Origin: Lachnospiraceae bacterium
GTDB lineage: Bacteria > Bacillota > Clostridia > Lachnospirales > Lachnospiraceae
Reading direction: 5' to 3'
Assembly: GCA_900168235.1 (NCBI GenBank)
Contig: FUZG01000004.1
Location: 186,001-250,000, forward strand
Length of the DNA stretch: 64,000 bases
The notes under the pieces were generated by a model. It was not told the DNA's origin. It was given only the letters and a program-made list of their open reading frames with translations, and did not search any database. This document shows, one piece after another, positions 1 to 64,000 of this stretch. Position 1 is the stretch's first letter. Every line of letters starts with the position of its first letter. The position numbers were made by a program, and so were the translations under genes.

Positions 1-66
1 ATGATATATCTCTTCATAAGGAATCCCAAGTTCAGTTTCTGTTTCTTTCTCAATGTAAAAAGTCAT
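1..66 (-). CDS. ybeY: YbeY endoribonuclease, N-terminal fragment
   Basis: Only the first 22 codons lie inside the window. They read MTFYIEKETETELGIPYEEI, then Tyr-His, which resembles YbeY N-termini. The ATG at 66-64 follows a GGAGAA ribosome site and overlaps the end of the upstream HD gene by 17 bases, so translation is probably coupled. YbeY is a metal-dependent RNase needed for 16S rRNA 3'-end maturation and ribosome quality control. The gene order phoH, HD-domain gene, ybeY is standard in Firmicutes and is the main support. No catalytic His motif is visible because the gene leaves the window. Confidence 0.75.
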   Translation of the reverse strand, partial: MTFYIEKETETELGIPYEEIYH

Positions 67-1258
67 AATACAATTTTTCTCCAAGAAGTCTCTTTTCCAT
101 CTTCTCAAGATCACTGAGGGTCAGCCAGGACTCACGGATCTCGCGGGTTTTTAAGAGACTGTTGATAGTTTTTGCGATTATCACAGAGTATTCGGGTTTC
201 TGATCAGGGTGAGCGTGAAGCTCCTCATAGATAGCCGCCACCACGTGATCCGCCACAAAAACCACGGCAGTTTCACGGCTCATACGACATCCCGGAAGAC
301 TCCAGTACTCCTGCAGTGACTCAATGATCTCCTGCGGAAATTCGTCCTCTCTCACCATCGAAAGTGTCTTTTCCGCAAGCTGATTCTGGTCTCCGCGAAG
401 GACTCCGATCCTGTGATAATATGCTGTAACCTTCGCTTTCCTTCGGTCAGCACCGATCCTGTCAGCGATCCTGTCACTCAAATATGCTGTATGGATCGCT
501 CTTTCAAACTCGTGCTTCTCCTGCTTCTTAAACTTAAGCAAAAGAGAATACTCCGGGTCGTTAATCTCATCATAAAAATCATCTGCCTTAAATACAAGCT
601 CTTCACGTATTTTCGGCAAAAATATCAATACAACAATAAGATCCACGAATAGTCCGCAAAGCGGAAGAACTGCTATCTGCAGTGTAATCTTCACATTAAA
701 GAAGATGATCACTGCGGAATAAAGCACGATTGAAAGAATGAGCCATACAAATAACGGCGTATATTCGGTCTCTTTTCGCACTTTCAGACGGTTCTTCATG
801 ATAAAGGATAAGAGCAGGCTGTTAAAAAGTATCAAAAAGAAATAAGGTCCGCTCTCTGACAGTACGATCATGGAAATCATAGCCGACATCAGTGCAGCAG
901 CCGCACCTGCCGGAAATCCGTCAAGAAAAGTGATAAGGAGACACACCGCCGAAAAAGGAACGATGAACTCCGGAAGAAATCCCGATGCAAAGGACAGTAT
1001 CTGCAGTGCAAACACAGGATAAAAAATACGTCCCGGATAAAGATTTCCGTTCATGGGAATCGTACCTTCCTGATCCTCATTGTTTATAACGAGAAGAAAG
1101 ATACCTGTCGCAAGAAGGGACATTACAGCTCCCGGGATCGCAGCTCTTAACGGAAAACCATTATATAAAGACGTCGCAAGGATTCCCACCGCCGAGATCA
1201 CAAGTGTCAATATATTAAAAACTTTCCAGAGGATCTCCTGATTCTTATCTCTTTTCAT
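50..1258 (-). CDS. Truncated PgpH-like membrane protein with degenerate HD domain
   Basis: The 402-residue protein has about seven hydrophobic segments (residues roughly 12-215) followed by a cytosolic HD-like domain (about 240-400). Position between phoH and ybeY is where Firmicutes carry pgpH (yqfF), a 7TM-HD c-di-AMP phosphodiesterase of about 700-800 residues. This copy lacks the large extracellular 7TMR-HDED domain. The first HD histidine (H256) is present, but the HD pair expected in YYHDIG reads YYHRIG (H282-R283), and the usual HGT motif after it is missing. The later region RETAVVFVADHVVAA still matches the family (usually KETAI..LADSVEA). It overlaps phoH by 14 bases. By family knowledge it would be a c-di-AMP hydrolase; the missing metal ligands suggest a binding or regulatory role instead. 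Confidence 0.7.
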   Translation of the reverse strand: MKRDKNQEILWKVFNILTLVISAVGILATSLYNGFPLRAAIPGAVMSLLATGIFLLVINNEDQEGTIPMNGNLYPGRIFYPVFALQILSFASGFLPEFIVPFSAVCLLITFLDGFPAGAAAALMSAMISMIVLSESGPYFFLILFNSLLLSFIMKNRLKVRKETEYTPLFVWLILSIVLYSAVIIFFNVKITLQIAVLPLCGLFVDLIVVLIFLPKIREELVFKADDFYDEINDPEYSLLLKFKKQEKHEFERAIHTAYLSDRIADRIGADRRKAKVTAYYHRIGVLRGDQNQLAEKTLSMVREDEFPQEIIESLQEYWSLPGCRMSRETAVVFVADHVVAAIYEELHAHPDQKPEYSVIIAKTINSLLKTREIRESWLTLSDLEKMEKRLLGEKLYYDFLH

Positions 1259-2267
1259 GATATCCTCCGTTTTTCTTACGGAATCTGTGCGGACGTCTGT
1301 CTTTATTCTTTTCCTGATTCCTGTTTTCGTATTCTTCGTATGCCTTTACAATTTTCTGTACAAGAGGGTGACGCACCACATCCTTTGAAGTTAGATACAT
1401 AAAACCGATATCATCGATCCTGTGGAGAACCTTCTCTGCCATATCAAGACCGGACACAGCATCTACGGAAAGATCCTTCTGGGTCTTATCACCTGTGATA
1501 ACTGCCTTAGAACCGAATCCTATTCTTGTAAGGAACATCTTCATCTGAGCAGGAGTAGTATTCTGTGCTTCATCAAGGATGATATATGCATTATCAAGAG
1601 TACGTCCTCTCATGTAAGCAAGGGGAGCAACCTCGATAAGTCCCTTTTCCATATTCTTCTGAAATGCCTCGGCACCCATTATCTGGTACAGGGCATCATA
1701 CAGAGGTCTGAGATACGGGTCAACCTTGCTCTGGAGGTCTCCCGGAAGGAAACCGAGTTTCTCACCTGCCTCGATAGCCGGACGGGTGAGGATGATCCTG
1801 CTGACTTCCTCATTTTTAAAAGCTGTGATTGCCATAGCCATAGCAAGATATGTCTTGCCAGTACCGGCAGGACCGATACCGAAAACTATCATCTTGTCAC
1901 GGATTGCTTCCACATATTTCTTCTGACCAAGAGTCTTTGGCTTTACAGGCTTTCCCTGTACTGTATGACAAATGACCGTGTCATCGATCTCGCCAAGAGA
2001 TGCCGCACTGTTCTCCTCTTCAAGAGTTATTGCATAATCAACATTCTGCTCTTCGATCACATTTCCCCTTTCCGAAAGCTTCGCAAGCTCCATGAGAACA
2101 GTTCCTGCGCGCCTGATATTCAGCGCATCTCCTGTGATACGTACTTCTCCGTCACGAAGAACGATACTCACGTCATAACGTCCCTCGATCTTTTTTGCAA
2201 AAGAATCAAACTGACCAAAAATGTTTCTGATATGGTCAAGTCCTATATTCTTGATTGATTCAGTCAA
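1245..2267 (-). CDS. phoH: PhoH-family ATPase
   Basis: A 340-residue cytosolic P-loop protein with an N-terminal KH-like region (about 1-110) and the PhoH ATPase domain (about 115-320). Visible motifs are Walker A GPAGTGKT, the AYMRGRTLDNAYIILDEAQN block with the DEAQN Walker B, and ITGDKTQ. PhoH/YbeZ partners with YbeY in RNA metabolism, and both genes sit together here. The start is a TTG at 2267, chosen because a GGAGGGG ribosome site lies 8 bases upstream and the family begins there; no ATG fits. The C-terminus carries a basic tail (KDRRPHRFRKKNGG). The stop overlaps the next gene by 14 bases, indicating coupled translation. Confidence 0.93.
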   Translation of the reverse strand: MTESIKNIGLDHIRNIFGQFDSFAKKIEGRYDVSIVLRDGEVRITGDALNIRRAGTVLMELAKLSERGNVIEEQNVDYAITLEEENSAASLGEIDDTVICHTVQGKPVKPKTLGQKKYVEAIRDKMIVFGIGPAGTGKTYLAMAMAITAFKNEEVSRIILTRPAIEAGEKLGFLPGDLQSKVDPYLRPLYDALYQIMGAEAFQKNMEKGLIEVAPLAYMRGRTLDNAYIILDEAQNTTPAQMKMFLTRIGFGSKAVITGDKTQKDLSVDAVSGLDMAEKVLHRIDDIGFMYLTSKDVVRHPLVQKIVKAYEEYENRNQEKNKDRRPHRFRKKNGGYHEKR

Positions 2268-2285
2268 CAGGTTCCCCTCCAGTTT

Positions 2286-2729
2286 TTATTTATGATACGG
2301 TTCTTTATGTATGATACGGTATGATCTGTAGATCTGCTCCAAAAGAATGACCCGCATAAGCTGATGCGGAAATGTCATTTCAGAAAAACTGAGATGCATA
2401 TCAGCACGTTTTGATACCGACGGATCTATGCCGTCCGAACCGCCTATAACAAACTGAATATGACTGCATCCTGATATACCGAGTTGTTCAATTTTTTGTG
2501 ACAGCGCAACACTGTCAAGCATTTTTCCTTTAATCTCAAGACTTATGACATAGGCATCATCCGCGATCTTCGGCATCATTCTCTCTGCCTCGTGTGCCAT
2601 GTCAGGTCCATCTGCAACCTCTATTATTCTTAAACGGCAGTAACGCGACAACCGCTTTGAATACTCGGCTATCGCGTCTCTCCAGTACTTTTCTTTTAAT
2701 TTTCCGGCGCAAAGGATATCAATATTCAT
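2286..2729 (-). CDS. rlmH: 23S rRNA pseudouridine-1915 N3-methyltransferase RlmH
   Basis: RlmH is a small SPOUT (trefoil-knot) methyltransferase that uses S-adenosylmethionine to methylate pseudouridine 1915 in helix 69 of 23S rRNA. The protein is 147 residues, slightly shorter than the usual 155-160. It shows the start MNIDILCAGKLKEKYW, the knot motif FVIGGSDGID and the C-terminal LLEQIYRSYRIIHKEPYHK that are diagnostic of the family. A GAGGAG ribosome site precedes the ATG. It lies 18 bases before phoH and 2 bases after the zinc-ribbon gene on the same strand, inside a ribosome-maturation operon. Confidence 0.95.
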   Translation of the reverse strand: MNIDILCAGKLKEKYWRDAIAEYSKRLSRYCRLRIIEVADGPDMAHEAERMMPKIADDAYVISLEIKGKMLDSVALSQKIEQLGISGCSHIQFVIGGSDGIDPSVSKRADMHLSFSEMTFPHQLMRVILLEQIYRSYRIIHKEPYHK

Positions 2730-2731
2730 CC

Positions 2732-3571
2732 TTACTCCTCTTTTAAATCATCATCAACAGATTCAAGTACTTCTTCTGCTTCTTCATCATCGTCCTCGAA
2801 GACTTCGTCTTCATCTTCGTCGTCTTCATAAAGTTCCTGATAAAGATCATCGATAATGTACTCAAGAAATGCAGGATCGAGATCCATAAATCTCTTTGAG
2901 ATCACTGCTTTCATAACGTGCGTTCTTGCGTAATATTCATCCGCATTGAGCGCACCAGAACCGCTGAACGCCAATTCATCGAGCGATTCAGCATCGTAAT
3001 TGTCTGTAAAAAACTTTTCGATCTCGTCGATCTTCTCCTGCTCGCGCTCAGCCTCCTGCATAAGAGGTGTAACACGCATAAGGGAACGTATTCCCGTGAT
3101 AAGGAAGATCAGGAAAAGCACACCCATTGTGCCATAAGTGATAAACATTCCGGGACCGCCTATGGAAATAGGCACAACACCCAGAACACAAAGAAGCAGG
3201 CCGCCTATACCGATAGCACCTACTCCAACCAGAGTATAGCCGGAGGACTGAACATCATTAACCTTGTCTGCAGCAGTTCTGTACGGCTTGTGTGACGCCT
3301 CCTCTATTGCTTCGCTGACCTCTGTCATATTGAGGTCTTCCACCGCATTTATCAGATCGCGCTCACTTAAACCCTTTGCCATTGCCCTTTCCAGGATTTC
3401 TTCCCGGCTCAGGCCGCTATCCTCAAGCACATCCTGTTCTCCGTCAAGCACCTTTGCTGTAAGTTCATCGGCATCCACTCCCTCCGGCAGTTCATCTACC
3501 AGTGGAATGTGACAATAGGCACATTCTGTAAAACCATCTCGATACTCAAGTCCGCATTTAGGACAAAACAT
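2732..3571 (-). CDS. Zinc-ribbon membrane protein of unknown function
   Basis: A 279-residue protein whose N-terminus carries a zinc ribbon (MFCPKCGLEYRDGFTECAYC, two CxxC knuckles at about residues 3-6 and 17-20). A predicted soluble stretch follows, then two hydrophobic segments (about 113-135 and 140-160), and a cytosolic C-terminal region ending in a very acidic tail dominated by Glu and Asp (about 245-279). I do not recognise an enzymatic motif. The architecture resembles small zinc-ribbon membrane proteins common in Clostridia. Its stop is 2 bases from rlmH, so it is probably the first gene of that operon. Upstream lies an unexplained inverted repeat at 3617-3692. Confidence 0.75.
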   Translation of the reverse strand: MFCPKCGLEYRDGFTECAYCHIPLVDELPEGVDADELTAKVLDGEQDVLEDSGLSREEILERAMAKGLSERDLINAVEDLNMTEVSEAIEEASHKPYRTAADKVNDVQSSGYTLVGVGAIGIGGLLLCVLGVVPISIGGPGMFITYGTMGVLFLIFLITGIRSLMRVTPLMQEAEREQEKIDEIEKFFTDNYDAESLDELAFSGSGALNADEYYARTHVMKAVISKRFMDLDPAFLEYIIDDLYQELYEDDEDEDEVFEDDDEEAEEVLESVDDDLKEE

Positions 3572-3616
3572 TACAATCCTCCAGTTATCATTGAGAAATC
3601 TCTTCTCAGTATTTTT

Positions 3617-3692
3617 ATGATGCGAGGGTCAAAAGAAACAAATCCGCTGTTATTTTACAAAGAGAATTTAACCCTTAAGACCCTTGCATCAT
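3617..3692. repeat. Long inverted repeat between nfnB and the zinc-ribbon gene
   Basis: ATGATGCGAGGGTC at 3617-3630 and GACCCTTGCATCAT at 3679-3692 form a 14-bp stem (one G-T wobble when read as plus-strand RNA) around a 48-base loop. On the plus strand the right arm is followed by a T-rich run (3693-3707), as in an intrinsic terminator, but no plus-strand gene is visible upstream. On the minus strand, where both flanking genes run, no T-run follows. It may be a repeat element or a structured leader. No protein is encoded here. Confidence 0.5.
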
Positions 3693-3704
3693 TTTTTTAT
3701 TATT

Positions 3705-5102
3705 TTAGTGTGTGCTCAGATACTCATCAATACCCTTTGCAGCAGCCTTTCCTGCGCCCATTGCGAGGATAACTGTTGCAGCACCTGTAACTGCGTCACC
3801 GCCTGCATAAACTGCTTCTTTGCTGGTAGCGCCTGTTGTATCGTCAGCTACGATACACTTTCTCCTGTTGATCTCAAGACCCTTTGTTGTGCTGGAGATC
3901 AGCGGGTTCGGGCTTGTTCCAAGAGACATGATAACAGTATCACACTCTATCTCGTACTCAGAACCGGGAACCTCTACAGGCTTTCTTCTGCCGGATTCAT
4001 CGGGCTCGCCAAGCTCCATCTTAATGATCCTGATACCCTTTACCCAGCCGTTCTCATCCTCAAGGATTTCTGTCGGGTTCTGGAGAAGATCAAAAATGAT
4101 GCCCTCTTCCTTAGCGTGATGAACTTCCTCTGCTCTTGCAGGAAGCTCTGCCTCAGAACGACGATATACAACATGAACCTCAGCGCCGAGACGAAGTGCA
4201 GTACGTGCAGCATCCATAGCAACGTTACCGCCGCCGACTACTACGACCTTCTTGCCGCGTGCGATCGGTGTATCGTAATCATCTCTGTAAGCCTTCATAA
4301 GGTTATTTCTTGTAAGGAACTCATTTGCAGAGTAAACGCCGAGAGCCTGCTCACCCGGGATACCCATGAATCTGGGAAGACCTGCACCGGAGCCAACATA
4401 TACTGCATCAAAACCTTCATCTGTGAGAAGAGAATCGATAGTTGTTCCCTTACCGATAACAACGTCAGTCTCGATCTTTACGCCAAGAGCCTTAACATTA
4501 TCAACTTCCGGCTGAACAACCTTGTCCTTCGGAAGACGGAACTCAGGAATACCATAAACAAGAACGCCGCCTGCCTTGTGAAGAGCCTCGAAGATAGTTA
4601 CATCGTAACCCATCTTTGCAAGATCTCCTGCGCATGTGAGACCGGAAGGACCTGAACCGATAACAGCAACCTTCTTGCCCTTCTTCTCAGCATTAACAAC
4701 CGGCTTTACGCCGTTTTCACGAGCCCAGTCAGCTACGAATCTCTCGAGCTTACCGATAGAAACAGCTTCGCCCTTGATACCGCGTACGCACTGACCCTCA
4801 CACTGAGACTCCTGAGGACATACACGTCCACAGACAGCCGGAAGGGCGCTGGACTCACCGATGATCTCAGAAGCCTTTTTGAAATCACCCTCTTTTACAG
4901 CCTGAATGAAGCCCGGGATATTGATAGAAACGGGACATCCTGCTACACAGCGGGCATTTTTACAGTTAAGGCATCTTGTAGACTCAGCCTGAGCTTCTTC
5001 CTGGTTATAACCCAGACAAACCTCGTCAAAATTAGTTGCACGAACTTTCGGTTCCTGCTCACGGACCGGAACCTTCTTCATTACATCAACTTCAATCGCC
5101 AT
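3705..5102 (-). CDS. nfnB: NfnB / GltA-family NADPH-binding flavoprotein subunit
   Basis: A 465-residue homologue of the glutamate synthase small subunit (GltD/GltA). The N-terminus has the cysteine clusters for two [4Fe-4S] centres (CLNCKNARCVAGCPVSINIPG and CGRVCPQESQCEGQC). An FAD-binding Rossmann motif VIGSGPSGLTCAGDLA and a second nucleotide motif VVVGGGNVAMDAARTALRLGA follow, and the end has the FAD motif VYAGGDAV. It lies 80 bases after nfnA and no large glutamate synthase subunit gene is nearby. That pairing is typical of NfnAB, the cytosolic electron-bifurcating transhydrogenase that couples ferredoxin and NADH oxidation to reduction of two NADP+. Function as a stand-alone glutamate synthase subunit is the alternative. 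Confidence 0.9.
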   Translation of the reverse strand: MAIEVDVMKKVPVREQEPKVRATNFDEVCLGYNQEEAQAESTRCLNCKNARCVAGCPVSINIPGFIQAVKEGDFKKASEIIGESSALPAVCGRVCPQESQCEGQCVRGIKGEAVSIGKLERFVADWARENGVKPVVNAEKKGKKVAVIGSGPSGLTCAGDLAKMGYDVTIFEALHKAGGVLVYGIPEFRLPKDKVVQPEVDNVKALGVKIETDVVIGKGTTIDSLLTDEGFDAVYVGSGAGLPRFMGIPGEQALGVYSANEFLTRNNLMKAYRDDYDTPIARGKKVVVVGGGNVAMDAARTALRLGAEVHVVYRRSEAELPARAEEVHHAKEEGIIFDLLQNPTEILEDENGWVKGIRIIKMELGEPDESGRRKPVEVPGSEYEIECDTVIMSLGTSPNPLISSTTKGLEINRRKCIVADDTTGATSKEAVYAGGDAVTGAATVILAMGAGKAAAKGIDEYLSTH

Positions 5103-5182
5103 GAGAATTTCTCCTTATTGTCAAACGACTGAACAATTTTCAGCCGAACCAAATATCAATAATTTATGACGGAAAACCGCTA

Positions 5183-6070
5183 TTATGAGCAGTGACCGCA
5201 TCCGCCGTGGTGAGTATCACCTTCCTTAGCGGCAAGATAAGCTCTTCCTTCTTCAGTCTTATAAAGAGCCATACGTTTCATGGCAGAATCAAAGTCTACC
5301 TTTGATGCATCAAATTCAGGACCATCAACACATGCAAACTTAACTTCATCGCCAACGATCAGACGGCATGCTCCGCACATACCTGTACCATCGACCATGA
5401 TAGGATTCATGGAAACGATAGTATGGATACCTGCAGCAAGTGCAGTCTTTGCAGCGAACTTCATCATGATCATAGGACCGATAGCAACACAGAGGTCATA
5501 GTGACGGCCTTCTGCGATAAGCTCATCCATCACACTTGTTACCATACCCTTGTGCTTGTAGGAACCATCGTCTGTTGTAAGGAAATAGTGCTCTCCGCCG
5601 ACTTCCTCAAACTCCTTCTCCATGATAAGAGTATCCTTGCACTTTGTACCGATAACAACATCAAACTCAATGCCGTGCTCTTTACACCACTTAACCTGAG
5701 GATAAACAGGTGCAGTTCCGAGACCGCCGCCGACAAAAAGAACCTTCTTCTTTCTAACTTCCTCGATAGGAGCTGTGCAAAGCTCTGAAGGTACACCAAG
5801 AGGGCCTACGATATCAGCGAAGTAGTCTCCGGTCTTGTACTGTGCAATCTTCAGTGATGAAGCTCCGATAATCTGCATTGTAATCGTTACAGTACCCTTT
5901 TCACGATCATAATCACTGATTGTGAGAGGTATTCTCTCAGAAGTTTCATCCGCACGAACAATAACGAACTGTCCGGGGAGGCATGAATGCGCGATACGCG
6001 GCGCTTCTACGATCTGCTGACAGATATTTTCGCAGAGCATCTCCGCCTTCAAAATTTTGAACATAGCCAC
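5183..6070 (-). CDS. nfnA: NfnA, ferredoxin:NADP+ oxidoreductase alpha subunit
   Basis: A 295-residue member of the dihydroorotate dehydrogenase electron-transfer subunit family. It contains the FAD-binding RIPLTISDYD segment, an NAD(P)-binding part (FVGGGLGTAPVYPQVK), and the C-terminal [2Fe-2S] segment DGTGMCGACRLIVGDEVKFAC. It ends in a His/Cys-rich tail (GDTHHGGCGHCS). In Clostridia this subunit carries the bifurcating-complex FAD and [2Fe-2S] cluster that oxidise NADH, while NfnB handles NADP and ferredoxin. Sulfide dehydrogenase is the older name for the same family. It is the first gene of a two-gene unit with a good promoter at 6161-6189. Confidence 0.88.
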   Translation of the reverse strand: MAMFKILKAEMLCENICQQIVEAPRIAHSCLPGQFVIVRADETSERIPLTISDYDREKGTVTITMQIIGASSLKIAQYKTGDYFADIVGPLGVPSELCTAPIEEVRKKKVLFVGGGLGTAPVYPQVKWCKEHGIEFDVVIGTKCKDTLIMEKEFEEVGGEHYFLTTDDGSYKHKGMVTSVMDELIAEGRHYDLCVAIGPMIMMKFAAKTALAAGIHTIVSMNPIMVDGTGMCGACRLIVGDEVKFACVDGPEFDASKVDFDSAMKRMALYKTEEGRAYLAAKEGDTHHGGCGHCS

Positions 6071-6160
6071 TTTCTCCTATTCTATATGCTTGTGCCGCCT
6101 CATTGCGTCCTGCATTTTACATGCCTGAACCGGTACTTAAAATCCGGCGCACATGTACAT

Positions 6161-6189
6161 ATTTTAATTCAAGCCTGTAAAAAGTGCAA
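6161..6189 (-). promoter_or_regulatory. Promoter of nfnAB
   Basis: On the minus strand TTGCAC (6189-6184), a 17-base spacer and TAAAAT (6166-6161) form a near-consensus sigma-A promoter. It leaves a leader of roughly 85 bases before nfnA. The remaining intergenic bases 6190-6253 hold nothing recognisable. Confidence 0.7.
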
Positions 6190-6253
6190 TGATTCCAGCC
6201 CAAGATACGCAAATATTTTTTATCAATTTAAAGTATCAAAGTGCATACCGATA

Positions 6254-8023
6254 TTAATGCACCACTACCCTGTTTTTGCCATTTTCCTTTGCGTCATAAA
6301 GAGCCTCGTCCGCTCTGGAAAACAGTTCATCGAAGGACTCTCCTGCACGGAACTCTGTGAGACCGATACTCAGTGTCTTCTTTCCCACTTCATCGAAATC
6401 CATCTTTTCGACTGTCGAACGTATCCGTTCCATGCAATTTTTTGCATCATCAAGAGTGATATCAGGCAGCAGGATGAGAAATTCTTCGCCGCCCCATCGT
6501 CCTAAAAGTCCCTTTTCGACCTTATTTACTTCTGTATCCATAACACCCGCGATCTGACTCAGGACCATATCACCCGCAGCGTGTCCATATGTATCATTAA
6601 CCTTTTTGAAATCATCAATATCAAGTATAGCCACCATCACAACTTTCTTATTCTGCTGTGCACGGTTTATGGCTTTTCTTGCAAGCTTCTCTATCTTTCT
6701 GCGATTGTAAATACCGGTAAGCTCGTCCGTATCAGCTATTTTTCTGAGCTCAGCGTTGGCTTCGCGAAGCTCTGCAGAAGTTACATTTATAAACGTTGCC
6801 AGCCTGCGGACCATGGAAATCTGCCCATGCATCTTTTCAACCTCTGATGCTTCGATGACTTTTTCTGTGTCATCTACAGGATGAAGCTTCACCGCAGGAC
6901 CTTCCCGCATGGCTACGGCAATGAGCGTCACATGATGCTCGATCAGGTAGTTATCCATACGCATGATCTCACCGCTGGAATAAAATCCTGCTGTAGGCGC
7001 AAGCCCGGCAAAAGGAAATGTCTCCTTGTTTATGAGATGCTTCCAGTAAAGACGGCGTACTCCGCAGGAATAAAGAAAGATGCCTTCCGGAGAGAACTTT
7101 TCAAGCTCACGGCGCATCGCCGTAACATCCCCCCGAATCACTTCCGGATCACCGTAGGAGAGATTCACCGTAGAACATTTTTCTACATCTGCAGCGAGGA
7201 GAATAGAACCATCCTCTCTCCGGCATGAAAAAGGAAGTCTAAGAACCTCGAAACCATGCTGATGAGACATGATAGGAAATTCAAGAATATTAGAAAAGAA
7301 GTCATCATCCGCCTGAATATCCAGATATTTGCTGTAAACATCGCCCGCCGGCTTAAAATCAAGCTCAAAAAGACGTCTTCCCTCGATACGTGTTACTCTG
7401 AGATCACGCCCAAGCGGCTTCCAGCCTATGGCATGACGTATATCGATATGAAGATCGTCTCCCTTATAAATAACAAGTGCAATCGCATCAGGGATCACCC
7501 TGTCATGGTCAAGGACAAACGTCTCCGGTCTGTCAATCTGCTCGTTGGCACTTCCGCCGCCAAAAACAGGTATTCCGGCACGGCATTTTTCAACTTCGTT
7601 AAGAATTTTATGGCAGTTTATCGTCTTAAGCGTAACAAAAGTCTCCGCCGCCGCAATATTTGGAACCGAATCTATCGCTTCCCTTATCTCGGCGCCGATC
7701 GTAGATTCCTGTCCCGGTTCACACGGGAATAATCTGACCTCAATATCCGTTGACTTAAAAATAGAGACGGACATGACGAGACCCGGATCTGCAAGATGAC
7801 CGTCACAGATATCTCCGTTCGTACTGGTTCCGACAATATGCGCGTCAGGAAGTTCTTTCAAAATTGCGCCTTGTACTTCACGGATCATTTTTTCATCACT
7901 GCGCATGGAAAAAAGGTGAAAAAGCACTGACCTGACCTCATGACGGCCGATCCATTCTTTCACCTCAGATAACGCCGGCAGCACCTCTAAGGTTTTTCTG
8001 ATCTCATAATTAAACTGCTTCAT
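6254..8023 (-). CDS. FIST-domain diguanylate cyclase
   Basis: A 589-residue cytosolic protein with FIST_N (about 30-225) and FIST_C (about 230-380) sensory domains and a C-terminal GGDEF domain (about 430-589). The GGDEF domain has DELTGIYNRR, DIDDFKKVNDTYGHAAGD and the active-site loop GRWGGEEF, so it should make cyclic di-GMP. The RxxD product-inhibition site expected just before the loop reads VEKG, so feedback inhibition is probably absent. FIST domains are thought to bind small ligands, possibly amino acids. No transmembrane segment or signal peptide is visible. The start at 8023 follows an AAGG site. It is monocistronic and divergent from xpt. Confidence 0.92.
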   Translation of the reverse strand: MKQFNYEIRKTLEVLPALSEVKEWIGRHEVRSVLFHLFSMRSDEKMIREVQGAILKELPDAHIVGTSTNGDICDGHLADPGLVMSVSIFKSTDIEVRLFPCEPGQESTIGAEIREAIDSVPNIAAAETFVTLKTINCHKILNEVEKCRAGIPVFGGGSANEQIDRPETFVLDHDRVIPDAIALVIYKGDDLHIDIRHAIGWKPLGRDLRVTRIEGRRLFELDFKPAGDVYSKYLDIQADDDFFSNILEFPIMSHQHGFEVLRLPFSCRREDGSILLAADVEKCSTVNLSYGDPEVIRGDVTAMRRELEKFSPEGIFLYSCGVRRLYWKHLINKETFPFAGLAPTAGFYSSGEIMRMDNYLIEHHVTLIAVAMREGPAVKLHPVDDTEKVIEASEVEKMHGQISMVRRLATFINVTSAELREANAELRKIADTDELTGIYNRRKIEKLARKAINRAQQNKKVVMVAILDIDDFKKVNDTYGHAAGDMVLSQIAGVMDTEVNKVEKGLLGRWGGEEFLILLPDITLDDAKNCMERIRSTVEKMDFDEVGKKTLSIGLTEFRAGESFDELFSRADEALYDAKENGKNRVVVH

Positions 8024-8240
8024 AAATCTTACCTTCTATTAACACGAACAGAATATTCCACACATTCTGTAATAGTTCTACGGACGATTTTGAATGTATA
8101 CAATAAATAATTATACACATTTTATGCGCTCGAAATTATTAACAAAGCATTAATTATGTCAAATCCGTTTGACTATGGTATAAGTTTATCATTGTACAGA
8201 CATAAATACAATAAAGCCCGTCATTTTTGTGCCAATATCG

Positions 8241-8307
8241 TTGTAGAATTTTTCTGTAAAATAGGTTATAATAAGCCCATGTTTTATAACTTTTTACCAA
8301 ACGGAGG
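8241..8307 (+). promoter_or_regulatory. xpt promoter and ribosome site
   Basis: A perfect TATAAT (8267-8272) lies 43 bases before xpt; the best upstream hexamer, TTGTAG at 8241-8246, sits at a long 20-base spacing, so the -35 is uncertain. GGAGG at 8303-8307 is the ribosome site. The 292-base region 8024-8315 contains no purine riboswitch that I can recognise, although xpt genes often have one. It must also hold the promoter of the FIST gene, which I could not place. Confidence 0.5.
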
Positions 8308-8315
8308 ACGATGAC

Positions 8316-8888
8316 ATGAAAGCACTGCAGGATAGAATACTGAAAGACGGTCGTGTCGTAAACGGCGACATATTAAAAGTAGATTCCTTTTTAACACATC
8401 AGGTTGATCCGGTCCTAATGACTGCCATTGGACAGGAATTTGCCGCTCATTTCCAGAATAAAGGCATCACCAAGGTTGCTACCATCGAAAGCTCCGGCAT
8501 CTCTCCGGCTCTGATAACCGCTCTTAATCTGAATGTTCCTCTTGTGATCTTCAAAAAGCATGCAAGTAAGGCGTTAAACGGAAGTCTCCTTCATACAGAA
8601 GTAACCAGCTTTACAACAGGCAAGACCTTTGAGCTCACGGCTTCTCCGAAGTTCCTGAAGCCCGAAGATCATGTACTGATAATCGACGACATCCTGGCGA
8701 ACGGCGAAGCGATAACAGGTGTGATTCGTCTCCTCCGTCTCGCTCATGCAACCGTTGCAGGAACAGGAATCATTATTGAAAAGACTTTCCAGCCGGGACG
8801 CAAGAAAATAACCGAGGCAGGCGTAGAGGTTTATTCGCTTGCAAAGATAAAATCCATGTCATCAGGCAATATAGAATTTGAAGAGTAA
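8316..8888 (+). CDS. xpt: Xanthine phosphoribosyltransferase
   Basis: The 190-residue protein matches Xpt, which salvages xanthine by making XMP from xanthine and PRPP. Family features visible are the N-terminal MKALQDRILKDGRVVNGDIL, the base-binding region VATIESSGISPALITA, and the PRPP loop VLIIDDILANGEAITG. Length equals the usual 190-195 residues. A GGAGG site sits 8 bases upstream of the ATG. It is the only plus-strand gene in the first 21 kb, transcribed alone, and stops 21 bases before a bidirectional terminator shared with the ABC importer operon. Confidence 0.95.
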   Translation: MKALQDRILKDGRVVNGDILKVDSFLTHQVDPVLMTAIGQEFAAHFQNKGITKVATIESSGISPALITALNLNVPLVIFKKHASKALNGSLLHTEVTSFTTGKTFELTASPKFLKPEDHVLIIDDILANGEAITGVIRLLRLAHATVAGTGIIIEKTFQPGRKKITEAGVEVYSLAKIKSMSSGNIEFEE

Positions 8889-8909
8889 TGACATAGCGCA
8901 CAAACATAA

Positions 8910-8949
8910 AAAACGGCTGACAGATGTTCGAATTTCTGTCAGCCGTTTT
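8910..8949. terminator. Bidirectional terminator between xpt and the ABC operon
   Basis: A perfect 15-bp stem (arm 8910-8924, loop 8925-8934, arm 8935-8949). On the minus strand it is followed by a T-run; on the plus strand the stem itself ends in TTTT. It serves two convergent transcripts. Confidence 0.85.
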
Positions 8950-8957
8950 ACTGTGCA

Positions 8958-9704
8958 TTACACGAATGATTTACTGATAAAACTATACATCTCATCAGTA
9001 AGCCCATAGAGCTCCTTTATCATACCGCTTTCGATGACTTCCTTCGGAGATGCACACTCTGCGCTTCCGTCCTGCCTCACCATAAGGACGCGCTCCGAGA
9101 TCCGAAGCGCGAGCTGAGGTTCATGCAGAGTCATGATGATGCTCACACCCTCTGATGAAAGCTTTTTCACTACATCCATGAGATCCAGTTTATGACGGAT
9201 ATCAAGATATGACGTAGGCTCATCCATTATCAGGTACTCAGGCTCCTGACATATCGCTCTCGCGATAAGCGCTCTCTGCTTCTGACCATCGCTCAGCGCT
9301 TCATAGGATTTATCTGCAAGATCTCCGATATTCATGAGTTCCATAGCTCTGCCAGCCGAGGACTGATCATCCTTGCTGAAAAGCCCCAGGCTGTCACTGT
9401 ACGGAAGCCGTCCTGCCATTACCACATCCCTGCAGGTCATATGCTGTGTCCTGACTCTCTCCGTCGTGACTATAGACATACGCTTCGACAGCTGCTTTAC
9501 CGGAATATGCTTAATATCATCCTTTCCGATAAAAACCGTGCCCCCGAGGGGTTTTATCTGTCCCGATATGCTTTTCAGCAGTGTGGATTTTCCTCCGCCG
9601 TTCGGACCTATAAGAGAAAGCACTTCTCCTTTTCCGAGTTCCAGACTCAAGTCCTGTATGATCACATTTTTATGATAGCCTGCTTTAAGATTTTCAATTC
9701 TCAC
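8958..9704 (-). CDS. FecE/BtuD-type ABC transporter ATPase
   Basis: A 248-residue ATP-binding subunit of an iron-siderophore/haem/cobalamin-class importer. It has Walker A GPNGGGKST, the Q-loop region, signature LSDGQKQRA, Walker B YLIMDEPTSYLD and the switch His in TLHEPQL. Its start overlaps the permease gene by 11 bases. It is the last gene of the riboswitch-controlled operon. The ATPase sequence cannot tell iron chelates, haem and corrinoids apart; the upstream cobalamin riboswitch favours corrinoids or related tetrapyrroles. Confidence 0.93.
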   Translation of the reverse strand: MRIENLKAGYHKNVIIQDLSLELGKGEVLSLIGPNGGGKSTLLKSISGQIKPLGGTVFIGKDDIKHIPVKQLSKRMSIVTTERVRTQHMTCRDVVMAGRLPYSDSLGLFSKDDQSSAGRAMELMNIGDLADKSYEALSDGQKQRALIARAICQEPEYLIMDEPTSYLDIRHKLDLMDVVKKLSSEGVSIIMTLHEPQLALRISERVLMVRQDGSAECASPKEVIESGMIKELYGLTDEMYSFISKSFV

Positions 9705-10716
9705 GATTCCTATGTCTCCTGATTATCATAAAAATAACTATCGGCGCACCAAAAAGAGAAGTGACCGCAGAAATATTCAGCTCGGTCGGAGCAAATATCC
9801 GTCTTGCAAGAAGATCGCTCAGCAAACAAAAAATTGAACCTGCCATAAAGGACGCCGGTATCAGTATTATGGGCTTTGAGGATTTTAATGACTCTCTCAT
9901 TAAAAACGGAACTGCAATTCCGATAAAGGAAACGGGGCCTGCGTATGCCGTTACGCATGCCGACAAAATGCTGGACATCAGGATTATCGCAACGCGGCAC
10001 ACCCTGACATTCACACCTACACTTCGTGCATAATTTTCCCCAAGGCGGAACGCATCCAGACTTTTTGACAGGAGCATTACAAGAACCATCGTTATTCCGA
10101 CAAGGAAAAAGCAGAATAATGCTCCCTTCATATCCGCTCCTGAAAAGCTTCCCTGTGACCAGCTGTGAAGGTTCACTATGTCAGAATCATCAGCAAATGC
10201 AATGAGAAAGTCCGTAACCGAACTGCAGATATAGCCTATCATGATACCCGCAGCAAGAAGCGACGCCATATTTTTCACACTGTTTGAGATCAGGATTATA
10301 AAACCGGTCGCTATTATAGAACCCGCAAAAGCCGTGAGAACCAGGAGCACAGACGATGACTTTCCGCTTCTTCCAACTATGAAGATCAAAAACAGCGCGA
10401 CAGTCATCTTTGCGCCGGAAGATATTCCAAGAATATACGGTCCTGCAATAGGATTTGCAAAATACGTCTGGAGCAAAAAGCCCGAAACTGCCAGTCCTCC
10501 GCCGAGTATCAGCGTCATAAGCGCCCGCGGAAGCCTAATGTCCATTATTATGTTCCTGCTTTTAATATCACTTGTTCCCGTAAAAAAGATTTCCAGTATC
10601 TTTTTCATGTCAACCTGCACTGTCCCCACGCACAGATTGAGGATAAATGAAATTATTAAAATAAATAGCAGTGCGGCAAAAACGATCACTGTACGGCTTC
10701 GTGCATTTTTTTGCAT
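9694..10716 (-). CDS. FecCD-family ABC transporter permease
   Basis: A 340-residue membrane permease with about ten hydrophobic segments. FecCD/BtuC signature blocks are visible: IRLPRALMTLILGGGLAVSG, YFANPIAGPYILGISSGA, and the C-terminal AYAGPVSFIGIAVPFLMR, which contacts the ATPase. It would form a homodimer with two copies of the ATPase encoded downstream. It starts 11 bases after the binding-protein gene. Substrate class is as for the operon: tetrapyrroles, siderophores or corrinoids. Confidence 0.93.
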   Translation of the reverse strand: MQKNARSRTVIVFAALLFILIISFILNLCVGTVQVDMKKILEIFFTGTSDIKSRNIIMDIRLPRALMTLILGGGLAVSGFLLQTYFANPIAGPYILGISSGAKMTVALFLIFIVGRSGKSSSVLLVLTAFAGSIIATGFIILISNSVKNMASLLAAGIMIGYICSSVTDFLIAFADDSDIVNLHSWSQGSFSGADMKGALFCFFLVGITMVLVMLLSKSLDAFRLGENYARSVGVNVRVCRVAIILMSSILSACVTAYAGPVSFIGIAVPFLMRESLKSSKPIILIPASFMAGSIFCLLSDLLARRIFAPTELNISAVTSLFGAPIVIFMIIRRHRNREN

Positions 10717-10727
10717 GAGTATCTTCC

Positions 10728-12272
10728 TTACTTCAGCTTATGGAAAAAATCAGTATCTTCTGACTCATTCCTAATTACTTTACCAAGATCATCAATTATT
10801 TTACCTGTTTTATCGGCGTACTGGTAAAGCGATTTATCTGTATAAAAAATATTCCCCTCTTTAAATGCCTTGAAATCAGAAAACGTTACATCAGAATCCA
10901 TAAGATCCTGCAAAGAAGCAGGCGCTCCAACGATCGTTGCATTGTAGATCACGATGTCTGCATTTTCAGCATATCCGTAAAATTCTTCCGTACTGATCGT
11001 AACCTGAGAATTATTACCCTCTTCATCATCTGTCACAGGCGACAGGTAATCTCCTCCTGCCATTTTAACCATTTTTGCAAAATAGTCACTTCCCCTTCTC
11101 GTGACTATCTGATGGTTAGAATTAAGCGAAAAGATCACGACCTTTTTTCCTGTGGATTCAAGATCATTTAATGCATCCACATAGGCTTTCTGAGTATTAA
11201 AGGCAGCCTCCGCTTCAGATTCTTTTCCTGTCAAAAGACCGTACACTTTTATCCATTCACAACGTCCGAGAGGTTCCGGTTCATAGCTGGATCTGTCGAT
11301 AAAAACAGGAATTCCGAGCTTTTCGATTTTTTCCTGAACCTTCGGCACGTGAAGTATCATCGTGTTTTCGATGGCAAGGTCGATATCATCCGCCACCATC
11401 CGTTCATAGTCAGGCGCGCTGTATTTTCCGCCATAGATCAGTTTTCCGTCATCCATAGCTTTTTTAGCTGATTCAATATACCATCCGTCGCGATCGATAC
11501 CTGAAAGTGCAATATTTTGTACAGCAGAAACTGCGTCAAACTGGCACATGACTCCGGAAGCCGCGAGATATATGCGTTCAAGCGGTTTTTTCAAGATTAT
11601 GATATCATCTGAAAGCTCATCCTCCCGAACGCTTGCCGATGAATCACTTTCCTCAGGCATGACCAGATATTTCCGCCCGTCATCAACGCAGATAACAGCA
11701 TAGTTATCCGTATACCTGTGGATCACAAAGCTTTCCGCATGATCATTTTCATCAGTGGAAATATACTCGATTCCCGGTATTTCCGGTGCTGACAGATCCT
11801 TTTTATCTCCTTTAAGAGCGTCCGCCGTTTCATCATCCTCAGCCCCAGCGGAATCTCCGCTGTCCGCAGTTGTTCCATCACCATCGATCAGCTTAAAATG
11901 AAGCGTATACTCGATAAGGTGCGGTGTGCTCATGGCAACGGTATCAGCTTTCACAGTCATATCCTTATCAAGGACCACGGGAATGACAAATTCCGAATTA
12001 CCCTCTGTGTTTACAGGCTCATAGGTTTTGTCATCCACGATCATGTAGTCATAATTTTTGCTGCTCCAGATAATATCCGCGTATGCTTTGCCCTGCCTGA
12101 TCTCTATCCTGCATGGACTTTCTATATGAGCTCTTCCACTGCCTCCCGTTAAATCAACAGATGCGGTGTATTCCCCATCGGAAATACCACCGCATCCTGC
12201 TAATAATAACGAGATCAGCAGGAAAAGCAATATGCTCTTAAGCCTGATCATCAATCCCTGCTTATTTCCCAT
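10728..12272 (-). CDS. Lipoprotein substrate-binding protein with extra N-terminal domain
   Basis: The protein has a lipoprotein signal (LLISLLLAGCGG). Two domains follow. Residues about 27-130 form a beta-rich domain beginning DGEYTASVDL with the hallmark WSSKNYDYMIV. Residues about 230-510 form a class III periplasmic-binding fold (TroA/BtuF/FhuD type), with ERIYLAASGVMCQFDAV and LGIPVFIDRSSYEPEPLGRCEW. A charged linker rich in Asp and Glu lies between. Start choice is ambiguous: Met at 12272, or the Met at 12251 that has an AGGGA site and gives a tidy signal peptide. The extra domain resembles that of the chelatase encoded upstream. It delivers substrate to the FecCD permease. Confidence 0.88.
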   Translation of the reverse strand: MGNKQGLMIRLKSILLFLLISLLLAGCGGISDGEYTASVDLTGGSGRAHIESPCRIEIRQGKAYADIIWSSKNYDYMIVDDKTYEPVNTEGNSEFVIPVVLDKDMTVKADTVAMSTPHLIEYTLHFKLIDGDGTTADSGDSAGAEDDETADALKGDKKDLSAPEIPGIEYISTDENDHAESFVIHRYTDNYAVICVDDGRKYLVMPEESDSSASVREDELSDDIIILKKPLERIYLAASGVMCQFDAVSAVQNIALSGIDRDGWYIESAKKAMDDGKLIYGGKYSAPDYERMVADDIDLAIENTMILHVPKVQEKIEKLGIPVFIDRSSYEPEPLGRCEWIKVYGLLTGKESEAEAAFNTQKAYVDALNDLESTGKKVVIFSLNSNHQIVTRRGSDYFAKMVKMAGGDYLSPVTDDEEGNNSQVTISTEEFYGYAENADIVIYNATIVGAPASLQDLMDSDVTFSDFKAFKEGNIFYTDKSLYQYADKTGKIIDDLGKVIRNESEDTDFFHKLK

Positions 12273-12278
12273 AATTAA

Positions 12279-13904
12279 TTACTTTATAACTGCTCCTGCG
12301 TGCTCAACATAGATCTTCTGAACATCAGCGATTCCGCCGAGACCTGCGATCTGGCAGTCTACGCTGTCAAAGGAACCATCTGCCTCGAAACCACTCTTCC
12401 AGGAATCCTCTTCATCGCCTGCCATGTCGTTATTTGCATGATCTCCTGCAACAACCATGAGAGGACGAAGGATAACCTTCTTGTAGCCGTTCTTCTTTAC
12501 GTTCTCGATAACATTGGAAAGCTCTGTTTCTTCCGGCTCACCTTCAACAGTACCGATGAAAACATTCTCGTAACCAAGCTTTTCCATCTGAGTCTGCATC
12601 TGGTTATATGTAATATTTGCAGTGTGTGATGTTCCGTGACCCATGAATACAAATGCTGTTCCGTCTTCCTTTGCTGCATCAAGGCTGTCGAAACCTGCTG
12701 TCTTTACAGCTTCTGCTGTGATAGCCTTTGCAACTGCCTCTTTATCCTTATTGATGACACTTGCATCTTTTCCAACTTCGCCGAGAAGAGGCTCTGCAAC
12801 TGCTACAGACTCAAACTTATCCTTGTAGGAATCAACAGTTTCCATGAGCTCATCGTACTCAGCGCCGTGCATCAGGTGAGTAGGCTGGATAACGAGATTC
12901 TTTACGCCGTTATCAACAGCTCTCTGCATTGCCTGCTCCATGTTGTCGATCTTTTCGCCGTCTCTTGCATTTACATGATTGATGATGATCTGTGCTGTAA
13001 ATGCTCTTCTTACTGCCCAGTCAGGATATGCCTTTGCAAGTGCCTTCTCGATACCGCCGATATCCTCTGCTCTGCTGTCATTAAAGGATGTACCAAAGCT
13101 TACCACAAGGAGCTCGTTATCGCCGATCTCATCGCCGTTGAGCGGATCATCCTTGGAAGCATCGCCTGTATCTCTTCCGAAGTAGTCAGGGTCAGCATTT
13201 TCACCCTCTACCATTTCCTTCTGCTCATCAGTAAGTGCATCCCATGCAGACTTTGCATCAGCGCAGAGCTTATCTGTATCCTCGCTCCACTCCTGAACAT
13301 AGATAGAATCAATGAGTGATGCAACATTATCTGCTGCAGCCTGATCATCGTCACCTGCAGATGCCTGTACGTCAGAAACTGTAACCTCGTGGTCATACCA
13401 CTTACCCTTTGTTCCGATAAGTGCCAGCTGGAAAGATTCACCGATAGCCGGAACCGGAACATCAAAGCCGTTTACTTCTTCTGTTGTACCGTCATCATAT
13501 TTAACAGTGTCTGTTGTGGGCTGGAGAAGCTCTGCGCCGTCTTTCTGCGCATCCTCTGCTGTGCCCGGGAAAAGATTTACGATATTTTTTGAAGGAAGTG
13601 TGATATGGATCGTCATCTCACCATCTTTTACAGTAAGAGTTCCCATATCATCATAAGCTTCATTTACATGAAACATGGAACTGTCTGTTGTGAACTTTGC
13701 GCTGTAAACGCCGTCTTCAAGAGCTGAAGCATCTGCTGCCTCTTCTGAAGCTGCCTCAGTTGTCTCCTCAGCTGCAGCTGTTGAAACCTCCGTTGAAGCT
13801 GCTGCGTTCTCAGTTGCAGCATTTTCTGTCTTCTGACCACAGCCCGCAAAAGATGCTGCGACCATTGCTGCAGCCATAACGACTGCAAGTGTCTTCTTTT
13901 TCAT
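12279..13904 (-). CDS. Surface lipoprotein with CbiK-type chelatase domain
   Basis: A 541-residue protein with a clear lipobox (MVAASFAGC, Cys about residue 22) and a low-complexity Ala/Glu/Thr linker. A domain of about 120 residues comes next (DGVYSAKFTTDSSMFHVNEA to GKWYDHEVTVSD), then an anaerobic cobaltochelatase (CbiK) domain from about 265. Candidate catalytic or metal residues are retained: His in MGHGTSH (about 422), Glu in GTVEGEP (about 453) and His in VVAGDHANNDMAG (about 488). CbiK inserts cobalt into sirohydrochlorin in the cytosol, but this copy is exported and lipid-anchored. The start at 13904 is chosen because AAAGGAGG precedes it and it begins the signal peptide; an upstream GTG has no such site. 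It is the first gene under the cobalamin riboswitch. Confidence 0.88.
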   Translation of the reverse strand: MKKKTLAVVMAAAMVAASFAGCGQKTENAATENAAASTEVSTAAAEETTEAASEEAADASALEDGVYSAKFTTDSSMFHVNEAYDDMGTLTVKDGEMTIHITLPSKNIVNLFPGTAEDAQKDGAELLQPTTDTVKYDDGTTEEVNGFDVPVPAIGESFQLALIGTKGKWYDHEVTVSDVQASAGDDDQAAADNVASLIDSIYVQEWSEDTDKLCADAKSAWDALTDEQKEMVEGENADPDYFGRDTGDASKDDPLNGDEIGDNELLVVSFGTSFNDSRAEDIGGIEKALAKAYPDWAVRRAFTAQIIINHVNARDGEKIDNMEQAMQRAVDNGVKNLVIQPTHLMHGAEYDELMETVDSYKDKFESVAVAEPLLGEVGKDASVINKDKEAVAKAITAEAVKTAGFDSLDAAKEDGTAFVFMGHGTSHTANITYNQMQTQMEKLGYENVFIGTVEGEPEETELSNVIENVKKNGYKKVILRPLMVVAGDHANNDMAGDEEDSWKSGFEADGSFDSVDCQIAGLGGIADVQKIYVEHAGAVIK

Positions 13905-13930
13905 AATTCCTCCTTTGAAACAGAACACAA

Positions 13931-13959
13931 AGAAAAAGTCTCCACCAAAGTGAAGACTT
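13931..13959 (-). terminator. Intrinsic terminator of the riboswitch expression platform
   Basis: On the minus strand AAGTCTTCAC, a TTTG loop and GTGGAGACTT form a 10-bp stem followed by TTTCTTT, ending about 27 bases before the chelatase ATG. Placed directly after the cobalamin aptamer, it should stop transcription when ligand is bound. Confidence 0.8.
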
Positions 13960-14039
13960 AAACACGCACTAAAATATCAGCAAATGCATTACATTTGCCT
14001 TCATCCTTCGTACAGTCAATTCCTCGTGACCCGGTTTCC

Positions 14040-14242
14040 CATGTACGACGACAGGCAGGTTTCCCGACTTATTGATAATGCAGTCATGTATCTCACAACT
14101 GCGGCGCATTTTCTCACCTTCCCGGATTTAATCCAGTGGTATTTTCATTATCAAGAAAAAGCTCTCAAAATACGGTGACGAGATCGCGCGGGATTCTGAC
14201 CCGCTTCCCTTTTAACTTGTGACGAACAAGCACCTTCCGTCA
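14040..14242 (-). promoter_or_regulatory. Cobalamin riboswitch aptamer
   Basis: Read on the minus strand the leader contains the 5' element AAGGTGCTTG (14236-14227), the core AGTTAAAAGGGAA with its GCGGG/CCCGC stem (about 14188-14218), ACCACTGGATT, and the B12 box AAGTCGGGAAACCTGCC (14070-14054). These are the conserved parts of the class I cobalamin (adenosylcobalamin-type) aptamer. It is followed by a small hairpin and the terminator at 13931-13959, so control is probably transcriptional and OFF with ligand. The whole 395-base gap 13905-14299 is explained by aptamer, platform and promoter; the promoter hexamers were not clear. Confidence 0.9.
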
Positions 14243-14299
14243 TGTATGATTTTTACATAAATCACATGATATCACAGACGAAGGAAAAAAGCTTCATAT

Positions 14300-14935
14300 T
14301 TATTTAATATTCTTTACAACTTCTGCAAGTTTTTCTGCGAGAACTCTGTGTCCTTCCGGCGTCAGATGGAGCGAATCCTCATCCGATGGATAAATATACT
14401 CCGCCGCATCAAAAAATATGCAGTCGTATTTCTCTGCAACAGCTTTATAGTACTTTGGAAACTTTTTGGACTCTTCAAGCGATTTTTCATCGAAGTCTCC
14501 GTAAAAAGGAGAAGTCTGTAAATCTTCTCCAAGCTCAGGCGGTGACACCAGAATGATCTTCGGGATGAATCCCTGTTTCTCTGCGGTAAATTCCCGAATC
14601 ACATCCACCAGTGTCGCTGCGCCGTCAGCTATTTCCCGTGCCGTGAGGCGAAATGTTGTCTTCAGATCGTTGCTTCCGAGCATCATTATCACAATGTCAA
14701 CAGGCTTATGCGAATTAAGGCAGGGCTTCAGATAATCAAGCCCGTTTTTCCAGCCGTCCAAAGGATCCTCATGGATCGTTGTACGTCCGTTACAGCCCTC
14801 TTCGATAACCGAGTATTCATCACCGAGAAGCTCCTGAAGCCTGCCCGGATATCGGATATTTCTCGGATACCGCATCCCGTTTTCAGGGCTGTAACCGTAT
14901 GTATTTGAATCGCCGTAGCACAAAACCGTCGTCAT
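14300..14935 (-). CDS. SGNH/GDSL-family hydrolase
   Basis: A 211-residue cytosolic esterase-like protein without a signal peptide. The four SGNH blocks are visible: GDSN near the N-terminus (catalytic Ser in VLCYGDSNTYGY), the Gly of GCNGRTT, GSNDLK with the block III Asn, and the C-terminal Asp/His pair in DEDSLHLTPEGH. The pattern is closest to arylesterase/acyltransferase-like members acting on small acetyl or aryl esters. Deacetylation of imported plant oligosaccharides is a reasonable inference given neighbouring glycan genes, but no substrate can be read from the sequence. It lies 40 bases after a small gene on the same strand. Confidence 0.88.
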   Translation of the reverse strand: MTTVLCYGDSNTYGYSPENGMRYPRNIRYPGRLQELLGDEYSVIEEGCNGRTTIHEDPLDGWKNGLDYLKPCLNSHKPVDIVIMMLGSNDLKTTFRLTAREIADGAATLVDVIREFTAEKQGFIPKIILVSPPELGEDLQTSPFYGDFDEKSLEESKKFPKYYKAVAEKYDCIFFDAAEYIYPSDEDSLHLTPEGHRVLAEKLAEVVKNIK

Positions 14936-14975
14936 TGCCTTGCCTCCAAAAGCTTTTTCACAGGAATATCAGTAT

Positions 14976-15194
14976 TTATTTTCCGAAAAGTCCTCCTGCT
15001 ATGCTTGTAACATCGCCAAGATCGAGTTTTCCGTCAGCTACTGCTTCCTGCACTTTTTTGATATCCGCTTCATCAACGTTGATATTGGCTTTTTTCAGCA
15101 GTTCCTTTGCCTGAGCCGGATCTGCTTTGGCGATCTGTGCCATAAGTTCCTTGTTGCTGCTTATCTGTTTAATGATGTCTGCAATGTTTCCCAT
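14976..15194 (-). CDS. Small 72-residue helical protein, unknown
   Basis: A 72-residue, mostly helical and charged protein (MGNIADIIKQISSNKELMAQ start) ending in DVTSIAGGLFGK. It has no Cys, no signal peptide and no membrane segment. A strong AAAGGAGG ribosome site 9 bases upstream and an extended -10 promoter support expression. The general look (short leader-like helix, Gly-Gly near the end) faintly recalls Nif11-type leader peptides, but no modification enzyme or peptide exporter is adjacent, so I do not assign that role. It is probably cotranscribed with the GDSL hydrolase. Confidence 0.7.
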   Translation of the reverse strand: MGNIADIIKQISSNKELMAQIAKADPAQAKELLKKANINVDEADIKKVQEAVADGKLDLGDVTSIAGGLFGK

Positions 15195-15235
15195 GATACA
15201 ACTCCTCCTTTAAAACCAATTTTTTGTACATAACT

Positions 15236-15264
15236 ATTATAACAGTATGAACGGAGAAGTGTTA
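15236..15264 (-). promoter_or_regulatory. Promoter of the 72-residue protein gene
   Basis: On the minus strand ATAACA, an 18-base spacer, and TATAAT (15241-15236) preceded by TGT form an extended -10 promoter about 42 bases upstream of the ATG. Confidence 0.65.
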
Positions 15265-15282
15265 TTTTTTGTAAAAAGAGCT

Positions 15283-15444
15283 GTCAAAATGTTACTGTTC
15301 AGAGGCAAACTGCGCACTACGCTGCGCAGTTATGCCCCAATAACGAAGTCGAGCCATTGGATTTTGCCCATCGCCAGAGGCGATTTAATTGGCAAAATCC
15401 GTTACTGGAGCGAGCTGTAAGCGAGTGAACAGTAACGTCAAAAT
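15283..15444. mobile_element. MITE-like element with terminal inverted repeats and 8-bp direct repeat
   Basis: A 146-base element (15291-15436) ends in perfect 11-bp inverted repeats, GTTACTGTTCA (15291-15301) and TGAACAGTAAC (15426-15436). It is flanked on both sides by the same 8 bases, GTCAAAAT (15283-15290 and 15437-15444), which looks like a target-site duplication. Inside are two more hairpins: AACTGCGCA/TGCGCAGTT (15308-15331) and GGATTTTGCC/GGCAAAATCC (15359-15400) with a nested ATCGCC/GGCGAT. It encodes no protein and sits 2 bases beyond the permease stop codon. A structured RNA is the alternative, but the flanking repeat favours insertion. Confidence 0.65.
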
Positions 15445-15446
15445 CA

Positions 15447-16271
15447 TCAAAGCTTTCCGCCGGAGGTTGCGATACCTTCGATGAACTGCTTCTGGAAGAA
15501 TACATAGATTACGATCATAGGTAAGCACGCGATAAGTGCTGCTGCCATGAGTTCCGGATATTTTGCTGCAAACTGACCCTGCATCTTTGAAAGTGCGCTT
15601 GCAAGTGTTGTCTTATTTGTATCAGGACAAACGATCATGGGCCACATAAGGTCTTTATATGCGAAAACTGCTGTAAAGATTCCGAGCGCAACCATAGCGG
15701 ACTTTGTAAGCGGTGACATGATAAATAAAAATGTCTGACCTATATTACAACCGTCAAGTCGTGCCGCTTCCTCGAGTTCCTTCGGAAGTCCCATGTACGC
15801 CTGACGCAGAAGGAATGTTCCAAATGCGGAGACAAGACCCGGGAACAAAAGACCCATCATGGAATTTGTCCATCCAAGCTTACTTACCATTACGTACTGC
15901 GGGATGATGAAAATCTGAGACGGGATCATCATCTGGAAAAGTACCAGACCGAACATCAGGTTTTTACCTGTAAACTCAAGTCTTGCAAAGGCATAACCCG
16001 CAAGTGTCGCAGTCAGCACCGCGCAGAGCACTCTGAGTACGATCATCATTATCGTATTAAAATAGAGCTTCACGAAATTTACGTTGTGCATTACTGTGAC
16101 AAAGTTTTCTGTTCTTAACTTTGACGGGAATATCACGAAAGGATCAACCTGTGTTGACTCGCCTACAGTCTTAAACGCAGTAAGTGCCATCCATGCAAAG
16201 GGAACCAGCATAATAAGTGACATTACTGCCAGAATTATATATATAACAATCTTGCTTCTATTTCGACTCAT
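15447..16271 (-). CDS. msmG: Sugar ABC transporter permease (MalG/MsmG type)
   Basis: A 274-residue inner-membrane permease of the carbohydrate uptake-1 family with six hydrophobic segments. The EAA loop that docks the ATPase reads EEAARLDGCNIGQTFLFIMSPL. It is the last gene of the alpha-galactoside operon and pairs with the permease encoded 15 bases upstream. No ATPase gene is present in the operon, so it presumably uses a shared MsmK/MsiK-type ATPase encoded elsewhere, as is common in Firmicutes. Its stop is followed immediately by the MITE-like element. Confidence 0.9.
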   Translation of the reverse strand: MSRNRSKIVIYIILAVMSLIMLVPFAWMALTAFKTVGESTQVDPFVIFPSKLRTENFVTVMHNVNFVKLYFNTIMMIVLRVLCAVLTATLAGYAFARLEFTGKNLMFGLVLFQMMIPSQIFIIPQYVMVSKLGWTNSMMGLLFPGLVSAFGTFLLRQAYMGLPKELEEAARLDGCNIGQTFLFIMSPLTKSAMVALGIFTAVFAYKDLMWPMIVCPDTNKTTLASALSKMQGQFAAKYPELMAAALIACLPMIVIYVFFQKQFIEGIATSGGKL

Positions 16272-16286
16272 TTTCTCACCTTCTTT

Positions 16287-17180
16287 TTAGTTGTAATGAA
16301 CCCACTTTTTCTGACCTATCATCTGTACGACAGTCAGCGCAAGTATCACTACAAGCAGAACAACTACTACAGTAGAACCGTAACCCTTATTACTTTGTGA
16401 AAATGAATACTTATAGAACAGGCACACCAGAGACTGAGTCTTTCTAAGTGCCGGATTGTTGTTGTCGATAACCATAAAGATTACATCGAAGACCTGCATT
16501 GCTGCGATTATCCTTGTAACGAGTACAAAGAATATCGTAGGAGAAATGAGCGGTACTGTAATGTTAAAAAACTGCTGTACGCCAGTTGCTCCGTCAATAG
16601 AAGCAGCTTCGTAGTAATCCTTCGGTACTTCCTGAAGTCCTGCAAGGAAAAGTACCATATTGTAACCAATGATCGACCAGATACCGATTATCGCGATGGA
16701 ATAGATCGTGATGTCCGGATTTGAGATCCAGTTGATTTTTGTATGAAGCATATTATTTAAGAGACCAAATTCAGAATTGTAAAGCCATCTCCACACCATA
16801 GCGATAGCTGCGGGAGCTGCAACCATGGGAAGGAAAAATACTGTTCGGAAGAAACTTCTTCCCTTTATCTTTCCATTCAGAAAAACCGCCAGAACGAGTG
16901 ATATGATTACAGATATCGGAACCTCAACGATCGCATACTTTATGGTGTTCCAAAGAGCCTGCCATACCTCAGTATCCGAAAATACCTTTGTGTAATTGTC
17001 GAGACCGACAAAAATATTTCCCTTTCCGAAGTCACCTGTTTTATAAAAACTCTGATGGATCGTCTGGAAAATAGGGATGATATTCAAAACTATAAGTCCG
17101 ATCATTGTAGGAAGGATAAAAAGCCATCCCCAGATGAACTCACTCTTTTTTCGTGATGTAACTTTTTGCTTACCTGCCAT
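16287..17180 (-). CDS. msmF: Sugar ABC transporter permease (MalF/MsmF type)
   Basis: A 297-residue membrane protein with six predicted helices and the EAA loop EAASIDGATGVQQFFNITVPLI. It begins with a basic cytosolic tail (MAGKQKVTSRKKSEF) typical of this subfamily. With the downstream permease it forms the membrane channel for the sugar delivered by the lipoprotein encoded at 17307-18644. Linkage to GH36 alpha-galactosidase points to raffinose, melibiose or stachyose as substrate; this is inference from context. Confidence 0.9.
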   Translation of the reverse strand: MAGKQKVTSRKKSEFIWGWLFILPTMIGLIVLNIIPIFQTIHQSFYKTGDFGKGNIFVGLDNYTKVFSDTEVWQALWNTIKYAIVEVPISVIISLVLAVFLNGKIKGRSFFRTVFFLPMVAAPAAIAMVWRWLYNSEFGLLNNMLHTKINWISNPDITIYSIAIIGIWSIIGYNMVLFLAGLQEVPKDYYEAASIDGATGVQQFFNITVPLISPTIFFVLVTRIIAAMQVFDVIFMVIDNNNPALRKTQSLVCLFYKYSFSQSNKGYGSTVVVVLLVVILALTVVQMIGQKKWVHYN

Positions 17181-17250
17181 AAACCCATGCCTCCATGCTT
17201 ATAAGAACCGCCGCGAAGCATTATGGCTTTCAACAGTTCTTTTTAACAGA

Positions 17251-17275
17251 GAGTAGGAGAACTGATCCCCTACTC
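17251..17275 (-). other. mRNA hairpin between binding protein and permease genes
   Basis: On the minus strand GAGTAGGGG, a 7-base loop and CTCCTACTC form a 9-bp stem with one G-U pair in the 126-base gap after the binding-protein gene. No T-run follows. Such hairpins often stabilise the upstream mRNA segment so that the binding protein is made in excess. Confidence 0.55.
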
Positions 17276-17306
17276 CCTTTTATCATTCAACCTGTGTTTT
17301 TAAGAC

Positions 17307-18644
17307 TTATTCCTCGCTGAGAGTACCATTCATACTCTCGCAGATCTCAGCACAAACAGTCTCTACATCCTTTTCTCCTGTCCATGCTTCCTTAAGCTTC
17401 TCTGTCTGCATATCTTCCCAAACAGTTGTGTACTTTGAGTAAGGTCTGAATACGAGATCAGCATCAAGCATCTTCATGTGACCGTTAAGATCAAACTTAT
17501 CTGTGCAGTTTACCCACTTATCAGAGCATCCTTCGTAAGCTGACATTGTTACACCGAGTTCTGCCTGCTTCTCCTGCATTTCCTTGGAACCAAGCCACTC
17601 GATAAGGCTCCATGCAGCGTCAGGATTCTTTGTGTTTGCAGATGCAGCCCATCCGAGACCGTTGTAGATAGAAACTCTCTTGCCTGTCTCAGCATCCTTA
17701 GGAAGAACAGCTACGTCACAGTTTTCTGCTGTGTACTCGTTATCCTTGAATGCAGCTACCATCCATGAGCCCTGTGTTACCATTGCAACCTTGCCTGACT
17801 CGAAAAGTACGTCTGCAGGTGACTCAGCGATAGTATTAAGATCAGGACAGCTTCCTGCCTTTACCATGTCTACGAACATCTTAATAGCCTTGATAGTACC
17901 GGGCTGATCATATCCTGATGCCTTTTTGTCATCACTAATGATATTTCCGCCCATAGAATATACTGCGTTATAGAAGGAATCCTGGTTATTTGACGGAGCT
18001 ATAGCATATCCCCAATGATCATCAGTTGTAAGTTTTGCTGCTGCATCTACGAATGTATCCCATGTCCATGTGTCATCAGGATAAGGCACATTGCACTCAT
18101 CAAACATTGTCTTGTTGTACCAGAGAGCGATAGTATCGATATCCTTCGGAACTGCGTACTGCTTTCCGTTTGACTGATACAGATCTACGATACCCTGATA
18201 GTAGTTGCCCATGTCGATCTTGTCGCTTGAAGCGATCTTGTCTGTAAGGTCCATCAGCATATCATTTTCCATATACTTCTGTGCCTGATTAGAGTGCATC
18301 CAGAATACGTCAGGAAGCTCTCCGCCTGAAGCTCCTGCTTCGAGGAGTGTCCAGTACTCATCCCACTTTACTACCTGGATAGTAGCCTTTACTCCGGACT
18401 GTGCGGACCACTCATCGATGATCTGCTGAAGTCCAGGTCTCTGGTTCTCATCCCAGATGGAAACTGTGAGCTCTCCCTCAACACTGCCCTTCATAGCTTC
18501 AGGTGCTGCCTCTGATGCTGCTGCAGATGCGCCCTCAGTCTTCGGAGCCTCTGTGCTCTGTGCAGAGCCTGAGGAACCACAGGCTGCAAGCGACAGAGCC
18601 ATGATGGAGCTCATTAACAATGCGGCAAATTTCTTAGCTTTCAT
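17307..18644 (-). CDS. msmE: Sugar ABC transporter substrate-binding lipoprotein (MsmE type)
   Basis: A 445-residue family 1 extracellular solute-binding protein. The signal ends in a lipobox (MALSLAACGSS), followed by a short Ser/Ala/Glu linker. Internal landmarks are LTVSIWDENQRPGLQ, the hinge region TIALWYNKTMFDECNVPYPDDTW, and MVTQGSWMV. It would capture alpha-galactosides outside the membrane and present them to the two permeases. It lies 183 bases after the GH36 gene; that gap contains two copies of a 13-base direct repeat that may be an operator. Confidence 0.92.
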   Translation of the reverse strand: MKAKKFAALLMSSIMALSLAACGSSGSAQSTEAPKTEGASAAASEAAPEAMKGSVEGELTVSIWDENQRPGLQQIIDEWSAQSGVKATIQVVKWDEYWTLLEAGASGGELPDVFWMHSNQAQKYMENDMLMDLTDKIASSDKIDMGNYYQGIVDLYQSNGKQYAVPKDIDTIALWYNKTMFDECNVPYPDDTWTWDTFVDAAAKLTTDDHWGYAIAPSNNQDSFYNAVYSMGGNIISDDKKASGYDQPGTIKAIKMFVDMVKAGSCPDLNTIAESPADVLFESGKVAMVTQGSWMVAAFKDNEYTAENCDVAVLPKDAETGKRVSIYNGLGWAASANTKNPDAAWSLIEWLGSKEMQEKQAELGVTMSAYEGCSDKWVNCTDKFDLNGHMKMLDADLVFRPYSKYTTVWEDMQTEKLKEAWTGEKDVETVCAEICESMNGTLSEE

Positions 18645-18686
18645 AAATAACCTCCCTTAAATATAAATTAATACATTTTTTTGTAC

Positions 18687-18742
18687 ATTTGTACCTTTTT
18701 CCAAATCCTCTTTGTGCAGGCACGATCGGATTTGTACCTTTT
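18687..18742 (-). promoter_or_regulatory. Direct repeats upstream of the binding-protein gene
   Basis: AAAAGGTACAAAT occurs twice on the minus strand (18742-18730 and 18699-18687), offset by 43 bases, about four helical turns. The core GGTACAAAT recurs at 21174-21182 in the rafR-aga intergenic region. They may be regulator or RNA-polymerase-linked sites for a second promoter inside the operon. A further 6-bp inverted repeat (ATGTCA-N5-TGACAT, 18807-18823) follows the GH36 gene. Confidence 0.45.
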
Positions 18743-18827
18743 AACCCTGACATCATCATGATACATTTAAATGCACCATCTTTATATGGACTAAAGACAA
18801 CAGATCATGTCATTTTGTGACATTCGT

Positions 18828-21032
18828 TTATTCTGCTTTTAAGACATACAATCTTGATGTGAAATCGGTGTCACCCATGTACCAGAGATCATCGCCTGAA
18901 GGAATGGAAAGCCCGCCGTTCATCAGCAGATCTCCATATACGTTCTCTTTTCCGTTTATAGAATAAACAAGATCATCCTTTAATCCCTTAAGCCTTATCC
19001 TCTGCTGTCCTTCGTTGGGACTCTTCAAATTTTTGTACACCGCAGCGATCGCAGTCTTTTTATCCTCAGATACGACCATCCATGCGGCCAGATTTTTTTC
19101 AAAAGGAGAACTCAGTCTGTAAAGGTCTCCGTACTGGAAGAGACTCCTGTATTCCTTCATGAATACTATCTGCTCTTTTACTGTTTCAAATTCCTCATCA
19201 GAAATCTCATTCAGATCGAGCTCATATCCAAAAGTACCGAAGCAGGCGATATTTGCTCTGTCCGTGATGCTCATGCTTCGTCCTGTCTGGAGATTCGGAG
19301 ATGCTGAAACATGTGCTCCGACAGTTGATACCGGATATCCGTAGCTCGTTCCGTACTGTATCTTTACTCTCTCATGTCCGTCTGTATCATCCGAGCACCA
19401 TGCCTGAGGCGCATAATACATGATGCCTGCATCAAATCTTGATCCGCCGCTCGCGCAGGATTCAAAGAGGATATCAGGAAAAGCCTTTTTAAGCCTCTCG
19501 TACAGGTCATAAACGCCAAGGATATATTTATGGTAGATGGTTCCCTGAACAGATGCATTTTCTCCCTGGCTGTAGCACTCAGTTATGGAACGGTTCATAT
19601 CCCACTTCACATAGCTTATGCTTGCATTTGAAAATACCTCGTAAAGCTGGGAGTAAATATTATCAACGACTTCTTTCTTTGAAAAATCAAGGACCATCTG
19701 GTGGCGTCCAAGTGTCCTCGGTCTGTCAGGTGCGCCAAGAACCCACTCAGGATGAGCTCTGAAAAGATCAGAATCCTCATTTACCATTTCCGGCTCGATC
19801 CATATACCGAATTTGAGTCCCAGATCATTTATCTTTTCAGAAAGACCCTTCACGCCCTGGGGAAGCTTTTCTGTATTTACGAACCAGTCGCCGAGACCTG
19901 CATAATCATCATTTCTCTTTCCGAACCAGCCGTCATCAAGTACAAAAAGTTCAACACCGGCTTCTTTACCCTTCTTTGCGATCTTCAGGATCTTTTCTTC
20001 TGTAAAGTCCATCTCAGTCGCTTCCCAGTTGTTGAGAAGGATCGGGCGGGGCTTATTTTTATAAGCACTTCTGATGAGGTTGTTATTCATGAAATGATGG
20101 ATGCCCTGACTCAGGCTGTTCAGACCATCGCTTGTATAACTTATGATGACCTCGGGAGTATCAAATACTTCACCTGATTTCAGTCCCCACTCGAACCATC
20201 TGGGATTTATACCCATGAGAATACGGAGCTTTCCATAAGTATCAGCATCTGCCTGTGTAATAAAGTTTCCGCTGTACACAAAATTGAGCCCGAATGCGTC
20301 TCCGGCGTTCTCATCCGTATTAGGTCTCTTTATCACTACAAAAGGATTGTAGTTTGCGCTGGAATGACCTCTCATGCTCTCAATAGAAGTGATTCCGTTT
20401 GAAAGACTCCGCTCAGCAGGATATCTCTCACGTCCCCACGCGCCTTCGAACTGGATCCAGTTATATTCATTATCAGGAAGGTCTATGCAGCAGCTAAGTG
20501 CCCTTGTAAGCGTGATCTCCTCACTTCCGGCATTTTTTATACGTGCATGTCTGCAAAGTATGGGATAGTTTTCAAAAATCGTATAGAAAAGTGTGACTTC
20601 GATATCAGCAATCTCATCAAAACACTCTATTTCAAGAGTCATTGCTTCATCGTCAGAATTTGTATAGGCTGCCGGAAGTCCCGGTATAGGCTTCTTTCCT
20701 GAATAAATTTCATGACTCCTGTAAACAAGATTTGTAACTCTCGAACCGTTTTTCTGGCGGATCTCATAGGCAGGATTTCTGAAATCACCATTTCCAAACG
20801 CCGGATATTCAAGAAGTGAGAGTTCCTTTGTATAATTCTCATCCTCCTGACGGTTGCAGCAAACAGGTCTGATACCCCTCGTCTGTCGATATGTTACTGT
20901 CTGATTTTCATTTATCCTCTTTCCAAAGTAGAGCTGTCCCACTTCACCATCAGGACAAACCCCTATGCAGTAGCTTATCTTTGAATTATAAAGATGAAAC
21001 TGCTTTTCTTTTTCATGAAATTTTATACCCAT
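18828..21032 (-). CDS. aga: Alpha-galactosidase, glycoside hydrolase family 36
   Basis: A 734-residue cytosolic GH36 enzyme, the normal size for bacterial RafA/AgaA. It has an N-terminal beta-supersandwich, a central (beta/alpha)8 barrel from about 330, and a C-terminal beta domain. The catalytic nucleophile is the Asp in YVKWDMNRSI and the acid/base is in the WCSDDTDGHERV segment; the SCASGGSRFD block between them is also characteristic. It releases terminal alpha-1,6-galactose from melibiose, raffinose or galactomannan oligosaccharides after import. No signal peptide is present. The start follows AGGAGG. It is the first gene of the operon and is divergent from the AraC regulator. Confidence 0.95.
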   Translation of the reverse strand: MGIKFHEKEKQFHLYNSKISYCIGVCPDGEVGQLYFGKRINENQTVTYRQTRGIRPVCCNRQEDENYTKELSLLEYPAFGNGDFRNPAYEIRQKNGSRVTNLVYRSHEIYSGKKPIPGLPAAYTNSDDEAMTLEIECFDEIADIEVTLFYTIFENYPILCRHARIKNAGSEEITLTRALSCCIDLPDNEYNWIQFEGAWGRERYPAERSLSNGITSIESMRGHSSANYNPFVVIKRPNTDENAGDAFGLNFVYSGNFITQADADTYGKLRILMGINPRWFEWGLKSGEVFDTPEVIISYTSDGLNSLSQGIHHFMNNNLIRSAYKNKPRPILLNNWEATEMDFTEEKILKIAKKGKEAGVELFVLDDGWFGKRNDDYAGLGDWFVNTEKLPQGVKGLSEKINDLGLKFGIWIEPEMVNEDSDLFRAHPEWVLGAPDRPRTLGRHQMVLDFSKKEVVDNIYSQLYEVFSNASISYVKWDMNRSITECYSQGENASVQGTIYHKYILGVYDLYERLKKAFPDILFESCASGGSRFDAGIMYYAPQAWCSDDTDGHERVKIQYGTSYGYPVSTVGAHVSASPNLQTGRSMSITDRANIACFGTFGYELDLNEISDEEFETVKEQIVFMKEYRSLFQYGDLYRLSSPFEKNLAAWMVVSEDKKTAIAAVYKNLKSPNEGQQRIRLKGLKDDLVYSINGKENVYGDLLMNGGLSIPSGDDLWYMGDTDFTSRLYVLKAE

Positions 21033-21100
21033 CGTGCCTCCTGTTACGCTGTTTTCTACGGCTTCATCAAATTAAAAATTTTGTTTTTTACACTTACATA

Positions 21101-21159
21101 AGTATATGTGCTGGGTTCTTTAATGTTTATGTCAAAATCTATTATGTTTATGTTAAAAT
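21101..21159 (-). promoter_or_regulatory. aga promoter with tandem AraC-type operator
   Basis: Two direct copies of ATGTTTATGT(C/T)AAAAT at 21123-21138 and 21144-21159 are offset by 21 bases, the half-site geometry of AraC-family dimers. On the minus strand the aga promoter is TATACT at 21106-21101 with TAAACA at 21129-21124 (17-base spacer). The proximal half-site therefore covers the weak -35, as in class II AraC activation. The regulator gene starts 75 bases away on the other side. Confidence 0.7.
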
Positions 21160-21233
21160 GTGACTTGAAACAGGGTACAAATTTTTGATTTTTTATAAGT
21201 GTTTTTCTTTATTGAAGTATTTGGGGTATAAAA

Positions 21234-22073
21234 ATGATCGTTACAGGTGTTGATAAATGCAAATTTGTAGATTATACAAAGTCAAATGACTTTTATTTAT
21301 TTGAAGTTGGAAGCTATAAGTGTCCTCCGGGATACAGCTATGGCCCCATTGTCAGGACAAGGACCATCTTCCATTATGTGACTTCAGGAAAAGGCTATCT
21401 GATACTGGAAGATATGCGTTATGACATTCACGCAAAGCAGGGATTTCTGATTCCCGCAGGATGCAAGGCTTACTATGAAGCAGATGAGGAAGATCCATGG
21501 GAATATACCTGGATACATGTGGATGGTCCGAGGACTGCAGAGCTTTTCAATAATGCGGGCATTAATCTTGATAATCCTGTCTTCACGCCCATTTCCGATC
21601 CATCAAAAATCGTTGATCTAATCAATGACATTTATTTAAACAGCGACAGAGAGTGTTACTGTTATGCAAAAGTTTATGAAATATTTGACTGCATCGTATC
21701 CACATCAAAAAACCGTGTGCGGCACGATGTTGACCCGCGCTTATCCTACGTTAAAAGTGCCATTAATTTTATCCGTCTAAAATATTCCGAACCTATCGGT
21801 GTACAAGAAATTGCTGCTGCGAGCGGGCTGAACCGAAGCTATCTCACCCGGCTTTTTAAGCATGCGACAGGATATACACCGCAGTCGTATCTATGCAGTT
21901 ACCGCATGAAAAAAGCGACAGAGCTTCTTCTCGAAACCTCGGAAAGCATAAACTCTATCGCTTTACTTGTCGGTTACTCCGATTCATTTACGTTTTCAAA
22001 AGCATTTAAAAATCATAAAGGGACATCCCCCAGCGAATACAGAAAGCATCCGCAGATCGCAGAGGACAGATAA
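21234..22073 (+). CDS. rafR: AraC-family transcriptional regulator of the alpha-galactoside operon
   Basis: A 279-residue regulator with an N-terminal cupin/AraC ligand-binding domain (about 20-150; RTRTIFHYVTSGKGYLILED) and a C-terminal double helix-turn-helix domain (about 175-275). The latter contains IGVQEIAAASGLNRSYLTRL and the closing SINSIALLVGYSDSFTFSKA followed by SPSEYRK. This arrangement is that of MsmR/RafR, which activates alpha-galactoside genes when the sugar is present. It is divergently transcribed from aga. A clear ribosome site is not visible before the ATG (only GGGG 9 bases upstream), so its expression may be low. Confidence 0.88.
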   Translation: MIVTGVDKCKFVDYTKSNDFYLFEVGSYKCPPGYSYGPIVRTRTIFHYVTSGKGYLILEDMRYDIHAKQGFLIPAGCKAYYEADEEDPWEYTWIHVDGPRTAELFNNAGINLDNPVFTPISDPSKIVDLINDIYLNSDRECYCYAKVYEIFDCIVSTSKNRVRHDVDPRLSYVKSAINFIRLKYSEPIGVQEIAAASGLNRSYLTRLFKHATGYTPQSYLCSYRMKKATELLLETSESINSIALLVGYSDSFTFSKAFKNHKGTSPSEYRKHPQIAEDR

Positions 22074-22168
22074 GCATTAGTCAACCTGTTTTTGCATGTA
22101 AATTCAAACAGTATTTTCAGACTAAAACTGTACAAAAGAGCGAATAATCAGACAGATTCTTGTTTTTC

Positions 22169-22196
22169 TTGACGATGTATTGACTTCTTTTATATC
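22169..22196 (+). promoter_or_regulatory. Possible promoter of the alcohol dehydrogenase gene
   Basis: TTGACG (22169-22174), 16 bases, TATATC (22191-22196), about 92 bases before the ATG. The -35 is strong and the -10 weak. The rest of the 214-base gap 22074-22287 shows no terminator or riboswitch that I recognise. Confidence 0.45.
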
Positions 22197-22287
22197 ATTT
22201 AAGAGTAACGTAGTTGTAATTTTTTACTATACAACCGTCTACAAACCCTCACGGGGGATGTAAATAATATACTAAGGAGAACAAGAA

Positions 22288-23355
22288 ATGAAAGGTTTTG
22301 CAATGCTCAAGATCGGCGAAGTTGGCTGGATCGAAAAGGAACGCCCCGCATGCGGGCCCATGGACGCCATCTGTAAGCCGTTGGCTATCGCTATCTGTAC
22401 TTCCGACGTTCACACCGTTTGGGAAGGTGCTGTCGGTGATCGCCACAACATGATCCTCGGACATGAGGGTTGTGCAGAAGTTGTAGAAGTCGGTTCTATG
22501 GTTAAAGACTTCAAGCCCGGCGACAAGGTACTCGTACCGGCTATCACTCCCGACTGGAATTCTCTCGAAGCTCAGAGCGGTTACTCCATGCATTCCGGCG
22601 GTATGCTCGCAGGCTGGAAATTCTCAAACTTCAAGGATGGTCTTGATTCCGAATTTTTCCACGTAAACGATGCAGACGGTAACCTTGCACACATGCCTGA
22701 GGGAATGACTCTCGAAGATGCATGTATGCTATCCGACATGGTTCCTACAGGTTTCCACGGTGTTGAGCTTGCAGATATCCAGTTCGGTGACACTGTTCTC
22801 GTTATCGGTATCGGACCTGTCGGACTCATGTCCGTTGCAGGTGCTCATATGCGCGGTGCATCACGTATCCTCGCAGTTGGAACACGCCCTAAGTGTATTG
22901 AAATCGCAAAGGAATACGGTGCTGACGAATTCATAAGCTATAAAAACGGTTCCATCGAGGAGCAGGTCATGAAGCTCACAAACGGTCAGGGCGTTGACCG
23001 CGTTGTTGTAGCAGGAGGAAGCGTAAAGACATTCGAATCCGCTGTAAAGTCACTTAAACCGGGCGGAAAGATCGGTAATGTAAACTATCTCGGAAGCGGC
23101 GACTTCATCACTATCCCACGTGTTGAATGGGGTGTTGGTATGGGTCATAAGCAGATAAACGGCGGTCTGATGCCGGGCGGACGTCTCCGAATGGAGAAAC
23201 TTGGTTCTCTCGTATCATCAGGAAAGCTTGATGTAAGCAAGCTCTCTACACATGTATTCCATGGCTGGGAGCACATTCCGGAAGCACTTCAGCTCATGAA
23301 GGACAAGCCGGCTGACCTTATCAAGCCTGTTGTTATACTTGATAATACTCCGTGA
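22288..23355 (+). CDS. adh: NADP-dependent zinc secondary alcohol dehydrogenase
   Basis: A 355-residue medium-chain dehydrogenase that aligns without gaps, from recollection, to the Thermoanaerobacter/Clostridium isopropanol dehydrogenase. The catalytic zinc ligands C37, H59 and D150 are present (ICTSD, GHE, LSD). The NADP-specificity residues G198, R200 and Y218 are kept, with Thr in place of Ser at 199. It interconverts secondary alcohols and ketones (isopropanol/acetone, 2-butanol and similar) using NADP(H). GGAG precedes the ATG by 7 bases, and codon usage is biased towards C-ending codons, suggesting high expression. A COG0523 GTPase gene follows 64 bases later. Confidence 0.94.
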   Translation: MKGFAMLKIGEVGWIEKERPACGPMDAICKPLAIAICTSDVHTVWEGAVGDRHNMILGHEGCAEVVEVGSMVKDFKPGDKVLVPAITPDWNSLEAQSGYSMHSGGMLAGWKFSNFKDGLDSEFFHVNDADGNLAHMPEGMTLEDACMLSDMVPTGFHGVELADIQFGDTVLVIGIGPVGLMSVAGAHMRGASRILAVGTRPKCIEIAKEYGADEFISYKNGSIEEQVMKLTNGQGVDRVVVAGGSVKTFESAVKSLKPGGKIGNVNYLGSGDFITIPRVEWGVGMGHKQINGGLMPGGRLRMEKLGSLVSSGKLDVSKLSTHVFHGWEHIPEALQLMKDKPADLIKPVVILDNTP

Positions 23356-23373
23356 ATCTAATGTAAAAAAAGG

Positions 23374-23403
23374 GAGAGCGGCTTTGCTTTTTAAGCCGCT
23401 CTC
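23374..23403. terminator. Hairpin between adh and the COG0523 gene
   Basis: An 11-bp perfect stem, GAGAGCGGCTT and AAGCCGCTCTC with an 8-base loop. The right arm is followed by TTGATATC rather than a T-run, so it may be only a partial terminator or an mRNA-stabilising hairpin. It ends 16 bases before the next ATG. Confidence 0.6.
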
Positions 23404-23419
23404 TTGATATCGAGGAAAT

Positions 23420-24346
23420 ATGGATATACTTATCGTGTCCGGCTTTTTAGGCGCCGGAAAAACAACTTTTATAAAAGAACTGATCCGCCGTACCGGAACG
23501 AATCCGGTAATACTCGAAAATGAATACGGCGACAACAGCATCGATGCCGAAGAACTGAGAAGTCAGGCCCCTTCCGAGAAAAAGCTTGAAATCCTGGAAT
23601 TTATGGAAGGATGCGTCTGCTGTACCATGAAGGACAGCTTTGTAAATTCAGTTTTTACGGTTTATTCCGGTCTTTCACCCAAGTACCTCATTATCGAGCC
23701 CACGGGTGTCGGAAAACTCAGTAACATCATCAACAACCTGAAGCCTCTGCTCCACGGCGACATCAATCTGCTGAAACCAATCGTAGTGACCGCACCGCGG
23801 AGTTACTCACAGAATATGGCTGAATGGAAAGAGCTGTACAGCGACCAGATAAAAAACGCAGGAACTGTTGTCTTTTCAAAATGCGAAAATAACGATCCTG
23901 AAAGTCTGGAAATGACCCGCACCGCCATAAAATCCATAAATCCCGATGCAGATATCATAAGCTGCCACTATTCCGCTCAGAGCGATGACTGGTGGAACTC
24001 ACTCATGGAAATCCCTGCGTCAAAAAGTGCAGAAAACGTAGTCTCAAGTGACGAGGAGACCGAATTTTCCCAGCTCACCCTTGACCGTACAGGGTTAAAA
24101 AATCCGGGACAGCTCATCATGCTTTTGGAAGACTGTTTAAGAGGCAGTCTCGGTCATATAGTCCGCGCAAAGGGCACTGTCCCCGTAGGCGAAGAAACTC
24201 TGCGTTTTGATCTGGCTGACGGAATGTACTCTATCTCAGATTCGCCTCTGGACGCTGACCAGTGCGTATTTATCGGCAGTTCGATCAATAAATCTGCTAT
24301 ATGCAGACGTATGGGCAGCACAAAACTCTTCACAGCTCTCTTTTAA
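23420..24346 (+). CDS. COG0523 (CobW/YjiA/ZNG1-type) GTPase, putative metallochaperone
   Basis: A 308-residue G3E-family P-loop GTPase. It has Walker A SGFLGAGKT at the N-terminus, the metal-binding CxCC motif in MEGCVCCTMKD, and the switch-like IEPTGVGKL. The expected NKxD base-recognition motif appears as FSKCEN, a departure. The C-terminal CobW_C domain is short (about 230-300). Proteins of this family load zinc, cobalt or iron into client enzymes. The neighbour encodes a zinc-dependent alcohol dehydrogenase, so zinc delivery to it is an attractive inference. GAGG precedes the ATG by 5 bases; it is convergent with the GNAT gene 3 bases away. Confidence 0.88.
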   Translation: MDILIVSGFLGAGKTTFIKELIRRTGTNPVILENEYGDNSIDAEELRSQAPSEKKLEILEFMEGCVCCTMKDSFVNSVFTVYSGLSPKYLIIEPTGVGKLSNIINNLKPLLHGDINLLKPIVVTAPRSYSQNMAEWKELYSDQIKNAGTVVFSKCENNDPESLEMTRTAIKSINPDADIISCHYSAQSDDWWNSLMEIPASKSAENVVSSDEETEFSQLTLDRTGLKNPGQLIMLLEDCLRGSLGHIVRAKGTVPVGEETLRFDLADGMYSISDSPLDADQCVFIGSSINKSAICRRMGSTKLFTALF

Positions 24347-24349
24347 GAC

Positions 24350-24868
24350 TTACTTTCCGATAAAGTTTTCTTTAAGGAGCCCTGTGATGCACAGGTTATA
24401 TACCTTGCCGCCCTTTACTACGCCGTTTATCTTTTTACCTTCATTCTGAAAACCGATCTTCTCAAGGACACGTCCCGATGCAAGATTCGGTTCATAATAA
24501 AGACCTGTGATACGGATGATATCCAGTTTTTCAAAAGCAAGCTTTACCATCTGTCTCGCAGCGTCTGTCATTATGCCTTTTGACCAGTACTCTGTGAGAA
24601 GCAGGTATCCTATCTCACCGTCTTTTCTGTAAACATCCTGACCGAGTTCGACGGAAATATTTCCCACATGCTTTCCGTCTGCCATTATCAATCGCCAGAG
24701 CCCGGTCTTCCCATCATTTTCAGCTATCATATTTATCCACCATTCGGCAGATTCGTCTGTATAAGGATCCGGCATGCGCTCTGACAGATATGTCCGGTCA
24801 ACAGCGTTACAGACTGCCTTTATGGAATCCTTATCTTCCATGGTCGGTTTCTTAAGTTCGATCTTCAT
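24350..24868 (-). CDS. GNAT-family acetyltransferase (RimJ/RimL type)
   Basis: A 172-residue acetyl-CoA-dependent N-acetyltransferase. Family features are the N-terminal MKIELKKPTMEDKDSI, the IGYLLLTEYWSKGIMTDAA segment with the CoA-binding loop, and NLASGRVLEKIGFQNEGK. The start at 24868 is preferred over an in-frame ATG 21 bases upstream because GGAGG lies just before it. The substrate is unknown; relatives modify ribosomal proteins, spermidine or small amines. It is divergent from the phosphoesterase gene. Confidence 0.85.
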   Translation of the reverse strand: MKIELKKPTMEDKDSIKAVCNAVDRTYLSERMPDPYTDESAEWWINMIAENDGKTGLWRLIMADGKHVGNISVELGQDVYRKDGEIGYLLLTEYWSKGIMTDAARQMVKLAFEKLDIIRITGLYYEPNLASGRVLEKIGFQNEGKKINGVVKGGKVYNLCITGLLKENFIGK

Positions 24869-24921
24869 GATTTCCTCCATTCCATACATTTTTATGTACT
24901 ATGATATCAACTACACGTCGA

Positions 24922-24950
24922 ATGACAATAGCCGATTTATCTATTACAAT
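24922..24950 (+). promoter_or_regulatory. Promoter of the metallophosphoesterase gene
   Basis: ATGACA (24922-24927), a 17-base spacer and TACAAT (24945-24950), each 5 of 6 to consensus, 34 bases before the GTG start. Confidence 0.7.
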
Positions 24951-24983
24951 AGATAAAGATTTTAACGGAAAGAGGAATTTTTT

Positions 24984-25640
24984 GTGCGTTACTATATTTC
25001 TGATCTCCATTTTTATCATGGCAGTCTGAATGAGCTCATGGATAAGCGCGGTTTTGAGAGCACAGAAGCCATGAATGAGTATATGATAAACAAATGGAAC
25101 GCCAAGGTACGGCGCGGTGACGAGGTTGTGATCCTCGGAGATTTCAGCTGGGGAACAGCCGAACAGACTAATGATATACTGTCCCGTCTCAAAGGCAAAA
25201 AATATCTCATCATCGGTAATCATGACAGATTTATCCGTGACAAGAACTTCGATACAAAACACTTTCTCTGGACAGAACACTATAAGGAGATCAAGGATAA
25301 TAAGAGAAAGGTCATTTTATCCCATTACCCTGTATTCTGTTACAACGGACAGTACCGGTTAAACGAAAAAGGCGACCCAAAGACATACATGCTCTACGGA
25401 CATGTTCACAATACTTTTGACGAATACCTGATAAATGATTTCGTGAGCAGGACCAAAAGCTATACTCGTCTTGGCATAGATGGAAATTACCGTGAGATTC
25501 CCTGCAACATGATAAACTGCTTCTGCATGTATTCGGATTACACACCACTGACTCTGGATGAATGGATCGCATTGGACAAAGAACGCCGCTCCAAAATGGA
25601 TATAAAAGAAATGGCGGAGACAGGTCAGATACAGTTATGA
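24984..25640 (+). CDS. Calcineurin-like metallophosphoesterase
   Basis: A 218-residue binuclear-metal phosphoesterase. The canonical motifs appear in order: SDLHFYH (D-x-H), GDFSWG (GDxxxG), GNHDR, SHYPV and the closing GHVHNT. Translation starts at a GTG at 24984 with AGAGGA about 8 bases upstream; the first residues MRYYISDLHF match related proteins. It is a soluble, single-domain protein of a size seen for uncharacterised phosphodiesterases, so a nucleotide or phosphodiester substrate is likely but not specified. Its 3' end overlaps the convergent LysR gene by 16 bases. Confidence 0.88.
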   Translation: MRYYISDLHFYHGSLNELMDKRGFESTEAMNEYMINKWNAKVRRGDEVVILGDFSWGTAEQTNDILSRLKGKKYLIIGNHDRFIRDKNFDTKHFLWTEHYKEIKDNKRKVILSHYPVFCYNGQYRLNEKGDPKTYMLYGHVHNTFDEYLINDFVSRTKSYTRLGIDGNYREIPCNMINCFCMYSDYTPLTLDEWIALDKERRSKMDIKEMAETGQIQL

Positions 25641-26536
25641 CCTAAATGCTTTTTAAGAGCTTCCGCATAAGCCACTGCATATCGGCTTAGGATCAAATTT
25701 TTGCGCCTGATGATGCCGATACGCATTTCCTTATCAACATCCAGTGGACGGGCGATTATATTTTTACCGTTAAGAGTCTGGTCAATTACGCCACTGCTCA
25801 CTGTGAAGCCGTTAAGACCGATCACCAGATTAAAAAGAGTCGCTCTGTCACGGACCTGAATATTTTTAGGAAAATCAAGAACGCTTATAAACTCTTCCGC
25901 ATAGTAAAAAGAGTTTCGTTCTCCCTGCTCAAAGACCAGATATGGATAACCCTGCAGATCCTCAACAGAAATAGACTCCTTTGACGCCAGCGGATGCTTT
26001 TTACTGATAAAAACATGAGGCTTTGCAACATAAAGCTCCTCAAATATAAGACCGTTCTTTTTTATAAGTTTTCCCAGAATGTCAGCATTGTGCTCGGATA
26101 GGTAGATCACTCCGATCTCACTTTTTCCGCCTGCCACATCATCTATGATCTCTCCGGTCTGGGTCTCTCTTATGATAAAGCTGTAACTGTCCGCATCATA
26201 TTTCTTTATCAGATCCACGAAAGCGTTTACAGCAAAGGAATAATGCTGACAAGACACAGAAAACTTCGGTGTCCGGTTTACCTCAGACCCGAAGTGTTCT
26301 TTCATATTATCCGCCTGCTCTAAGAGCATCCTTGCAAAAGAAAGCAGTTCTTCGCCCTCTCTTGTAACTACAACTCCCTTATTTGACCTTGTAAATGCTT
26401 TTACACCCATTTCTGTCTCAAGGTTACGTATCGCAGCACTGAGACTGGGCTGTGTTATGTACAATTTTTCGGCGGCATCAGTTATATTTCCACATTCCGC
26501 TACCGTTACCAAATAAGAGAGCTGCTGTAATGTCAT
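25625..26536 (-). CDS. LysR-family transcriptional regulator
   Basis: A 303-residue LysR-type regulator with N-terminal winged helix (MTLQQLSYLVTVAECGNITD and the recognition helix in LYITQPSLSAAIRNLE) and a C-terminal type 2 periplasmic-binding-like effector domain (about 90-300). It begins 4 bases after the MetE-like methyltransferase gene, so the two form one transcript. The likely target is the palindrome at 27738-27754 upstream of that gene, which would make it an autoregulated sulfur/methionine-type regulator. This link is inferred from position. Confidence 0.9.
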   Translation of the reverse strand: MTLQQLSYLVTVAECGNITDAAEKLYITQPSLSAAIRNLETEMGVKAFTRSNKGVVVTREGEELLSFARMLLEQADNMKEHFGSEVNRTPKFSVSCQHYSFAVNAFVDLIKKYDADSYSFIIRETQTGEIIDDVAGGKSEIGVIYLSEHNADILGKLIKKNGLIFEELYVAKPHVFISKKHPLASKESISVEDLQGYPYLVFEQGERNSFYYAEEFISVLDFPKNIQVRDRATLFNLVIGLNGFTVSSGVIDQTLNGKNIIARPLDVDKEMRIGIIRRKNLILSRYAVAYAEALKKHLGHNCI

Positions 26537-26540
26537 ATTT

Positions 26541-27656
26541 TTACTTCCAAACCTCGTCAGCTATTTCCTTTACAAGCTTAAGCTTTGCCCACTGCTCTTC
26601 TTCCGTAAGCTTATTTCCGATCTCACAGGATGCAAAACCGCACTGGGGGCTGAGGCAGAGCCTGTCTAACGGGATATACTTTTCTGCTTCGCGTATTCTT
26701 TCGATAACTTTTTCTTTATCTTCGAGAACAGGTGATTTTGTCGTGATGAGTCCGAGAACGACCTTTTTATCCTCAGATACCTTCTCAAGAGGACGGAATC
26801 CGCCGGAACGGCCGTCATCATACTCAAGGTAGAGCGCATCCACGTTTTCTCTTGCAAATACGTGATCAGCAACTGAATCATACGCACCGCTGGCAAAAAA
26901 TGTAGAGTGATAATTTCCTCTGCAAATGTGGGAAGTGATAGTCATATCATCAGGCTTTCCCTCAAGTGCGAGGTTGTTTACTCTGAGAAGCTGATTCTTT
27001 ACTTCCTCAAGGTCAATTCCGAGAGACTCATATCTCTGCTTAGCAGCATCTCCAACTATCGCGCCCCATGTGCAGTCATCAAGCTGGAGATTTCTGCATC
27101 CTGCATCATAAAACTGCTTTATCACATCACGATATGCCGCAGCGATATCCTCGATAAGTTCCTCGTTTGTAGGATAATACTTTCTGGTATTTTCAAAATT
27201 TGCCGGAACTATCATCTGCTGAAAAGTCTGAGCCGGAGCAGGAATGGTATATTTTGCGACAGTATTCTCGTCCTCATGCTTTTTAAGATACTTGAAGTAC
27301 TCTACAAAAGGATGATCCTTTGCCCTTATCTTTCCTGTGAGATATGTGTCATCAAGCACCGCCAGTTCGCCATTGAACTGAACACCGTTTCCGGTGGCTT
27401 CGTGTCCTACGCCTTCTAATCCCCACATGAAGTCCAGATGCCAGAATGTCCTGCGGAACTCCCCATCCGTTATTACATGGAAACCAAGCTCTTTCTGCTT
27501 TGCAACGATCTTATCTATCTCTTCGTTCACGATGCGGTCATACTCATCCTGACCGATCCTGCCTTCCTGTCTTGCAAGCTTTGCATCCTTAAGTGCCTGT
27601 GGTCTAAGGAAGCTTCCAACGAAATCAAATCTCTGCGGTGCCTTTATGCTGTTCAT
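26541..27656 (-). CDS. MetE C-terminal-domain-like methyltransferase (YxjG/YxjH family)
   Basis: A 371-residue protein similar to the catalytic half of cobalamin-independent methionine synthase. It shows DFVGSFLRP, VITDGEFRRTFWHLDFMWGL, NLQLDDCTWG, and near the end LCLSPQCGFAS, where the Cys is a predicted zinc ligand along with the earlier HICRGN. YxjG/YxjH-type proteins are thought to methylate homocysteine or recycle methylated sulfur compounds, taking methyl groups from a donor other than the usual polyglutamylated folate. It is encoded together with its LysR regulator. The upstream gap contains a LysR-type palindrome. Confidence 0.88.
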   Translation of the reverse strand: MNSIKAPQRFDFVGSFLRPQALKDAKLARQEGRIGQDEYDRIVNEEIDKIVAKQKELGFHVITDGEFRRTFWHLDFMWGLEGVGHEATGNGVQFNGELAVLDDTYLTGKIRAKDHPFVEYFKYLKKHEDENTVAKYTIPAPAQTFQQMIVPANFENTRKYYPTNEELIEDIAAAYRDVIKQFYDAGCRNLQLDDCTWGAIVGDAAKQRYESLGIDLEEVKNQLLRVNNLALEGKPDDMTITSHICRGNYHSTFFASGAYDSVADHVFARENVDALYLEYDDGRSGGFRPLEKVSEDKKVVLGLITTKSPVLEDKEKVIERIREAEKYIPLDRLCLSPQCGFASCEIGNKLTEEEQWAKLKLVKEIADEVWK

Positions 27657-27737
27657 TTTTTTGTCCTCCTGTTTTCCAATGAGGCAATTCTACCAGCAAA
27701 AGGCTAATTAATATAATACTTCCTATCCGCAGTTATT

Positions 27738-27754
27738 CATAGTTTAAAACTATG
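27738..27754. promoter_or_regulatory. LysR-type operator candidate
   Basis: CATAGTTTAAAACTATG is a 17-base palindrome with one central base and contains the T-N11-A motif of LysR regulators (TAGTTTAAAACTA). It lies 82 bases upstream of the MetE-like gene start. A TATATT-like -10 occurs about 25 bases nearer the gene, with no consensus -35, as expected for an activated promoter. Confidence 0.6.
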
Positions 27755-27774
27755 GACAGACAAAATGATACCGG

Positions 27775-29532
27775 TTATGCAAGGAGTTCCTTTACCTCGG
27801 CTGTCAGCTTTTCTACGGACATGCCGTGTTCTGCGAGAAGCTGTTCCGGATCAAAGTCTGTATGGAACTTTCTGGATATACCATGGTTCTTAACGATCAT
27901 GCTCTTATCGCCGTAGAATGATGCGATAGTCTGTCCATATCCGCCCATCAGCTCGCCGTCTTCGATGGTGATGACAGCTTTATGATCTGCCATGAGCTCT
28001 GTAAGGAGTTCTTCATCAAGTCCGCTTACAAATCTGGGATTAACAACAGTTATCTTCTTTCCGGTCTCTTTTTCGATATTCTCTGCGGTTTCAAGAGCTT
28101 TAGAAAGCATAGGTCCGACTGCAAAGATCGCAACCTCTGAACCCTTGCGCTCAACCTTATTTTTCAGAACAGAGTAATCTGTATCATCCTTTACGCCTGT
28201 AGACGGAAACGCAGGTAATGCTCTGATTCCTGTGGGATGATTCCTCTGTGTCGTAGCATACTTGAACATCTGCTCATATTCTTCACGTGATGTAGGTGCG
28301 AAGTAAACAAGATTCGGAATATGCGCAAACATCTGGATATCACAAAGTGCAATGTGCGTATTGGAGTTCATACCATAAACACCGGGAAGGAGAACCAGCA
28401 TGGTCGCAGGACTATTATTTAATGCGAGGTCATGAGACACCTGATCGTAGGTCCTCTGAAGGAATGGAGCAAAGGTTCCAAATACTGCTGTTCCGCCATT
28501 CTTTGCGATACCGGAGATCATTGCCACCGCATTTTCTTCTGCGATACCAACATCAGCAAACTGACCTCTTGCAACATACTCTTCACGGATATCCTTTGTG
28601 AAGCCAAGTCCCATCGGTGTTCCGGCATTGAGGACGATAGCCTTATCGTTTGTATCGAGAAGCTCCTTCAGGCTGTCAAATATTGTGGTATCTTCACTTC
28701 CTCCGCTGAATTTCGGAGAACCATCTTCAACATTGAAAGGACCGCCTGCATGCCATGCTTCTCTGTTCTTCTCGGCATAGTCAAGTCCCTTACCCTTAAT
28801 GGTATGGATATGAAGAACCACAGGATGATCAATATTTTTTACACCATTAAGCGCATCCACTAACTTAGCTGTATCGTTTCCATCCTCGAGATAACGGTAA
28901 TCCAGTCCAAATGTCCTGAACACATTGTTGTCTGATGTACCATTTGAATCTCTTAAGTCCTTAAGTGACTTATAAATACCACCATGGTTCTCTGCGATAC
29001 TCTGGTCATTATCATTTACGATGATGATCAGATTTTTGTCATATTCTCCGGCGTAATCCAGTGCTTCGAGAGCTTCCCCGCCTGAAAGAGATCCGTCACC
29101 GATAATAGCAATAATGTTTTCATCGGTTTTCTTTAAATCTCTTGCCTTTGCAAGACCAAGCGCCAGTGAAACTGATGTGGATGTATGACCGACAGTAAAG
29201 AGGTCGTGCTCGCTTTCAAGAGGGTTTGTAAATCCTGTTACATCTGAAAAATGCTCAGGATCAATGTATGCCTCTTTTCTGCCTGTAAGGATCTTGTGCG
29301 GATAGCACTGGTGAGATACATCAAAAACCATTTTGTCCTTCGGTGACTCAAATACATAGTGAAGAGCAACCGTTGTCTCCACGATTCCGAGATTCGGACC
29401 GCTGTGACCGCCTGCATTGGAGATTTTATTTATAAGAGCCTGTCTTGTCTCATCTGCAAGTGTTTTCAGCTGATCGATATCTAATTTCTTTATATCCTGA
29501 GGACCATTAATAGTATTCAATAAATTGTACAT
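27775..29532 (-). CDS. Divergent 1-deoxyxylulose-5-phosphate synthase family enzyme
   Basis: A 585-residue thiamine-diphosphate enzyme that follows DXS along its length (LNTINGPQDIKKL start, GGH motif, DVSHQCYPHKILTGR, and GDGSLSGGEALEAL with NDND for Mg-ThDP binding). The proton-relay Glu sits in GIAEENA. It departs from bona fide DXS where substrate binds: the DRAGxVGxDGxTHxG block reads LPGVYGMNSNTHIALCD, and the RYPRG Arg segment reads PTGIRAL. It is also about 35 residues shorter. DXS condenses pyruvate and glyceraldehyde-3-phosphate; these changes make a different acceptor plausible. The promoter is of MerR type (29564-29594). Confidence 0.8.
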   Translation of the reverse strand: MYNLLNTINGPQDIKKLDIDQLKTLADETRQALINKISNAGGHSGPNLGIVETTVALHYVFESPKDKMVFDVSHQCYPHKILTGRKEAYIDPEHFSDVTGFTNPLESEHDLFTVGHTSTSVSLALGLAKARDLKKTDENIIAIIGDGSLSGGEALEALDYAGEYDKNLIIIVNDNDQSIAENHGGIYKSLKDLRDSNGTSDNNVFRTFGLDYRYLEDGNDTAKLVDALNGVKNIDHPVVLHIHTIKGKGLDYAEKNREAWHAGGPFNVEDGSPKFSGGSEDTTIFDSLKELLDTNDKAIVLNAGTPMGLGFTKDIREEYVARGQFADVGIAEENAVAMISGIAKNGGTAVFGTFAPFLQRTYDQVSHDLALNNSPATMLVLLPGVYGMNSNTHIALCDIQMFAHIPNLVYFAPTSREEYEQMFKYATTQRNHPTGIRALPAFPSTGVKDDTDYSVLKNKVERKGSEVAIFAVGPMLSKALETAENIEKETGKKITVVNPRFVSGLDEELLTELMADHKAVITIEDGELMGGYGQTIASFYGDKSMIVKNHGISRKFHTDFDPEQLLAEHGMSVEKLTAEVKELLA

Positions 29533-29563
29533 TCTTTATTACCTCTTTCTTTTAATTTTTATC

Positions 29564-29594
29564 ACAATACTCCTTGAAGTGAACTCCAAGTCAA
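29564..29594 (-). promoter_or_regulatory. MerR-type promoter of the DXS-like gene
   Basis: On the minus strand TTGACT (29594-29589), a 19-base spacer, then TATTGT (29569-29564). The spacer carries the dyad CTTGGAGT-TC-ACTTCAAG. A 19-base spacer with a central dyad is the hallmark of promoters remodelled by MerR-family activators; the CTTGGAGT half-site resembles AdhR-type aldehyde-response operators. No MerR gene is in the window. Confidence 0.65.
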
Positions 29595-29617
29595 GAGGTT
29601 TTCAGAAAATTTATAAT

Positions 29618-30370
29618 TTATTTAGCAAGGTCGTTTATGATCTCACCTGCGATGATAAGTCCTACAACTGAAGGTACAAACGCTGTTGAACCGGGAATAG
29701 CTCTGCGCTCGGTGCATTTATGCTCTGCCCCCGGAGGACAGATACAGTTCTGCTTACAGCTTATAGACATATCTTCCTGAGGTTTTCTCGGTTCTTCCTT
29801 TGAATAAACCACTTTTAATGACGGAATATTTCTCTTTCTGAGCTCTCTTCTCATTACTTTTGCAAGAGGGCATATTGAAGTATCATAAATATCTGCCACT
29901 TCAAAAGCCGCAGGATTTACCTTATTTCCGGCACCCATAGATGAGATGACGGGAGTTCCCGCTTTATAAGCCTTTTCCACGATAGCCAGTTTTCCTGTCA
30001 CTGTATCGATCGCATCAACTACATAATCATAGTCGTTGAAATCAAACTGATCCTCTGTTTCCGGCAGGAAAAAGGTCTTGTAGGTTCTCACTTCACAATC
30101 AGGATTGATGTCCTTTACGCGCTCCTCTGCGACATCAACTTTATACTTTCCAACTGTCTTTCTGGTGGCTATGATCTGACGATTGAGATTCGTGAGACAT
30201 ACCTTATCATCATCGATGAGGTCCAATGCACCGATACCCGAACGTGCCAGTGCCTCTACTACATAACCACCGACACCTCCGATTCCGAAAACTGCGACTC
30301 TTGCAGAAGCAAATTTTTTCATTGCCTCTTCACCATAAAGCAGCTGTGTTCTTGAAAACTGGTTCAACAT
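29618..30370 (-). CDS. tcdA: tRNA threonylcarbamoyladenosine dehydratase TcdA
   Basis: A 250-residue E1-like (ThiF/MoeB superfamily) adenylating enzyme. It shows the nucleotide loop VFGIGGVGGYVVEALARSG, LIDDDKVCLTNLNRQI and DAIDTV, and the TcdA-specific C-terminal part with SVVGLIIAGEIIND. A Cys-rich stretch (SCKQNCICPPGAEHKC) replaces the simpler Cys pattern of many homologues. TcdA cyclises t6A37 to ct6A37 on ANN-decoding tRNAs. It is transcribed alone from a promoter about 95 bases upstream, across an intrinsic terminator hairpin in the leader. Confidence 0.92.
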   Translation of the reverse strand: MLNQFSRTQLLYGEEAMKKFASARVAVFGIGGVGGYVVEALARSGIGALDLIDDDKVCLTNLNRQIIATRKTVGKYKVDVAEERVKDINPDCEVRTYKTFFLPETEDQFDFNDYDYVVDAIDTVTGKLAIVEKAYKAGTPVISSMGAGNKVNPAAFEVADIYDTSICPLAKVMRRELRKRNIPSLKVVYSKEEPRKPQEDMSISCKQNCICPPGAEHKCTERRAIPGSTAFVPSVVGLIIAGEIINDLAK

Positions 30371-30390
30371 TATAACTCCGTCCTTTACAC

Positions 30391-30425
30391 ATAGAAAAAC
30401 CGAAAGATTCTCATGAACCTTCCGG
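30391..30425 (-). terminator. Terminator hairpin in the tcdA leader
   Basis: On the minus strand CCGGAAGGTTC, an ATGA loop and GAATCTTTCGG form an 11-bp stem (two G-U pairs) followed by TTTTTCTAT. It lies between the predicted tcdA promoter and its ribosome site, as an attenuator would. The remaining bases of the 291-base gap 30371-30661 show only an imperfect palindrome (CCTAGTAACTACGTAGG at 30443-30459). Confidence 0.7.
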
Positions 30426-30463
30426 CATCGTATTTAAAATAACCTAGTAACTACGTAGGAATT

Positions 30464-30492
30464 ATATTATCACAATATAGGGCTCTTTTCAA
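30464..30492 (-). promoter_or_regulatory. tcdA promoter
   Basis: TTGAAA (30492-30487), 17 bases, TAATAT (30469-30464) preceded by TGA, an extended -10. The start point would be near 30457, giving an 85-90 base leader. Confidence 0.65.
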
Positions 30493-30661
30493 TAAATATC
30501 ACCAATCCCGCAAAAACCTCATATAAACTGATGATTTCAATTTTGGATTCTAACTCAAGTTTTTCGACGAAATGCACGATATTATTCATGAGGTTCGAGT
30601 ATACAGTATTCTTATTCTTTAGTTCCAAATCCGATTGGCACGGATGCTGAAAGGAGTAATC

Positions 30662-31177
30662 ATGACAAGGATTGAGACCACTTTTGAAGGGATTTATGCA
30701 GATAACTTTTCGTACGTTTACAACATGTTCTATATGAAGCTGCTCCACAGAGAGACAGCCGAAGATCTGACAAGCCAGACATTTCTAAATGCTTACAGTC
30801 ATTTTAACGAGTTTAATTCATCACGGGCATCCGCAAGGACCTGGCTCTGCACCATAGCCCGCAATCTAATGATAGATTATTTCAGAAGAAACGCCATCAG
30901 ACCTGACACCCCCACAGAAACGCTCCCGGAGCTGCCTGTTGAGGATGAATACAGCGTTCTGAAGGATCCTATAAATCAGGAAGTCCGATTTATACTGTCT
31001 CACATACGTGAGGAAGAACGTGAGCTTATAGCCATGCGTTACGGCATGGATCTTTCTCCTGCCGAAATTTCAAAAATTCTCGGAATAAGTTCAAAAGCAG
31101 TCACCGAACGGATCCGGCGACTGCTTGAAAAATCACGCAAGATTGAAAAAGACAGAAATCTTGCAGACATATTATAA
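30662..31177 (+). CDS. ECF-type RNA polymerase sigma factor
   Basis: A 171-residue sigma-70 family protein with region 2 (about 10-75; FSYVYNMFYMKLLHRETAED, ARTWLCTIARNLMIDYFRR) and region 4 (about 105-165; ELIAMRYGMDLSPAEISKIL, then SKAVTERIRRLL). Regions 1 and 3 are missing, as in extracytoplasmic-function sigma factors. The start at 30662 is preferred to an in-frame ATG 27 bases upstream because AAGGAG lies 5 bases before it. There is no adjacent anti-sigma gene: the downstream neighbour is convergent and only 2 bases away. How its activity is controlled is not visible. Confidence 0.88.
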   Translation: MTRIETTFEGIYADNFSYVYNMFYMKLLHRETAEDLTSQTFLNAYSHFNEFNSSRASARTWLCTIARNLMIDYFRRNAIRPDTPTETLPELPVEDEYSVLKDPINQEVRFILSHIREEERELIAMRYGMDLSPAEISKILGISSKAVTERIRRLLEKSRKIEKDRNLADIL

Positions 31178-31179
31178 AT

Positions 31180-32637
31180 TTAATAGAACAGGGAGAAACC
31201 GTATCTTCCGTCCCGTCCGGGCTTTGCGCGGTACATCATACAGCTGATGGCATCAACCGCGTAGATAGTTCCGGTTTCATCCAGTGTGCCGTTAGGGTGC
31301 TCGAAATACTCATCAATGATGTAGTATATCCGGCTGCCCTCTTTCGCAGCCTTGGTACACAGATATTTATAATGACCGTCAACTCCCGGCACATTGCCGT
31401 AAATATCCAGAAGTGCACCTGTAGCCACCAGAGATGCAGCGACATATGCCGTTGCGTCTTCTGAGGAGCAGGTTCCGATGATATTCAGGTTGTAGTTCTT
31501 CTCAACAACCGGGCTGGATACACCCTTCTCGGAAATAGCTGCAAATTTCATCGTGGTCTTTCCAAGAGGCATCGGTATCGGATCCGTGTACTGGTTCGAT
31601 GATACTGTAGGATCTGTGCCATCAGTTGTGTAGTACACATTTCCTGCATTCGGTGATGATACCGTGATGTATTCCGGCTCCGCATAATTTCCGCTGACCG
31701 GAAATATCTCAGGTTCATCCGGCACGTCAAACTTCACTTCATAAGTGATGCGCACAGGCTTTGATATCATATCATGAGGATTTACGAAGATCGCCGTAAT
31801 GGTGGTCTTTCCTTCTGTGATATCTATAGGACCCATATAAAGCTCCGATGAAGTCGAAGGAGCAGAACCATCTCTCGTATAGTAGATGTCGCCTGTCATG
31901 GATGCAGACAGCTCCACAACTATCTCGTCCTTATATATACCGCCTGCCCTTGAAAAATCGGGAGGCATGGTCATATAGTCCTTATACATCTCAAATACAC
32001 CGTCATCCGAACATCCGGCAAGCAGACGGTTTATTTCTTCGTAATCATCATTAAGCTTATGGATCTCTATCAGGAATCCGTATGCTTCAGCGTTTTCCGG
32101 ATCCTCTTCTATTACCGAATGAAGTACAGAAACCGCTCTGTCATCAAGCTTTAACTCATGAAGAGCCCTTGCATACTGTATCTGCTCATTGAAGAGGAAC
32201 GGTGCATCAGAACCGTTTTCCGAACCAAAAGCTTTTTCGTATAATTCTACAGCCTCAGCATAATTTCCCTGCGCATATGCCTCATCCGCATTTTGAAGAT
32301 ACTGCACATTTTTGCCCGATGACGAAAAATAGTACATCGATGCGCCAAATAAGATGACCAGGAGAATAATTACGATTCCAAATACAAAAACTCCTGCCTT
32401 GCGTAGGATACTGACCTTTTTTTGCAGCACAGGAAGTCTGACCGTCTCCTGCGACACCTTTCTTTGTCCATCAGGTCCGATCAGAGAATCTAATGCTCCC
32501 GCCATCTCATTACGGGTTTGTGCAATGCTCTCCTCTATATCCAATTCATAATCCGGCACCATCTGAATGGCATAGCCGCATTTCGGACAGAACATCCGCT
32601 CTTTCGGAATTTCTGTCCCGCACCTGGGACAATTCAT
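31180..32637 (-). CDS. Zinc-ribbon, TPR and chitobiase-C-like repeat membrane protein
   Basis: A 485-residue protein. Residues 3-20 form a double CxxC zinc ribbon (CPRCGTEIPKERMFCPKCG), about 80-105 a single membrane helix (VFVFGIVIILLVILFGAS), about 117-210 TPR-like repeats (ADEAYAQGNYAEAVELYEKA). Two beta repeats follow (about 230-385), each with a YYTxDGxxPSxSSxxY motif of the CHB_HEX_C/FN3-like fold. The N-terminus should be cytosolic and the repeats extracellular. No enzymatic motif is seen; a scaffold or envelope-sensing role is possible. It ends an operon with folD and fhs, 16 bases after folD. Confidence 0.8.
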   Translation of the reverse strand: MNCPRCGTEIPKERMFCPKCGYAIQMVPDYELDIEESIAQTRNEMAGALDSLIGPDGQRKVSQETVRLPVLQKKVSILRKAGVFVFGIVIILLVILFGASMYYFSSSGKNVQYLQNADEAYAQGNYAEAVELYEKAFGSENGSDAPFLFNEQIQYARALHELKLDDRAVSVLHSVIEEDPENAEAYGFLIEIHKLNDDYEEINRLLAGCSDDGVFEMYKDYMTMPPDFSRAGGIYKDEIVVELSASMTGDIYYTRDGSAPSTSSELYMGPIDITEGKTTITAIFVNPHDMISKPVRITYEVKFDVPDEPEIFPVSGNYAEPEYITVSSPNAGNVYYTTDGTDPTVSSNQYTDPIPMPLGKTTMKFAAISEKGVSSPVVEKNYNLNIIGTCSSEDATAYVAASLVATGALLDIYGNVPGVDGHYKYLCTKAAKEGSRIYYIIDEYFEHPNGTLDETGTIYAVDAISCMMYRAKPGRDGRYGFSLFY

Positions 32638-32653
32638 TATTTACACCACCTGC

Positions 32654-33505
32654 TCAGTGCTGCATTTTGTAAGCAGCTACCGTATTTTTCATAAGCATAG
32701 CGATAGTCATTGGTCCAACACCACCCGGAACCGGAGTGATCGCTCCGGCAACAGGTTCTACTTCATCAAACTTTACATCTCCGCAAAGTTTTTTTCCACC
32801 ATTTTTTTCAGGATCGAGTCTGTGGATTCCTACGTCGATGACCGCAGCACCCTCTTTTACGTAGTCAGCCGTGATAAATTCAGGCTTTCCGATGGCAACT
32901 ACAAGGATATCTGCTTTCTTTGCAACCTCAGCAAGATCCTTTGTGTGAGAATGTGCGATAGTAACAGTTCCATTCTCTCTTAAAAGGAGCATTGCTGCAG
33001 GCTTGCCGACGATATTACTTCTGCCGATCACTACGCAGTTCTTTCCATCAATCTCGATATCAGATCTCTTTAAGAGCTCGATGATGCCTGCCGGAGTACA
33101 TGAAACAAATCCCTCTGCACCAATAGAAAGCGCACCGACAGAAGCTCTTGAAAAGCCGTCTACATCCTTCATAGGAGAGATTGTCTCGATAACCTTGTCC
33201 TCATCAATGCCGTCAGGAACCGGGAGCTGTACAAGGATACCGTTTATCTCGGGATCGTTATTCAGCTCATCAATAAGAGAAAGAAGCTTCTCCTCTGTAG
33301 TATCAGCAGGAAGCTCATAGCTCACGGAACGGATACCGCAGTACTCGCATGCAAGCTTTTTATTCCTTACGTAAACCGCACTTGCAGGATCATCTCCGAC
33401 CAACACTACAGCCAGTGTTGCCTTGATACCGGATGCTGCGATCTCATCTCGTACTTCATCCCGGATAGCCTGTGAAATTGCCTTGCCATCGATTAACTTT
33501 GCCAT
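32654..33505 (-). CDS. folD: Bifunctional methylene-THF dehydrogenase/cyclohydrolase FolD
   Basis: A 283-residue FolD, the normal length. It shows the substrate region [15 protein letters not shown] with the catalytic Lys, GILVQLPVP, the NADP-binding [17 protein letters not shown] and the end [12 protein letters not shown]. It oxidises 5,10-methylene-THF to methenyl-THF and hydrolyses this to 10-formyl-THF. It lies 19 bases after fhs, so the two consecutive steps between formate and methylene-THF are co-expressed. The ATG follows an AAGGAAGG site. Confidence 0.95.
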
Positions 33506-33524
33506 GAATCTATACCTTCCTTAA

Positions 33525-35195
33525 TCAGAAAAGACCTGTGATCTTTCCATTATCATCTACATCAATATCATATGCAGCCGGATGCTTTGAAAGTCCGGGC
33601 ATAGTAAGTACATTACCTGTGAGAACGACTACGAAACCTGCACCTGCGGATACATAAACGTCACGAACATGCAGTGTGAAGTCCTGCGGACGTCCGAGCA
33701 GAGTCGCATCATCAGACAGTGAGTACTGAGTCTTTGCCATACATACCGGCAGATCACCGAATCCCATATCTGTGAGCTTCTGAAGCATAGTCTCAGCATT
33801 CTTTGTAAAGTCTACATCCTTTGCGCCGTAGATCTTTGTTGCCACTGTCTCGATCTTTTCCTTAAGTGGAAGATCAAGCTCGTACAGAGGATGAAATTCT
33901 GACTTTTTATTTTCAAGTGTATCAAGGATCTCGTTAGCAAGAGCGATTCCGCCTTCTCCGCCCTTCTCCCAAACCTGGGCATAAGCGTAAGCGCATCCCT
34001 TTGCTCTTACGAAATCTTCAATGAACTTTGTCTCAGCTTCTGTATCACTTACAAAAGCATTAAGTGTTACGACAACCGGAACACCGAACTGCTGAAGGTT
34101 TTCAATGTGCTTCTCAAGGTTCACGATACCCTTCCTGAGCGCATCCATGTTTTCCTTATTAAGCTCAGCCTTCGGAACGCCGCCGTTGTATTTTAATGCG
34201 CGGACTGTAGCAACGAGTACTACTGCATCAGGAACGAGTCCTGCCTTTCGGCACTTGATATCAAAGAACTTCTCAGCACCGAGATCTGCTCCGAAACCAG
34301 CCTCAGTGATAACATAATCTGCCATCTTAAGAGCAGTTTCTGTTGCACGTACAGAGTTGCATCCATGAGCGATATTTGCAAAAGGTCCGCCATGAACAAA
34401 TGCAGGAGTATGCTCAAGAGTCTGGATCATATTCGGCTTCAGTGCGTCCTTAAGAAGAGCAGCCATAGAGCCTACTGCCTTGATATCTCCTGCTGTTACA
34501 GGCTTTCCATCGATGTCATATGCAATTACCATCTTGGAAAGACGTTCTTTCAGCTCCTTCAGATTTCTTGAAAGGCAGAATACAGCCATTACCTCACTTG
34601 CAACAGTAATGGTGAAATGATCCTCACGTACGAAGCCATCAGCCTTTGAACCGAGACCCACAACAACATTACGGAGAACACGGTCATTCAGATCCACACA
34701 CCTCTTGATAGCGATCTGTCTGGTATCGATCCTGAGCTCATTTCCCTGCTGGATATGATTATCAAGCATTGCACAGCAGAGGTTATTTGCAGCAGTGATA
34801 GCGTGGAAATCACCTGTGAAATGGAGATTCAGCTCATCCATGGGAACAACCTGAGCCATTCCGCCGCCTGCGGCTCCTCCCTTAATACCAAAGCAAGGTC
34901 CGAGAGAAGGCTCTCTTAATGCAATAGCAGCCTTTTTATTCAGCTTTCCAAAAGCCTCACCGAGACCAACTGTGATAGTTGTTTTTCCTTCACCTGCGGG
35001 CGTGGGATTGATCGCTGTTACAAGTATCAGCTTTCCGTTGGGGCGGTCGCTGATCTTCTGTATAAACTCTTCGGAAAGCTTAGCCTTGTACTTACCGTAG
35101 AGCTCCAGATCATCCTCTTCGATCCCGAGTGATGCTGCCACATTCTTAATGGGCTCCAGTACCGCCTCTTCAGCAATTTCAATATCAGATTTCAT
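33525..35195 (-). CDS. fhs: Formate-tetrahydrofolate ligase
   Basis: A 556-residue formyl-THF synthetase, which activates formate with ATP onto THF. The phosphate-binding loop [34 protein letters not shown] and [14 protein letters not shown] are all intact. Upstream in-frame Met codons exist as far as 35231, but AAGGAG lies at the right distance from the ATG at 35195, and this start gives the length normal for the family. With folD it feeds the methyl branch used by MetH and purine synthesis. It is part of the uppP-ftsK-fhs-folD run of minus-strand genes. Confidence 0.95.
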
Positions 35196-35257
35196 CATAA
35201 CTCCTTTTGCGCTCATATCCGCGCTGCACAACTGACTACAAGTGACCTATCCCTGAC

Positions 35258-38200
35258 TTACCCCTGATCCTCCGAGTCGGAAGTATCGTCTATCGGTACG
35301 GAGGGCGAACCTCCATTTAGATAATTTTCAAATTGCATAGCAGTCATAAGGATCTGACGGGCTTTTGTGCCATCTTCCCCTGTTACCACATTCGCATCAG
35401 CTAGCTGGTCCATTATCCTGGCCGCACGGTTGAAGCCGATCTTTAGCTTACGCTGAAGCATACCTATCGATGCCTTGTTCTTTTCTATGATAAATCTTCC
35501 GGCATCTGCGAAATACTGATCTCTGTCATCCTCCGTATCATCATCTGCGGATGACTTCTGAGAATTGTCCTCGGAACGGGCAGACTCTGCCTCAATGGCA
35601 GCAGTTATCTTCTCCTGCTCCTCCGGATCATTGCTGTTTTCTTCCGTGATAAAGTTTACAACATTCTGAACCTCATCATCCGTGATAAAGGCTCCCTGTA
35701 TTCTTTCAGGCTTGGAATAGCCCTGAGGATAAAAGAGCATATCGCCCTTTCCAAGCAGTTTTTCTGCACCGACCATATCAAGGATGGTTCTGGAATCCAC
35801 ACCTGATGAAACCGCAAATGCGATTCTGCTCGGCATATTCGCCTTGATAAGTCCTGTGATAACGTCTACCGACGGTCTCTGTGTCGCTATGATGAGGTGG
35901 ATTCCCGCAGCACGCGCAAGCTGCGCCAAACGGCAGATCGCATTTTCTACGTCTGACTTTGCGACCATCATGAGATCTGCAAGCTCGTCTACGATGATAA
36001 CGATCTGAGGCATTATCTCATAAGGTGAGCCGTCTGCTCTTGTCTCACCCTTTCGGTTAAGCTCCGGAACCATTTCATTATAGCCCTGCATATTACGGAC
36101 ATGAACTCTTGCAAAGAGCTGGTAACGCCGGGTCATTTCCGCAACACCCCATTTGAGCGCTCCCGCAGCTTTCTGCGGATCAGTCACAACAGGAGTTAAA
36201 AGGTGAGGCAGGCCATTATAAACAGAAAGCTCTACAACCTTAGGATCGATCATAATGAGCTTAACCTCATCAGGCTTTGCCTTATAAAGGATACTCATGA
36301 TGATCGTATTGATACAGACTGACTTACCTGAACCGGTCGCTCCGGCGATAAGTAAGTGAGGCATTTTTGCGATATCAAAGACCACAACTTCGCCTCCGAT
36401 ATTCTTTCCGACAGCAAAGGAAAGTCTTGATTTTGCTGTCTTGAAAACATCCTTTTCGATAAGATCACGGAACATTACTGTTTCGTTAGTCTTATTAGGT
36501 ATCTCGATACCAATAGCAGCCTTTCCCGGGATAGGTGCTTCTATCCTTATATCCGTAGCTGCGAGATTAAGCTGGATATCATCCGACAGACTGAGGATCC
36601 TATTGACCTTAACGCCCTGCTCAGGCTGCATCTCATATCTCGTTACAGAAGGTCCCTGTACTGCATTAAGCATCTTTACGCGGACATTGAAACTTGCAAG
36701 AGTACTTACGAGCTTATGGGCAGTGTCTTCCAGATCCTGTCTTGACTCCGTCTGTGCAGGCTTTCCCTTCTTCAGAAGTTCGATTCCCGGGAAAACATAA
36801 GGCTTCGGCGGAAGCTTCTTTTTCTCAGGCGCAGGAGCAGTGTCCGGTGACATTTTTTTGTCATCAGCGTTCAGTGACTCCGGTCCACCCTGCAATTTTT
36901 TGTCTTCCGACTTGCTGAATCCCGCCATCTCACGCTCTTCATCAGTGAGATCCGGTCTTATTATCTCTTCATCATATACAGCCTTCGGATGATCATATGC
37001 AGGAATCTCGATTATGCCGTCTCTTGGATCATTACTTTCGATAGGCGCAACCGATCTCTTAGCAGACTTTTTGATAACCTCATCTGTATAACGGACAACA
37101 TTCTCTCCATATCCGATGTCATCCGTATCATCCGGTTCCCCAACTTCATCCTCGGGTTCATCATGATACGTGTCAGAATAATAATCATCGTCATCATCAG
37201 GCATGATCTCATGCATGTCATGACGCAGTTCACGGCGCGGAATATGATAAACATTTGCAGGCTCTTCTTCCTCCGCTTCATCCTCTTCTACAGCTTCAAA
37301 CCTGTCTTCCTCATCATATTCATCATCTTCATAGTCTGAATGAACGTCATATGCCCTTTCATGAATATCATTATCGTATTCATCTTCAGGCTCAGTTTCC
37401 GGCTCCTCAAACATTTCATCATGCTTTCTCGGCATGATCACCTTGAAGGTATTGAGACCGTTATCGAAGAAGTCCTCGTCGGATTCTTCTTTGACATCGT
37501 TATCTTCAGGTACGGTTTCAGCCATTTCGGAAACGTTATCCTGCTCAACCGGAACCGCAACTTCTTCCTTCTCATGGATCTCAGGCTTTACCCTGTTGGA
37601 AGGATTCATCGCAAAGGGAGAATAACCCTTAGCTGTTTCTTCCGGCTCTGCATTTGTATCGGTCTCTTCCAAATCCTTTAAGAATGATACTTCTTCCGTC
37701 TCACCTGCTATAGGAGTGAGCTTGTTGCTCTTCTTTCTGCCTTCTCCTACCGTGAGATCAGGCACACGTTCTCTTCGCGCAGCGCGTTCCTCAACCTCTC
37801 TTAAGTGTTCTTCACGTTCTCTCTGGCGTCGCTCTGACCGTTCCCTTGAACGCTCTGCACGTATGATCTCACGCTCTTCTCTGGCTGCTTCTCGGTCCTT
37901 ACGCCATTCCTCTGTGGACCGCTCTGCTCTGTCTGCCATCCTGCGTCCGCCGGATTTCATGAGCTCGATGAATGATTTTCCTGTAAGAATGACTATGCAG
38001 ATGATGGCGATTATGAGCATTACCGCTACTGCACCCACCACACCGATGGCTTTAGACAGCCATTCATACAGAGAACCAAAGATCACACCGCCGCCCTTAC
38101 GTGTTGAAACGGCAAAATCATAGATGCTGGAATATCCGCCCTCACCAAACTCTTCACTGGCGAAGAGCTGGGCAAACATTCCGCACAGCACAAACAAGAC

Positions 38201-38539
38201 CACTGATGCGCCCAGCCGCAAAAGTGCCCTGACATTTTCACGATTTCCAAGATAAAATACGGTTCCAAAGAAGAGAACGAACGGCCAGAAATATTCCATA
38301 AAGCCGAACAATCCAAAGAAAAATGAATTTACAGTATCACCAAAAACAGATGTGAGTCCGAAGTTTCCGAGAACAAGCACAACACTTGCTCCAAGGAGCA
38401 GAAGAAGACCGACTTCTTCCCACATTCCGTCCGGTATCTCATTTTCCGGATGGCGGTTCTGGAATCCCCTTCGACCCGAAGTTCTCTTTCCTCTTGAAGA
38501 ACTGCTTCTTTTTGATGATGTACGTTTATTTGCTGCCAT
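35258..38539 (-). CDS. ftsK: FtsK/SpoIIIE DNA translocase
   Basis: A 1093-residue translocase. It opens with a basic Ser/Lys/Arg tail and four membrane helices (about 38-195), a coiled basic segment (about 200-265), and a long acidic low-complexity linker (about 270-570). The motor follows: Walker A AGATGSGKSVCINTII, Walker B IVIIVDELADLMM, then ATQRPSVDVITGLIK. The C-terminal gamma winged helix (about 1010-1065; IGMLQRKLKIGFNRAARIMD) should read orientation sequences. It clears chromosomes from the division septum or moves DNA into the forespore. The linker is long compared with SpoIIIE of about 790 residues. Confidence 0.94.
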   Translation of the reverse strand: MAANKRTSSKRSSSSRGKRTSGRRGFQNRHPENEIPDGMWEEVGLLLLLGASVVLVLGNFGLTSVFGDTVNSFFFGLFGFMEYFWPFVLFFGTVFYLGNRENVRALLRLGASVVLFVLCGMFAQLFASEEFGEGGYSSIYDFAVSTRKGGGVIFGSLYEWLSKAIGVVGAVAVMLIIAIICIVILTGKSFIELMKSGGRRMADRAERSTEEWRKDREAAREEREIIRAERSRERSERRQREREEHLREVEERAARRERVPDLTVGEGRKKSNKLTPIAGETEEVSFLKDLEETDTNAEPEETAKGYSPFAMNPSNRVKPEIHEKEEVAVPVEQDNVSEMAETVPEDNDVKEESDEDFFDNGLNTFKVIMPRKHDEMFEEPETEPEDEYDNDIHERAYDVHSDYEDDEYDEEDRFEAVEEDEAEEEEPANVYHIPRRELRHDMHEIMPDDDDDYYSDTYHDEPEDEVGEPDDTDDIGYGENVVRYTDEVIKKSAKRSVAPIESNDPRDGIIEIPAYDHPKAVYDEEIIRPDLTDEEREMAGFSKSEDKKLQGGPESLNADDKKMSPDTAPAPEKKKLPPKPYVFPGIELLKKGKPAQTESRQDLEDTAHKLVSTLASFNVRVKMLNAVQGPSVTRYEMQPEQGVKVNRILSLSDDIQLNLAATDIRIEAPIPGKAAIGIEIPNKTNETVMFRDLIEKDVFKTAKSRLSFAVGKNIGGEVVVFDIAKMPHLLIAGATGSGKSVCINTIIMSILYKAKPDEVKLIMIDPKVVELSVYNGLPHLLTPVVTDPQKAAGALKWGVAEMTRRYQLFARVHVRNMQGYNEMVPELNRKGETRADGSPYEIMPQIVIIVDELADLMMVAKSDVENAICRLAQLARAAGIHLIIATQRPSVDVITGLIKANMPSRIAFAVSSGVDSRTILDMVGAEKLLGKGDMLFYPQGYSKPERIQGAFITDDEVQNVVNFITEENSNDPEEQEKITAAIEAESARSEDNSQKSSADDDTEDDRDQYFADAGRFIIEKNKASIGMLQRKLKIGFNRAARIMDQLADANVVTGEDGTKARQILMTAMQFENYLNGGSPSVPIDDTSDSEDQG

Positions 38540-38557
38540 TAAACCCCTACGTCCTGT

Positions 38558-39412
38558 TTATTTTTTGATAAAGTACCCTGCGATCGCCAGTATTCCGGCA
38601 ACAAGGCAATAGATTGAAAAATAGATATACTTCTTTTTTCTGACAACGACGAGCATTGTCTTGATCGCAGCAAAGCCTGAAACAGCTGCAACGATCATTC
38701 CCACAAGATACATCGGGTCAAATTTTTGACCTGCTGCATCTGATATTTCCAGAACTGCTGCTCCGAGAACAGCAGGAACTGACATAATAAATGAATACCT
38801 TACTGCAAATTTTTTCTCAAATCCGCAGAGCAGACACGCTGTGATAGTGGTTCCCGAACGTGAAATACCGGGAAGTGTGGCAAGACCCTGACCAACACCT
38901 ATAAGAGCTGCGTCTGTGTACTTTGCGGTACGAGGAACCTTTTCGCCCTCATTCGCCCTGTCTGCGATAAACAGAAGCGCCGCTGTCATTATAAGAAAGA
39001 TTCCCGGCATAATGAGCGTCGCGCTCGCTTCCTTAACAATATCCTTTAACAAAACACCGATGATACCGGTGGGTATAGTCGAAACAATGACCAGCATTAC
39101 AAACTTTCGATAAGATGATCTTATCACACGCTTCAACGGCTCCTTTTTAATAAGCCGGACGATATTCATGAAAAAATCAACTACAATGCCGATGCCTTCT
39201 ATAAACATCTTGTAAATATCATGATGAAATGCAACAAATATAGAGATCAGTGTTCCTATATGAAGCATTATATCAAATAAAAAGAGATCTCCCGTCCCTT
39301 CAGCAACATGGAAAAGATTTTGAAAAATAGCCAGATGGCCGGATGATGATACAGGCAGGAACTCCGTCAGTCCCTGCAGGAGCCCCAAAAGGACTGCCTC
39401 GATGATACTCAC
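38558..39412 (-). CDS. uppP: Undecaprenyl-diphosphate phosphatase
   Basis: A 284-residue BacA/UppP membrane phosphatase that recycles the undecaprenyl carrier for peptidoglycan and teichoic acid assembly. The two signature regions are GLLQGLTEFLPVSSSGHL at the N-terminus and ATLPGISRSGTTITACL after the middle. About eight hydrophobic segments are visible. Translation starts at GTG (39412) 9 bases after GGAGG. Overexpression of this family gives bacitracin resistance, but here it sits in a housekeeping context, 18 bases before ftsK. Confidence 0.93.
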   Translation of the reverse strand: MSIIEAVLLGLLQGLTEFLPVSSSGHLAIFQNLFHVAEGTGDLFLFDIMLHIGTLISIFVAFHHDIYKMFIEGIGIVVDFFMNIVRLIKKEPLKRVIRSSYRKFVMLVIVSTIPTGIIGVLLKDIVKEASATLIMPGIFLIMTAALLFIADRANEGEKVPRTAKYTDAALIGVGQGLATLPGISRSGTTITACLLCGFEKKFAVRYSFIMSVPAVLGAAVLEISDAAGQKFDPMYLVGMIVAAVSGFAAIKTMLVVVRKKKYIYFSIYCLVAGILAIAGYFIKK

Positions 39413-39478
39413 AGAAAAAAACCTCCAAAAACTTGTACTTCACAGTGCGCAAGGAAATGCAAAAACACCGTACGATAC

Positions 39479-39487
39479 AGTATAACA
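39479..39487 (-). promoter_or_regulatory. Extended -10 promoter of the uppP operon
   Basis: TGT-TATACT on the minus strand (-10 at 39484-39479), 67 bases before the uppP GTG. The -35 region is poor, which is compensated by the TGn extension. Confidence 0.5.
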
Positions 39488-39513
39488 GAAATAGCATGAT
39501 TCGGACAGGCAGA

Positions 39514-39555
39514 ACAGAAAAAGAATCACATGCAGTATAGTCTACCACATGTGAT
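39514..39555 (-). terminator. Terminator after ilvC
   Basis: On the minus strand ATCACATG (39555-39548) pairs with CATGTGAT (39532-39525) and is followed by TCTTTTTCTG. It ends the ilvN-ilvC transcript 35 bases after the ilvC stop. Confidence 0.75.
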
Positions 39556-39589
39556 CCTCTTTTACAAACAAATGTTTGCAATCGTATTC

Positions 39590-40687
<1,098 letters not shown>

Positions 40688-40707
40688 TCAGTGGAATGGG
40701 TGCAGCA

Positions 40708-41208
40708 TCAGTCAAACCAGATAACGCCTTCGGTTCCTCTCTGCAGTCCTGCGATACCGGTACGGGCGATTTCCAGGATTCTGTAATCCGCCAGCAAATT
40801 GATAAACGCATCAACCTTGCTCTGATTACCCGTAACCTCGATGATAAGTGCATCCGGAGCAACATCAACAACATTTGCTCTGAAGACATCTGCCATAGCT
40901 ATGATTCCCGGTCTGGCATGAGAATCAACCTCAACTTTTATCATGCAGAGCTCACGGTATACTGAGTTTTCCGGTTCAAGAGTCCGGATATCTCTGACAT
41001 CAATAAGTTTCGCAAGCTGTTTTTCAATCTGCTCGAGTATCTCATCATCTCCGTCTGTCACGATAGTGATACGCGTAAAACGCGGATCTGCTGTAACTCC
41101 GGCTGTTATACTATCGATATTGTAGCCTCGTCTCGAGAAAAGGCCCGCGATACGGCTCAAAACACCGGATGTATTATCTACAAGCAGCTGAAAAACTCTC
41201 TTCTGCAT
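40708..41208 (-). CDS. ilvN: Acetolactate synthase small (regulatory) subunit, first copy
   Basis: A 166-residue IlvN/IlvH with an N-terminal ACT domain (about 3-77; QLLVDNTSGVLSRIAGLFSRRGYNIDS) that binds valine and a C-terminal ferredoxin-like domain (about 84-160) ending in GIAGLQRG. It activates the catalytic subunit and gives feedback control. It is transcribed with ilvC from its own strong promoter at 41284-41312, separately from the ilvB-linked second copy. The two copies are only moderately alike. Confidence 0.93.
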   Translation of the reverse strand: MQKRVFQLLVDNTSGVLSRIAGLFSRRGYNIDSITAGVTADPRFTRITIVTDGDDEILEQIEKQLAKLIDVRDIRTLEPENSVYRELCMIKVEVDSHARPGIIAMADVFRANVVDVAPDALIIEVTGNQSKVDAFINLLADYRILEIARTGIAGLQRGTEGVIWFD

Positions 41209-41283
41209 GTTAAAAGCTCCTTAAAATAATTTATTGCACTGTACTTCAAAACTTTACTGTCATAAAGTGGATGCTTGTGTATT

Positions 41284-41312
41284 AATATATTCCGCAAAAA
41301 ACGGTTTGTCAA
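41284..41312 (-). promoter_or_regulatory. Promoter of ilvN-ilvC
   Basis: Perfect -35 TTGACA (41312-41307), 17-base spacer and TATATT (41289-41284) on the minus strand, 76 bases before the ilvN ATG. No T-box or leader peptide is visible in the leader. Confidence 0.85.
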
Positions 41313-41386
41313 CACCAAAATTCCGTGTTATGCGCACAACTGTCTGTACGATATTAACATTTCATCAAAAAGAGATACTTAAGATA

Positions 41387-41433
41387 GATCAACATTTTTA
41401 TCCGAAACTGTTGATCCAATGGGATCTGTTCCC
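41387..41433 (-). other. Paired hairpins between the two ilvN genes
   Basis: GATCAACA/TGTTGATC (41387-41394 and 41409-41416) and GGGA/TCCC (41421-41433) form adjacent hairpins after the ilvB-ilvN transcript. Neither has a clear T-run. They may end or process that transcript. Confidence 0.4.
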
Positions 41434-41461
41434 ACATAAAAGATCATGCCGCCAAAGGCAC

Positions 41462-41944
41462 TCAAGATTCTATACATTTAGGCAGAGCAAGGGTTCCTGT
41501 TCTTGCAATTTCCACGATACTGATCCCTGAAAGAAGCTGGATCATAAGATTAGTCCTGTCCGGAGTATCGCAGATCTGAATGATCATCATATTTTTTGAC
41601 ATATCTACGATATCCGCTTTCATAGCGTCGCAGGTTTCCATAATATCCCTGCGGTTTGATTTATTATATTTAACCTTGATCATCATGAGTTCGCGGCTTA
41701 CGGACACTTCCTCATCAAATGTCTTGATCTTGATAACATCAAGCTTTTTATTAAGCTGCTTCTCTATCTGCTCAAGGGTTCTCTCATCTCCGCTGGAAAC
41801 GATGGTCATACATGAAACATCGCTGTGATCAGTCTCTCCAACAGCGAGAGAATCGATATTAAAACAACGTCTCGAAAAGAGACCGGCAACCTTTGAAAGC
41901 ACACCGGCACGGTTCTCAACAAGAACGGAATAAATTTTTTTCAT
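41462..41944 (-). CDS. Acetolactate synthase small subunit, second copy
   Basis: A 160-residue IlvN/IlvH homologue with ACT domain (SVLVENRAGVLSKVAGLFSRRCFNIDSLAVGET) and C-terminal domain ending SIVEIARTGTLALPKCIES. It differs markedly from the copy at 40708-41208, notably C27 in place of Gly after SRR and a shorter C-terminus. It lies 13 bases after ilvB, so it is the cognate subunit by position. Having two regulatory subunits per catalytic subunit suggests different effector responses or different isozyme partners elsewhere in the genome. Confidence 0.92.
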   Translation of the reverse strand: MKKIYSVLVENRAGVLSKVAGLFSRRCFNIDSLAVGETDHSDVSCMTIVSSGDERTLEQIEKQLNKKLDVIKIKTFDEEVSVSRELMMIKVKYNKSNRRDIMETCDAMKADIVDMSKNMMIIQICDTPDRTNLMIQLLSGISIVEIARTGTLALPKCIES

Positions 41945-41957
41945 GATCCTCTCCCCC

Positions 41958-43586
41958 TTACTTCATCACAACATTTTCCATCGGATTGATAAAGACTTCC
42001 ATAATGGCAGTTCCGTCCGAATGAAGGAAATCGTTCAGTGTATCTTCAATTCCGTCCATATTTTCTGCACGGAAATATTTCAGATGATATGCGTCAGAAA
42101 GGAGCTTCAGATCCGGCTCTCCTCCGAGCTTGACCATATTGTAGTCATCTTCATACGCAAAATGCTGGTGCTCACGCACGAGTCCAAGGAAATTGTTTCT
42201 GAACACTACAATTTTGACCGGAAGGTCATACTGATTCATGGTCGCAAGTTCCATCATAGACATCTGGAAAGAGCCGTCACCGCAGACTGCGACCGCAAGC
42301 CTGTCAGGATCAGCAGAAACAGCGCCCATAGCCGCAGGCATAGAGTAACCCATGGTTCCCATACCTCCGCTGGTCATAAAGAGTCCGCCCTCACGAATTA
42401 TCGCATTACGGCAGGAGAAAAGCTGATTCTGTCCCACATCAGCTACATAGATACCGTTATCCGGCATGGCTTTTGAAAGCATGCGTACAAAAGCCTGAGG
42501 ATTCACATAGTCAGGAGATGACTTTCTCTCTTCTCGGAAATTTTCACGATAAGCCTCAAGAGTGCGCTCCCACGCCTCATGCTCGCCGTGGCACTCTTCC
42601 TCTAAAAAGTCTTCAAAAATATGCTTTGCGTCGCCAACTATAGGGATAGTCGGTCCGACGTTCTTTCCGATCTCGGCAGGGTCAACGTCCATATGGATGA
42701 GCACTTTTCCCTCAAGCGTAAGGTCCGGAGAAGCCACTGCTCTGTCTGCAACACGCGCACCGACCATGAGCAGAGTATCACTCTCATTCATGGCACGGTT
42801 AGCCGTAATATGACCGTTGTTTCCAACCATTCCAAAATACATGGGGTGATCGGTCGGAAGTACGCCAAGTCCCATCATTGTAGAAACAACCGGGATTTTT
42901 TCCTTTTCAACAAAATCCCTGAGAGCCTTTTCCGCACGGCTCAGGTGAATACCGCCTCCGCAGCAGATAAGAGGTCTCTTCGCTTTCTGGAGAACTTTTG
43001 CAACCTTCTTTATCTGCGCCTTATTTCCCTGAACGGTAGGCTTATAGGTACGGAGCTTCGGATCACCCTCAAAAAGCTCGAACCGGGGCACCTGCTGTTC
43101 CTGCACGTCAAAAGGCACATCAATGAGCACAGGTCCGCGGCGGCCTGTATTAGCAATATAAAAAGCCTCATGGATAATACGCGGGATATCCTTGGCATTT
43201 CGTACAAGATAGCTGTACTTTACAAATGACTCAGCCGCACCTGTGACATCAGCTTCCTGGAATACGTCAGAACCTATCTGATCGGACACAACCTGTCCTG
43301 TGATGCAGATAAGAGGAATGGAATCCGCAAATGCTGTTGCTATACCTGTAAGCAGATTCACAGCACCCGGACCGCTTGTGACGGCACAGACTCCGGGCTT
43401 TCCGCTGGTCCTTGCATAACCGCTCGCAGCATGACCTGCATTCTGTTCTGTTCTCACAAGTACGGAACGGATATCCGTCTGTCCTACGCTGTTCCAGAAC
43501 GGGTCGATCGCTACACCTGAGTAACCGAAAATCGTGTCTACGCCTTCATGTAAAAGGCTCTGCACCATTGCATCTGCACCATTCAT
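41958..43586 (-). CDS. ilvB: Acetolactate synthase large (catalytic) subunit
   Basis: A 542-residue thiamine-diphosphate and FAD enzyme of the AHAS family. The catalytic Glu lies in VRTEQNAGHAASGYART. The SGPGAVNLLTGIATAFADSIP block, the ThDP/Mg motif CGDGSFQMSMMELATMNQYDLPVKIVVFRNN and the FAD region are present. It makes acetolactate from two pyruvates or acetohydroxybutyrate from pyruvate and 2-ketobutyrate. The N-terminus starts directly at the domain without transit-like extension. It follows metH by 42 bases and precedes the second ilvN by 13. Confidence 0.94.
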   Translation of the reverse strand: MNGADAMVQSLLHEGVDTIFGYSGVAIDPFWNSVGQTDIRSVLVRTEQNAGHAASGYARTSGKPGVCAVTSGPGAVNLLTGIATAFADSIPLICITGQVVSDQIGSDVFQEADVTGAAESFVKYSYLVRNAKDIPRIIHEAFYIANTGRRGPVLIDVPFDVQEQQVPRFELFEGDPKLRTYKPTVQGNKAQIKKVAKVLQKAKRPLICCGGGIHLSRAEKALRDFVEKEKIPVVSTMMGLGVLPTDHPMYFGMVGNNGHITANRAMNESDTLLMVGARVADRAVASPDLTLEGKVLIHMDVDPAEIGKNVGPTIPIVGDAKHIFEDFLEEECHGEHEAWERTLEAYRENFREERKSSPDYVNPQAFVRMLSKAMPDNGIYVADVGQNQLFSCRNAIIREGGLFMTSGGMGTMGYSMPAAMGAVSADPDRLAVAVCGDGSFQMSMMELATMNQYDLPVKIVVFRNNFLGLVREHQHFAYEDDYNMVKLGGEPDLKLLSDAYHLKYFRAENMDGIEDTLNDFLHSDGTAIMEVFINPMENVVMK

Positions 43587-43628
43587 CTTAAAATACTGTC
43601 CTTTCCATATATATTTATTGATAAATAT

Positions 43629-46190
43629 TTACGCCATCCCTGTAAGCTTTTTTGCGACTCTCACTGCATCTGCGGCATCAGACGAGTAATTAGCATTGAT
43701 CTCCTCTGCATATTCGGGAGTAATGACTGCTCCACCTATCATGAAGTGACAATCAAGTCCACAATTTCTCGCGTGATCAATGACATTCTTCATTTCACGC
43801 ATTGTAGTGGTCATAAGGGCTGAAAGCGCTATGATATCAGCTTTATTGTCTATCGCAGTACGGACAATTTCCTCTTTAGGAACATCTTTTCCGAGATCTA
43901 TCACATTGAAGCCAAAATTCTTCAGCATGAGAACCACCAGATTTTTTCCGATATCGTGAATATCACCTTCAACCGTAGCGATAACGATCGTAGGCATTAC
44001 AACCGAATCATCCTTGCCTTCCTGTAAAAGAGGCTCGATCACGGCGATACCATTCTTCATTGCCTCACCGCTGGCGATGAGCTGAGGCAGGAAATACTTT
44101 TTCTGGTCAAAAAGCTTTCCCACTTCATCAATAGCAGGGAGCAGGGACTCATTCAGGATATCCTGAGGAGTTCTTCCCGCATCGAGTGCTTCCTGAACAG
44201 TATCGGCGATCGTCTTTCTGCGTCCCTTCATGACCGCCTGCCAGACCGCATCACTATCATGGGACGCATCCGGTCCGGCATCAGTTTTTCCCGGCTTTTC
44301 ACCAGCCTGATGAGCAATTCCTGCATCCGCAGGCACACCTGCTGAAAGTGCCTGTAATCGCTCATACTCAGACTTCTTTACAACGATCTCATCTTCGTGA
44401 AGAGCCTTCACCTCATTCACGTGCTCGATATAGACCACATCAGATTCAGGCTTTGCCAGGAGCATATCCGCGCTCTTTGCGGCAGTGACAAGGGCTTCCT
44501 GATTCGGATTAGCTATAGCCATCGTCAGTCCTGCCTGGATCGCAAGTGTAAGGAATGCAGTATTTACATTTATTCTCTCCGGAAGTCCGAATGAAATATT
44601 TGAAAGTCCGCAGATAGTAGCAAGTCCCAGCTCATCGTGACAGAAACGGATAGTTTCAAGCGTTTCAAGGGCTGCTGTCGGCGAAGCACCAACCGTACCC
44701 ACAAGACCGTCAACGATGATATCTGTTTTTCTTAATCCTATCTCAAGAGCCTTCTCCATCACTGTTCTGATGGCATTTTTCTTTTCTTCCAGACTCTTCG
44801 GAAGACCTGCATCTGATAAAGGAAGCAGGATAAACGCTGCGCCATATTTCTTTGCGAGATGAAGCATCGGCTCACACTTCGCAGTCTCCAGTGAAATGGA
44901 GTTCATGAGAGCACGGCCCGGATAACGGCGGAGCGCAGCTTCCATAATGTCAACATGGCTCGTATCGATGGCAAGGGGAAGCTTAACAATCTGTGTCACT
45001 TCATCGATTGCCCTGATCATCAGCGCCTTTTCATCAACACCGCTCATGCCGACGTTTACATCAAGAACAGATGCCCCCTTTGCATCCTGCTCTTCCGCAA
45101 AATCAGCCACTATATCAAAACAGCCTTCACGAAGTTCTGCCTGCAGAGCCTTCTTTCCAGTAGGATTGATACGCTCACCTACGATCATAAATCTGCCGTT
45201 CAGACCAAATTCCAGAGTCTTGCGCTCAGATGTAAGATAATACACAGGCTCATCAGCGTTCTCATCAGATTCTGGCTCTGATACATCCATATCAACCGTA
45301 TGTTCATGGAGAGCACGGATGTGATCCGGTGTCGTGCCGCAGCATCCTCCGAGGATACGTGCTCCGCTCCGTACGATTTCTTCCATGTCGCGTCCAAATT
45401 CCTCAGGATTCAGGCGGTAAACAGTATTTCCGTTTTCATCGAGTTCAGGAAGACCTGCATTGGGTTTACAAATAATGGGGATTTCCGCAACTGCGCACAT
45501 TTTTTTGATCATGGGAACCATGTGCTCAGGTCCGGTAGAACAATTCGCTCCAAAAGCAGAAACACCAAGAGACTGCAGCGTAATGAGTGCAGTTACAGGA
45601 TCTGTTCCATAGAGACTCCTGCCGTTTCCTTCAAAAGTCATGGTAGCGATGACGGGAAGATCACACACTTCCTTTGCTGCGATAACAGCCGCACGGGTCT
45701 CCTGAAGGCTCATCATAGTCTCAACTACGATAAGGTCAGCTCCGGCTTCATTAAGTGCAGTGATCTGCTCTTTATAAATATCAATAAGCTCTTCAAATTC
45801 CAGCTGTCCTATGGGCTTCAGCTGGAGACCTGTCATTGTCACATCACCTGCGACAAAGCACTCAGGCGCATCAGGATTTTCCTCGTGGAATCTCCGGATT
45901 GCTTCTTTTGATTCGCCTACAAGGATCTTATTTAACTCCTTAAGCCTGCCCTCAAGCCCATATTCCGCAAGCTTTACCCTGTTCGCCGTAAATGTAGGTG
46001 CATAAACAATACGGCTTCCGGCCCTTAAAAACTCAAGCTGCAGATTGATAAGTGCTTCCGGATTCTCTGAGATCCACAGATCAGGACAAACTCCCGACGG
46101 CATACCAGCCTTCTGCAGATTAGAACCCGTTGCGCCATCCAGATAAATACGCTCACCCGCAACAAGTGACGCAAATTCTTCCTTCGTCAA
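43629..46190 (-). CDS. metH: Cobalamin-dependent methionine synthase without reactivation domain
   Basis: An 853-residue protein with homocysteine-binding barrel (about 1-300; zinc Cys in GANCSTG and GGCCGTTP) and pterin-binding barrel (about 325-590; GERINPTGKKALQAELREG, DVNVGMSGVDE). A cobalamin cap and Rossmann domain follow (about 645-853; DIHDIGKNL with the cobalt-ligand His). The about 330-residue C-terminal AdoMet-binding reactivation domain of E. coli MetH is absent, a common arrangement in Clostridia that needs a separate reactivase. It transfers methyl from methyl-THF to homocysteine. Its start overlaps the sortase stop by 4 bases. Confidence 0.93.
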   Translation of the reverse strand: MTKEEFASLVAGERIYLDGATGSNLQKAGMPSGVCPDLWISENPEALINLQLEFLRAGSRIVYAPTFTANRVKLAEYGLEGRLKELNKILVGESKEAIRRFHEENPDAPECFVAGDVTMTGLQLKPIGQLEFEELIDIYKEQITALNEAGADLIVVETMMSLQETRAAVIAAKEVCDLPVIATMTFEGNGRSLYGTDPVTALITLQSLGVSAFGANCSTGPEHMVPMIKKMCAVAEIPIICKPNAGLPELDENGNTVYRLNPEEFGRDMEEIVRSGARILGGCCGTTPDHIRALHEHTVDMDVSEPESDENADEPVYYLTSERKTLEFGLNGRFMIVGERINPTGKKALQAELREGCFDIVADFAEEQDAKGASVLDVNVGMSGVDEKALMIRAIDEVTQIVKLPLAIDTSHVDIMEAALRRYPGRALMNSISLETAKCEPMLHLAKKYGAAFILLPLSDAGLPKSLEEKKNAIRTVMEKALEIGLRKTDIIVDGLVGTVGASPTAALETLETIRFCHDELGLATICGLSNISFGLPERINVNTAFLTLAIQAGLTMAIANPNQEALVTAAKSADMLLAKPESDVVYIEHVNEVKALHEDEIVVKKSEYERLQALSAGVPADAGIAHQAGEKPGKTDAGPDASHDSDAVWQAVMKGRRKTIADTVQEALDAGRTPQDILNESLLPAIDEVGKLFDQKKYFLPQLIASGEAMKNGIAVIEPLLQEGKDDSVVMPTIVIATVEGDIHDIGKNLVVLMLKNFGFNVIDLGKDVPKEEIVRTAIDNKADIIALSALMTTTMREMKNVIDHARNCGLDCHFMIGGAVITPEYAEEINANYSSDAADAVRVAKKLTGMA

Positions 46191-46993
46191 TTAAACCTTC
46201 CTCCATCATCTTCTCTGACACATACTACGACAAACCTGCCGTTTGACTCATCATAGTCGCAGGTGGACAGTATCAGCAGTCTGTCACCGTATTTTGCCGT
46301 AACTCCTGTGTCGTAATAAGACGCTGCACGCATCTCCTCAATACCTGAATAAAATTCCTGCGAAGAAGCAGGATCTATAAACTGATAATATTTGAAAGCA
46401 ATCTCAGTATCCTGAAAAACATGTGACTGAAATGCAAACATTACATCGTAGGTCCCTGTTTCATAGATCGTATCAAACTGGACCTTAGGGTGATTTTTGT
46501 AAAATGATTCAGATTTATATGAGTCAAGCTCACCAAACATCAGGCCGGAACTCATATTGTGACCGTAAACTATCCAGTTTTCGGAAGGGCGGATCACATC
46601 GCAGGCATCGTCCATGAACAGCGTTCCGTTCCTGTCCTCTTCCTGATCCATATTGTGATCAAGATAATACTCACCGTTTCCGTTTATGGATTTCATCACA
46701 GGATAATCGATCTTTGTACCCTCGATCTTTATCCATCCCACCAGATTCTTATTTAGATTATAAAGCTCCTGATACTGCTGGAGGATATAAAGCTTCCGCT
46801 TTTCTCCGGAATCAGTCACAACCTCAGTCGTCGCCGATACATCAGTATTCAGATGCAGACCTTTTTTCTTCACAGAGACTGTCTGGGTCGCATCCTTGCT
46901 CATATGGGCATTCCAGACATAGTAGCCCAGATACCCAAAGCACGCAAATGCAACCAAAATGGCAATTACTCTGATCACCCCTCGTTTGCTCAT
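46187..46993 (-). CDS. srtB: Class B sortase
   Basis: A 268-residue membrane-anchored transpeptidase with one N-terminal helix (about 7-27) and an extracellular catalytic domain. Catalytic residues are His in VYGHNMSSG, Cys in ILSTCDY and Arg in GRFVVVCV. Class B sortases usually anchor one or a few proteins with NPQTN-like or (S/P)PxTG-like signals to peptidoglycan. No such substrate is found in the window; the pectin methylesterase lacks a sorting signal. It lies between a class A PBP gene (28 bases upstream) and metH (4-base overlap). Confidence 0.93.
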   Translation of the reverse strand: MSKRGVIRVIAILVAFACFGYLGYYVWNAHMSKDATQTVSVKKKGLHLNTDVSATTEVVTDSGEKRKLYILQQYQELYNLNKNLVGWIKIEGTKIDYPVMKSINGNGEYYLDHNMDQEEDRNGTLFMDDACDVIRPSENWIVYGHNMSSGLMFGELDSYKSESFYKNHPKVQFDTIYETGTYDVMFAFQSHVFQDTEIAFKYYQFIDPASSQEFYSGIEEMRAASYYDTGVTAKYGDRLLILSTCDYDESNGRFVVVCVREDDGGRFN

Positions 46994-47021
46994 CTGAATC
47001 CCCCCTCAGGATAAACACACT

Positions 47022-49346
47022 TTAATTCATTTTTGCCGCAGCGACAGCATAAGCTGTATTCATATCACTCTGAAGCTGTGCTGCGTATTCCGCATCCTTT
47101 ACCCCTGTAAGCGATGCAGCACACTGACTGTAAAGAGCCGCGATATCTGCGTCATAGTTCGGATCGGTAAGCCTTGAAAGAGCGCCCATCTGCGCCAGAA
47201 CCGCAGAAATGGCATCGCCGGTATTGTGGTCGTTTCTATAATCTCCAACTGTATATCCGGCATACAATTCTTCCGATGCATCCCTGCCCGGCAGATATTT
47301 CTCTGCATTGGCAGAAAGCTCTTCCATCTTATTCGGAAGATGGAATGTTGCCGTGGGCTCACCTTCGATAAGGGCGCTCATGCACTGCTTCCAGATGGAC
47401 GCAGGATATGAGGAACCATAAAGACTCTCAAGTGCCCTCGGCGTATCGTATCCAACCCATACTGCAACTGTATAGTACGGAGTCACACCGCAGAACCAGC
47501 CGTCCTTACTGTTATTGGTAGTACCGGTCTTTCCGGCAGCTTCGGTAGTCTGCTCAGAGTACCAGCCCATCTTCTTTGCCGTTCCGTTGGTGATGACACC
47601 CTTCATGATATCCACCATAGTATCTGCGGCCGCCGGAGCATATGCCTGTACAGGTTCGGAATCAGCATAAATTTCCTCACCATCAGCATTTTTTATAGAA
47701 GTAAGACAAGTCTGACCTCGGTAAACACCGTGATTTGCCAGTGCCGCATAACCAGATGCCTGCTCGGCAGTTGTGACACCGTTTGTCAGACCTCCGAGAG
47801 ATGCCGCAAGCGTGTAATCTGCCGGAACGATCTTTCTGTATTCCATATCCGAAATGTGCTTCAGACCTGTCTTCGGCGACAGATTTGCAAGAACCTGCCA
47901 TGCACATCCGTTAATGGAATTTTCAACTGCAGACCGGAGTGTCATCGGTGTTCCGCTGAGAGTCAGCGCATTAACTCCCGGCTTCTTAGCTGTGGAAACG
48001 TCAATATTTTGTACAATGCTTCCTGCGCAGTACCCGTTTTCAAGAGCAGGCGTATAAACTACCAGCGGTTTGATCGTACTTCCCGGCTGACGGAAGCTCT
48101 GATATGCACGGTTAAGTGTCAGGTTATTTGAAGAACCTGATGGATTGGAACGGCCTCCAACGATCGCCACGACCTTACCGTTTGAATTGTCTATGGCTGT
48201 GACAGCTCCCTGAAGAGCATATGATCCGCTCTCTGCCGTAATCTCCGTATCAAACGACAGCACATCATCAAGAGATGCCTGGAGCTCATCCTGAAAAGCA
48301 CTGTTCAGCGTGGTATAAATCTTATAACCGCCTGTATAAAGCAGATCCTTCTGCTCCTGATACATTTCGTCATAAAGCGACTGATAATTCTCGTATTCTG
48401 TCGAATCCGCGTATGTATACTGGAACGAGAAACCTCTGAGCTTCATTAAATATCTAACAGCGCAATCCATAGCGTAAGTCGCCTGATAGTCATTAAGCTC
48501 ACTGCCGGATGATTCCATTATAGTTATCGACTCATGGACCGCCGTATCATACTGAGCCTGGGAAATAAGTCCTTCCTCAAGCATATCTCCAAGAATCTTG
48601 TCGCGTCTCGAAAGCGCATGATCAGGATATTTCACCGGATCATAGTAGGCAGGTCTGTTCGGTATCGCGCAGAGGTATGCTACCTCAGAAAGCGACAGCG
48701 CCGATGCACTTTTTCCGAAATATCCCTGAGACGCAGCTTCCAGTCCGTAATACTGATTTGCAAAATAAATATTATTTACGTAAAACTCCATGATATCCTG
48801 CTTTGAATACTTTTCAGCAAGATATTTTGACATAAGGATTTCCTTAAGCTTTCTGGAAATTGTCACTTCTGAGGACAAATAAATATTTTTTGCGAGCTGC
48901 TGGGTGATTGTTGAAGCACCGTGCTTCTCGACACCCTTTGTCCTGATGTAGTAGAAAAGCACTCGTCCGATACCGCTCAGGTCATAACCGGGATTAGTCC
49001 AGAAAGATCTGTCCTCGACCGCGATAAATGCATTTACCGCGTACTGAGGGATATCGCTGTATGAAAGATAAGCTGCATCGCCCTCTCCGCGGAGCTTCAT
49101 TATCACATTTCCGTCCACATCATAGATGTAGGTCGGTTCCACCCGCTTAAAATCCTCACGGGTGCTCTTCATTACTGTTTCTTTTGCTTCTCTATCGTAT
49201 TCCTTAATGTATTTATCATAAAAATGCCACAGGAATAATCCTCCGAGTATTCCCGTAACAACCAGGATAACTGCAAAAAGACGCAAGAATACGCTGAAAA
49301 AGACTCCTATCGCGGTCTTTTTCTTTTTCTTCTTTTTCTTTGCCAC
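47022..49346 (-). CDS. Class A penicillin-binding protein (PBP1a type)
   Basis: A 774-residue bifunctional peptidoglycan synthase. A poly-lysine cytosolic tail (KKKKKKKK) and one membrane helix (about 15-40) lead into the GT51 glycosyltransferase (AVEDRSFW, HGASTITQQLAKN) and the transpeptidase. Its motifs are SxxK in RQPGSTIKP, SxN in SING and KTG in GKTGTTN. The start is taken as GTG at 49346, 7 bases after AGAGG; a further in-frame ATG at 49406 lies inside the upstream gene and is less likely. The mature protein ends in an Ala-rich tail. Confidence 0.94.
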   Translation of the reverse strand: MAKKKKKKKKTAIGVFFSVFLRLFAVILVVTGILGGLFLWHFYDKYIKEYDREAKETVMKSTREDFKRVEPTYIYDVDGNVIMKLRGEGDAAYLSYSDIPQYAVNAFIAVEDRSFWTNPGYDLSGIGRVLFYYIRTKGVEKHGASTITQQLAKNIYLSSEVTISRKLKEILMSKYLAEKYSKQDIMEFYVNNIYFANQYYGLEAASQGYFGKSASALSLSEVAYLCAIPNRPAYYDPVKYPDHALSRRDKILGDMLEEGLISQAQYDTAVHESITIMESSGSELNDYQATYAMDCAVRYLMKLRGFSFQYTYADSTEYENYQSLYDEMYQEQKDLLYTGGYKIYTTLNSAFQDELQASLDDVLSFDTEITAESGSYALQGAVTAIDNSNGKVVAIVGGRSNPSGSSNNLTLNRAYQSFRQPGSTIKPLVVYTPALENGYCAGSIVQNIDVSTAKKPGVNALTLSGTPMTLRSAVENSINGCAWQVLANLSPKTGLKHISDMEYRKIVPADYTLAASLGGLTNGVTTAEQASGYAALANHGVYRGQTCLTSIKNADGEEIYADSEPVQAYAPAAADTMVDIMKGVITNGTAKKMGWYSEQTTEAAGKTGTTNNSKDGWFCGVTPYYTVAVWVGYDTPRALESLYGSSYPASIWKQCMSALIEGEPTATFHLPNKMEELSANAEKYLPGRDASEELYAGYTVGDYRNDHNTGDAISAVLAQMGALSRLTDPNYDADIAALYSQCAASLTGVKDAEYAAQLQSDMNTAYAVAAAKMN

Positions 49347-49350
49347 CTTG

Positions 49351-50031
49351 TTACCTCTTAACCTTTGAAAAAAAAAATTCTGAAAGGGCGTTATCAGCCT
49401 TTTCATTCATGCGAACTTCCTCCGGATTAAACAGAGAGTCCTTTTCTGCACATTCTCCGCAGATATCCACTCCGGCGATATTTCTGCCGTCCATCTCCTT
49501 TTTCAGGATCTCGATCATCTCAGGGATAGTCATATTTCCCTGGTCCCAGTTTGTGCGTACTTCCGATGTCGCCAGTACATCCTTATCAATAGAAATATAA
49601 AGCGGTATGGACGGATCAGGTCTGCCTGTCCGCTCTACCTCATCTTTTCCGAGATAAAGAGTGATACTGTTGATCTTGTCACCGAAATCCTCGCGCGCAT
49701 CGCGGATCCACGAACCACATGACCGGAGTCCCGCTATCATCGGCTCCTGATCATCATGATGATGGTCAAAAACCAGCAGATCGAACGGTTCATCCAGCTT
49801 CTCAAGGAAAAATCTGGACGCATAGTGGTAGTTACCGTTATCGAGAAAATGAACTCCTCCGGGTCCATAGGGCGAAAGTGCCTTTCTGATAGCTGCTTCG
49901 CCGTCTGCATCAACGTACATTGCTGTTCCTGAAAAATCACGGCAGTCGATCATTTTATAACCCTGCCCTCTCCAGAAACTCATTTCATCATATATGCCTG
50001 TAAAATTCAGCATCAAATCTGTATTAATCAT
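49351..50031 (-). CDS. Ureohydrolase (arginase/agmatinase) family protein
   Basis: A 226-residue protein of the arginase fold, shorter than the usual 290-310. Metal-ligand motifs appear as FDHHHDDQ, where arginases have DAHxD, and SIDKDVL, where they have SxDxDxxDP. The final Glu-containing stretch reads GVDICGEC. The GGDH-type first motif is replaced by HFLDNGNYHYAS. Substrate is therefore uncertain: arginine, agmatine, formiminoglutamate or another guanidine or amide. Its 3' end has a run of ten T (coding strand), and it ends 4 bases before the PBP start, so the two are co-transcribed. Confidence 0.75.
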   Translation of the reverse strand: MINTDLMLNFTGIYDEMSFWRGQGYKMIDCRDFSGTAMYVDADGEAAIRKALSPYGPGGVHFLDNGNYHYASRFFLEKLDEPFDLLVFDHHHDDQEPMIAGLRSCGSWIRDAREDFGDKINSITLYLGKDEVERTGRPDPSIPLYISIDKDVLATSEVRTNWDQGNMTIPEMIEILKKEMDGRNIAGVDICGECAEKDSLFNPEEVRMNEKADNALSEFFFSKVKR

Positions 50032-50223
50032 AATCGTGATTGTAGCACAGTAAAATGACTAAAACAACTTGAAAAATATAACAGTTTAAAGTGTTAAAGC
50101 AAAATACTGCTCACGGGCAAAATACACACATCAGTCAAATCCACTTGCTTACTGCATTGAATCACCGCGCTAATAATGATAATATGGAACTCGACACTAA
50201 AGAGGAAAGTTGGTAAAAAATCA

Positions 50224-51144
50224 ATGCCTATTAAAGTACAAAGTAATCTCCCGGCAAAGGAGCTCCTCGAAAATGAAAATATATTCGTCATGGACGAATT
50301 TCGTTCCATTCATCAGGATATCCGACCGCTGGAAATTGTGATCCTGAATCTGATGCCGTTAAAAGAGGACACTGAGCTGCAGCTTCTCCGCTCACTTTCC
50401 AATACTCCTCTGCAGTTTGACATCACATTCCTTACAGTAAAAAGTCACGTTTCACAGAATGTGAGCGCAAACCATCTGAACCAGTTCTATACCACCTGGG
50501 ACAAGATAAAAGAACACCACTATGACGGAATGATCATAACCGGCGCTCCCGTTGAAAAAATGGAGTTCGAGGAAGTTGATTACTGGGAAGAACTCTGCAA
50601 CATTTTTGAGTGGACAAAGAGCCATGTGACCAGCACATTCCATATCTGCTGGGGTGCTCAGGCAGGTCTCTACTATCATTTCGGTTTCAAAAAGACCCTG
50701 CTGGAAAAGAAGCTCTTCGGTATCTACAAACAGCATGTCCTTAACCGCAAGATCCCGCTGGTACGCGGTTTTGACGATGTTTTTCTGGCTCCTCACAGCC
50801 GTTACACAAATGTGGATCCGAAGGACATCCATGACTGTAAAAATCTGGTCGTGCTCGCTGAATCAAAGGAAGTCGGCGTATTTCTCTGCATGACACCTGA
50901 CGGAAAAGATATTTTTGTCATGGGACATCTGGAATATGACCGTATCACTCTCGATAAGGAATACCGCCGTGACCGCGACAAGGGGCTGGATACTGACCTT
51001 CCGCTCAACTACTATCCTAACGACGATCCTAATGAAACTCCGCTCCTGTCATGGAGGAGTTCCGCAAGTATCCTCTACACAAACTGGCTCAATTACTACG
51101 TTTATCAGGCAACTCCTTTCGATATTAATGACGCCGGAAAATAA
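50224..51144 (+). CDS. metA: Homoserine O-acetyltransferase (MetA family)
   Basis: A 306-residue MetA. The start MPIKVQSNLPA is the conserved family N-terminus, so ATG 50224 is chosen over upstream in-frame codons, although the ribosome site (GAGGAAAG) is rather far. The acylated Cys142 lies in HICWGAQAG and the His/Glu pair in MGHLEYD. Residue 111 is Glu (TGAPVE), the determinant for acetyl-CoA in place of succinyl-CoA, so the product is O-acetylhomoserine. It is the first committed step of methionine synthesis. A terminator follows at 51158. Confidence 0.94.
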   Translation: MPIKVQSNLPAKELLENENIFVMDEFRSIHQDIRPLEIVILNLMPLKEDTELQLLRSLSNTPLQFDITFLTVKSHVSQNVSANHLNQFYTTWDKIKEHHYDGMIITGAPVEKMEFEEVDYWEELCNIFEWTKSHVTSTFHICWGAQAGLYYHFGFKKTLLEKKLFGIYKQHVLNRKIPLVRGFDDVFLAPHSRYTNVDPKDIHDCKNLVVLAESKEVGVFLCMTPDGKDIFVMGHLEYDRITLDKEYRRDRDKGLDTDLPLNYYPNDDPNETPLLSWRSSASILYTNWLNYYVYQATPFDINDAGK

Positions 51145-51157
51145 CATATGTTTACAA

Positions 51158-51192
51158 AAGGGTATCGCTATTTCAGAGGCGGTACCTTTTTC
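51158..51192 (+). terminator. Terminator after metA
   Basis: AAGGGTATCGC (51158-51168), a 10-base loop and GCGGTACCTTT (51179-51189) pair along 11 bp with two G-U pairs and run into TTTC. The rest of the 211-base gap up to 51355 is AT-rich, contains TTGACC at 51256-51261, and shows no clear ribosome site for the next gene. Confidence 0.8.
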
Positions 51193-51355
51193 AATATGAA
51201 GCCAGATATTTGACACCTAAAATTTAACTACTTATAATGGTCGAGTTGTAACGTTTTGACCGGATTAATTGTGTTAAACAAAAATTAATCTTTTCTTAAA
51301 TTAATGGTTACTTTTTCAGTGGCTTAAACTGCATTAAGTTCCAAAGACTAATAAT

Positions 51356-53275
51356 ATGACTTCTACTACTATCAAAAAAAGCTATGATAGCCTCTCTGAG
51401 GCCGTCAAATCCCGAAAAAATCTACTTAATGACCTTTTAGGATTCGTATATCTGATCGCAGGACCCGTTGTGATCCTCTACTTATCAGAATGGTTCCAGA
51501 GAAATCCCTTCGATGCAAAATGGGGAATGAAAGCACCCGTTGCCTTCTTTAACATGATATTTTTCTGGCTCCTTGCTCTGCTGCTTTTCAGCCTGCTCGG
51601 AACACTGAGAAGAGCGCTGGCTGTTGAGGGCGCGATGTTCTTTATAGTAGGACTCGGCGAATACTACGTGACAAAATTCCGCGGAAACACGCTTGTTCCA
51701 TGGGATATTTTCTCTTTCAGCACGGCAGCATCCGTCGCAGGAAATTACAGCTATGCTCTTGAGAAACGCCAGATAGTAGCAATACTTCTCTTTGTCGCAT
51801 TTTTTGCCTCCCTTTATTTCTGCAATTTCACACTTCCTGCGTGGAAAAGCGGAAAGAAAGCCCTGGTGACAAGACTTGCAGCTATCGCAGTGATCATCGG
51901 TGTTTTCTTTGCAGCGTACGTACCTTTTGTACAGAGCGAAAAAACAATTTCCACATACCGTATCTATGACAAGCTTTTCACACCTACAACAATGACCTGG
52001 AAGGACGGAACTATTTTCGCATTTATCTATGATATGCAGTTCCTTACAGTGGAAAAGCCTGCCGGATACTCTTCATCTGATATTGCTTCATCCATACAGA
52101 ATGAGTGGAACGTTTCAAAAACACCTGTAAATGATCTTGATTCCAACAGTTCCGGCGCACTTGCCGCAGCTGTTGCAAATGAAAAAACTCCGAATATCAT
52201 CGTTATCATGTGCGAAGCTTTTGCTGATCCTGCTGTTCTTGGTGACTTCAAGACAAACGAAGACTACATGCCTTTTATCCATTCTCTGCAGAATGGAGCT
52301 GACAACACTATCACTGGATATATGAGTGCCTCTGTCCTCGGCGGAAACACACCGAATACTGAGTTTGAGTTCCTTACAGGAAACACCATGGGATTCCTTC
52401 CCGAAGGAAGTATCGCATATCAGCAGTTTGTGACTAACAGGATCGATTCCATGCCGCACTATCTGAAGAGCCTCGGATATGACACTCTCGGCATGCATCC
52501 TTACAAGGCCAAGGGCTGGGACAGAAACAGAGTTTATCCTCTGCTTGGTTTTGATAAGTCTCACTTTATAGAATACTTTGAGACAAAAAATCCTACATAC
52601 GTCCGCGATTATGTATCTGATGAATCACTATTCACTCAGATTGAGAAGGAATACGAGGCACACGGTACTGAAAAGCCTTTCTTCTCATTTAGCGTAACTA
52701 TGCAGAATCACTCCGAGTATGTAGGAGAATATGACAATTTCCATCCTGATGTGACTATAGATGGTTACAACGGAAAAGATACCCGTATCACAAACTATCT
52801 CTCTCTTGAAAAGCTCACAGATAAGGCTTTTGAAAACCTTGTGAACTATTTCAGCAAGCAGAATGATCCCACTGTCATCGTTTTCTTCGGTGATCATCAG
52901 GCAAATGACTATGTAGTAGAGCCGATTCTGAATCTTAATGGTAAAAAGAGTGCCGATCTCACATTTGAGGAGCGTACACTTCGCTATAAGGTTCCTTTCG
53001 TGATCTGGGCTAACTACGATATCGTGGAAGCAAGCAACGTTGAAACAAGCGCCAATTATCTTGGCAACATGACTCTCAAGGCTGCCGGCATCCCTCTTAC
53101 AGGATACAGATCATTCCTCGATGATTTCTCTGAGAAATATCCTGTTGTAACTGCTATTCATGCAGTTTCCAAGGACGGAACAGACACAAGCATCTCTGAT
53201 GCGGGCAATGCTCTTGATGAGTACCGCAAGATGCAGTACTACGAGCTGTTTGATGACAAAGATGACTTTGAATGA
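51356..53275 (+). CDS. LtaS-type phosphoglycerol transferase (sulfatase fold)
   Basis: A 639-residue membrane enzyme with five N-terminal hydrophobic segments (about 22-190) and an extracellular alkaline phosphatase/sulfatase-fold domain (about 275-610). Metal and catalytic motifs are visible: IVIMCEAFADP (Glu), the Thr nucleophile region in GGNTPNTEFEFLTG, SLFTQIEKEY and VIVFFGDHQAND (Asp/His). It would polymerise or transfer glycerol phosphate units to make lipoteichoic acid or related glycerophosphate polymers. The start at 51356 (MTSTTIKKSY) lacks a strong ribosome site. A YfhO-like gene follows 27 bases later. Confidence 0.9.
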   Translation: MTSTTIKKSYDSLSEAVKSRKNLLNDLLGFVYLIAGPVVILYLSEWFQRNPFDAKWGMKAPVAFFNMIFFWLLALLLFSLLGTLRRALAVEGAMFFIVGLGEYYVTKFRGNTLVPWDIFSFSTAASVAGNYSYALEKRQIVAILLFVAFFASLYFCNFTLPAWKSGKKALVTRLAAIAVIIGVFFAAYVPFVQSEKTISTYRIYDKLFTPTTMTWKDGTIFAFIYDMQFLTVEKPAGYSSSDIASSIQNEWNVSKTPVNDLDSNSSGALAAAVANEKTPNIIVIMCEAFADPAVLGDFKTNEDYMPFIHSLQNGADNTITGYMSASVLGGNTPNTEFEFLTGNTMGFLPEGSIAYQQFVTNRIDSMPHYLKSLGYDTLGMHPYKAKGWDRNRVYPLLGFDKSHFIEYFETKNPTYVRDYVSDESLFTQIEKEYEAHGTEKPFFSFSVTMQNHSEYVGEYDNFHPDVTIDGYNGKDTRITNYLSLEKLTDKAFENLVNYFSKQNDPTVIVFFGDHQANDYVVEPILNLNGKKSADLTFEERTLRYKVPFVIWANYDIVEASNVETSANYLGNMTLKAAGIPLTGYRSFLDDFSEKYPVVTAIHAVSKDGTDTSISDAGNALDEYRKMQYYELFDDKDDFE

Positions 53276-53302
53276 TAAACAGCCGTGTGATAAGGAATAA
53301 AA

Positions 53303-55951
53303 ATGGGAAAACATAACAAAAAAACGAACAGCCGGAGCGCCTTTTCCTTTGACATAAAGGCGCTTTCGGAAAATGTAATTACATACACCAGGGAGCATCC
53401 GGTAAAGACCTTTTACATAGCAGCTTTTCTGCTGCCCTTCCTTGCGACACTGCTCCTTTTCATCCTTCGCGGTATCTATCCTTTCGGCGGAGTGACTTTC
53501 TTAAAGAAGGACTTTTACCAGCAGTACACTCCCTTCTTCTATGAGTTTGTACGAAAGCTCCGCAGCGGAGATTCCCTTTTCTATTCATGGGATGCAGGAA
53601 TCGGTGCAAACTTCCTTGCGATATATGTTTACTATCTTGCAAGCCCGTTTAATTTTTTGTCGGTGCTCCTTCCCGAAAGCCTAATTCTGGAATTTATGAG
53701 CTACATGGTCGTACTGAAGATCGGCTTCTCAGGTCTCACCATGGCTCATTACCTCAGAAAGCATTTCGGCAGAACAGACTATGCAATGCTGATATTCAGC
53801 TTTGCCTATGCTTTCAGCGGATTCCTGGCAGCTTACAACTGGAATGTCATGTGGATGGACGTAATCTTCCTTGCTCCCCTTGTTATCCTGGGACTTGAGG
53901 AGATTCATGACGGCAAGAGCCCTGCTCTCTACGCCATCACGATCGCGCTTTCCATCTATTCAAACTACTATCTCTCCATCATGCTTTGCATCTATCTGGT
54001 GCTCTACGAGCTGGTGCTGATAGTCACAAGAGGCTTTAATTTCAAGAACCTCATGAAATTCGGCTGGTACTCAGCTCTCGGCGGTGCATTTTCTGCTGTG
54101 CTGGTATTCCCGGAAGTAGTTGCACTTAAATTTACTTCATTTACAAACGTAAAATTTCCGAAAAAGCCTGAGATCTACATGAATCCTCTGGAACTTTACG
54201 GTCGTCACCTGGCAGGTGTCCAGACAGAGACAGGACTTGACCATTTCCCGAATATCTACTGCGGAATGATCGCAATCTTCCTCGTACTCATCTGGGTCAT
54301 GACACGCAAGGTTGCTCTTAAGGAAAAGATCGCAAAGTCTATTCTTGCGGCTTTCATCCTCTTAAGCTTCAACCTGAACATGCTGAACTACATCTGGCAC
54401 GGACTTAACTATCCGGATTCACTTCCGGCGCGTCAGGCATACCTTTACATCATCCTGGTGCTCACCATTGCATATGAAGGATTCACTCATATCCGTGACT
54501 GCGGTGATAAACCGTTCTATATATCCCTCGGTCTCGGAGCTGCCGCAACAGCAGTGACTCTTCTCTTTAACCATGATGATGCAATAGATCAGGGAAGTAT
54601 CGCTTTCACCATCGCATTCGGACTTGCGACCATGATCTTCATGTTCTTCTACCGCACAGCCGGAAAGAAGGATCCCGAAAAGGCGAAGAGCGATATTCAG
54701 TTCTTCAAGATCGCGATCATCGCAATGGTCATCGTTGAACTGATTGCAAATACTTTCTATACAAATAACCGTACTATCAAGCGTAAGGATTACTTCGATA
54801 CACTTGCAGATTACAGAATCCTAAATGAGACCATGCAGCAGAGAAATGCTGATTTTAATGAGCCTCTTGCAAGAGCAGATGAAACAAACAGAAAAATCCG
54901 AAATCACTCTATGATGGTTGATTTTTCTTCACTGTCCCTCTTCTCCTCCACGAACAGCGGTCTTGTGACTAAGTTTATGGGACGCTACGGTATCATGAAC
55001 AGCCGTGTATTCTATCTGTCAGACGGAACAACACCTTTCACTGCTGCTCTCATGGGACAGCACTATACTTATGTGCCATCAAACGGTGTGCTCAGTTCTT
55101 CTGATACAACGAAGGAGCTTCAGGTTTCTAATGGTGCTATCCTCTACGAAAATCTGTACACTGTTCCTAACGGATATACTGTAAATACTGCAGAGCGTGA
55201 CCTTTTCATACCTGCATCAGACAGTGAGAAAATAATCGACGGTAAGCTTAAGGTTCATAATTCCGAGATGGATCCCGTAAAGATGCAGAATGCTCTTGCA
55301 CGTGAACTTGGAACTGATGAAGCGATCTTTGTACCTTACGCAGGTTCTTCACAGAATAAAAACACCTTAACTGTTACATTTACTGAGGATCAGCATCTTT
55401 TTGCATATAATCCTGCAAAGACAAAGAGCGATCTGAAGCTCATGTACAGCGACGGTACTCCTGACCAGACATACAGTGCAAAGAAATACAAATACATTTA
55501 TGATCTGGGATTCCACGCCGCAGGTACAACAGTCACTATGGAGTACTCCGACGAGGAAAAACCGTCAGAAGCCATCGAGCTCAATCTCTACAGCTTGAAC
55601 ACCACTGCTCTCGCAGACTTTACAGAGCGCCTTAATAACTCTGAGAAGCTGGTAAACATCGAGAAAAAGGATGATTCCCTGACAGGAAATATCCATATGG
55701 AAACAGACGGAGATCTGGTCCTCACTGTTCCCTACGAAACAGGCTGGACCCTCTACGTAGACGGAAAGAAATCAGATATCAACCTCTTCGACGGTCTGTG
55801 GATCAGCACTCCGCTCACCGCCGGACAGCATACGATCGAGATACGCTTCTATCCCGTAGGTCTCACAGAAGGTCTGCTGGTGACACTGCTCGCCGCAGTA
55901 CTCATCGCAGTAAGCCTGCTGATTGACAGACGGATCCGGAAAAAAGCATAA
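53303..55951 (+). CDS. YfhO-family membrane glycosyltransferase
   Basis: An 882-residue polytopic protein with about 12 hydrophobic segments in the first 490 residues and one at the C-terminus, separated by an extracellular domain. The N-terminal signature LKKDFYQQYTPFFYEF with SWDAGIGANF matches YfhO. In Bacillus and Listeria, YfhO-like GT-C enzymes add sugars to lipoteichoic acid from undecaprenyl carriers, and the preceding LtaS-like gene fits that role. I take the assignment from family knowledge; the donor sugar is not visible. The gene is the second of a two-gene unit closed by a hairpin at 55961. Confidence 0.88.
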   Translation: MGKHNKKTNSRSAFSFDIKALSENVITYTREHPVKTFYIAAFLLPFLATLLLFILRGIYPFGGVTFLKKDFYQQYTPFFYEFVRKLRSGDSLFYSWDAGIGANFLAIYVYYLASPFNFLSVLLPESLILEFMSYMVVLKIGFSGLTMAHYLRKHFGRTDYAMLIFSFAYAFSGFLAAYNWNVMWMDVIFLAPLVILGLEEIHDGKSPALYAITIALSIYSNYYLSIMLCIYLVLYELVLIVTRGFNFKNLMKFGWYSALGGAFSAVLVFPEVVALKFTSFTNVKFPKKPEIYMNPLELYGRHLAGVQTETGLDHFPNIYCGMIAIFLVLIWVMTRKVALKEKIAKSILAAFILLSFNLNMLNYIWHGLNYPDSLPARQAYLYIILVLTIAYEGFTHIRDCGDKPFYISLGLGAAATAVTLLFNHDDAIDQGSIAFTIAFGLATMIFMFFYRTAGKKDPEKAKSDIQFFKIAIIAMVIVELIANTFYTNNRTIKRKDYFDTLADYRILNETMQQRNADFNEPLARADETNRKIRNHSMMVDFSSLSLFSSTNSGLVTKFMGRYGIMNSRVFYLSDGTTPFTAALMGQHYTYVPSNGVLSSSDTTKELQVSNGAILYENLYTVPNGYTVNTAERDLFIPASDSEKIIDGKLKVHNSEMDPVKMQNALARELGTDEAIFVPYAGSSQNKNTLTVTFTEDQHLFAYNPAKTKSDLKLMYSDGTPDQTYSAKKYKYIYDLGFHAAGTTVTMEYSDEEKPSEAIELNLYSLNTTALADFTERLNNSEKLVNIEKKDDSLTGNIHMETDGDLVLTVPYETGWTLYVDGKKSDINLFDGLWISTPLTAGQHTIEIRFYPVGLTEGLLVTLLAAVLIAVSLLIDRRIRKKA

Positions 55952-55960
55952 AATTAAGAA

Positions 55961-55999
55961 AAGCCTATGGTCACTGCTTCGTGCAGTCGCCATAGGCTT
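55961..55999 (+). terminator. Hairpin after yfhO-like gene
   Basis: AAGCCTATGG (55961-55970) and CCATAGGCTT (55990-55999) form a 10-bp stem that encloses a smaller ACTGC/GCAGT stem. No T-run follows on the plus strand (ACTTGTTGCTT), so it is a weak or factor-assisted terminator. Confidence 0.6.
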
Positions 56000-56101
56000 A
56001 CTTGTTGCTTATTAAGACTTGACCCTATCAAAATAATACTCTATGTGACTACGTCTGTCATTGAATTTGTAGTTCCATCTAAACTTATTTCCTCAAATAA
56101 A

Positions 56102-56143
56102 ATATCCCGGACATACCGCTTCTTTTGCGTATATCCGGGATAT
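56102..56143 (-). terminator. Terminator after the pectin methylesterase gene
   Basis: ATATCCCGGA/TCCGGGATAT, a perfect 10-bp stem, with a second ATACGC-like helix inside, followed on the minus strand by TTTATTTGA. It starts 7 bases after the stop codon. Confidence 0.8.
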
Positions 56144-56149
56144 ATAAAT

Positions 56150-59100
56150 TTATTCTACTGTAATCTGTCCGGTAAAGTTTCCGCTGAATGTAACGATGTT
56201 TCCTTCCTGTGAGAACATCTTCTTCGGAACGCTCTTTGCCTTTCCGTTGATCTTTACCTTGATACTCTTAAGTTTTCCCTTTGAAACCTTCTTTGATGCA
56301 ATATTGCTGTCAGTTACTTTGAAAGCTTCGATATTGATGTCAAATGATTCTGTACCCTTGAAATCTTTTTTTGAAGTCTTTACACCCTTTATAGATTTCA
56401 GATGAACCTTTATAGTTCCGACATTTTTGCTTCCTGTAACCTTGAGCTTAACATCCTTTCCTGTATAGGTCTGGCCATTATAATTAATGATAATTCCAAG
56501 ATCTTCATTTTTGCTGTATTTCTTACCTCTATACGGCAGACTTACAGGTCTGGTCACGATAACTCCGTTTCCGAGATCGGATGTGACTGTATCCTCGGCT
56601 TTTTCAGGCTGAGACGGATTAACCGGCTGCGCAGGTTTCTCCGGCTGAGTCGGATTTTCAGGCTGTGCAGGTTTCTCCGGCTGAGTCGGATTTTCAGGCT
56701 GTGCAGGTTTCTCCGGCTGGGTCGGATTTTCAGGCTGTGCAGGTTCCTCAGACTGAGCCGGATCTTCTTCACCCGCCTCATAATAGAAGATAACGACATT
56801 TGATGAAGCATACTTCAGCACTATTGTCTTTACACTTCTGCTGCAAAGCCTGTATCCATTAATTCTCTCAAGTGAAGCAGGATCTACAGAAATCGCAGCG
56901 CCATATGTGCCTGTGCAGAGCTTCTTTGCAAGAATCTTTCCGCTCTTTCTATCTGCCTGAATTACTGTATAGAAAGCATCTGCCTTCTTGTAAGTGCAGA
57001 TGATATCCTCAACCTTAGAAGATGTCAGAGTAACATCGTTTCCGTTTACAAAAGTATAACCATCAATCGCATCTGCAGCAGAAACTGCATCAACTCTAGA
57101 GTTTACCATTCCGAGATGTGTCTCCGGCATGATGATATCATTGCCGTTTTCATCCCTGAAATAAACTGTATAGTACTGATAATCCTTTGCTTTACCCTTT
57201 GTAATGGTCTCTTCGGTCTCGTCTGTAACAAAGCTTACAGGTTTCCATGAATCGAAGTAATCATCAGCTTTAAAGCCGAGATCTGCTTCTTTGTCATAGA
57301 TCTTTCCGCTGTCTGCTACAGAGATTACCTGCTTGGTCTTCTTGTCCTTATTCTTGATCACACGCTTAGCCTGAGTTACGACTTTACCAGCCTCTTCTGT
57401 ATCATACTCTCTGTAGGATACATCCTGAGGCATACGTCCGCTCATGCTTGTCCAGCCCTGATCCAATACAAGACCGTCTTTAACAATATTAGTATTCTTA
57501 AAGATTACCTTAGCCTGAGCATCCCACGGTCTTCCCAAATAGTTTCCGCTTAATGAGAATCCATTCGAAGGTCCTGTAATCACGCAGTTATTAAAGAGAT
57601 AACCATACTTCGCATCCTCACCTCTGTTTGCTGTGATGTAAGCATGCTTTTTATTCGCATCGCTGTAGCCCTCATACTTAAGTACACAGCTTTCAAAAAC
57701 ATAATCACCATATCCGAAGATATAATCTGTGTTTCCGGCGATAGTACAATTTTTGAAGTATCCTGTTGTTCCCTTGTGAGTGTACAGGGTATCCTGGCTT
57801 CCAAGGAAAGTACAATTTGTAAACTCTGTATTTGTCGCATCCACAGCAAGTGCAGTTGCCCGTTCAGTAGCTGCCGTTGTCCTTACATCCGTTCCGGCAG
57901 TTCTCTTTAATGTGATCTTTGTATCAGGATAAGCATCTGTTGAAGCCTCTGCGCCATCTGCGATTTCTTCTTCAGTCACGTATCTGTTGAATGAATTTTC
58001 AAAAGTGATTCCATCCGCAGCAAAGCCCTTAGCATTGCTCTTTACATGTACGGAAGCACCCCATTTATCAACACTTCCCTTATTCTGCTTATTGTAAGCG
58101 GCCTCAGGATCGTAGTAACCCTCTTTTGCGCTGTAATAAACATAACCGATTCCATAGTACCAGGTGAGCTTTACATTTCCATCATCCGCCTTGAAAGTCA
58201 GATTCGGTGTATTGATCACGATCTGCTCTCTGTAAGTTCCGGGAGCGATATGCAGAGTGATCCTGTCATTTCCCTTACGTGTTGCAGTTATTGCATCAAC
58301 AGCTTCCTGCACAGAATCAAAGTTCAATTCCTTATCAGCGTATCCCACATATACATCTGATGCGCTTCCAACTGATGTATATGTCTTCTCTGCATTAAAA
58401 TACAGATCTTTTTCTGCAAAAGCATCTTTTACAACAATCTTTGTTTTTGTAGTAAATTCCGCGTTATCAACAGCTGCAGTATATGTGCCGTTTCTAAGCT
58501 CAGCACTGAACTTCTGGTCCTTAACTTCTCCGATGTAAGTCTGCTTATCCGCTGTATTTGTAAATGTGATCTTTGTTACATTTTCATCCTGCGGGATATT
58601 AAGGAGCTTACCATAAACAGCGTAAACTTCTGCTTTCTGAACCGTGAGATCAACATTCTTTTCAGAATCAGCCTTGAGTACACACTCACCGGAAAGCGCG
58701 TAATCATAGCAGTTATACAGAGAAATTACATTTTCTGTATCTGCATTAAGCTCTGCTGTGAAATTCCCGTCCTGATCGAAAAGTGCTGTGATCTCACTTC
58801 CGGAATTGTCTCTAAATATAATACCGGACTTTGATGTATCAAAACCTTCGTCAAATCCCGTAACTCTGCCGGATACCATTACTGTAGCTCTGCTCTCAAC
58901 TGAGATATCGTGTGTAGTACGGACTGCCGCATCTGATTCCTTTGCCTTTACTGCAGATGTATCCTCTGTAACTGCGAATCCTGATGCATTTCTGATAGAT
59001 GCTTTGTATGTATGACCTGCCTTAATATATGCAGCATACTTATTATTAACAGTGTCTACCTCTGCTTCTTTTTCTTCGCCTGATGCAGTATCTGTCAGAA

Positions 59101-60793
59101 CGATCTTATAATTCTCCGGTGCAGAGAGTGATCCGAAATCAACCTTACCCTGAACCACCGTATCTGTACGTCTTACAACTCTGAATACATCGATCTTACC
59201 GTTATTTGCTGTTTCGGTATAAATCTTATATGTACCGTCATTCTGTGCTATAAACTCGTACTTTGCAGGTTTTGTGGAAACAGTAAATACCTCATCCTGA
59301 TCAGAAGTTGTATTTACAAAATGAGCTGTCTCCTCGCTGTTCTTTGAATCCATGTAGATATCAATGATATTTCCAGCCTTAACATTTGCGATCTCTACAT
59401 ATCTTCTGTCAGAACCGCCATTACCGTTTGCATAGTAATAACCGTTTGAAGAATATCCGTCCTCAAATGTATACTTACCCTTTTTTACAGTTGCAGGCTG
59501 AGTATTTCCAACACCGTCTGCTGTATAAATTCTGTCACCTGCAGCGTAATTCAGCGTCAGATCGTCTACTACAAGTCTTCCGTTTCCTGCAAATGCTTCG
59601 CTGACAGTCTTTACAACAACTGTTTCACCTGTAGTTTTATCAGTCTTAGTCTTATTATATTCAGCAACTAGATCTGCTGCCTTCTCGTACTGATCCGCAC
59701 TTATGTGGTTTGTTGCACCTGATATGTCAGAAGCCTCTCCGCCAAAATCCCATACATCGATCTCGCCTGACTCCTGAGTATCAAAAACAGACTTCGGATA
59801 GGAAGCACTGATGCTGTAAATGTAAGTATTTGCTGCACACTCGATCACAGCATAACCGTAACCTGCATATTCATATGAATAGGAGCTTCCTGATGAATAC
59901 TCTTCACCGTTTATTGTGATCGCACCCTGAGTATACTTTACCTTGATCTCTGCCTTACCATTTGTAGACTTATTCAGAGGAACCACGATCTTTGTTCCGG
60001 CATTTACCTGTGCATCGTCTGTGCCGCCGTTTTCTCTGGGATTGAACTTACCCTTACGTGCATCTACATACAGAGAATGGAAAAATCCATCTTTTCCCTC
60101 AAGTCGCTCTGCATCATTCTTTATCGCATCATAGTCTGTAAAATCCCAAACATTATACTCAACAGGATATTCAAACTTTGATGAATAGTCTCCTGAATCT
60201 TTTGTATTTCCGGCCTCTTCCTTATTTCCACTGTCTCCGCTTTCTGAGCCGCTTTCAGAACCGGGCTCATCCATATGCTTAACGGAAAGAGATTCAAAAT
60301 AGGTGTTTTTCAATACATCAAGCTCGATAACCTTCGCTTCACCCTTATGCTCATATGTATATTCATAAGGATTCCAAGAACCTGATACTTCAAATTTTTC
60401 CCCGTTTATTTCAAACTGCTCTGCATCTTCATTGTATGCCTTGAGTGTGATGACAGCATCTCCCTTAACCGGGAAGTAAAACTTTGTACCGGTATTTACC
60501 TGTGTCCACTGCTCACCATTCGGCGCTGCCTTGGCACCATCTGCTGTTGCATCGATAAACATATTGTCATAAAGATATGTTTTGCCCTGAATAGTTTCAT
60601 TCAGGCTGTCACTTCCGAAATCCCATGTGCGATCCTCTGCTTTGCTGAGATCAACATCTTCTTCTGCATCAACAGATACAGATACTTCATCCGCATAGAC
60701 CTTTGTCAGAAATATATCTCCATGTATATTTCCAAAAATAAGCGCCGCGGCACTAAATGCTGCAACGCACCTCACAAACTTTGAACTCCTCAT
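56150..60793 (-). CDS. Multidomain secreted pectin methylesterase (CE8)
   Basis: A 1547-residue exported enzyme with signal peptide (MRSSKFVRCVAAFSAAALIF to KVYA-DE). The N-terminal half carries two or three beta-rich modules that each begin WDFG or WDFT and contain N.GTK.Y/V.P, likely carbohydrate binding, and Ig-like or CNA-like modules. The CE8 right-handed parallel beta-helix is at about 812-1130, with catalytic Asp residues in GSQDTLY and GNTDYIFG and the Arg in LGRPW. MucBP-like repeats, a Pro/Gln/Glu-rich stalk and a beta module complete it. No LPXTG motif is present, so it is not sortase-anchored. The start at 60793 is preferred for its signal peptide. It demethylates pectin outside the cell. 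Confidence 0.92.
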   Translation of the reverse strand: MRSSKFVRCVAAFSAAALIFGNIHGDIFLTKVYADEVSVSVDAEEDVDLSKAEDRTWDFGSDSLNETIQGKTYLYDNMFIDATADGAKAAPNGEQWTQVNTGTKFYFPVKGDAVITLKAYNEDAEQFEINGEKFEVSGSWNPYEYTYEHKGEAKVIELDVLKNTYFESLSVKHMDEPGSESGSESGDSGNKEEAGNTKDSGDYSSKFEYPVEYNVWDFTDYDAIKNDAERLEGKDGFFHSLYVDARKGKFNPRENGGTDDAQVNAGTKIVVPLNKSTNGKAEIKVKYTQGAITINGEEYSSGSSYSYEYAGYGYAVIECAANTYIYSISASYPKSVFDTQESGEIDVWDFGGEASDISGATNHISADQYEKAADLVAEYNKTKTDKTTGETVVVKTVSEAFAGNGRLVVDDLTLNYAAGDRIYTADGVGNTQPATVKKGKYTFEDGYSSNGYYYANGNGGSDRRYVEIANVKAGNIIDIYMDSKNSEETAHFVNTTSDQDEVFTVSTKPAKYEFIAQNDGTYKIYTETANNGKIDVFRVVRRTDTVVQGKVDFGSLSAPENYKIVLTDTASGEEKEAEVDTVNNKYAAYIKAGHTYKASIRNASGFAVTEDTSAVKAKESDAAVRTTHDISVESRATVMVSGRVTGFDEGFDTSKSGIIFRDNSGSEITALFDQDGNFTAELNADTENVISLYNCYDYALSGECVLKADSEKNVDLTVQKAEVYAVYGKLLNIPQDENVTKITFTNTADKQTYIGEVKDQKFSAELRNGTYTAAVDNAEFTTKTKIVVKDAFAEKDLYFNAEKTYTSVGSASDVYVGYADKELNFDSVQEAVDAITATRKGNDRITLHIAPGTYREQIVINTPNLTFKADDGNVKLTWYYGIGYVYYSAKEGYYDPEAAYNKQNKGSVDKWGASVHVKSNAKGFAADGITFENSFNRYVTEEEIADGAEASTDAYPDTKITLKRTAGTDVRTTAATERATALAVDATNTEFTNCTFLGSQDTLYTHKGTTGYFKNCTIAGNTDYIFGYGDYVFESCVLKYEGYSDANKKHAYITANRGEDAKYGYLFNNCVITGPSNGFSLSGNYLGRPWDAQAKVIFKNTNIVKDGLVLDQGWTSMSGRMPQDVSYREYDTEEAGKVVTQAKRVIKNKDKKTKQVISVADSGKIYDKEADLGFKADDYFDSWKPVSFVTDETEETITKGKAKDYQYYTVYFRDENGNDIIMPETHLGMVNSRVDAVSAADAIDGYTFVNGNDVTLTSSKVEDIICTYKKADAFYTVIQADRKSGKILAKKLCTGTYGAAISVDPASLERINGYRLCSRSVKTIVLKYASSNVVIFYYEAGEEDPAQSEEPAQPENPTQPEKPAQPENPTQPEKPAQPENPTQPEKPAQPVNPSQPEKAEDTVTSDLGNGVIVTRPVSLPYRGKKYSKNEDLGIIINYNGQTYTGKDVKLKVTGSKNVGTIKVHLKSIKGVKTSKKDFKGTESFDINIEAFKVTDSNIASKKVSKGKLKSIKVKINGKAKSVPKKMFSQEGNIVTFSGNFTGQITVE
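56631..56738 (-). repeat. Three 36-base tandem repeats encoding a Pro-rich stalk
   Basis: Three 36-base units (56631-56666, 56667-56702, 56703-56738), differing at one position, encode the 12-residue repeat QPENPTQPEKPA inside the pectin methylesterase. A degenerate fourth copy follows. It is a rigid extended linker and a site for copy-number change. Confidence 0.9.
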
Positions 60794-60974
60794 AATAACT
60801 CTTTCCTTCCTGTCTCTCACCCAAAACAATGGACATTAATCCATCGGTAGTACTTAGGAATTATTTTGAAATACATAATACAATGTACAGTTTTAAAAAC
60901 AAACGATACTAATAATACCACAAATTTTTAAATTGTACAGGCTTTAAGACAATTTTGTGTAATGTATACACTTT
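60794..60974 (-). promoter_or_regulatory. Upstream region of the pectin methylesterase gene
   Basis: This AT-rich stretch shows TGTACA and, 16 bases later, TATTAT on the minus strand (about 60910-60940), a possible promoter, and a long untranslated leader of roughly 100 bases. A second ACTGTACATTGTATTAT motif follows. No coding sequence was found. GGAAAGAG lies 6 bases before the predicted start codon. Confidence 0.4.
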
Positions 60975-61016
60975 AAAACAAAACCGGGATAACGGTTTAG
61001 TGATCCGTTACCCCGG
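60975..61016 (-). terminator. Terminator after the mscS gene
   Basis: On the minus strand CCGGGGTAACGG (61016-61005) and CCGTTATCCCGG (60995-60984) make a 12-bp stem with one G-U pair, followed by TTTTGTTTT. It closes the mscS transcript, 34 bases after its stop. Confidence 0.88.
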
Positions 61017-61049
61017 CTGTAAACAAAAAGAATATATGAGTTATTCAAT

Positions 61050-61928
61050 TCACCTCATTTTGACATCAACATGATTATAAGGTACTTCTATTCCATTTTC
61101 TTTCAACGCCCTGAATACAGAAGTGTTGATCTCATCCTTCAGAACCTCGCTCTTTATATTTGAAGGAAAACGTACCGTTGCCCCCATTACAAGTGAACTA
61201 TCCAGCATCTCAAGAAAATAGACTGTTCTGCTGTTTGGAATATTTTTATCGTATTCATCCGAATTCAGTGTCAGCGGATTATCGCAAATTGTTTTTCTGA
61301 TAACTTCCTTTGCCTTTTCCACGTCCGACTCTAAACTTATCCGAAACTTAAAAACAACTGATCTTGGCACTTCTCCGAAGCTGTAATTTATGACCTTCAT
61401 TGAATTTGCCTTGCTGTTTGGAATGATCGCCCTTGTAGTATCAAGAAGTACGATAACTACATGCCTCAGAGTCATTGACTCTACAACCCCCGTGGTACCA
61501 TCCTCAAATTCTATTCTGGAGCCCACATCAAATGGCTTATAAATGCTTATCTGCAGGCCTGCAAACATGTCCTTTATGGTATCCTGAGCAGCAAATCCGA
61601 CTATCGCAGCAACAACCGCAGTGCTTCCAAGGAGCGATCGGGCTATCTGCTCACCTCCCAATGGAAGTACTACGAAATAGACGATGATCGCTACTGTTAT
61701 TGCTCTCTCGATAAATTGAAGGGTCAGACTTTTTCCCCTCTTTTTCTCGAAATAAGATATTATTTTGCTCTTTAACTTCATAAGAAGCATAAAAGCGCAA
61801 ACGTAGAGACCAAGAAGAATAAGTAAAAAAACTATTCCAACTAATAAAACCTTGATAGCATCACCACTAGATAAACTTGACAGAATTTCAGTGACCTCTT
61901 TACTGAATAATTCCATTTTATCATTCAT
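61050..61928 (-). CDS. mscS: MscS-family mechanosensitive channel
   Basis: A 292-residue channel with three hydrophobic segments (about 25-50, 70-90, 95-115). The pore helix TM3 and beta domain show AAIVGFAAQDTIKDMFAGLQI and PFDVGSRIEFEDGTTGVVESM. The C-terminal alpha/beta domain ends about residue 290. It opens when membrane tension rises to release solutes after osmotic downshock. The N-terminal amphipathic segment is preserved. It lies 26 bases after the DUF5684-like gene on the same strand and ends in a strong terminator. Confidence 0.92.
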   Translation of the reverse strand: MNDKMELFSKEVTEILSSLSSGDAIKVLLVGIVFLLILLGLYVCAFMLLMKLKSKIISYFEKKRGKSLTLQFIERAITVAIIVYFVVLPLGGEQIARSLLGSTAVVAAIVGFAAQDTIKDMFAGLQISIYKPFDVGSRIEFEDGTTGVVESMTLRHVVIVLLDTTRAIIPNSKANSMKVINYSFGEVPRSVVFKFRISLESDVEKAKEVIRKTICDNPLTLNSDEYDKNIPNSRTVYFLEMLDSSLVMGATVRFPSNIKSEVLKDEINTSVFRALKENGIEVPYNHVDVKMR

Positions 61929-61954
61929 GGATTCTATCTCCTACTTCAGCATCA

Positions 61955-62413
61955 TCAAAGCAGATCTAAACTGCCATCCGGTCCCCTGTACTGAGATTTT
62001 CCCAAACCCAGGATCAGTGTAAATATCGGGCTTAAGAAAAGAAGTCCTAATGTAAATCCGATTCCATGACCAAATGCTTTTGAAAGTTTATGTACGTTAA
62101 TAATGCCGATCACTGAACTTACCAAACTGAAAACAGCTCCCAGGATCGCAAGGATGCCTCCTTCTTCCCCAGCCATACTTGTCAAAACACTTCCTAACAC
62201 AAGTGTTAACACCATGACCCAGAACATCCTTCCCTTCCACGAGATCTTGAAAAGCACATATGAATTAAGGAACGGTATCAGCGATTTCCAGCCCGCTTCA
62301 CCAGCCTTTGTAAATATCCTCCAGTTGGCGACCGCCATTATTATGTACCAGCCGATAATGATCGACAGATAAACAGTTAACCCCGCCAATATGATCTGTA
62401 ACAATGCCTCCAT
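61955..62413 (-). CDS. DUF5684-like small membrane protein
   Basis: A 152-residue protein with four hydrophobic segments (about 5-30, 60-82, 88-110, 120-140). A GWKSLIPFLNSYVLFKI loop follows the first one. The pattern AGEAGWKSLIPFLN..Y and FGLGKSQY-like end (GLGKSQYRGP) is that of the DUF5684 family, for which no function is established. It starts upstream of mscS and is probably co-transcribed with it. No signal peptidase motif is seen. Confidence 0.75.
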   Translation of the reverse strand: MEALLQIILAGLTVYLSIIIGWYIIMAVANWRIFTKAGEAGWKSLIPFLNSYVLFKISWKGRMFWVMVLTLVLGSVLTSMAGEEGGILAILGAVFSLVSSVIGIINVHKLSKAFGHGIGFTLGLLFLSPIFTLILGLGKSQYRGPDGSLDLL

Positions 62414-62498
62414 AATCTACTCCCTCCATTTCTGAAAAACTTAAAGATACTGTTTTTTGTCCCTAAACATATATCGGCTGTTTTTCGCAAGTCTTCAA

Positions 62499-63095
62499 CT
62501 ATGCTTTCTTTTGAACAAATTTCATCCCCTTATATACTCTCACAGGATTTCCTCGTATGATCCTGTTATGCTCCCTCCATGCATCGTTGACCTGTTTTGC
62601 CTTATTTTCTGCCTCCTTTTCCTTGAGCATAGCGGCAAGTCTTTTCAGTGCCTTGTTCTTATTATGAAGCTGTGTACGTTCCTCCGTTGAGGTTATTATG
62701 ATTCCGGTCGGGATGTGTATGAGCCGCATCCCGGTCTCGACCTTATTTACGTTCTGCCCGCCGTTTCCACCGCAGTGAAACCGTTCCCATCTGATATCCT
62801 TTTCATCAAAAACAGGTACTTCATCTGCTTCAGGGATTATGCTTACATCTACAAACCAGTTCTTACGTTTATGGTGAGGTCTGAAAGGACTCTCACATAT
62901 CCACTGAACAGTGCCTTCGAGTTCTGATAAATCTTCCTCCGTACTGAATGTTATAGATACACAGCATCCTGTTGTTCTCGCTTCATGCTTTGAAATTAGT
63001 TTTATCTTGTATTCTTTATTCAGGGCTTCATAGAGCTTTACTACCGCAAGCTCGCATTCTGCCGGTCCCTGTCCGGAACTTAACTGTACTATCAA
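62499..63095 (-). CDS. prfH: PrfH peptide chain release factor homologue
   Basis: A 198-residue class I release-factor-like protein with the peptidyl-tRNA hydrolysis motif GGQ (FHCGGNGGQNVNKVETG). It lacks the codon-recognition superdomain of RF1/RF2, and its N-terminal part is only about 100 residues. The C-terminal tail is basic (VRVYKGMKFVQKKA). PrfH is encoded with RtcB and was shown to release peptides from ribosomes damaged at the decoding centre so that RtcB can seal the cut 16S rRNA. The gene order here is rtcB then prfH, with a 4-base ATGA overlap, which means coupled expression. Confidence 0.93.
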   Translation of the reverse strand: MIVQLSSGQGPAECELAVVKLYEALNKEYKIKLISKHEARTTGCCVSITFSTEEDLSELEGTVQWICESPFRPHHKRKNWFVDVSIIPEADEVPVFDEKDIRWERFHCGGNGGQNVNKVETGMRLIHIPTGIIITSTEERTQLHNKNKALKRLAAMLKEKEAENKAKQVNDAWREHNRIIRGNPVRVYKGMKFVQKKA

Positions 63096-64000
63096 TTCTT
63101 TTCACCTTTATCCTTGTAGTTATATACAGGTCGGATGACCTTATCAATTCTTACTGTTTCACCGATCACATCCGTGATCTCATTGATCGCTCTATACGCA
63201 AACGGTGCCTCATCCAGAGTCTCCTTGCATATACAGCTTGTGTAGATTCCCTTCATTTCTGACTTATAGGAAGACACGGTAAAATGCGACTTCACATCCT
63301 CACGCTTCATGATCCTGCCTGAACCGTGCGGCGCAGATGTATTCCAGTCAACATTTCCAAGCCCCGTTCCGAGAATGATTCCGTCACGCATATTAATCGG
63401 AATAATCACTTTCTCATCTTTTTTTGCTGAGATAGCGCCCTTTCTGAGCATTGGTGCATCGAAAAGATTCAGCGTTTCCTCCGAAGTATCCACATAGTTA
63501 TGAATGCATTCATAGGAATCGAGAGCCTTCCACTTCATTCCCTTCAGCAGTTCTGAAAGTATGATCTCTCTGTTAAGAGACGCATATTTTTGTACAATGA
63601 CAAGATCGTGAATATAGTCATGCATGAGTTCACCTTCAAGCCAGGTAATCTCATAAGGAATATCGACACCTTTGTTTTTCAGATATTTCTGACCTTCATT
63701 TAGGTAGTGCTCAGTAACTTCTTTTCCAAGATGACGGCTGCCGGAATGGATCACAACATACAACGATCCATCATCGTCCTTATCAGCCTCTATAAAATGG
63801 TTTCCACCTCCAAGTGTTCCAAGGCTCTGAACCGCTTTTTCCGTCCTAATATGAGATGCACATCTGAGCACAGAAAAATCGAAGGTCTCAGCCATGTGAT
63901 GAGCCTTGTTTCTGATATTGAATCCTGTGGGAACATTTTCCCTGATAACACTGTCAAGCTTCTGAAACTCAATCTTTTTACCCTTAATCTGTGCCAGAGT
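63092..64000 (-). CDS. rtcB: RtcB RNA ligase, C-terminal part (cut by the window edge)
   Basis: An open frame runs from 63092 to the right edge (about 302 codons). The N-terminus is outside the window; a Met at 63895 is internal, since codons before it keep matching RtcB (KLDSVIRENVPTGFN). GGGNHF, HSGSRHLG and the nucleotidylated-His motif PHGSGR (guanylate acceptor) are intact. RtcB ligates 2',3'-cyclic phosphate or 3'-phosphate ends to 5'-OH ends with GTP and Mn2+. Coupling to prfH identifies this copy as the ribosome-repair RtcB2 type rather than one for tRNA splicing. Confidence 0.93.
   Translation of the reverse strand, partial: TLAQIKGKKIEFQKLDSVIRENVPTGFNIRNKAHHMAETFDFSVLRCASHIRTEKAVQSLGTLGGGNHFIEADKDDDGSLYVVIHSGSRHLGKEVTEHYLNEGQKYLKNKGVDIPYEITWLEGELMHDYIHDLVIVQKYASLNREIILSELLKGMKWKALDSYECIHNYVDTSEETLNLFDAPMLRKGAISAKKDEKVIIPINMRDGIILGTGLGNVDWNTSAPHGSGRIMKREDVKSHFTVSSYKSEMKGIYTSCICKETLDEAPFAYRAINEITDVIGETVRIDKVIRPVYNYKDKGEKN

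Follow-up and report, generated by a model that had tools for sequence, protein, structure and literature searches.

A cobalamin-riboswitch operon with an exported CbiK lipoprotein, NEAT-like domains and a FecCD-type importer: a candidate route for cobalt-tetrapyrrole supply

Introduction

What would a protein of the cobaltochelatase family CbiK do outside the membrane, beside an ABC importer and behind a B12 riboswitch? This question is raised by positions 8958-14242 of the window, a 64,000-nucleotide stretch of a Lachnospiraceae bacterium (contig FUZG01000004.1). According to one survey, 180 species, primarily Firmicutes, possess cbi genes without the tetrapyrrole front end, and must therefore either import a precursor or use a novel pathway; the case of P. 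gingivalis, described as devoid of precorrin-2 synthesis, is named there (PMC6461909). The operon described here is a concrete and testable candidate for precursor uptake in common gut genera. With a probability that we put at roughly 0.45, its sequence points to a B12-repressed supply of an early tetrapyrrole that contains cobalt, with cobalt-sirohydrochlorin as the likeliest compound, from outside the membrane to the corrin pathway.

Organization of the operon and its riboswitch

All features lie on the minus strand, where the riboswitch is followed by the genes of a lipoprotein CbiK, a lipoprotein substrate-binding protein (SBP), a FecCD-type permease (9694..10716; Pfam E 1.5e-76) and an ABC ATPase (8958..9704; E 1.2e-31). 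The RF00174 and Pfam matches and the lipoboxes bear out the sequence-only reading of this locus, which had described a B12-riboswitch operon with an exported CbiK and an importer, and its boundaries of 8958-14242 were correct to within 10 bases. The CbiK lipoprotein (542 aa, 12279..13907; Pfam CbiK E 8.6e-74) is composed of a signal peptide, a NEAT-A domain and a CbiK domain. Its ATG at 13907 is preceded by GGAGG, and the signal peptide (13845..13907) carries the lipobox FAGC with Cys22 next, read directly from the translation. The SBP (514 aa, 10728..12272), whose lipobox LAGC was also read directly, joins a NEAT-B domain to a Peripla_BP_2 domain (10830..11468; E 1.7e-24). No TonB-dependent receptor was present among the four genes.

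The cobalamin riboswitch aptamer (RF00174, 14037..14252) scored 91.4 bits (E 2.4e-21), well above the gathering score of 31.5, and the model was covered from 1 to 189 of 189. It was the only Rfam match above threshold in the window, and the single RF00174 match in the whole 3.79 Mb genome. Between the aptamer and the start codon, a hairpin resembling an intrinsic terminator (13936..13959; a stem of 10 pairs, then a run of T) is likely the expression platform; the consensus scan that located it returned 12 terminator-like sites in the region versus 4.0 in shuffles. Such an arrangement would make the operon repressible by B12.

This regulation appears to be general among the nearest relatives, which we surveyed as the best 80 of 592 loci. 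Of the 80 best loci from named genomes, 75 have a B12-class riboswitch on the strand of the operon CbiK and no farther than about 0.5 kb upstream of it (74 found with a profile, some of the counted loci sharing genomes with those that built it, and L112 with RF01482). Six of six profile matches rechecked by cmscan were upheld, including the three weakest (L136, L134, L130). RF00174 was also detected at the operon in six of the eight other NEAT-A genomes of the class sample, belonging to five families. The examined stretches gave no match in G208 (L183 by RF00174; L182 and L183 by the profile) or in G112 (by the profile).

The exported CbiK protein

The protein passes the cut-off of the CbiK family PF06180 with 248.6 versus 26.2 bits. 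Within its CbiK domain (12285..13112), H424, E455 and H490 correspond in the alignment to the His/Glu/His of S. enterica CbiK, the catalytic residues of that enzyme. The sequence-only reading had noted that a lipobox and candidate catalytic residues are kept, and the alignment extends this observation: all 103 operon-type rows keep the triad unchanged (111 rows remained once 10 of 121 CbiK rows had been excluded by length; among the 103 are near-duplicates such as L041 and L101, as well as L064, which has no signal peptide). The equivalog cut-off for sirohydrochlorin cobaltochelatase CbiK (NF047852, 400 bits) was missed at 194.4 bits, and likewise by the cytosolic CbiK of the same genome at 236. 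In a first, heuristic scan, 93 of 121 CbiK frames had a lipobox versus 0 of 10 cytosolic ones. In a tree built with a subset of the operon rows, the operon CbiK proteins formed a single clade (100/99) that excludes 13 of the 14 cytosolic rows.

Among PDB structures, FetB (9b86) matched the CbiK domain best (E 2.1e-37). The domain shares the fold family and the catalytic His/Glu/His with S. enterica CbiK and D. vulgaris CbiKP, and differs from both in that it belongs to an exported lipoprotein of a separate clade, the operon type being fused to a NEAT domain or lying beside one. We take CbiKP, whose structure is among the PDB entries listed, to be an exported CbiK, and IhtB and FetB of P. gingivalis to be the same protein. 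Given these two precedents and the iht operon, which published work also places behind a B12 riboswitch, we rejected the idea, implied by the sequence-only reading, that an exported CbiK is unique to this locus.

The iht operon (IhtABCDE) is the nearest known system, with a B12 riboswitch, a CbiK-like exported lipoprotein, an SBP, a permease and an ATPase (PMC3764172, PMC10913741). This gene set is complete in the window operon, which differs in having no TonB receptor gene, in carrying NEAT-A and NEAT-B, in having relatives with CbiP-type or CbiD fusions and cbi linkage, and in its Gram-positive and spirochaete hosts. IhtB/FetB has been interpreted as a chelatase that acts on haem or Mn-protoporphyrin (PMC10913741, PMC13402209).

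NEAT domains and importer

Both lipoproteins carry a NEAT-like domain at the N-terminus, which the sequence-only reading had missed. A search with the single proteins left PF05031 below its cut-off of 32.8 bits (15.3 and 17.9 for NEAT-A, no match for NEAT-B); the domain became clear once homologue sets and models were used. For NEAT-A (residues ~63-182; 13362..13721), PF05031 was the commonest family among the homologues (44 of 62 with an E of 0.1 or less, the lowest being 2.2e-5). The AlphaFold2 model (pLDDT 85.7) matched the NEAT structure 4myp first in Foldseek (E 6.4e-5, probability 1.00, TM 0.50/0.60), this being the one match below E 0.001. For NEAT-B (11889..12179), 30 of 60 homologues matched PF05031, again the commonest family, with an E of 0.1 or less (the lowest being 4.2e-6), the window copy not being among them. 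Its model (pLDDT 88.9) gave eleven Foldseek matches below E 0.001, ranks 1-35 were all NEAT proteins with TM up to 0.71, and hhalign related it to NEAT-A with a probability of 95 percent. As modeled, both window domains have a diverged NEAT beta-sandwich fold.

Known members of this fold bind haem, and YxxxY is their haem-ligand motif. In a putative register, NEAT-A shows YDHxV at this place, with Tyr in 62 of 62 homologues, and NEAT-B shows HxxxY, with Tyr in 60 of 60 and His at the presumed axial-ligand position in 58 of 60; the latter may speak against a haem system. The window operon shares the NEAT fold, surface lipoproteins and a FecCD-type importer with the Isd/Hbp NEAT haem relay of Gram-positive bacteria; it differs by its B12 riboswitch, cbi context, chelatase fusion and unreached NEAT cut-off in Pfam.

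A phmmer search of the SBP against the PDB gave nothing useful, and a profile was required. Its best match was Lmo2184, with IsdE among its seven matches, and BtuF was not matched at E up to 0.01. The permease profile matched the haemin permease HmuU best, together with FhuB and BtuC at the top. The nearest solved relatives of the importer include haem systems.

These matches bear directly on the alternative that survives best, which we consider possible at about one chance in four: the operon may import finished cobamides or late corrinoids, as an equivalent of BtuFCD, the CbiK-like lipoprotein and NEAT domains merely binding corrinoids. B12 riboswitches commonly govern B12 importers, and surface lipoproteins of the BtuG type bind corrinoids in Bacteroides. 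The FecCD permease with its ATPase and the riboswitch are common to both systems, and the best NCBIfam model for the permease was BtuC (207.9 bits). Its equivalog cut-off of 334 was missed, however, and the SBP profile matches haem or siderophore binders, with no BtuF at E up to 0.01. Moreover, a binder needs no chelatase triad, yet the triad is invariant. The iht receptor IhtA, on the other hand, is described as a BtuB homologue (PMC3764172).

Relatives and genome context

The SBP and FecCD genes lie on the same strand as CbiK in 64 of the best 80 loci, so that the linkage of lipobox-CbiK with FecCD, for which the sequence-only reading had proposed a survey, is strong. NEAT-A was present in 78 of these loci, a biased count as the search patterns included NEAT-A peptides. 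CbiK, NEAT-A, NEAT-B and SBP are fused or split in many combinations. The ABC ATPase is fused to a CbiP-type region at L035, L087 and L109 (CbiP by comparison for the L035 locus), CbiP being cobyric acid synthase, and to CbiD at L080 and L096. At L041, CbiP, CbiC, CbiD and CbiF sit between SBP and FecCD. The operon genes continue into cbi genes in G222, G200, G195, G175 and G243, and the importer half alone does so in G208.

Among 147 genomes of the same class, NEAT-A occurred in 9 and CbiD in 41, with an overlap of 9 (hypergeometric 5e-6; 7e-5 without G000 and G112). The genomes are related and some are incomplete, so these p values and those below overstate independence. None of the 106 CbiD-negative genomes had NEAT-A, which again speaks against corrinoid import, since B12 users that do not synthesize it should need an importer most. 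In its favour, CbiD was missing from 2 of 40 operon genomes. The unit is nevertheless tied to CbiD-positive genomes, in contrast to BtuFCD.

Of 60 genomes with NEAT-A (two lacking CbiD; one, G112, lacking a window-type operon), 16 had CbiM above its cut-off, versus 26 of 32 CbiD-positive, NEAT-A-negative controls, mostly from other families (Fisher 6e-7). CbiM frames below 300 aa were found in 6 of 60 versus 22 of 32, by a post hoc split, one of the 6 matches being weak. This scarcity fits an importer of cobalt for B12 makers without CbiMNQO, in which the exported CbiK would bind cobalt(II) and the imported chelate would not be a corrin precursor. In line with it, the frame of the cytosolic CbiK in G086 and G095, which have CbiM, includes an ABC ATPase region, so that chelatase and transporter are paired there in a similar way. 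We regard such a role as unlikely: NEAT domains and an HmuU-like permease suggest a tetrapyrrole, not a free ion, and cobalt supply alone would leave the pattern of SirC unexplained.

This pattern was seen in a second set of 60 genomes, those with the operon and CbiD, from which G112 (a NEAT-A match without a window-type operon, counted in the 9 of 147 and the CbiM comparison) and G004 were excluded. In 42 of them no second CbiK or strong CbiX match was found; of these exported-only genomes, 37 had a lipobox by script and 4 by eye, and G195 a signal peptide without a lipobox. SirC exceeded its cut-off in 10 of the 42, being below it or absent in 32, versus 15 of the 18 genomes with a second CbiK (a fragment only in G094; Fisher 3e-5) and 13 of 18 controls. 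HemA, HemL, HemB, HemC and CobA-HemD were encoded near the examined loci in 1, 0, 0, 3 and 4 of 41 exported-only genomes (G008 falls outside this table), versus 8, 7, 6, 9 and 9 of the 18; these counts measure linkage within examined stretches, which were partly chosen around CbiK for the 18, so that the two sides are unmatched. The seven second-CbiK genomes first read, picked for having CbiK on one contig together with SirC, CbiM or CbiD, had hemA, hemC and cobA-hemD nearby in 7 of 7, as compared with about half over all 18.

Several genomes do not follow the rule. G014 and G031 are exported-only, yet SirC, HemC and CobA-HemD are present, and eight further exported-only genomes have SirC. A CbiK or CbiX-sized match was found in 31 of 32 controls, signal peptides being disregarded. 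Since G004, although CbiD-positive, had no CbiK or CbiX match at all, and G134 had no match in the CbiK search, a missing cytosolic chelatase is by itself no proof. The window genome contains hemA, hemL, hemB, hemC, cobA-hemD, a SirC match and a cytosolic CbiK, and the operon is therefore not the sole route there.

Proposed function

Under the cobalt-tetrapyrrole reading, low B12 would allow the riboswitch to permit transcription, and the two NEAT domains would bind a flat tetrapyrrole on the cell surface. Cobalt would be inserted into it, or the cobalt form held, by the lipoprotein CbiK. The SBP would accept the cobalt tetrapyrrole, and the FecCD/ABC importer would carry it inward, for CbiL and the remaining cbi enzymes to carry on the corrin pathway. 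Sirohydrochlorin, if made inside, would first need export. The direction of the metal reaction we infer from the B12 riboswitch, the CbiP/CbiD fusions and the co-occurrence with CbiD, which together point to corrin biosynthesis with cobalt insertion or capture, and not to removal of iron from haem. The sequence-only reading had suggested metal chemistry on tetrapyrroles at the surface before uptake; its broad idea agrees with the linkage and with the haem-like relatives of the importer, while haem-iron removal is disfavoured.

Neither haem-iron use nor plain B12 import fits as well as a supply of cobalt-sirohydrochlorin. Of all alternatives, a haem system, in which the lipoprotein would strip haem of its iron or exchange the metal, a role suggested for IhtB/FetB of P. 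gingivalis (PMC10913741, PMC13402209), is the least probable in our estimate: in spite of the FetB match, the NEAT fold and the proximity of HmuU, Lmo2184 and IsdE, the riboswitches, cbi fusions and CbiD co-occurrence are hard to place in iron scavenging, and plain scavenging was rejected as the best reading on B12 control and the cbi fusions.

A more far-reaching version of the cobalt-tetrapyrrole reading appears doubtful, though somewhat less so than corrinoid import. The unit would then form a full entry point into B12 synthesis on the outer side of the membrane, with cobalt insertion by CbiK outside, NEAT domains as cobalt-tetrapyrrole relays and an importer feeding CbiL. It might replace HemABCD, CobA, SirC, cytosolic CbiK and CbiM, and could provide the uptake route still missing for the 'tetrapyrrole precursor salvagers', among them P. 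gingivalis. Papers from 2000 reportedly dealt with IhtB as a chelatase and with the corrin pathway of P. gingivalis, and Phonok (2026) is said to address FetB and Mn-protoporphyrin.

In the open-access library searched we found no paper joining a NEAT domain with a cobalamin riboswitch or with CbiK, nor one joining cobaltochelatase, lipoprotein and cobalamin riboswitch. The operon would extend NEAT domains beyond haem and offers an alternative reading of IhtB/FetB. Many gut bacteria have a CbiK-family protein outside the membrane, beside domains resembling haem binders and an importer, under a B12 switch, which suggests uptake of a cobalt-loaded building block of B12. The wide spread of the unit had escaped the sequence-only reading; its hosts are Gram-positive bacteria and spirochaetes, among them the common gut genera Faecalibacterium, Gemmiger, Blautia and Butyrivibrio.

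Organization of the operon in the window

The operon lies on the minus strand and begins with a cobalamin riboswitch (RF00174, 91.4 bits; 14037-14252), the single RF00174 match in the whole 3.79 Mb genome. Between the riboswitch and the first of four genes lies a hairpin that resembles a terminator, with its T run (13959-13936). This first gene encodes the CbiK lipoprotein (12279-13907) and is preceded by a ribosome-binding sequence. The genes for the substrate-binding lipoprotein (SBP, 10728-12272), the FecCD permease (9694-10716) and the ABC ATPase (8958-9704) are on the same strand. Residues H424, E455 and H490 of the CbiK lipoprotein align with the His/Glu/His of S. enterica CbiK, which we take to be catalytic, and were unvarying in 103/103 operon-type CbiK rows. 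These data confirm the sequence-only reading, which had proposed an exported CbiK-type chelatase and an importer under a B12 riboswitch. Elsewhere in the window, positions 6254-8023 encode a 589-aa protein whose C-terminal part resembles by eye a GGDEF domain (GRWGGEEF) and whose N-terminal part is possibly a FIST-type sensor.

Two diverged NEAT domains

Profile searches and models indicate that the CbiK lipoprotein carries, between signal peptide and CbiK domain, a diverged NEAT domain (NEAT-A), and that the N-terminal part of the SBP is a second one (NEAT-B), neither of them noted in the sequence-only reading. Pfam NEAT was the commonest family at E≤0.1 in both sets (NEAT-A, 44/62, best E 2.2e-5; NEAT-B, 30/60, best E 4.2e-6); the window proteins themselves fell below its curated cut-off. 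The two sets are mutually related, with an hhalign probability of 95 percent. Both AlphaFold models (mean pLDDT 85.7 for NEAT-A and 88.9 for NEAT-B) resemble haem-transfer structures. The top 13 Foldseek matches of NEAT-A all belong to NEAT proteins or to Shp, a haem-transfer protein, with E<0.001 for the top match 4myp only and modest TM-scores (0.50/0.60). For NEAT-B, the top 35 matches were all NEAT proteins, eleven of them at E<0.001 (TM≤0.71). The Tyr of the last strand is invariant in NEAT-A (62/62), while NEAT-B has a conserved His (58/60) and, four residues further on, a Tyr (60/60). Judged from strand position and not from structural alignment, this His would occupy the position of the Tyr ligand in haem NEATs. 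An exported-looking 1073-aa protein with a NEAT-A-like domain at its start was also seen in genome G112 (locus L179:9453-12671), outside any such operon and near other secreted repeat proteins.

Distribution and riboswitch linkage

Screening bacterial genomes with the CbiK lipoprotein yielded at least 592 confirmed stretches, of which the best 80 loci were analysed. According to record titles, the hosts of these 80 are Lachnospiraceae (Blautia, Butyrivibrio and others), Oscillospiraceae (Faecalibacterium and Gemmiger), Eubacterium and spirochaetes. NEAT-A was matched in 78/80, a count biased by the presence of NEAT-A peptides among the search patterns. SBP and FecCD were both found on the CbiK strand in 64/80, some stretches stopping at contig edges; the linkage of exported CbiK with FecCD is strong in this survey.

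By a profile built from 23 cmscan-found riboswitches at such loci (relatives and window), 74 of these 80 best loci carry a same-strand riboswitch no more than about 0.5 kb ahead of the CbiK gene. A cmscan recheck of 11 loci upheld all six profile hits examined, the three weakest included, and among five of the six misses recovered an AdoCbl riboswitch at L112 (RF01482, 50.7 bits), bringing the B12-class total to 75/80. No upstream riboswitch was found at L105, L113, L123 and L092 by cmscan, nor at L079, at a contig edge, by the profile. At L092 a cobalamin riboswitch (10590-10786, 105.2 bits) lies downstream of the CbiK gene instead of upstream; the same locus carries a Clostridiales-1 RNA (9532-9704). 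Locus L084 has a second cobalamin riboswitch apart from the CbiK unit (9736-9925, 109.4 bits), followed by an exported-looking protein of 1232 aa, open at the locus end, with two NEAT-A-like domains (10074-13769). This site appears to encode a NEAT surface protein with a B12 riboswitch of its own.

The CbiK, NEAT-A, NEAT-B and SBP pieces occur in many fused and split combinations. A tree of 72 rows grouped 58 operon CbiK rows and one signal-less row in a single clade (support 100/99); 13 cytosolic rows fell outside it, their order unsure because of very long branches. At L064 (7320-8171), an operon-clade CbiK in the same operon context has no recognisable signal peptide. Single lipoprotein frames with two CbiK domains and NEAT-A were seen at L078 (5734-8526) and L136 (843-4136).

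Link to corrin synthesis

Several relatives show fusions of the ATPase: in L035, L087 and L109 with a region of cobyric-acid-synthase type (CbiP being assigned at L035 by comparison with its own CbiP), and in L080, a Faecalibacterium locus with the operon, and L096 with CbiD. CbiP, CbiC, CbiD and CbiF sit between SBP and FecCD at L041. In five genomes (G222, G200, G195, G175, G243) cbi genes directly continue the operon genes, and in G208 they directly continue its importer half.

In an even sample of 147 same-class genomes, NEAT-A was present in 9 and CbiD in 41, with an overlap of 9/9 (hypergeometric 5e-6), or 7/7 (7e-5) after removal of G112, which has no such operon, and the window's genome. 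RF00174 was found at the operon in 6/8 other NEAT-A genomes of this sample, from 5 families. Of 40 tested genomes behind named loci (40 of the best 80), CbiD was present in 38 and absent from two. It was also found in 41/48 genomes of the genus.

CbiM, chelatase and front-end genes in operon genomes

CbiM, a usual B12-linked cobalt transporter, was above cut-off in 16/60 NEAT-A-positive versus 26/32 CbiD-positive, NEAT-A-negative genomes (Fisher 6e-7). A second, cytosolic-type CbiK was found in 18/60 CbiD-positive operon genomes (one a fragment) and none in the other 42. The operon protein of these 42 exported-only genomes has a lipobox in 37 by script and in four by eye (G006, G022, G026, G028); that of G195 has a signal peptide without lipobox. 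At E<1e-20, CbiX was matched in 0/62 operon-side genomes searched, G004 and G112 included, and in 5/18 controls (CbiD-positive, NEAT-A-negative). SirC (precorrin-2 dehydrogenase) was above cut-off in 15/18 genomes with a second CbiK versus 10/42 exported-only genomes (Fisher 3e-5) and in 13/18 controls, many of the genomes compared being incomplete and mutually related.

In 7 genomes selected for CbiK sharing a contig with SirC, CbiM or CbiD, the neighbourhood of the cytosolic CbiK gene contains hemA, hemC and cobA-hemD. Across all stretches analysed, HemA/HemL/HemB/HemC/CobA-HemD were found in 8/7/6/9/9 of 18 genomes with a second CbiK and in 1/0/0/3/4 of 41 exported-only genomes; these counts reflect linkage in unmatched stretches and do not prove genome-wide absence. 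The window's genome has hemA, hemL, hemB, hemC and cobA-hemD within its cbi cluster, a SirC match and an orphan cytosolic CbiK (L068:9759-10565), and therefore the operon there is an extra route. In its close relatives G014 and G031, which have no second CbiK, SirC, HemC and CobA-HemD are encoded outside the cbi cluster. G004 contains CbiD, yet no CbiK or CbiX match was found in its genome. At L201 (10009-11703) and L202 (13590-15266) a single frame joins a cytosolic CbiK to an ABC ATPase region that is CbiO-like judging from its context; both genomes have CbiM as well. This amounts to a parallel pairing of chelatase and transporter inside the cell.

Proposed function and rival explanations

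Parts, regulation and context make a B12-repressed system for capture, metallation and import of an early corrin-pathway tetrapyrrole the best-supported reading. B12 would repress the operon through the riboswitch, and the tetrapyrrole would be captured, metallated and then imported. Anatomy, linkage, co-occurrence and residue conservation are observed; we infer the direction and hand-over order, and propose cobalt-sirohydrochlorin as substrate because it is a flat cobalt tetrapyrrole of B12 synthesis and the CbiK product. The permease profile scored best with the haemin permease HmuU, then with FhuB and BtuC. The SBP profile scored best with Lmo2184, a haem-uptake binder, then with siderophore-type binders and IsdE, and gave no BtuF match at E≤0.01.

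Three rival explanations remain: a cobamide importer, a cobalt importer and a haem system.

The closest known system to this proposed tetrapyrrole importer is the iht operon of P. gingivalis. Its IhtA is described as a BtuB homologue with a coenzyme-B12 riboswitch upstream (PMC3764172). Another paper describes IhtB as a CbiK-like lipoprotein proposed to take iron out of haem, with IhtC-E supplying the binding protein, the permease and the ATPase (PMC10913741). A review reports FetB as a porphyrin chelatase inserting manganese (PMC13402209). P. gingivalis is described as being without precorrin-2 synthesis (PMC6461909), which fits the import model. Within the literature searched, four features are new: NEAT domains in a B12 regulon, the fusion of an importer ATPase to corrin enzymes, a distribution that takes in gut Firmicutes as well as spirochaetes, and the way in which cytosolic steps are missing.
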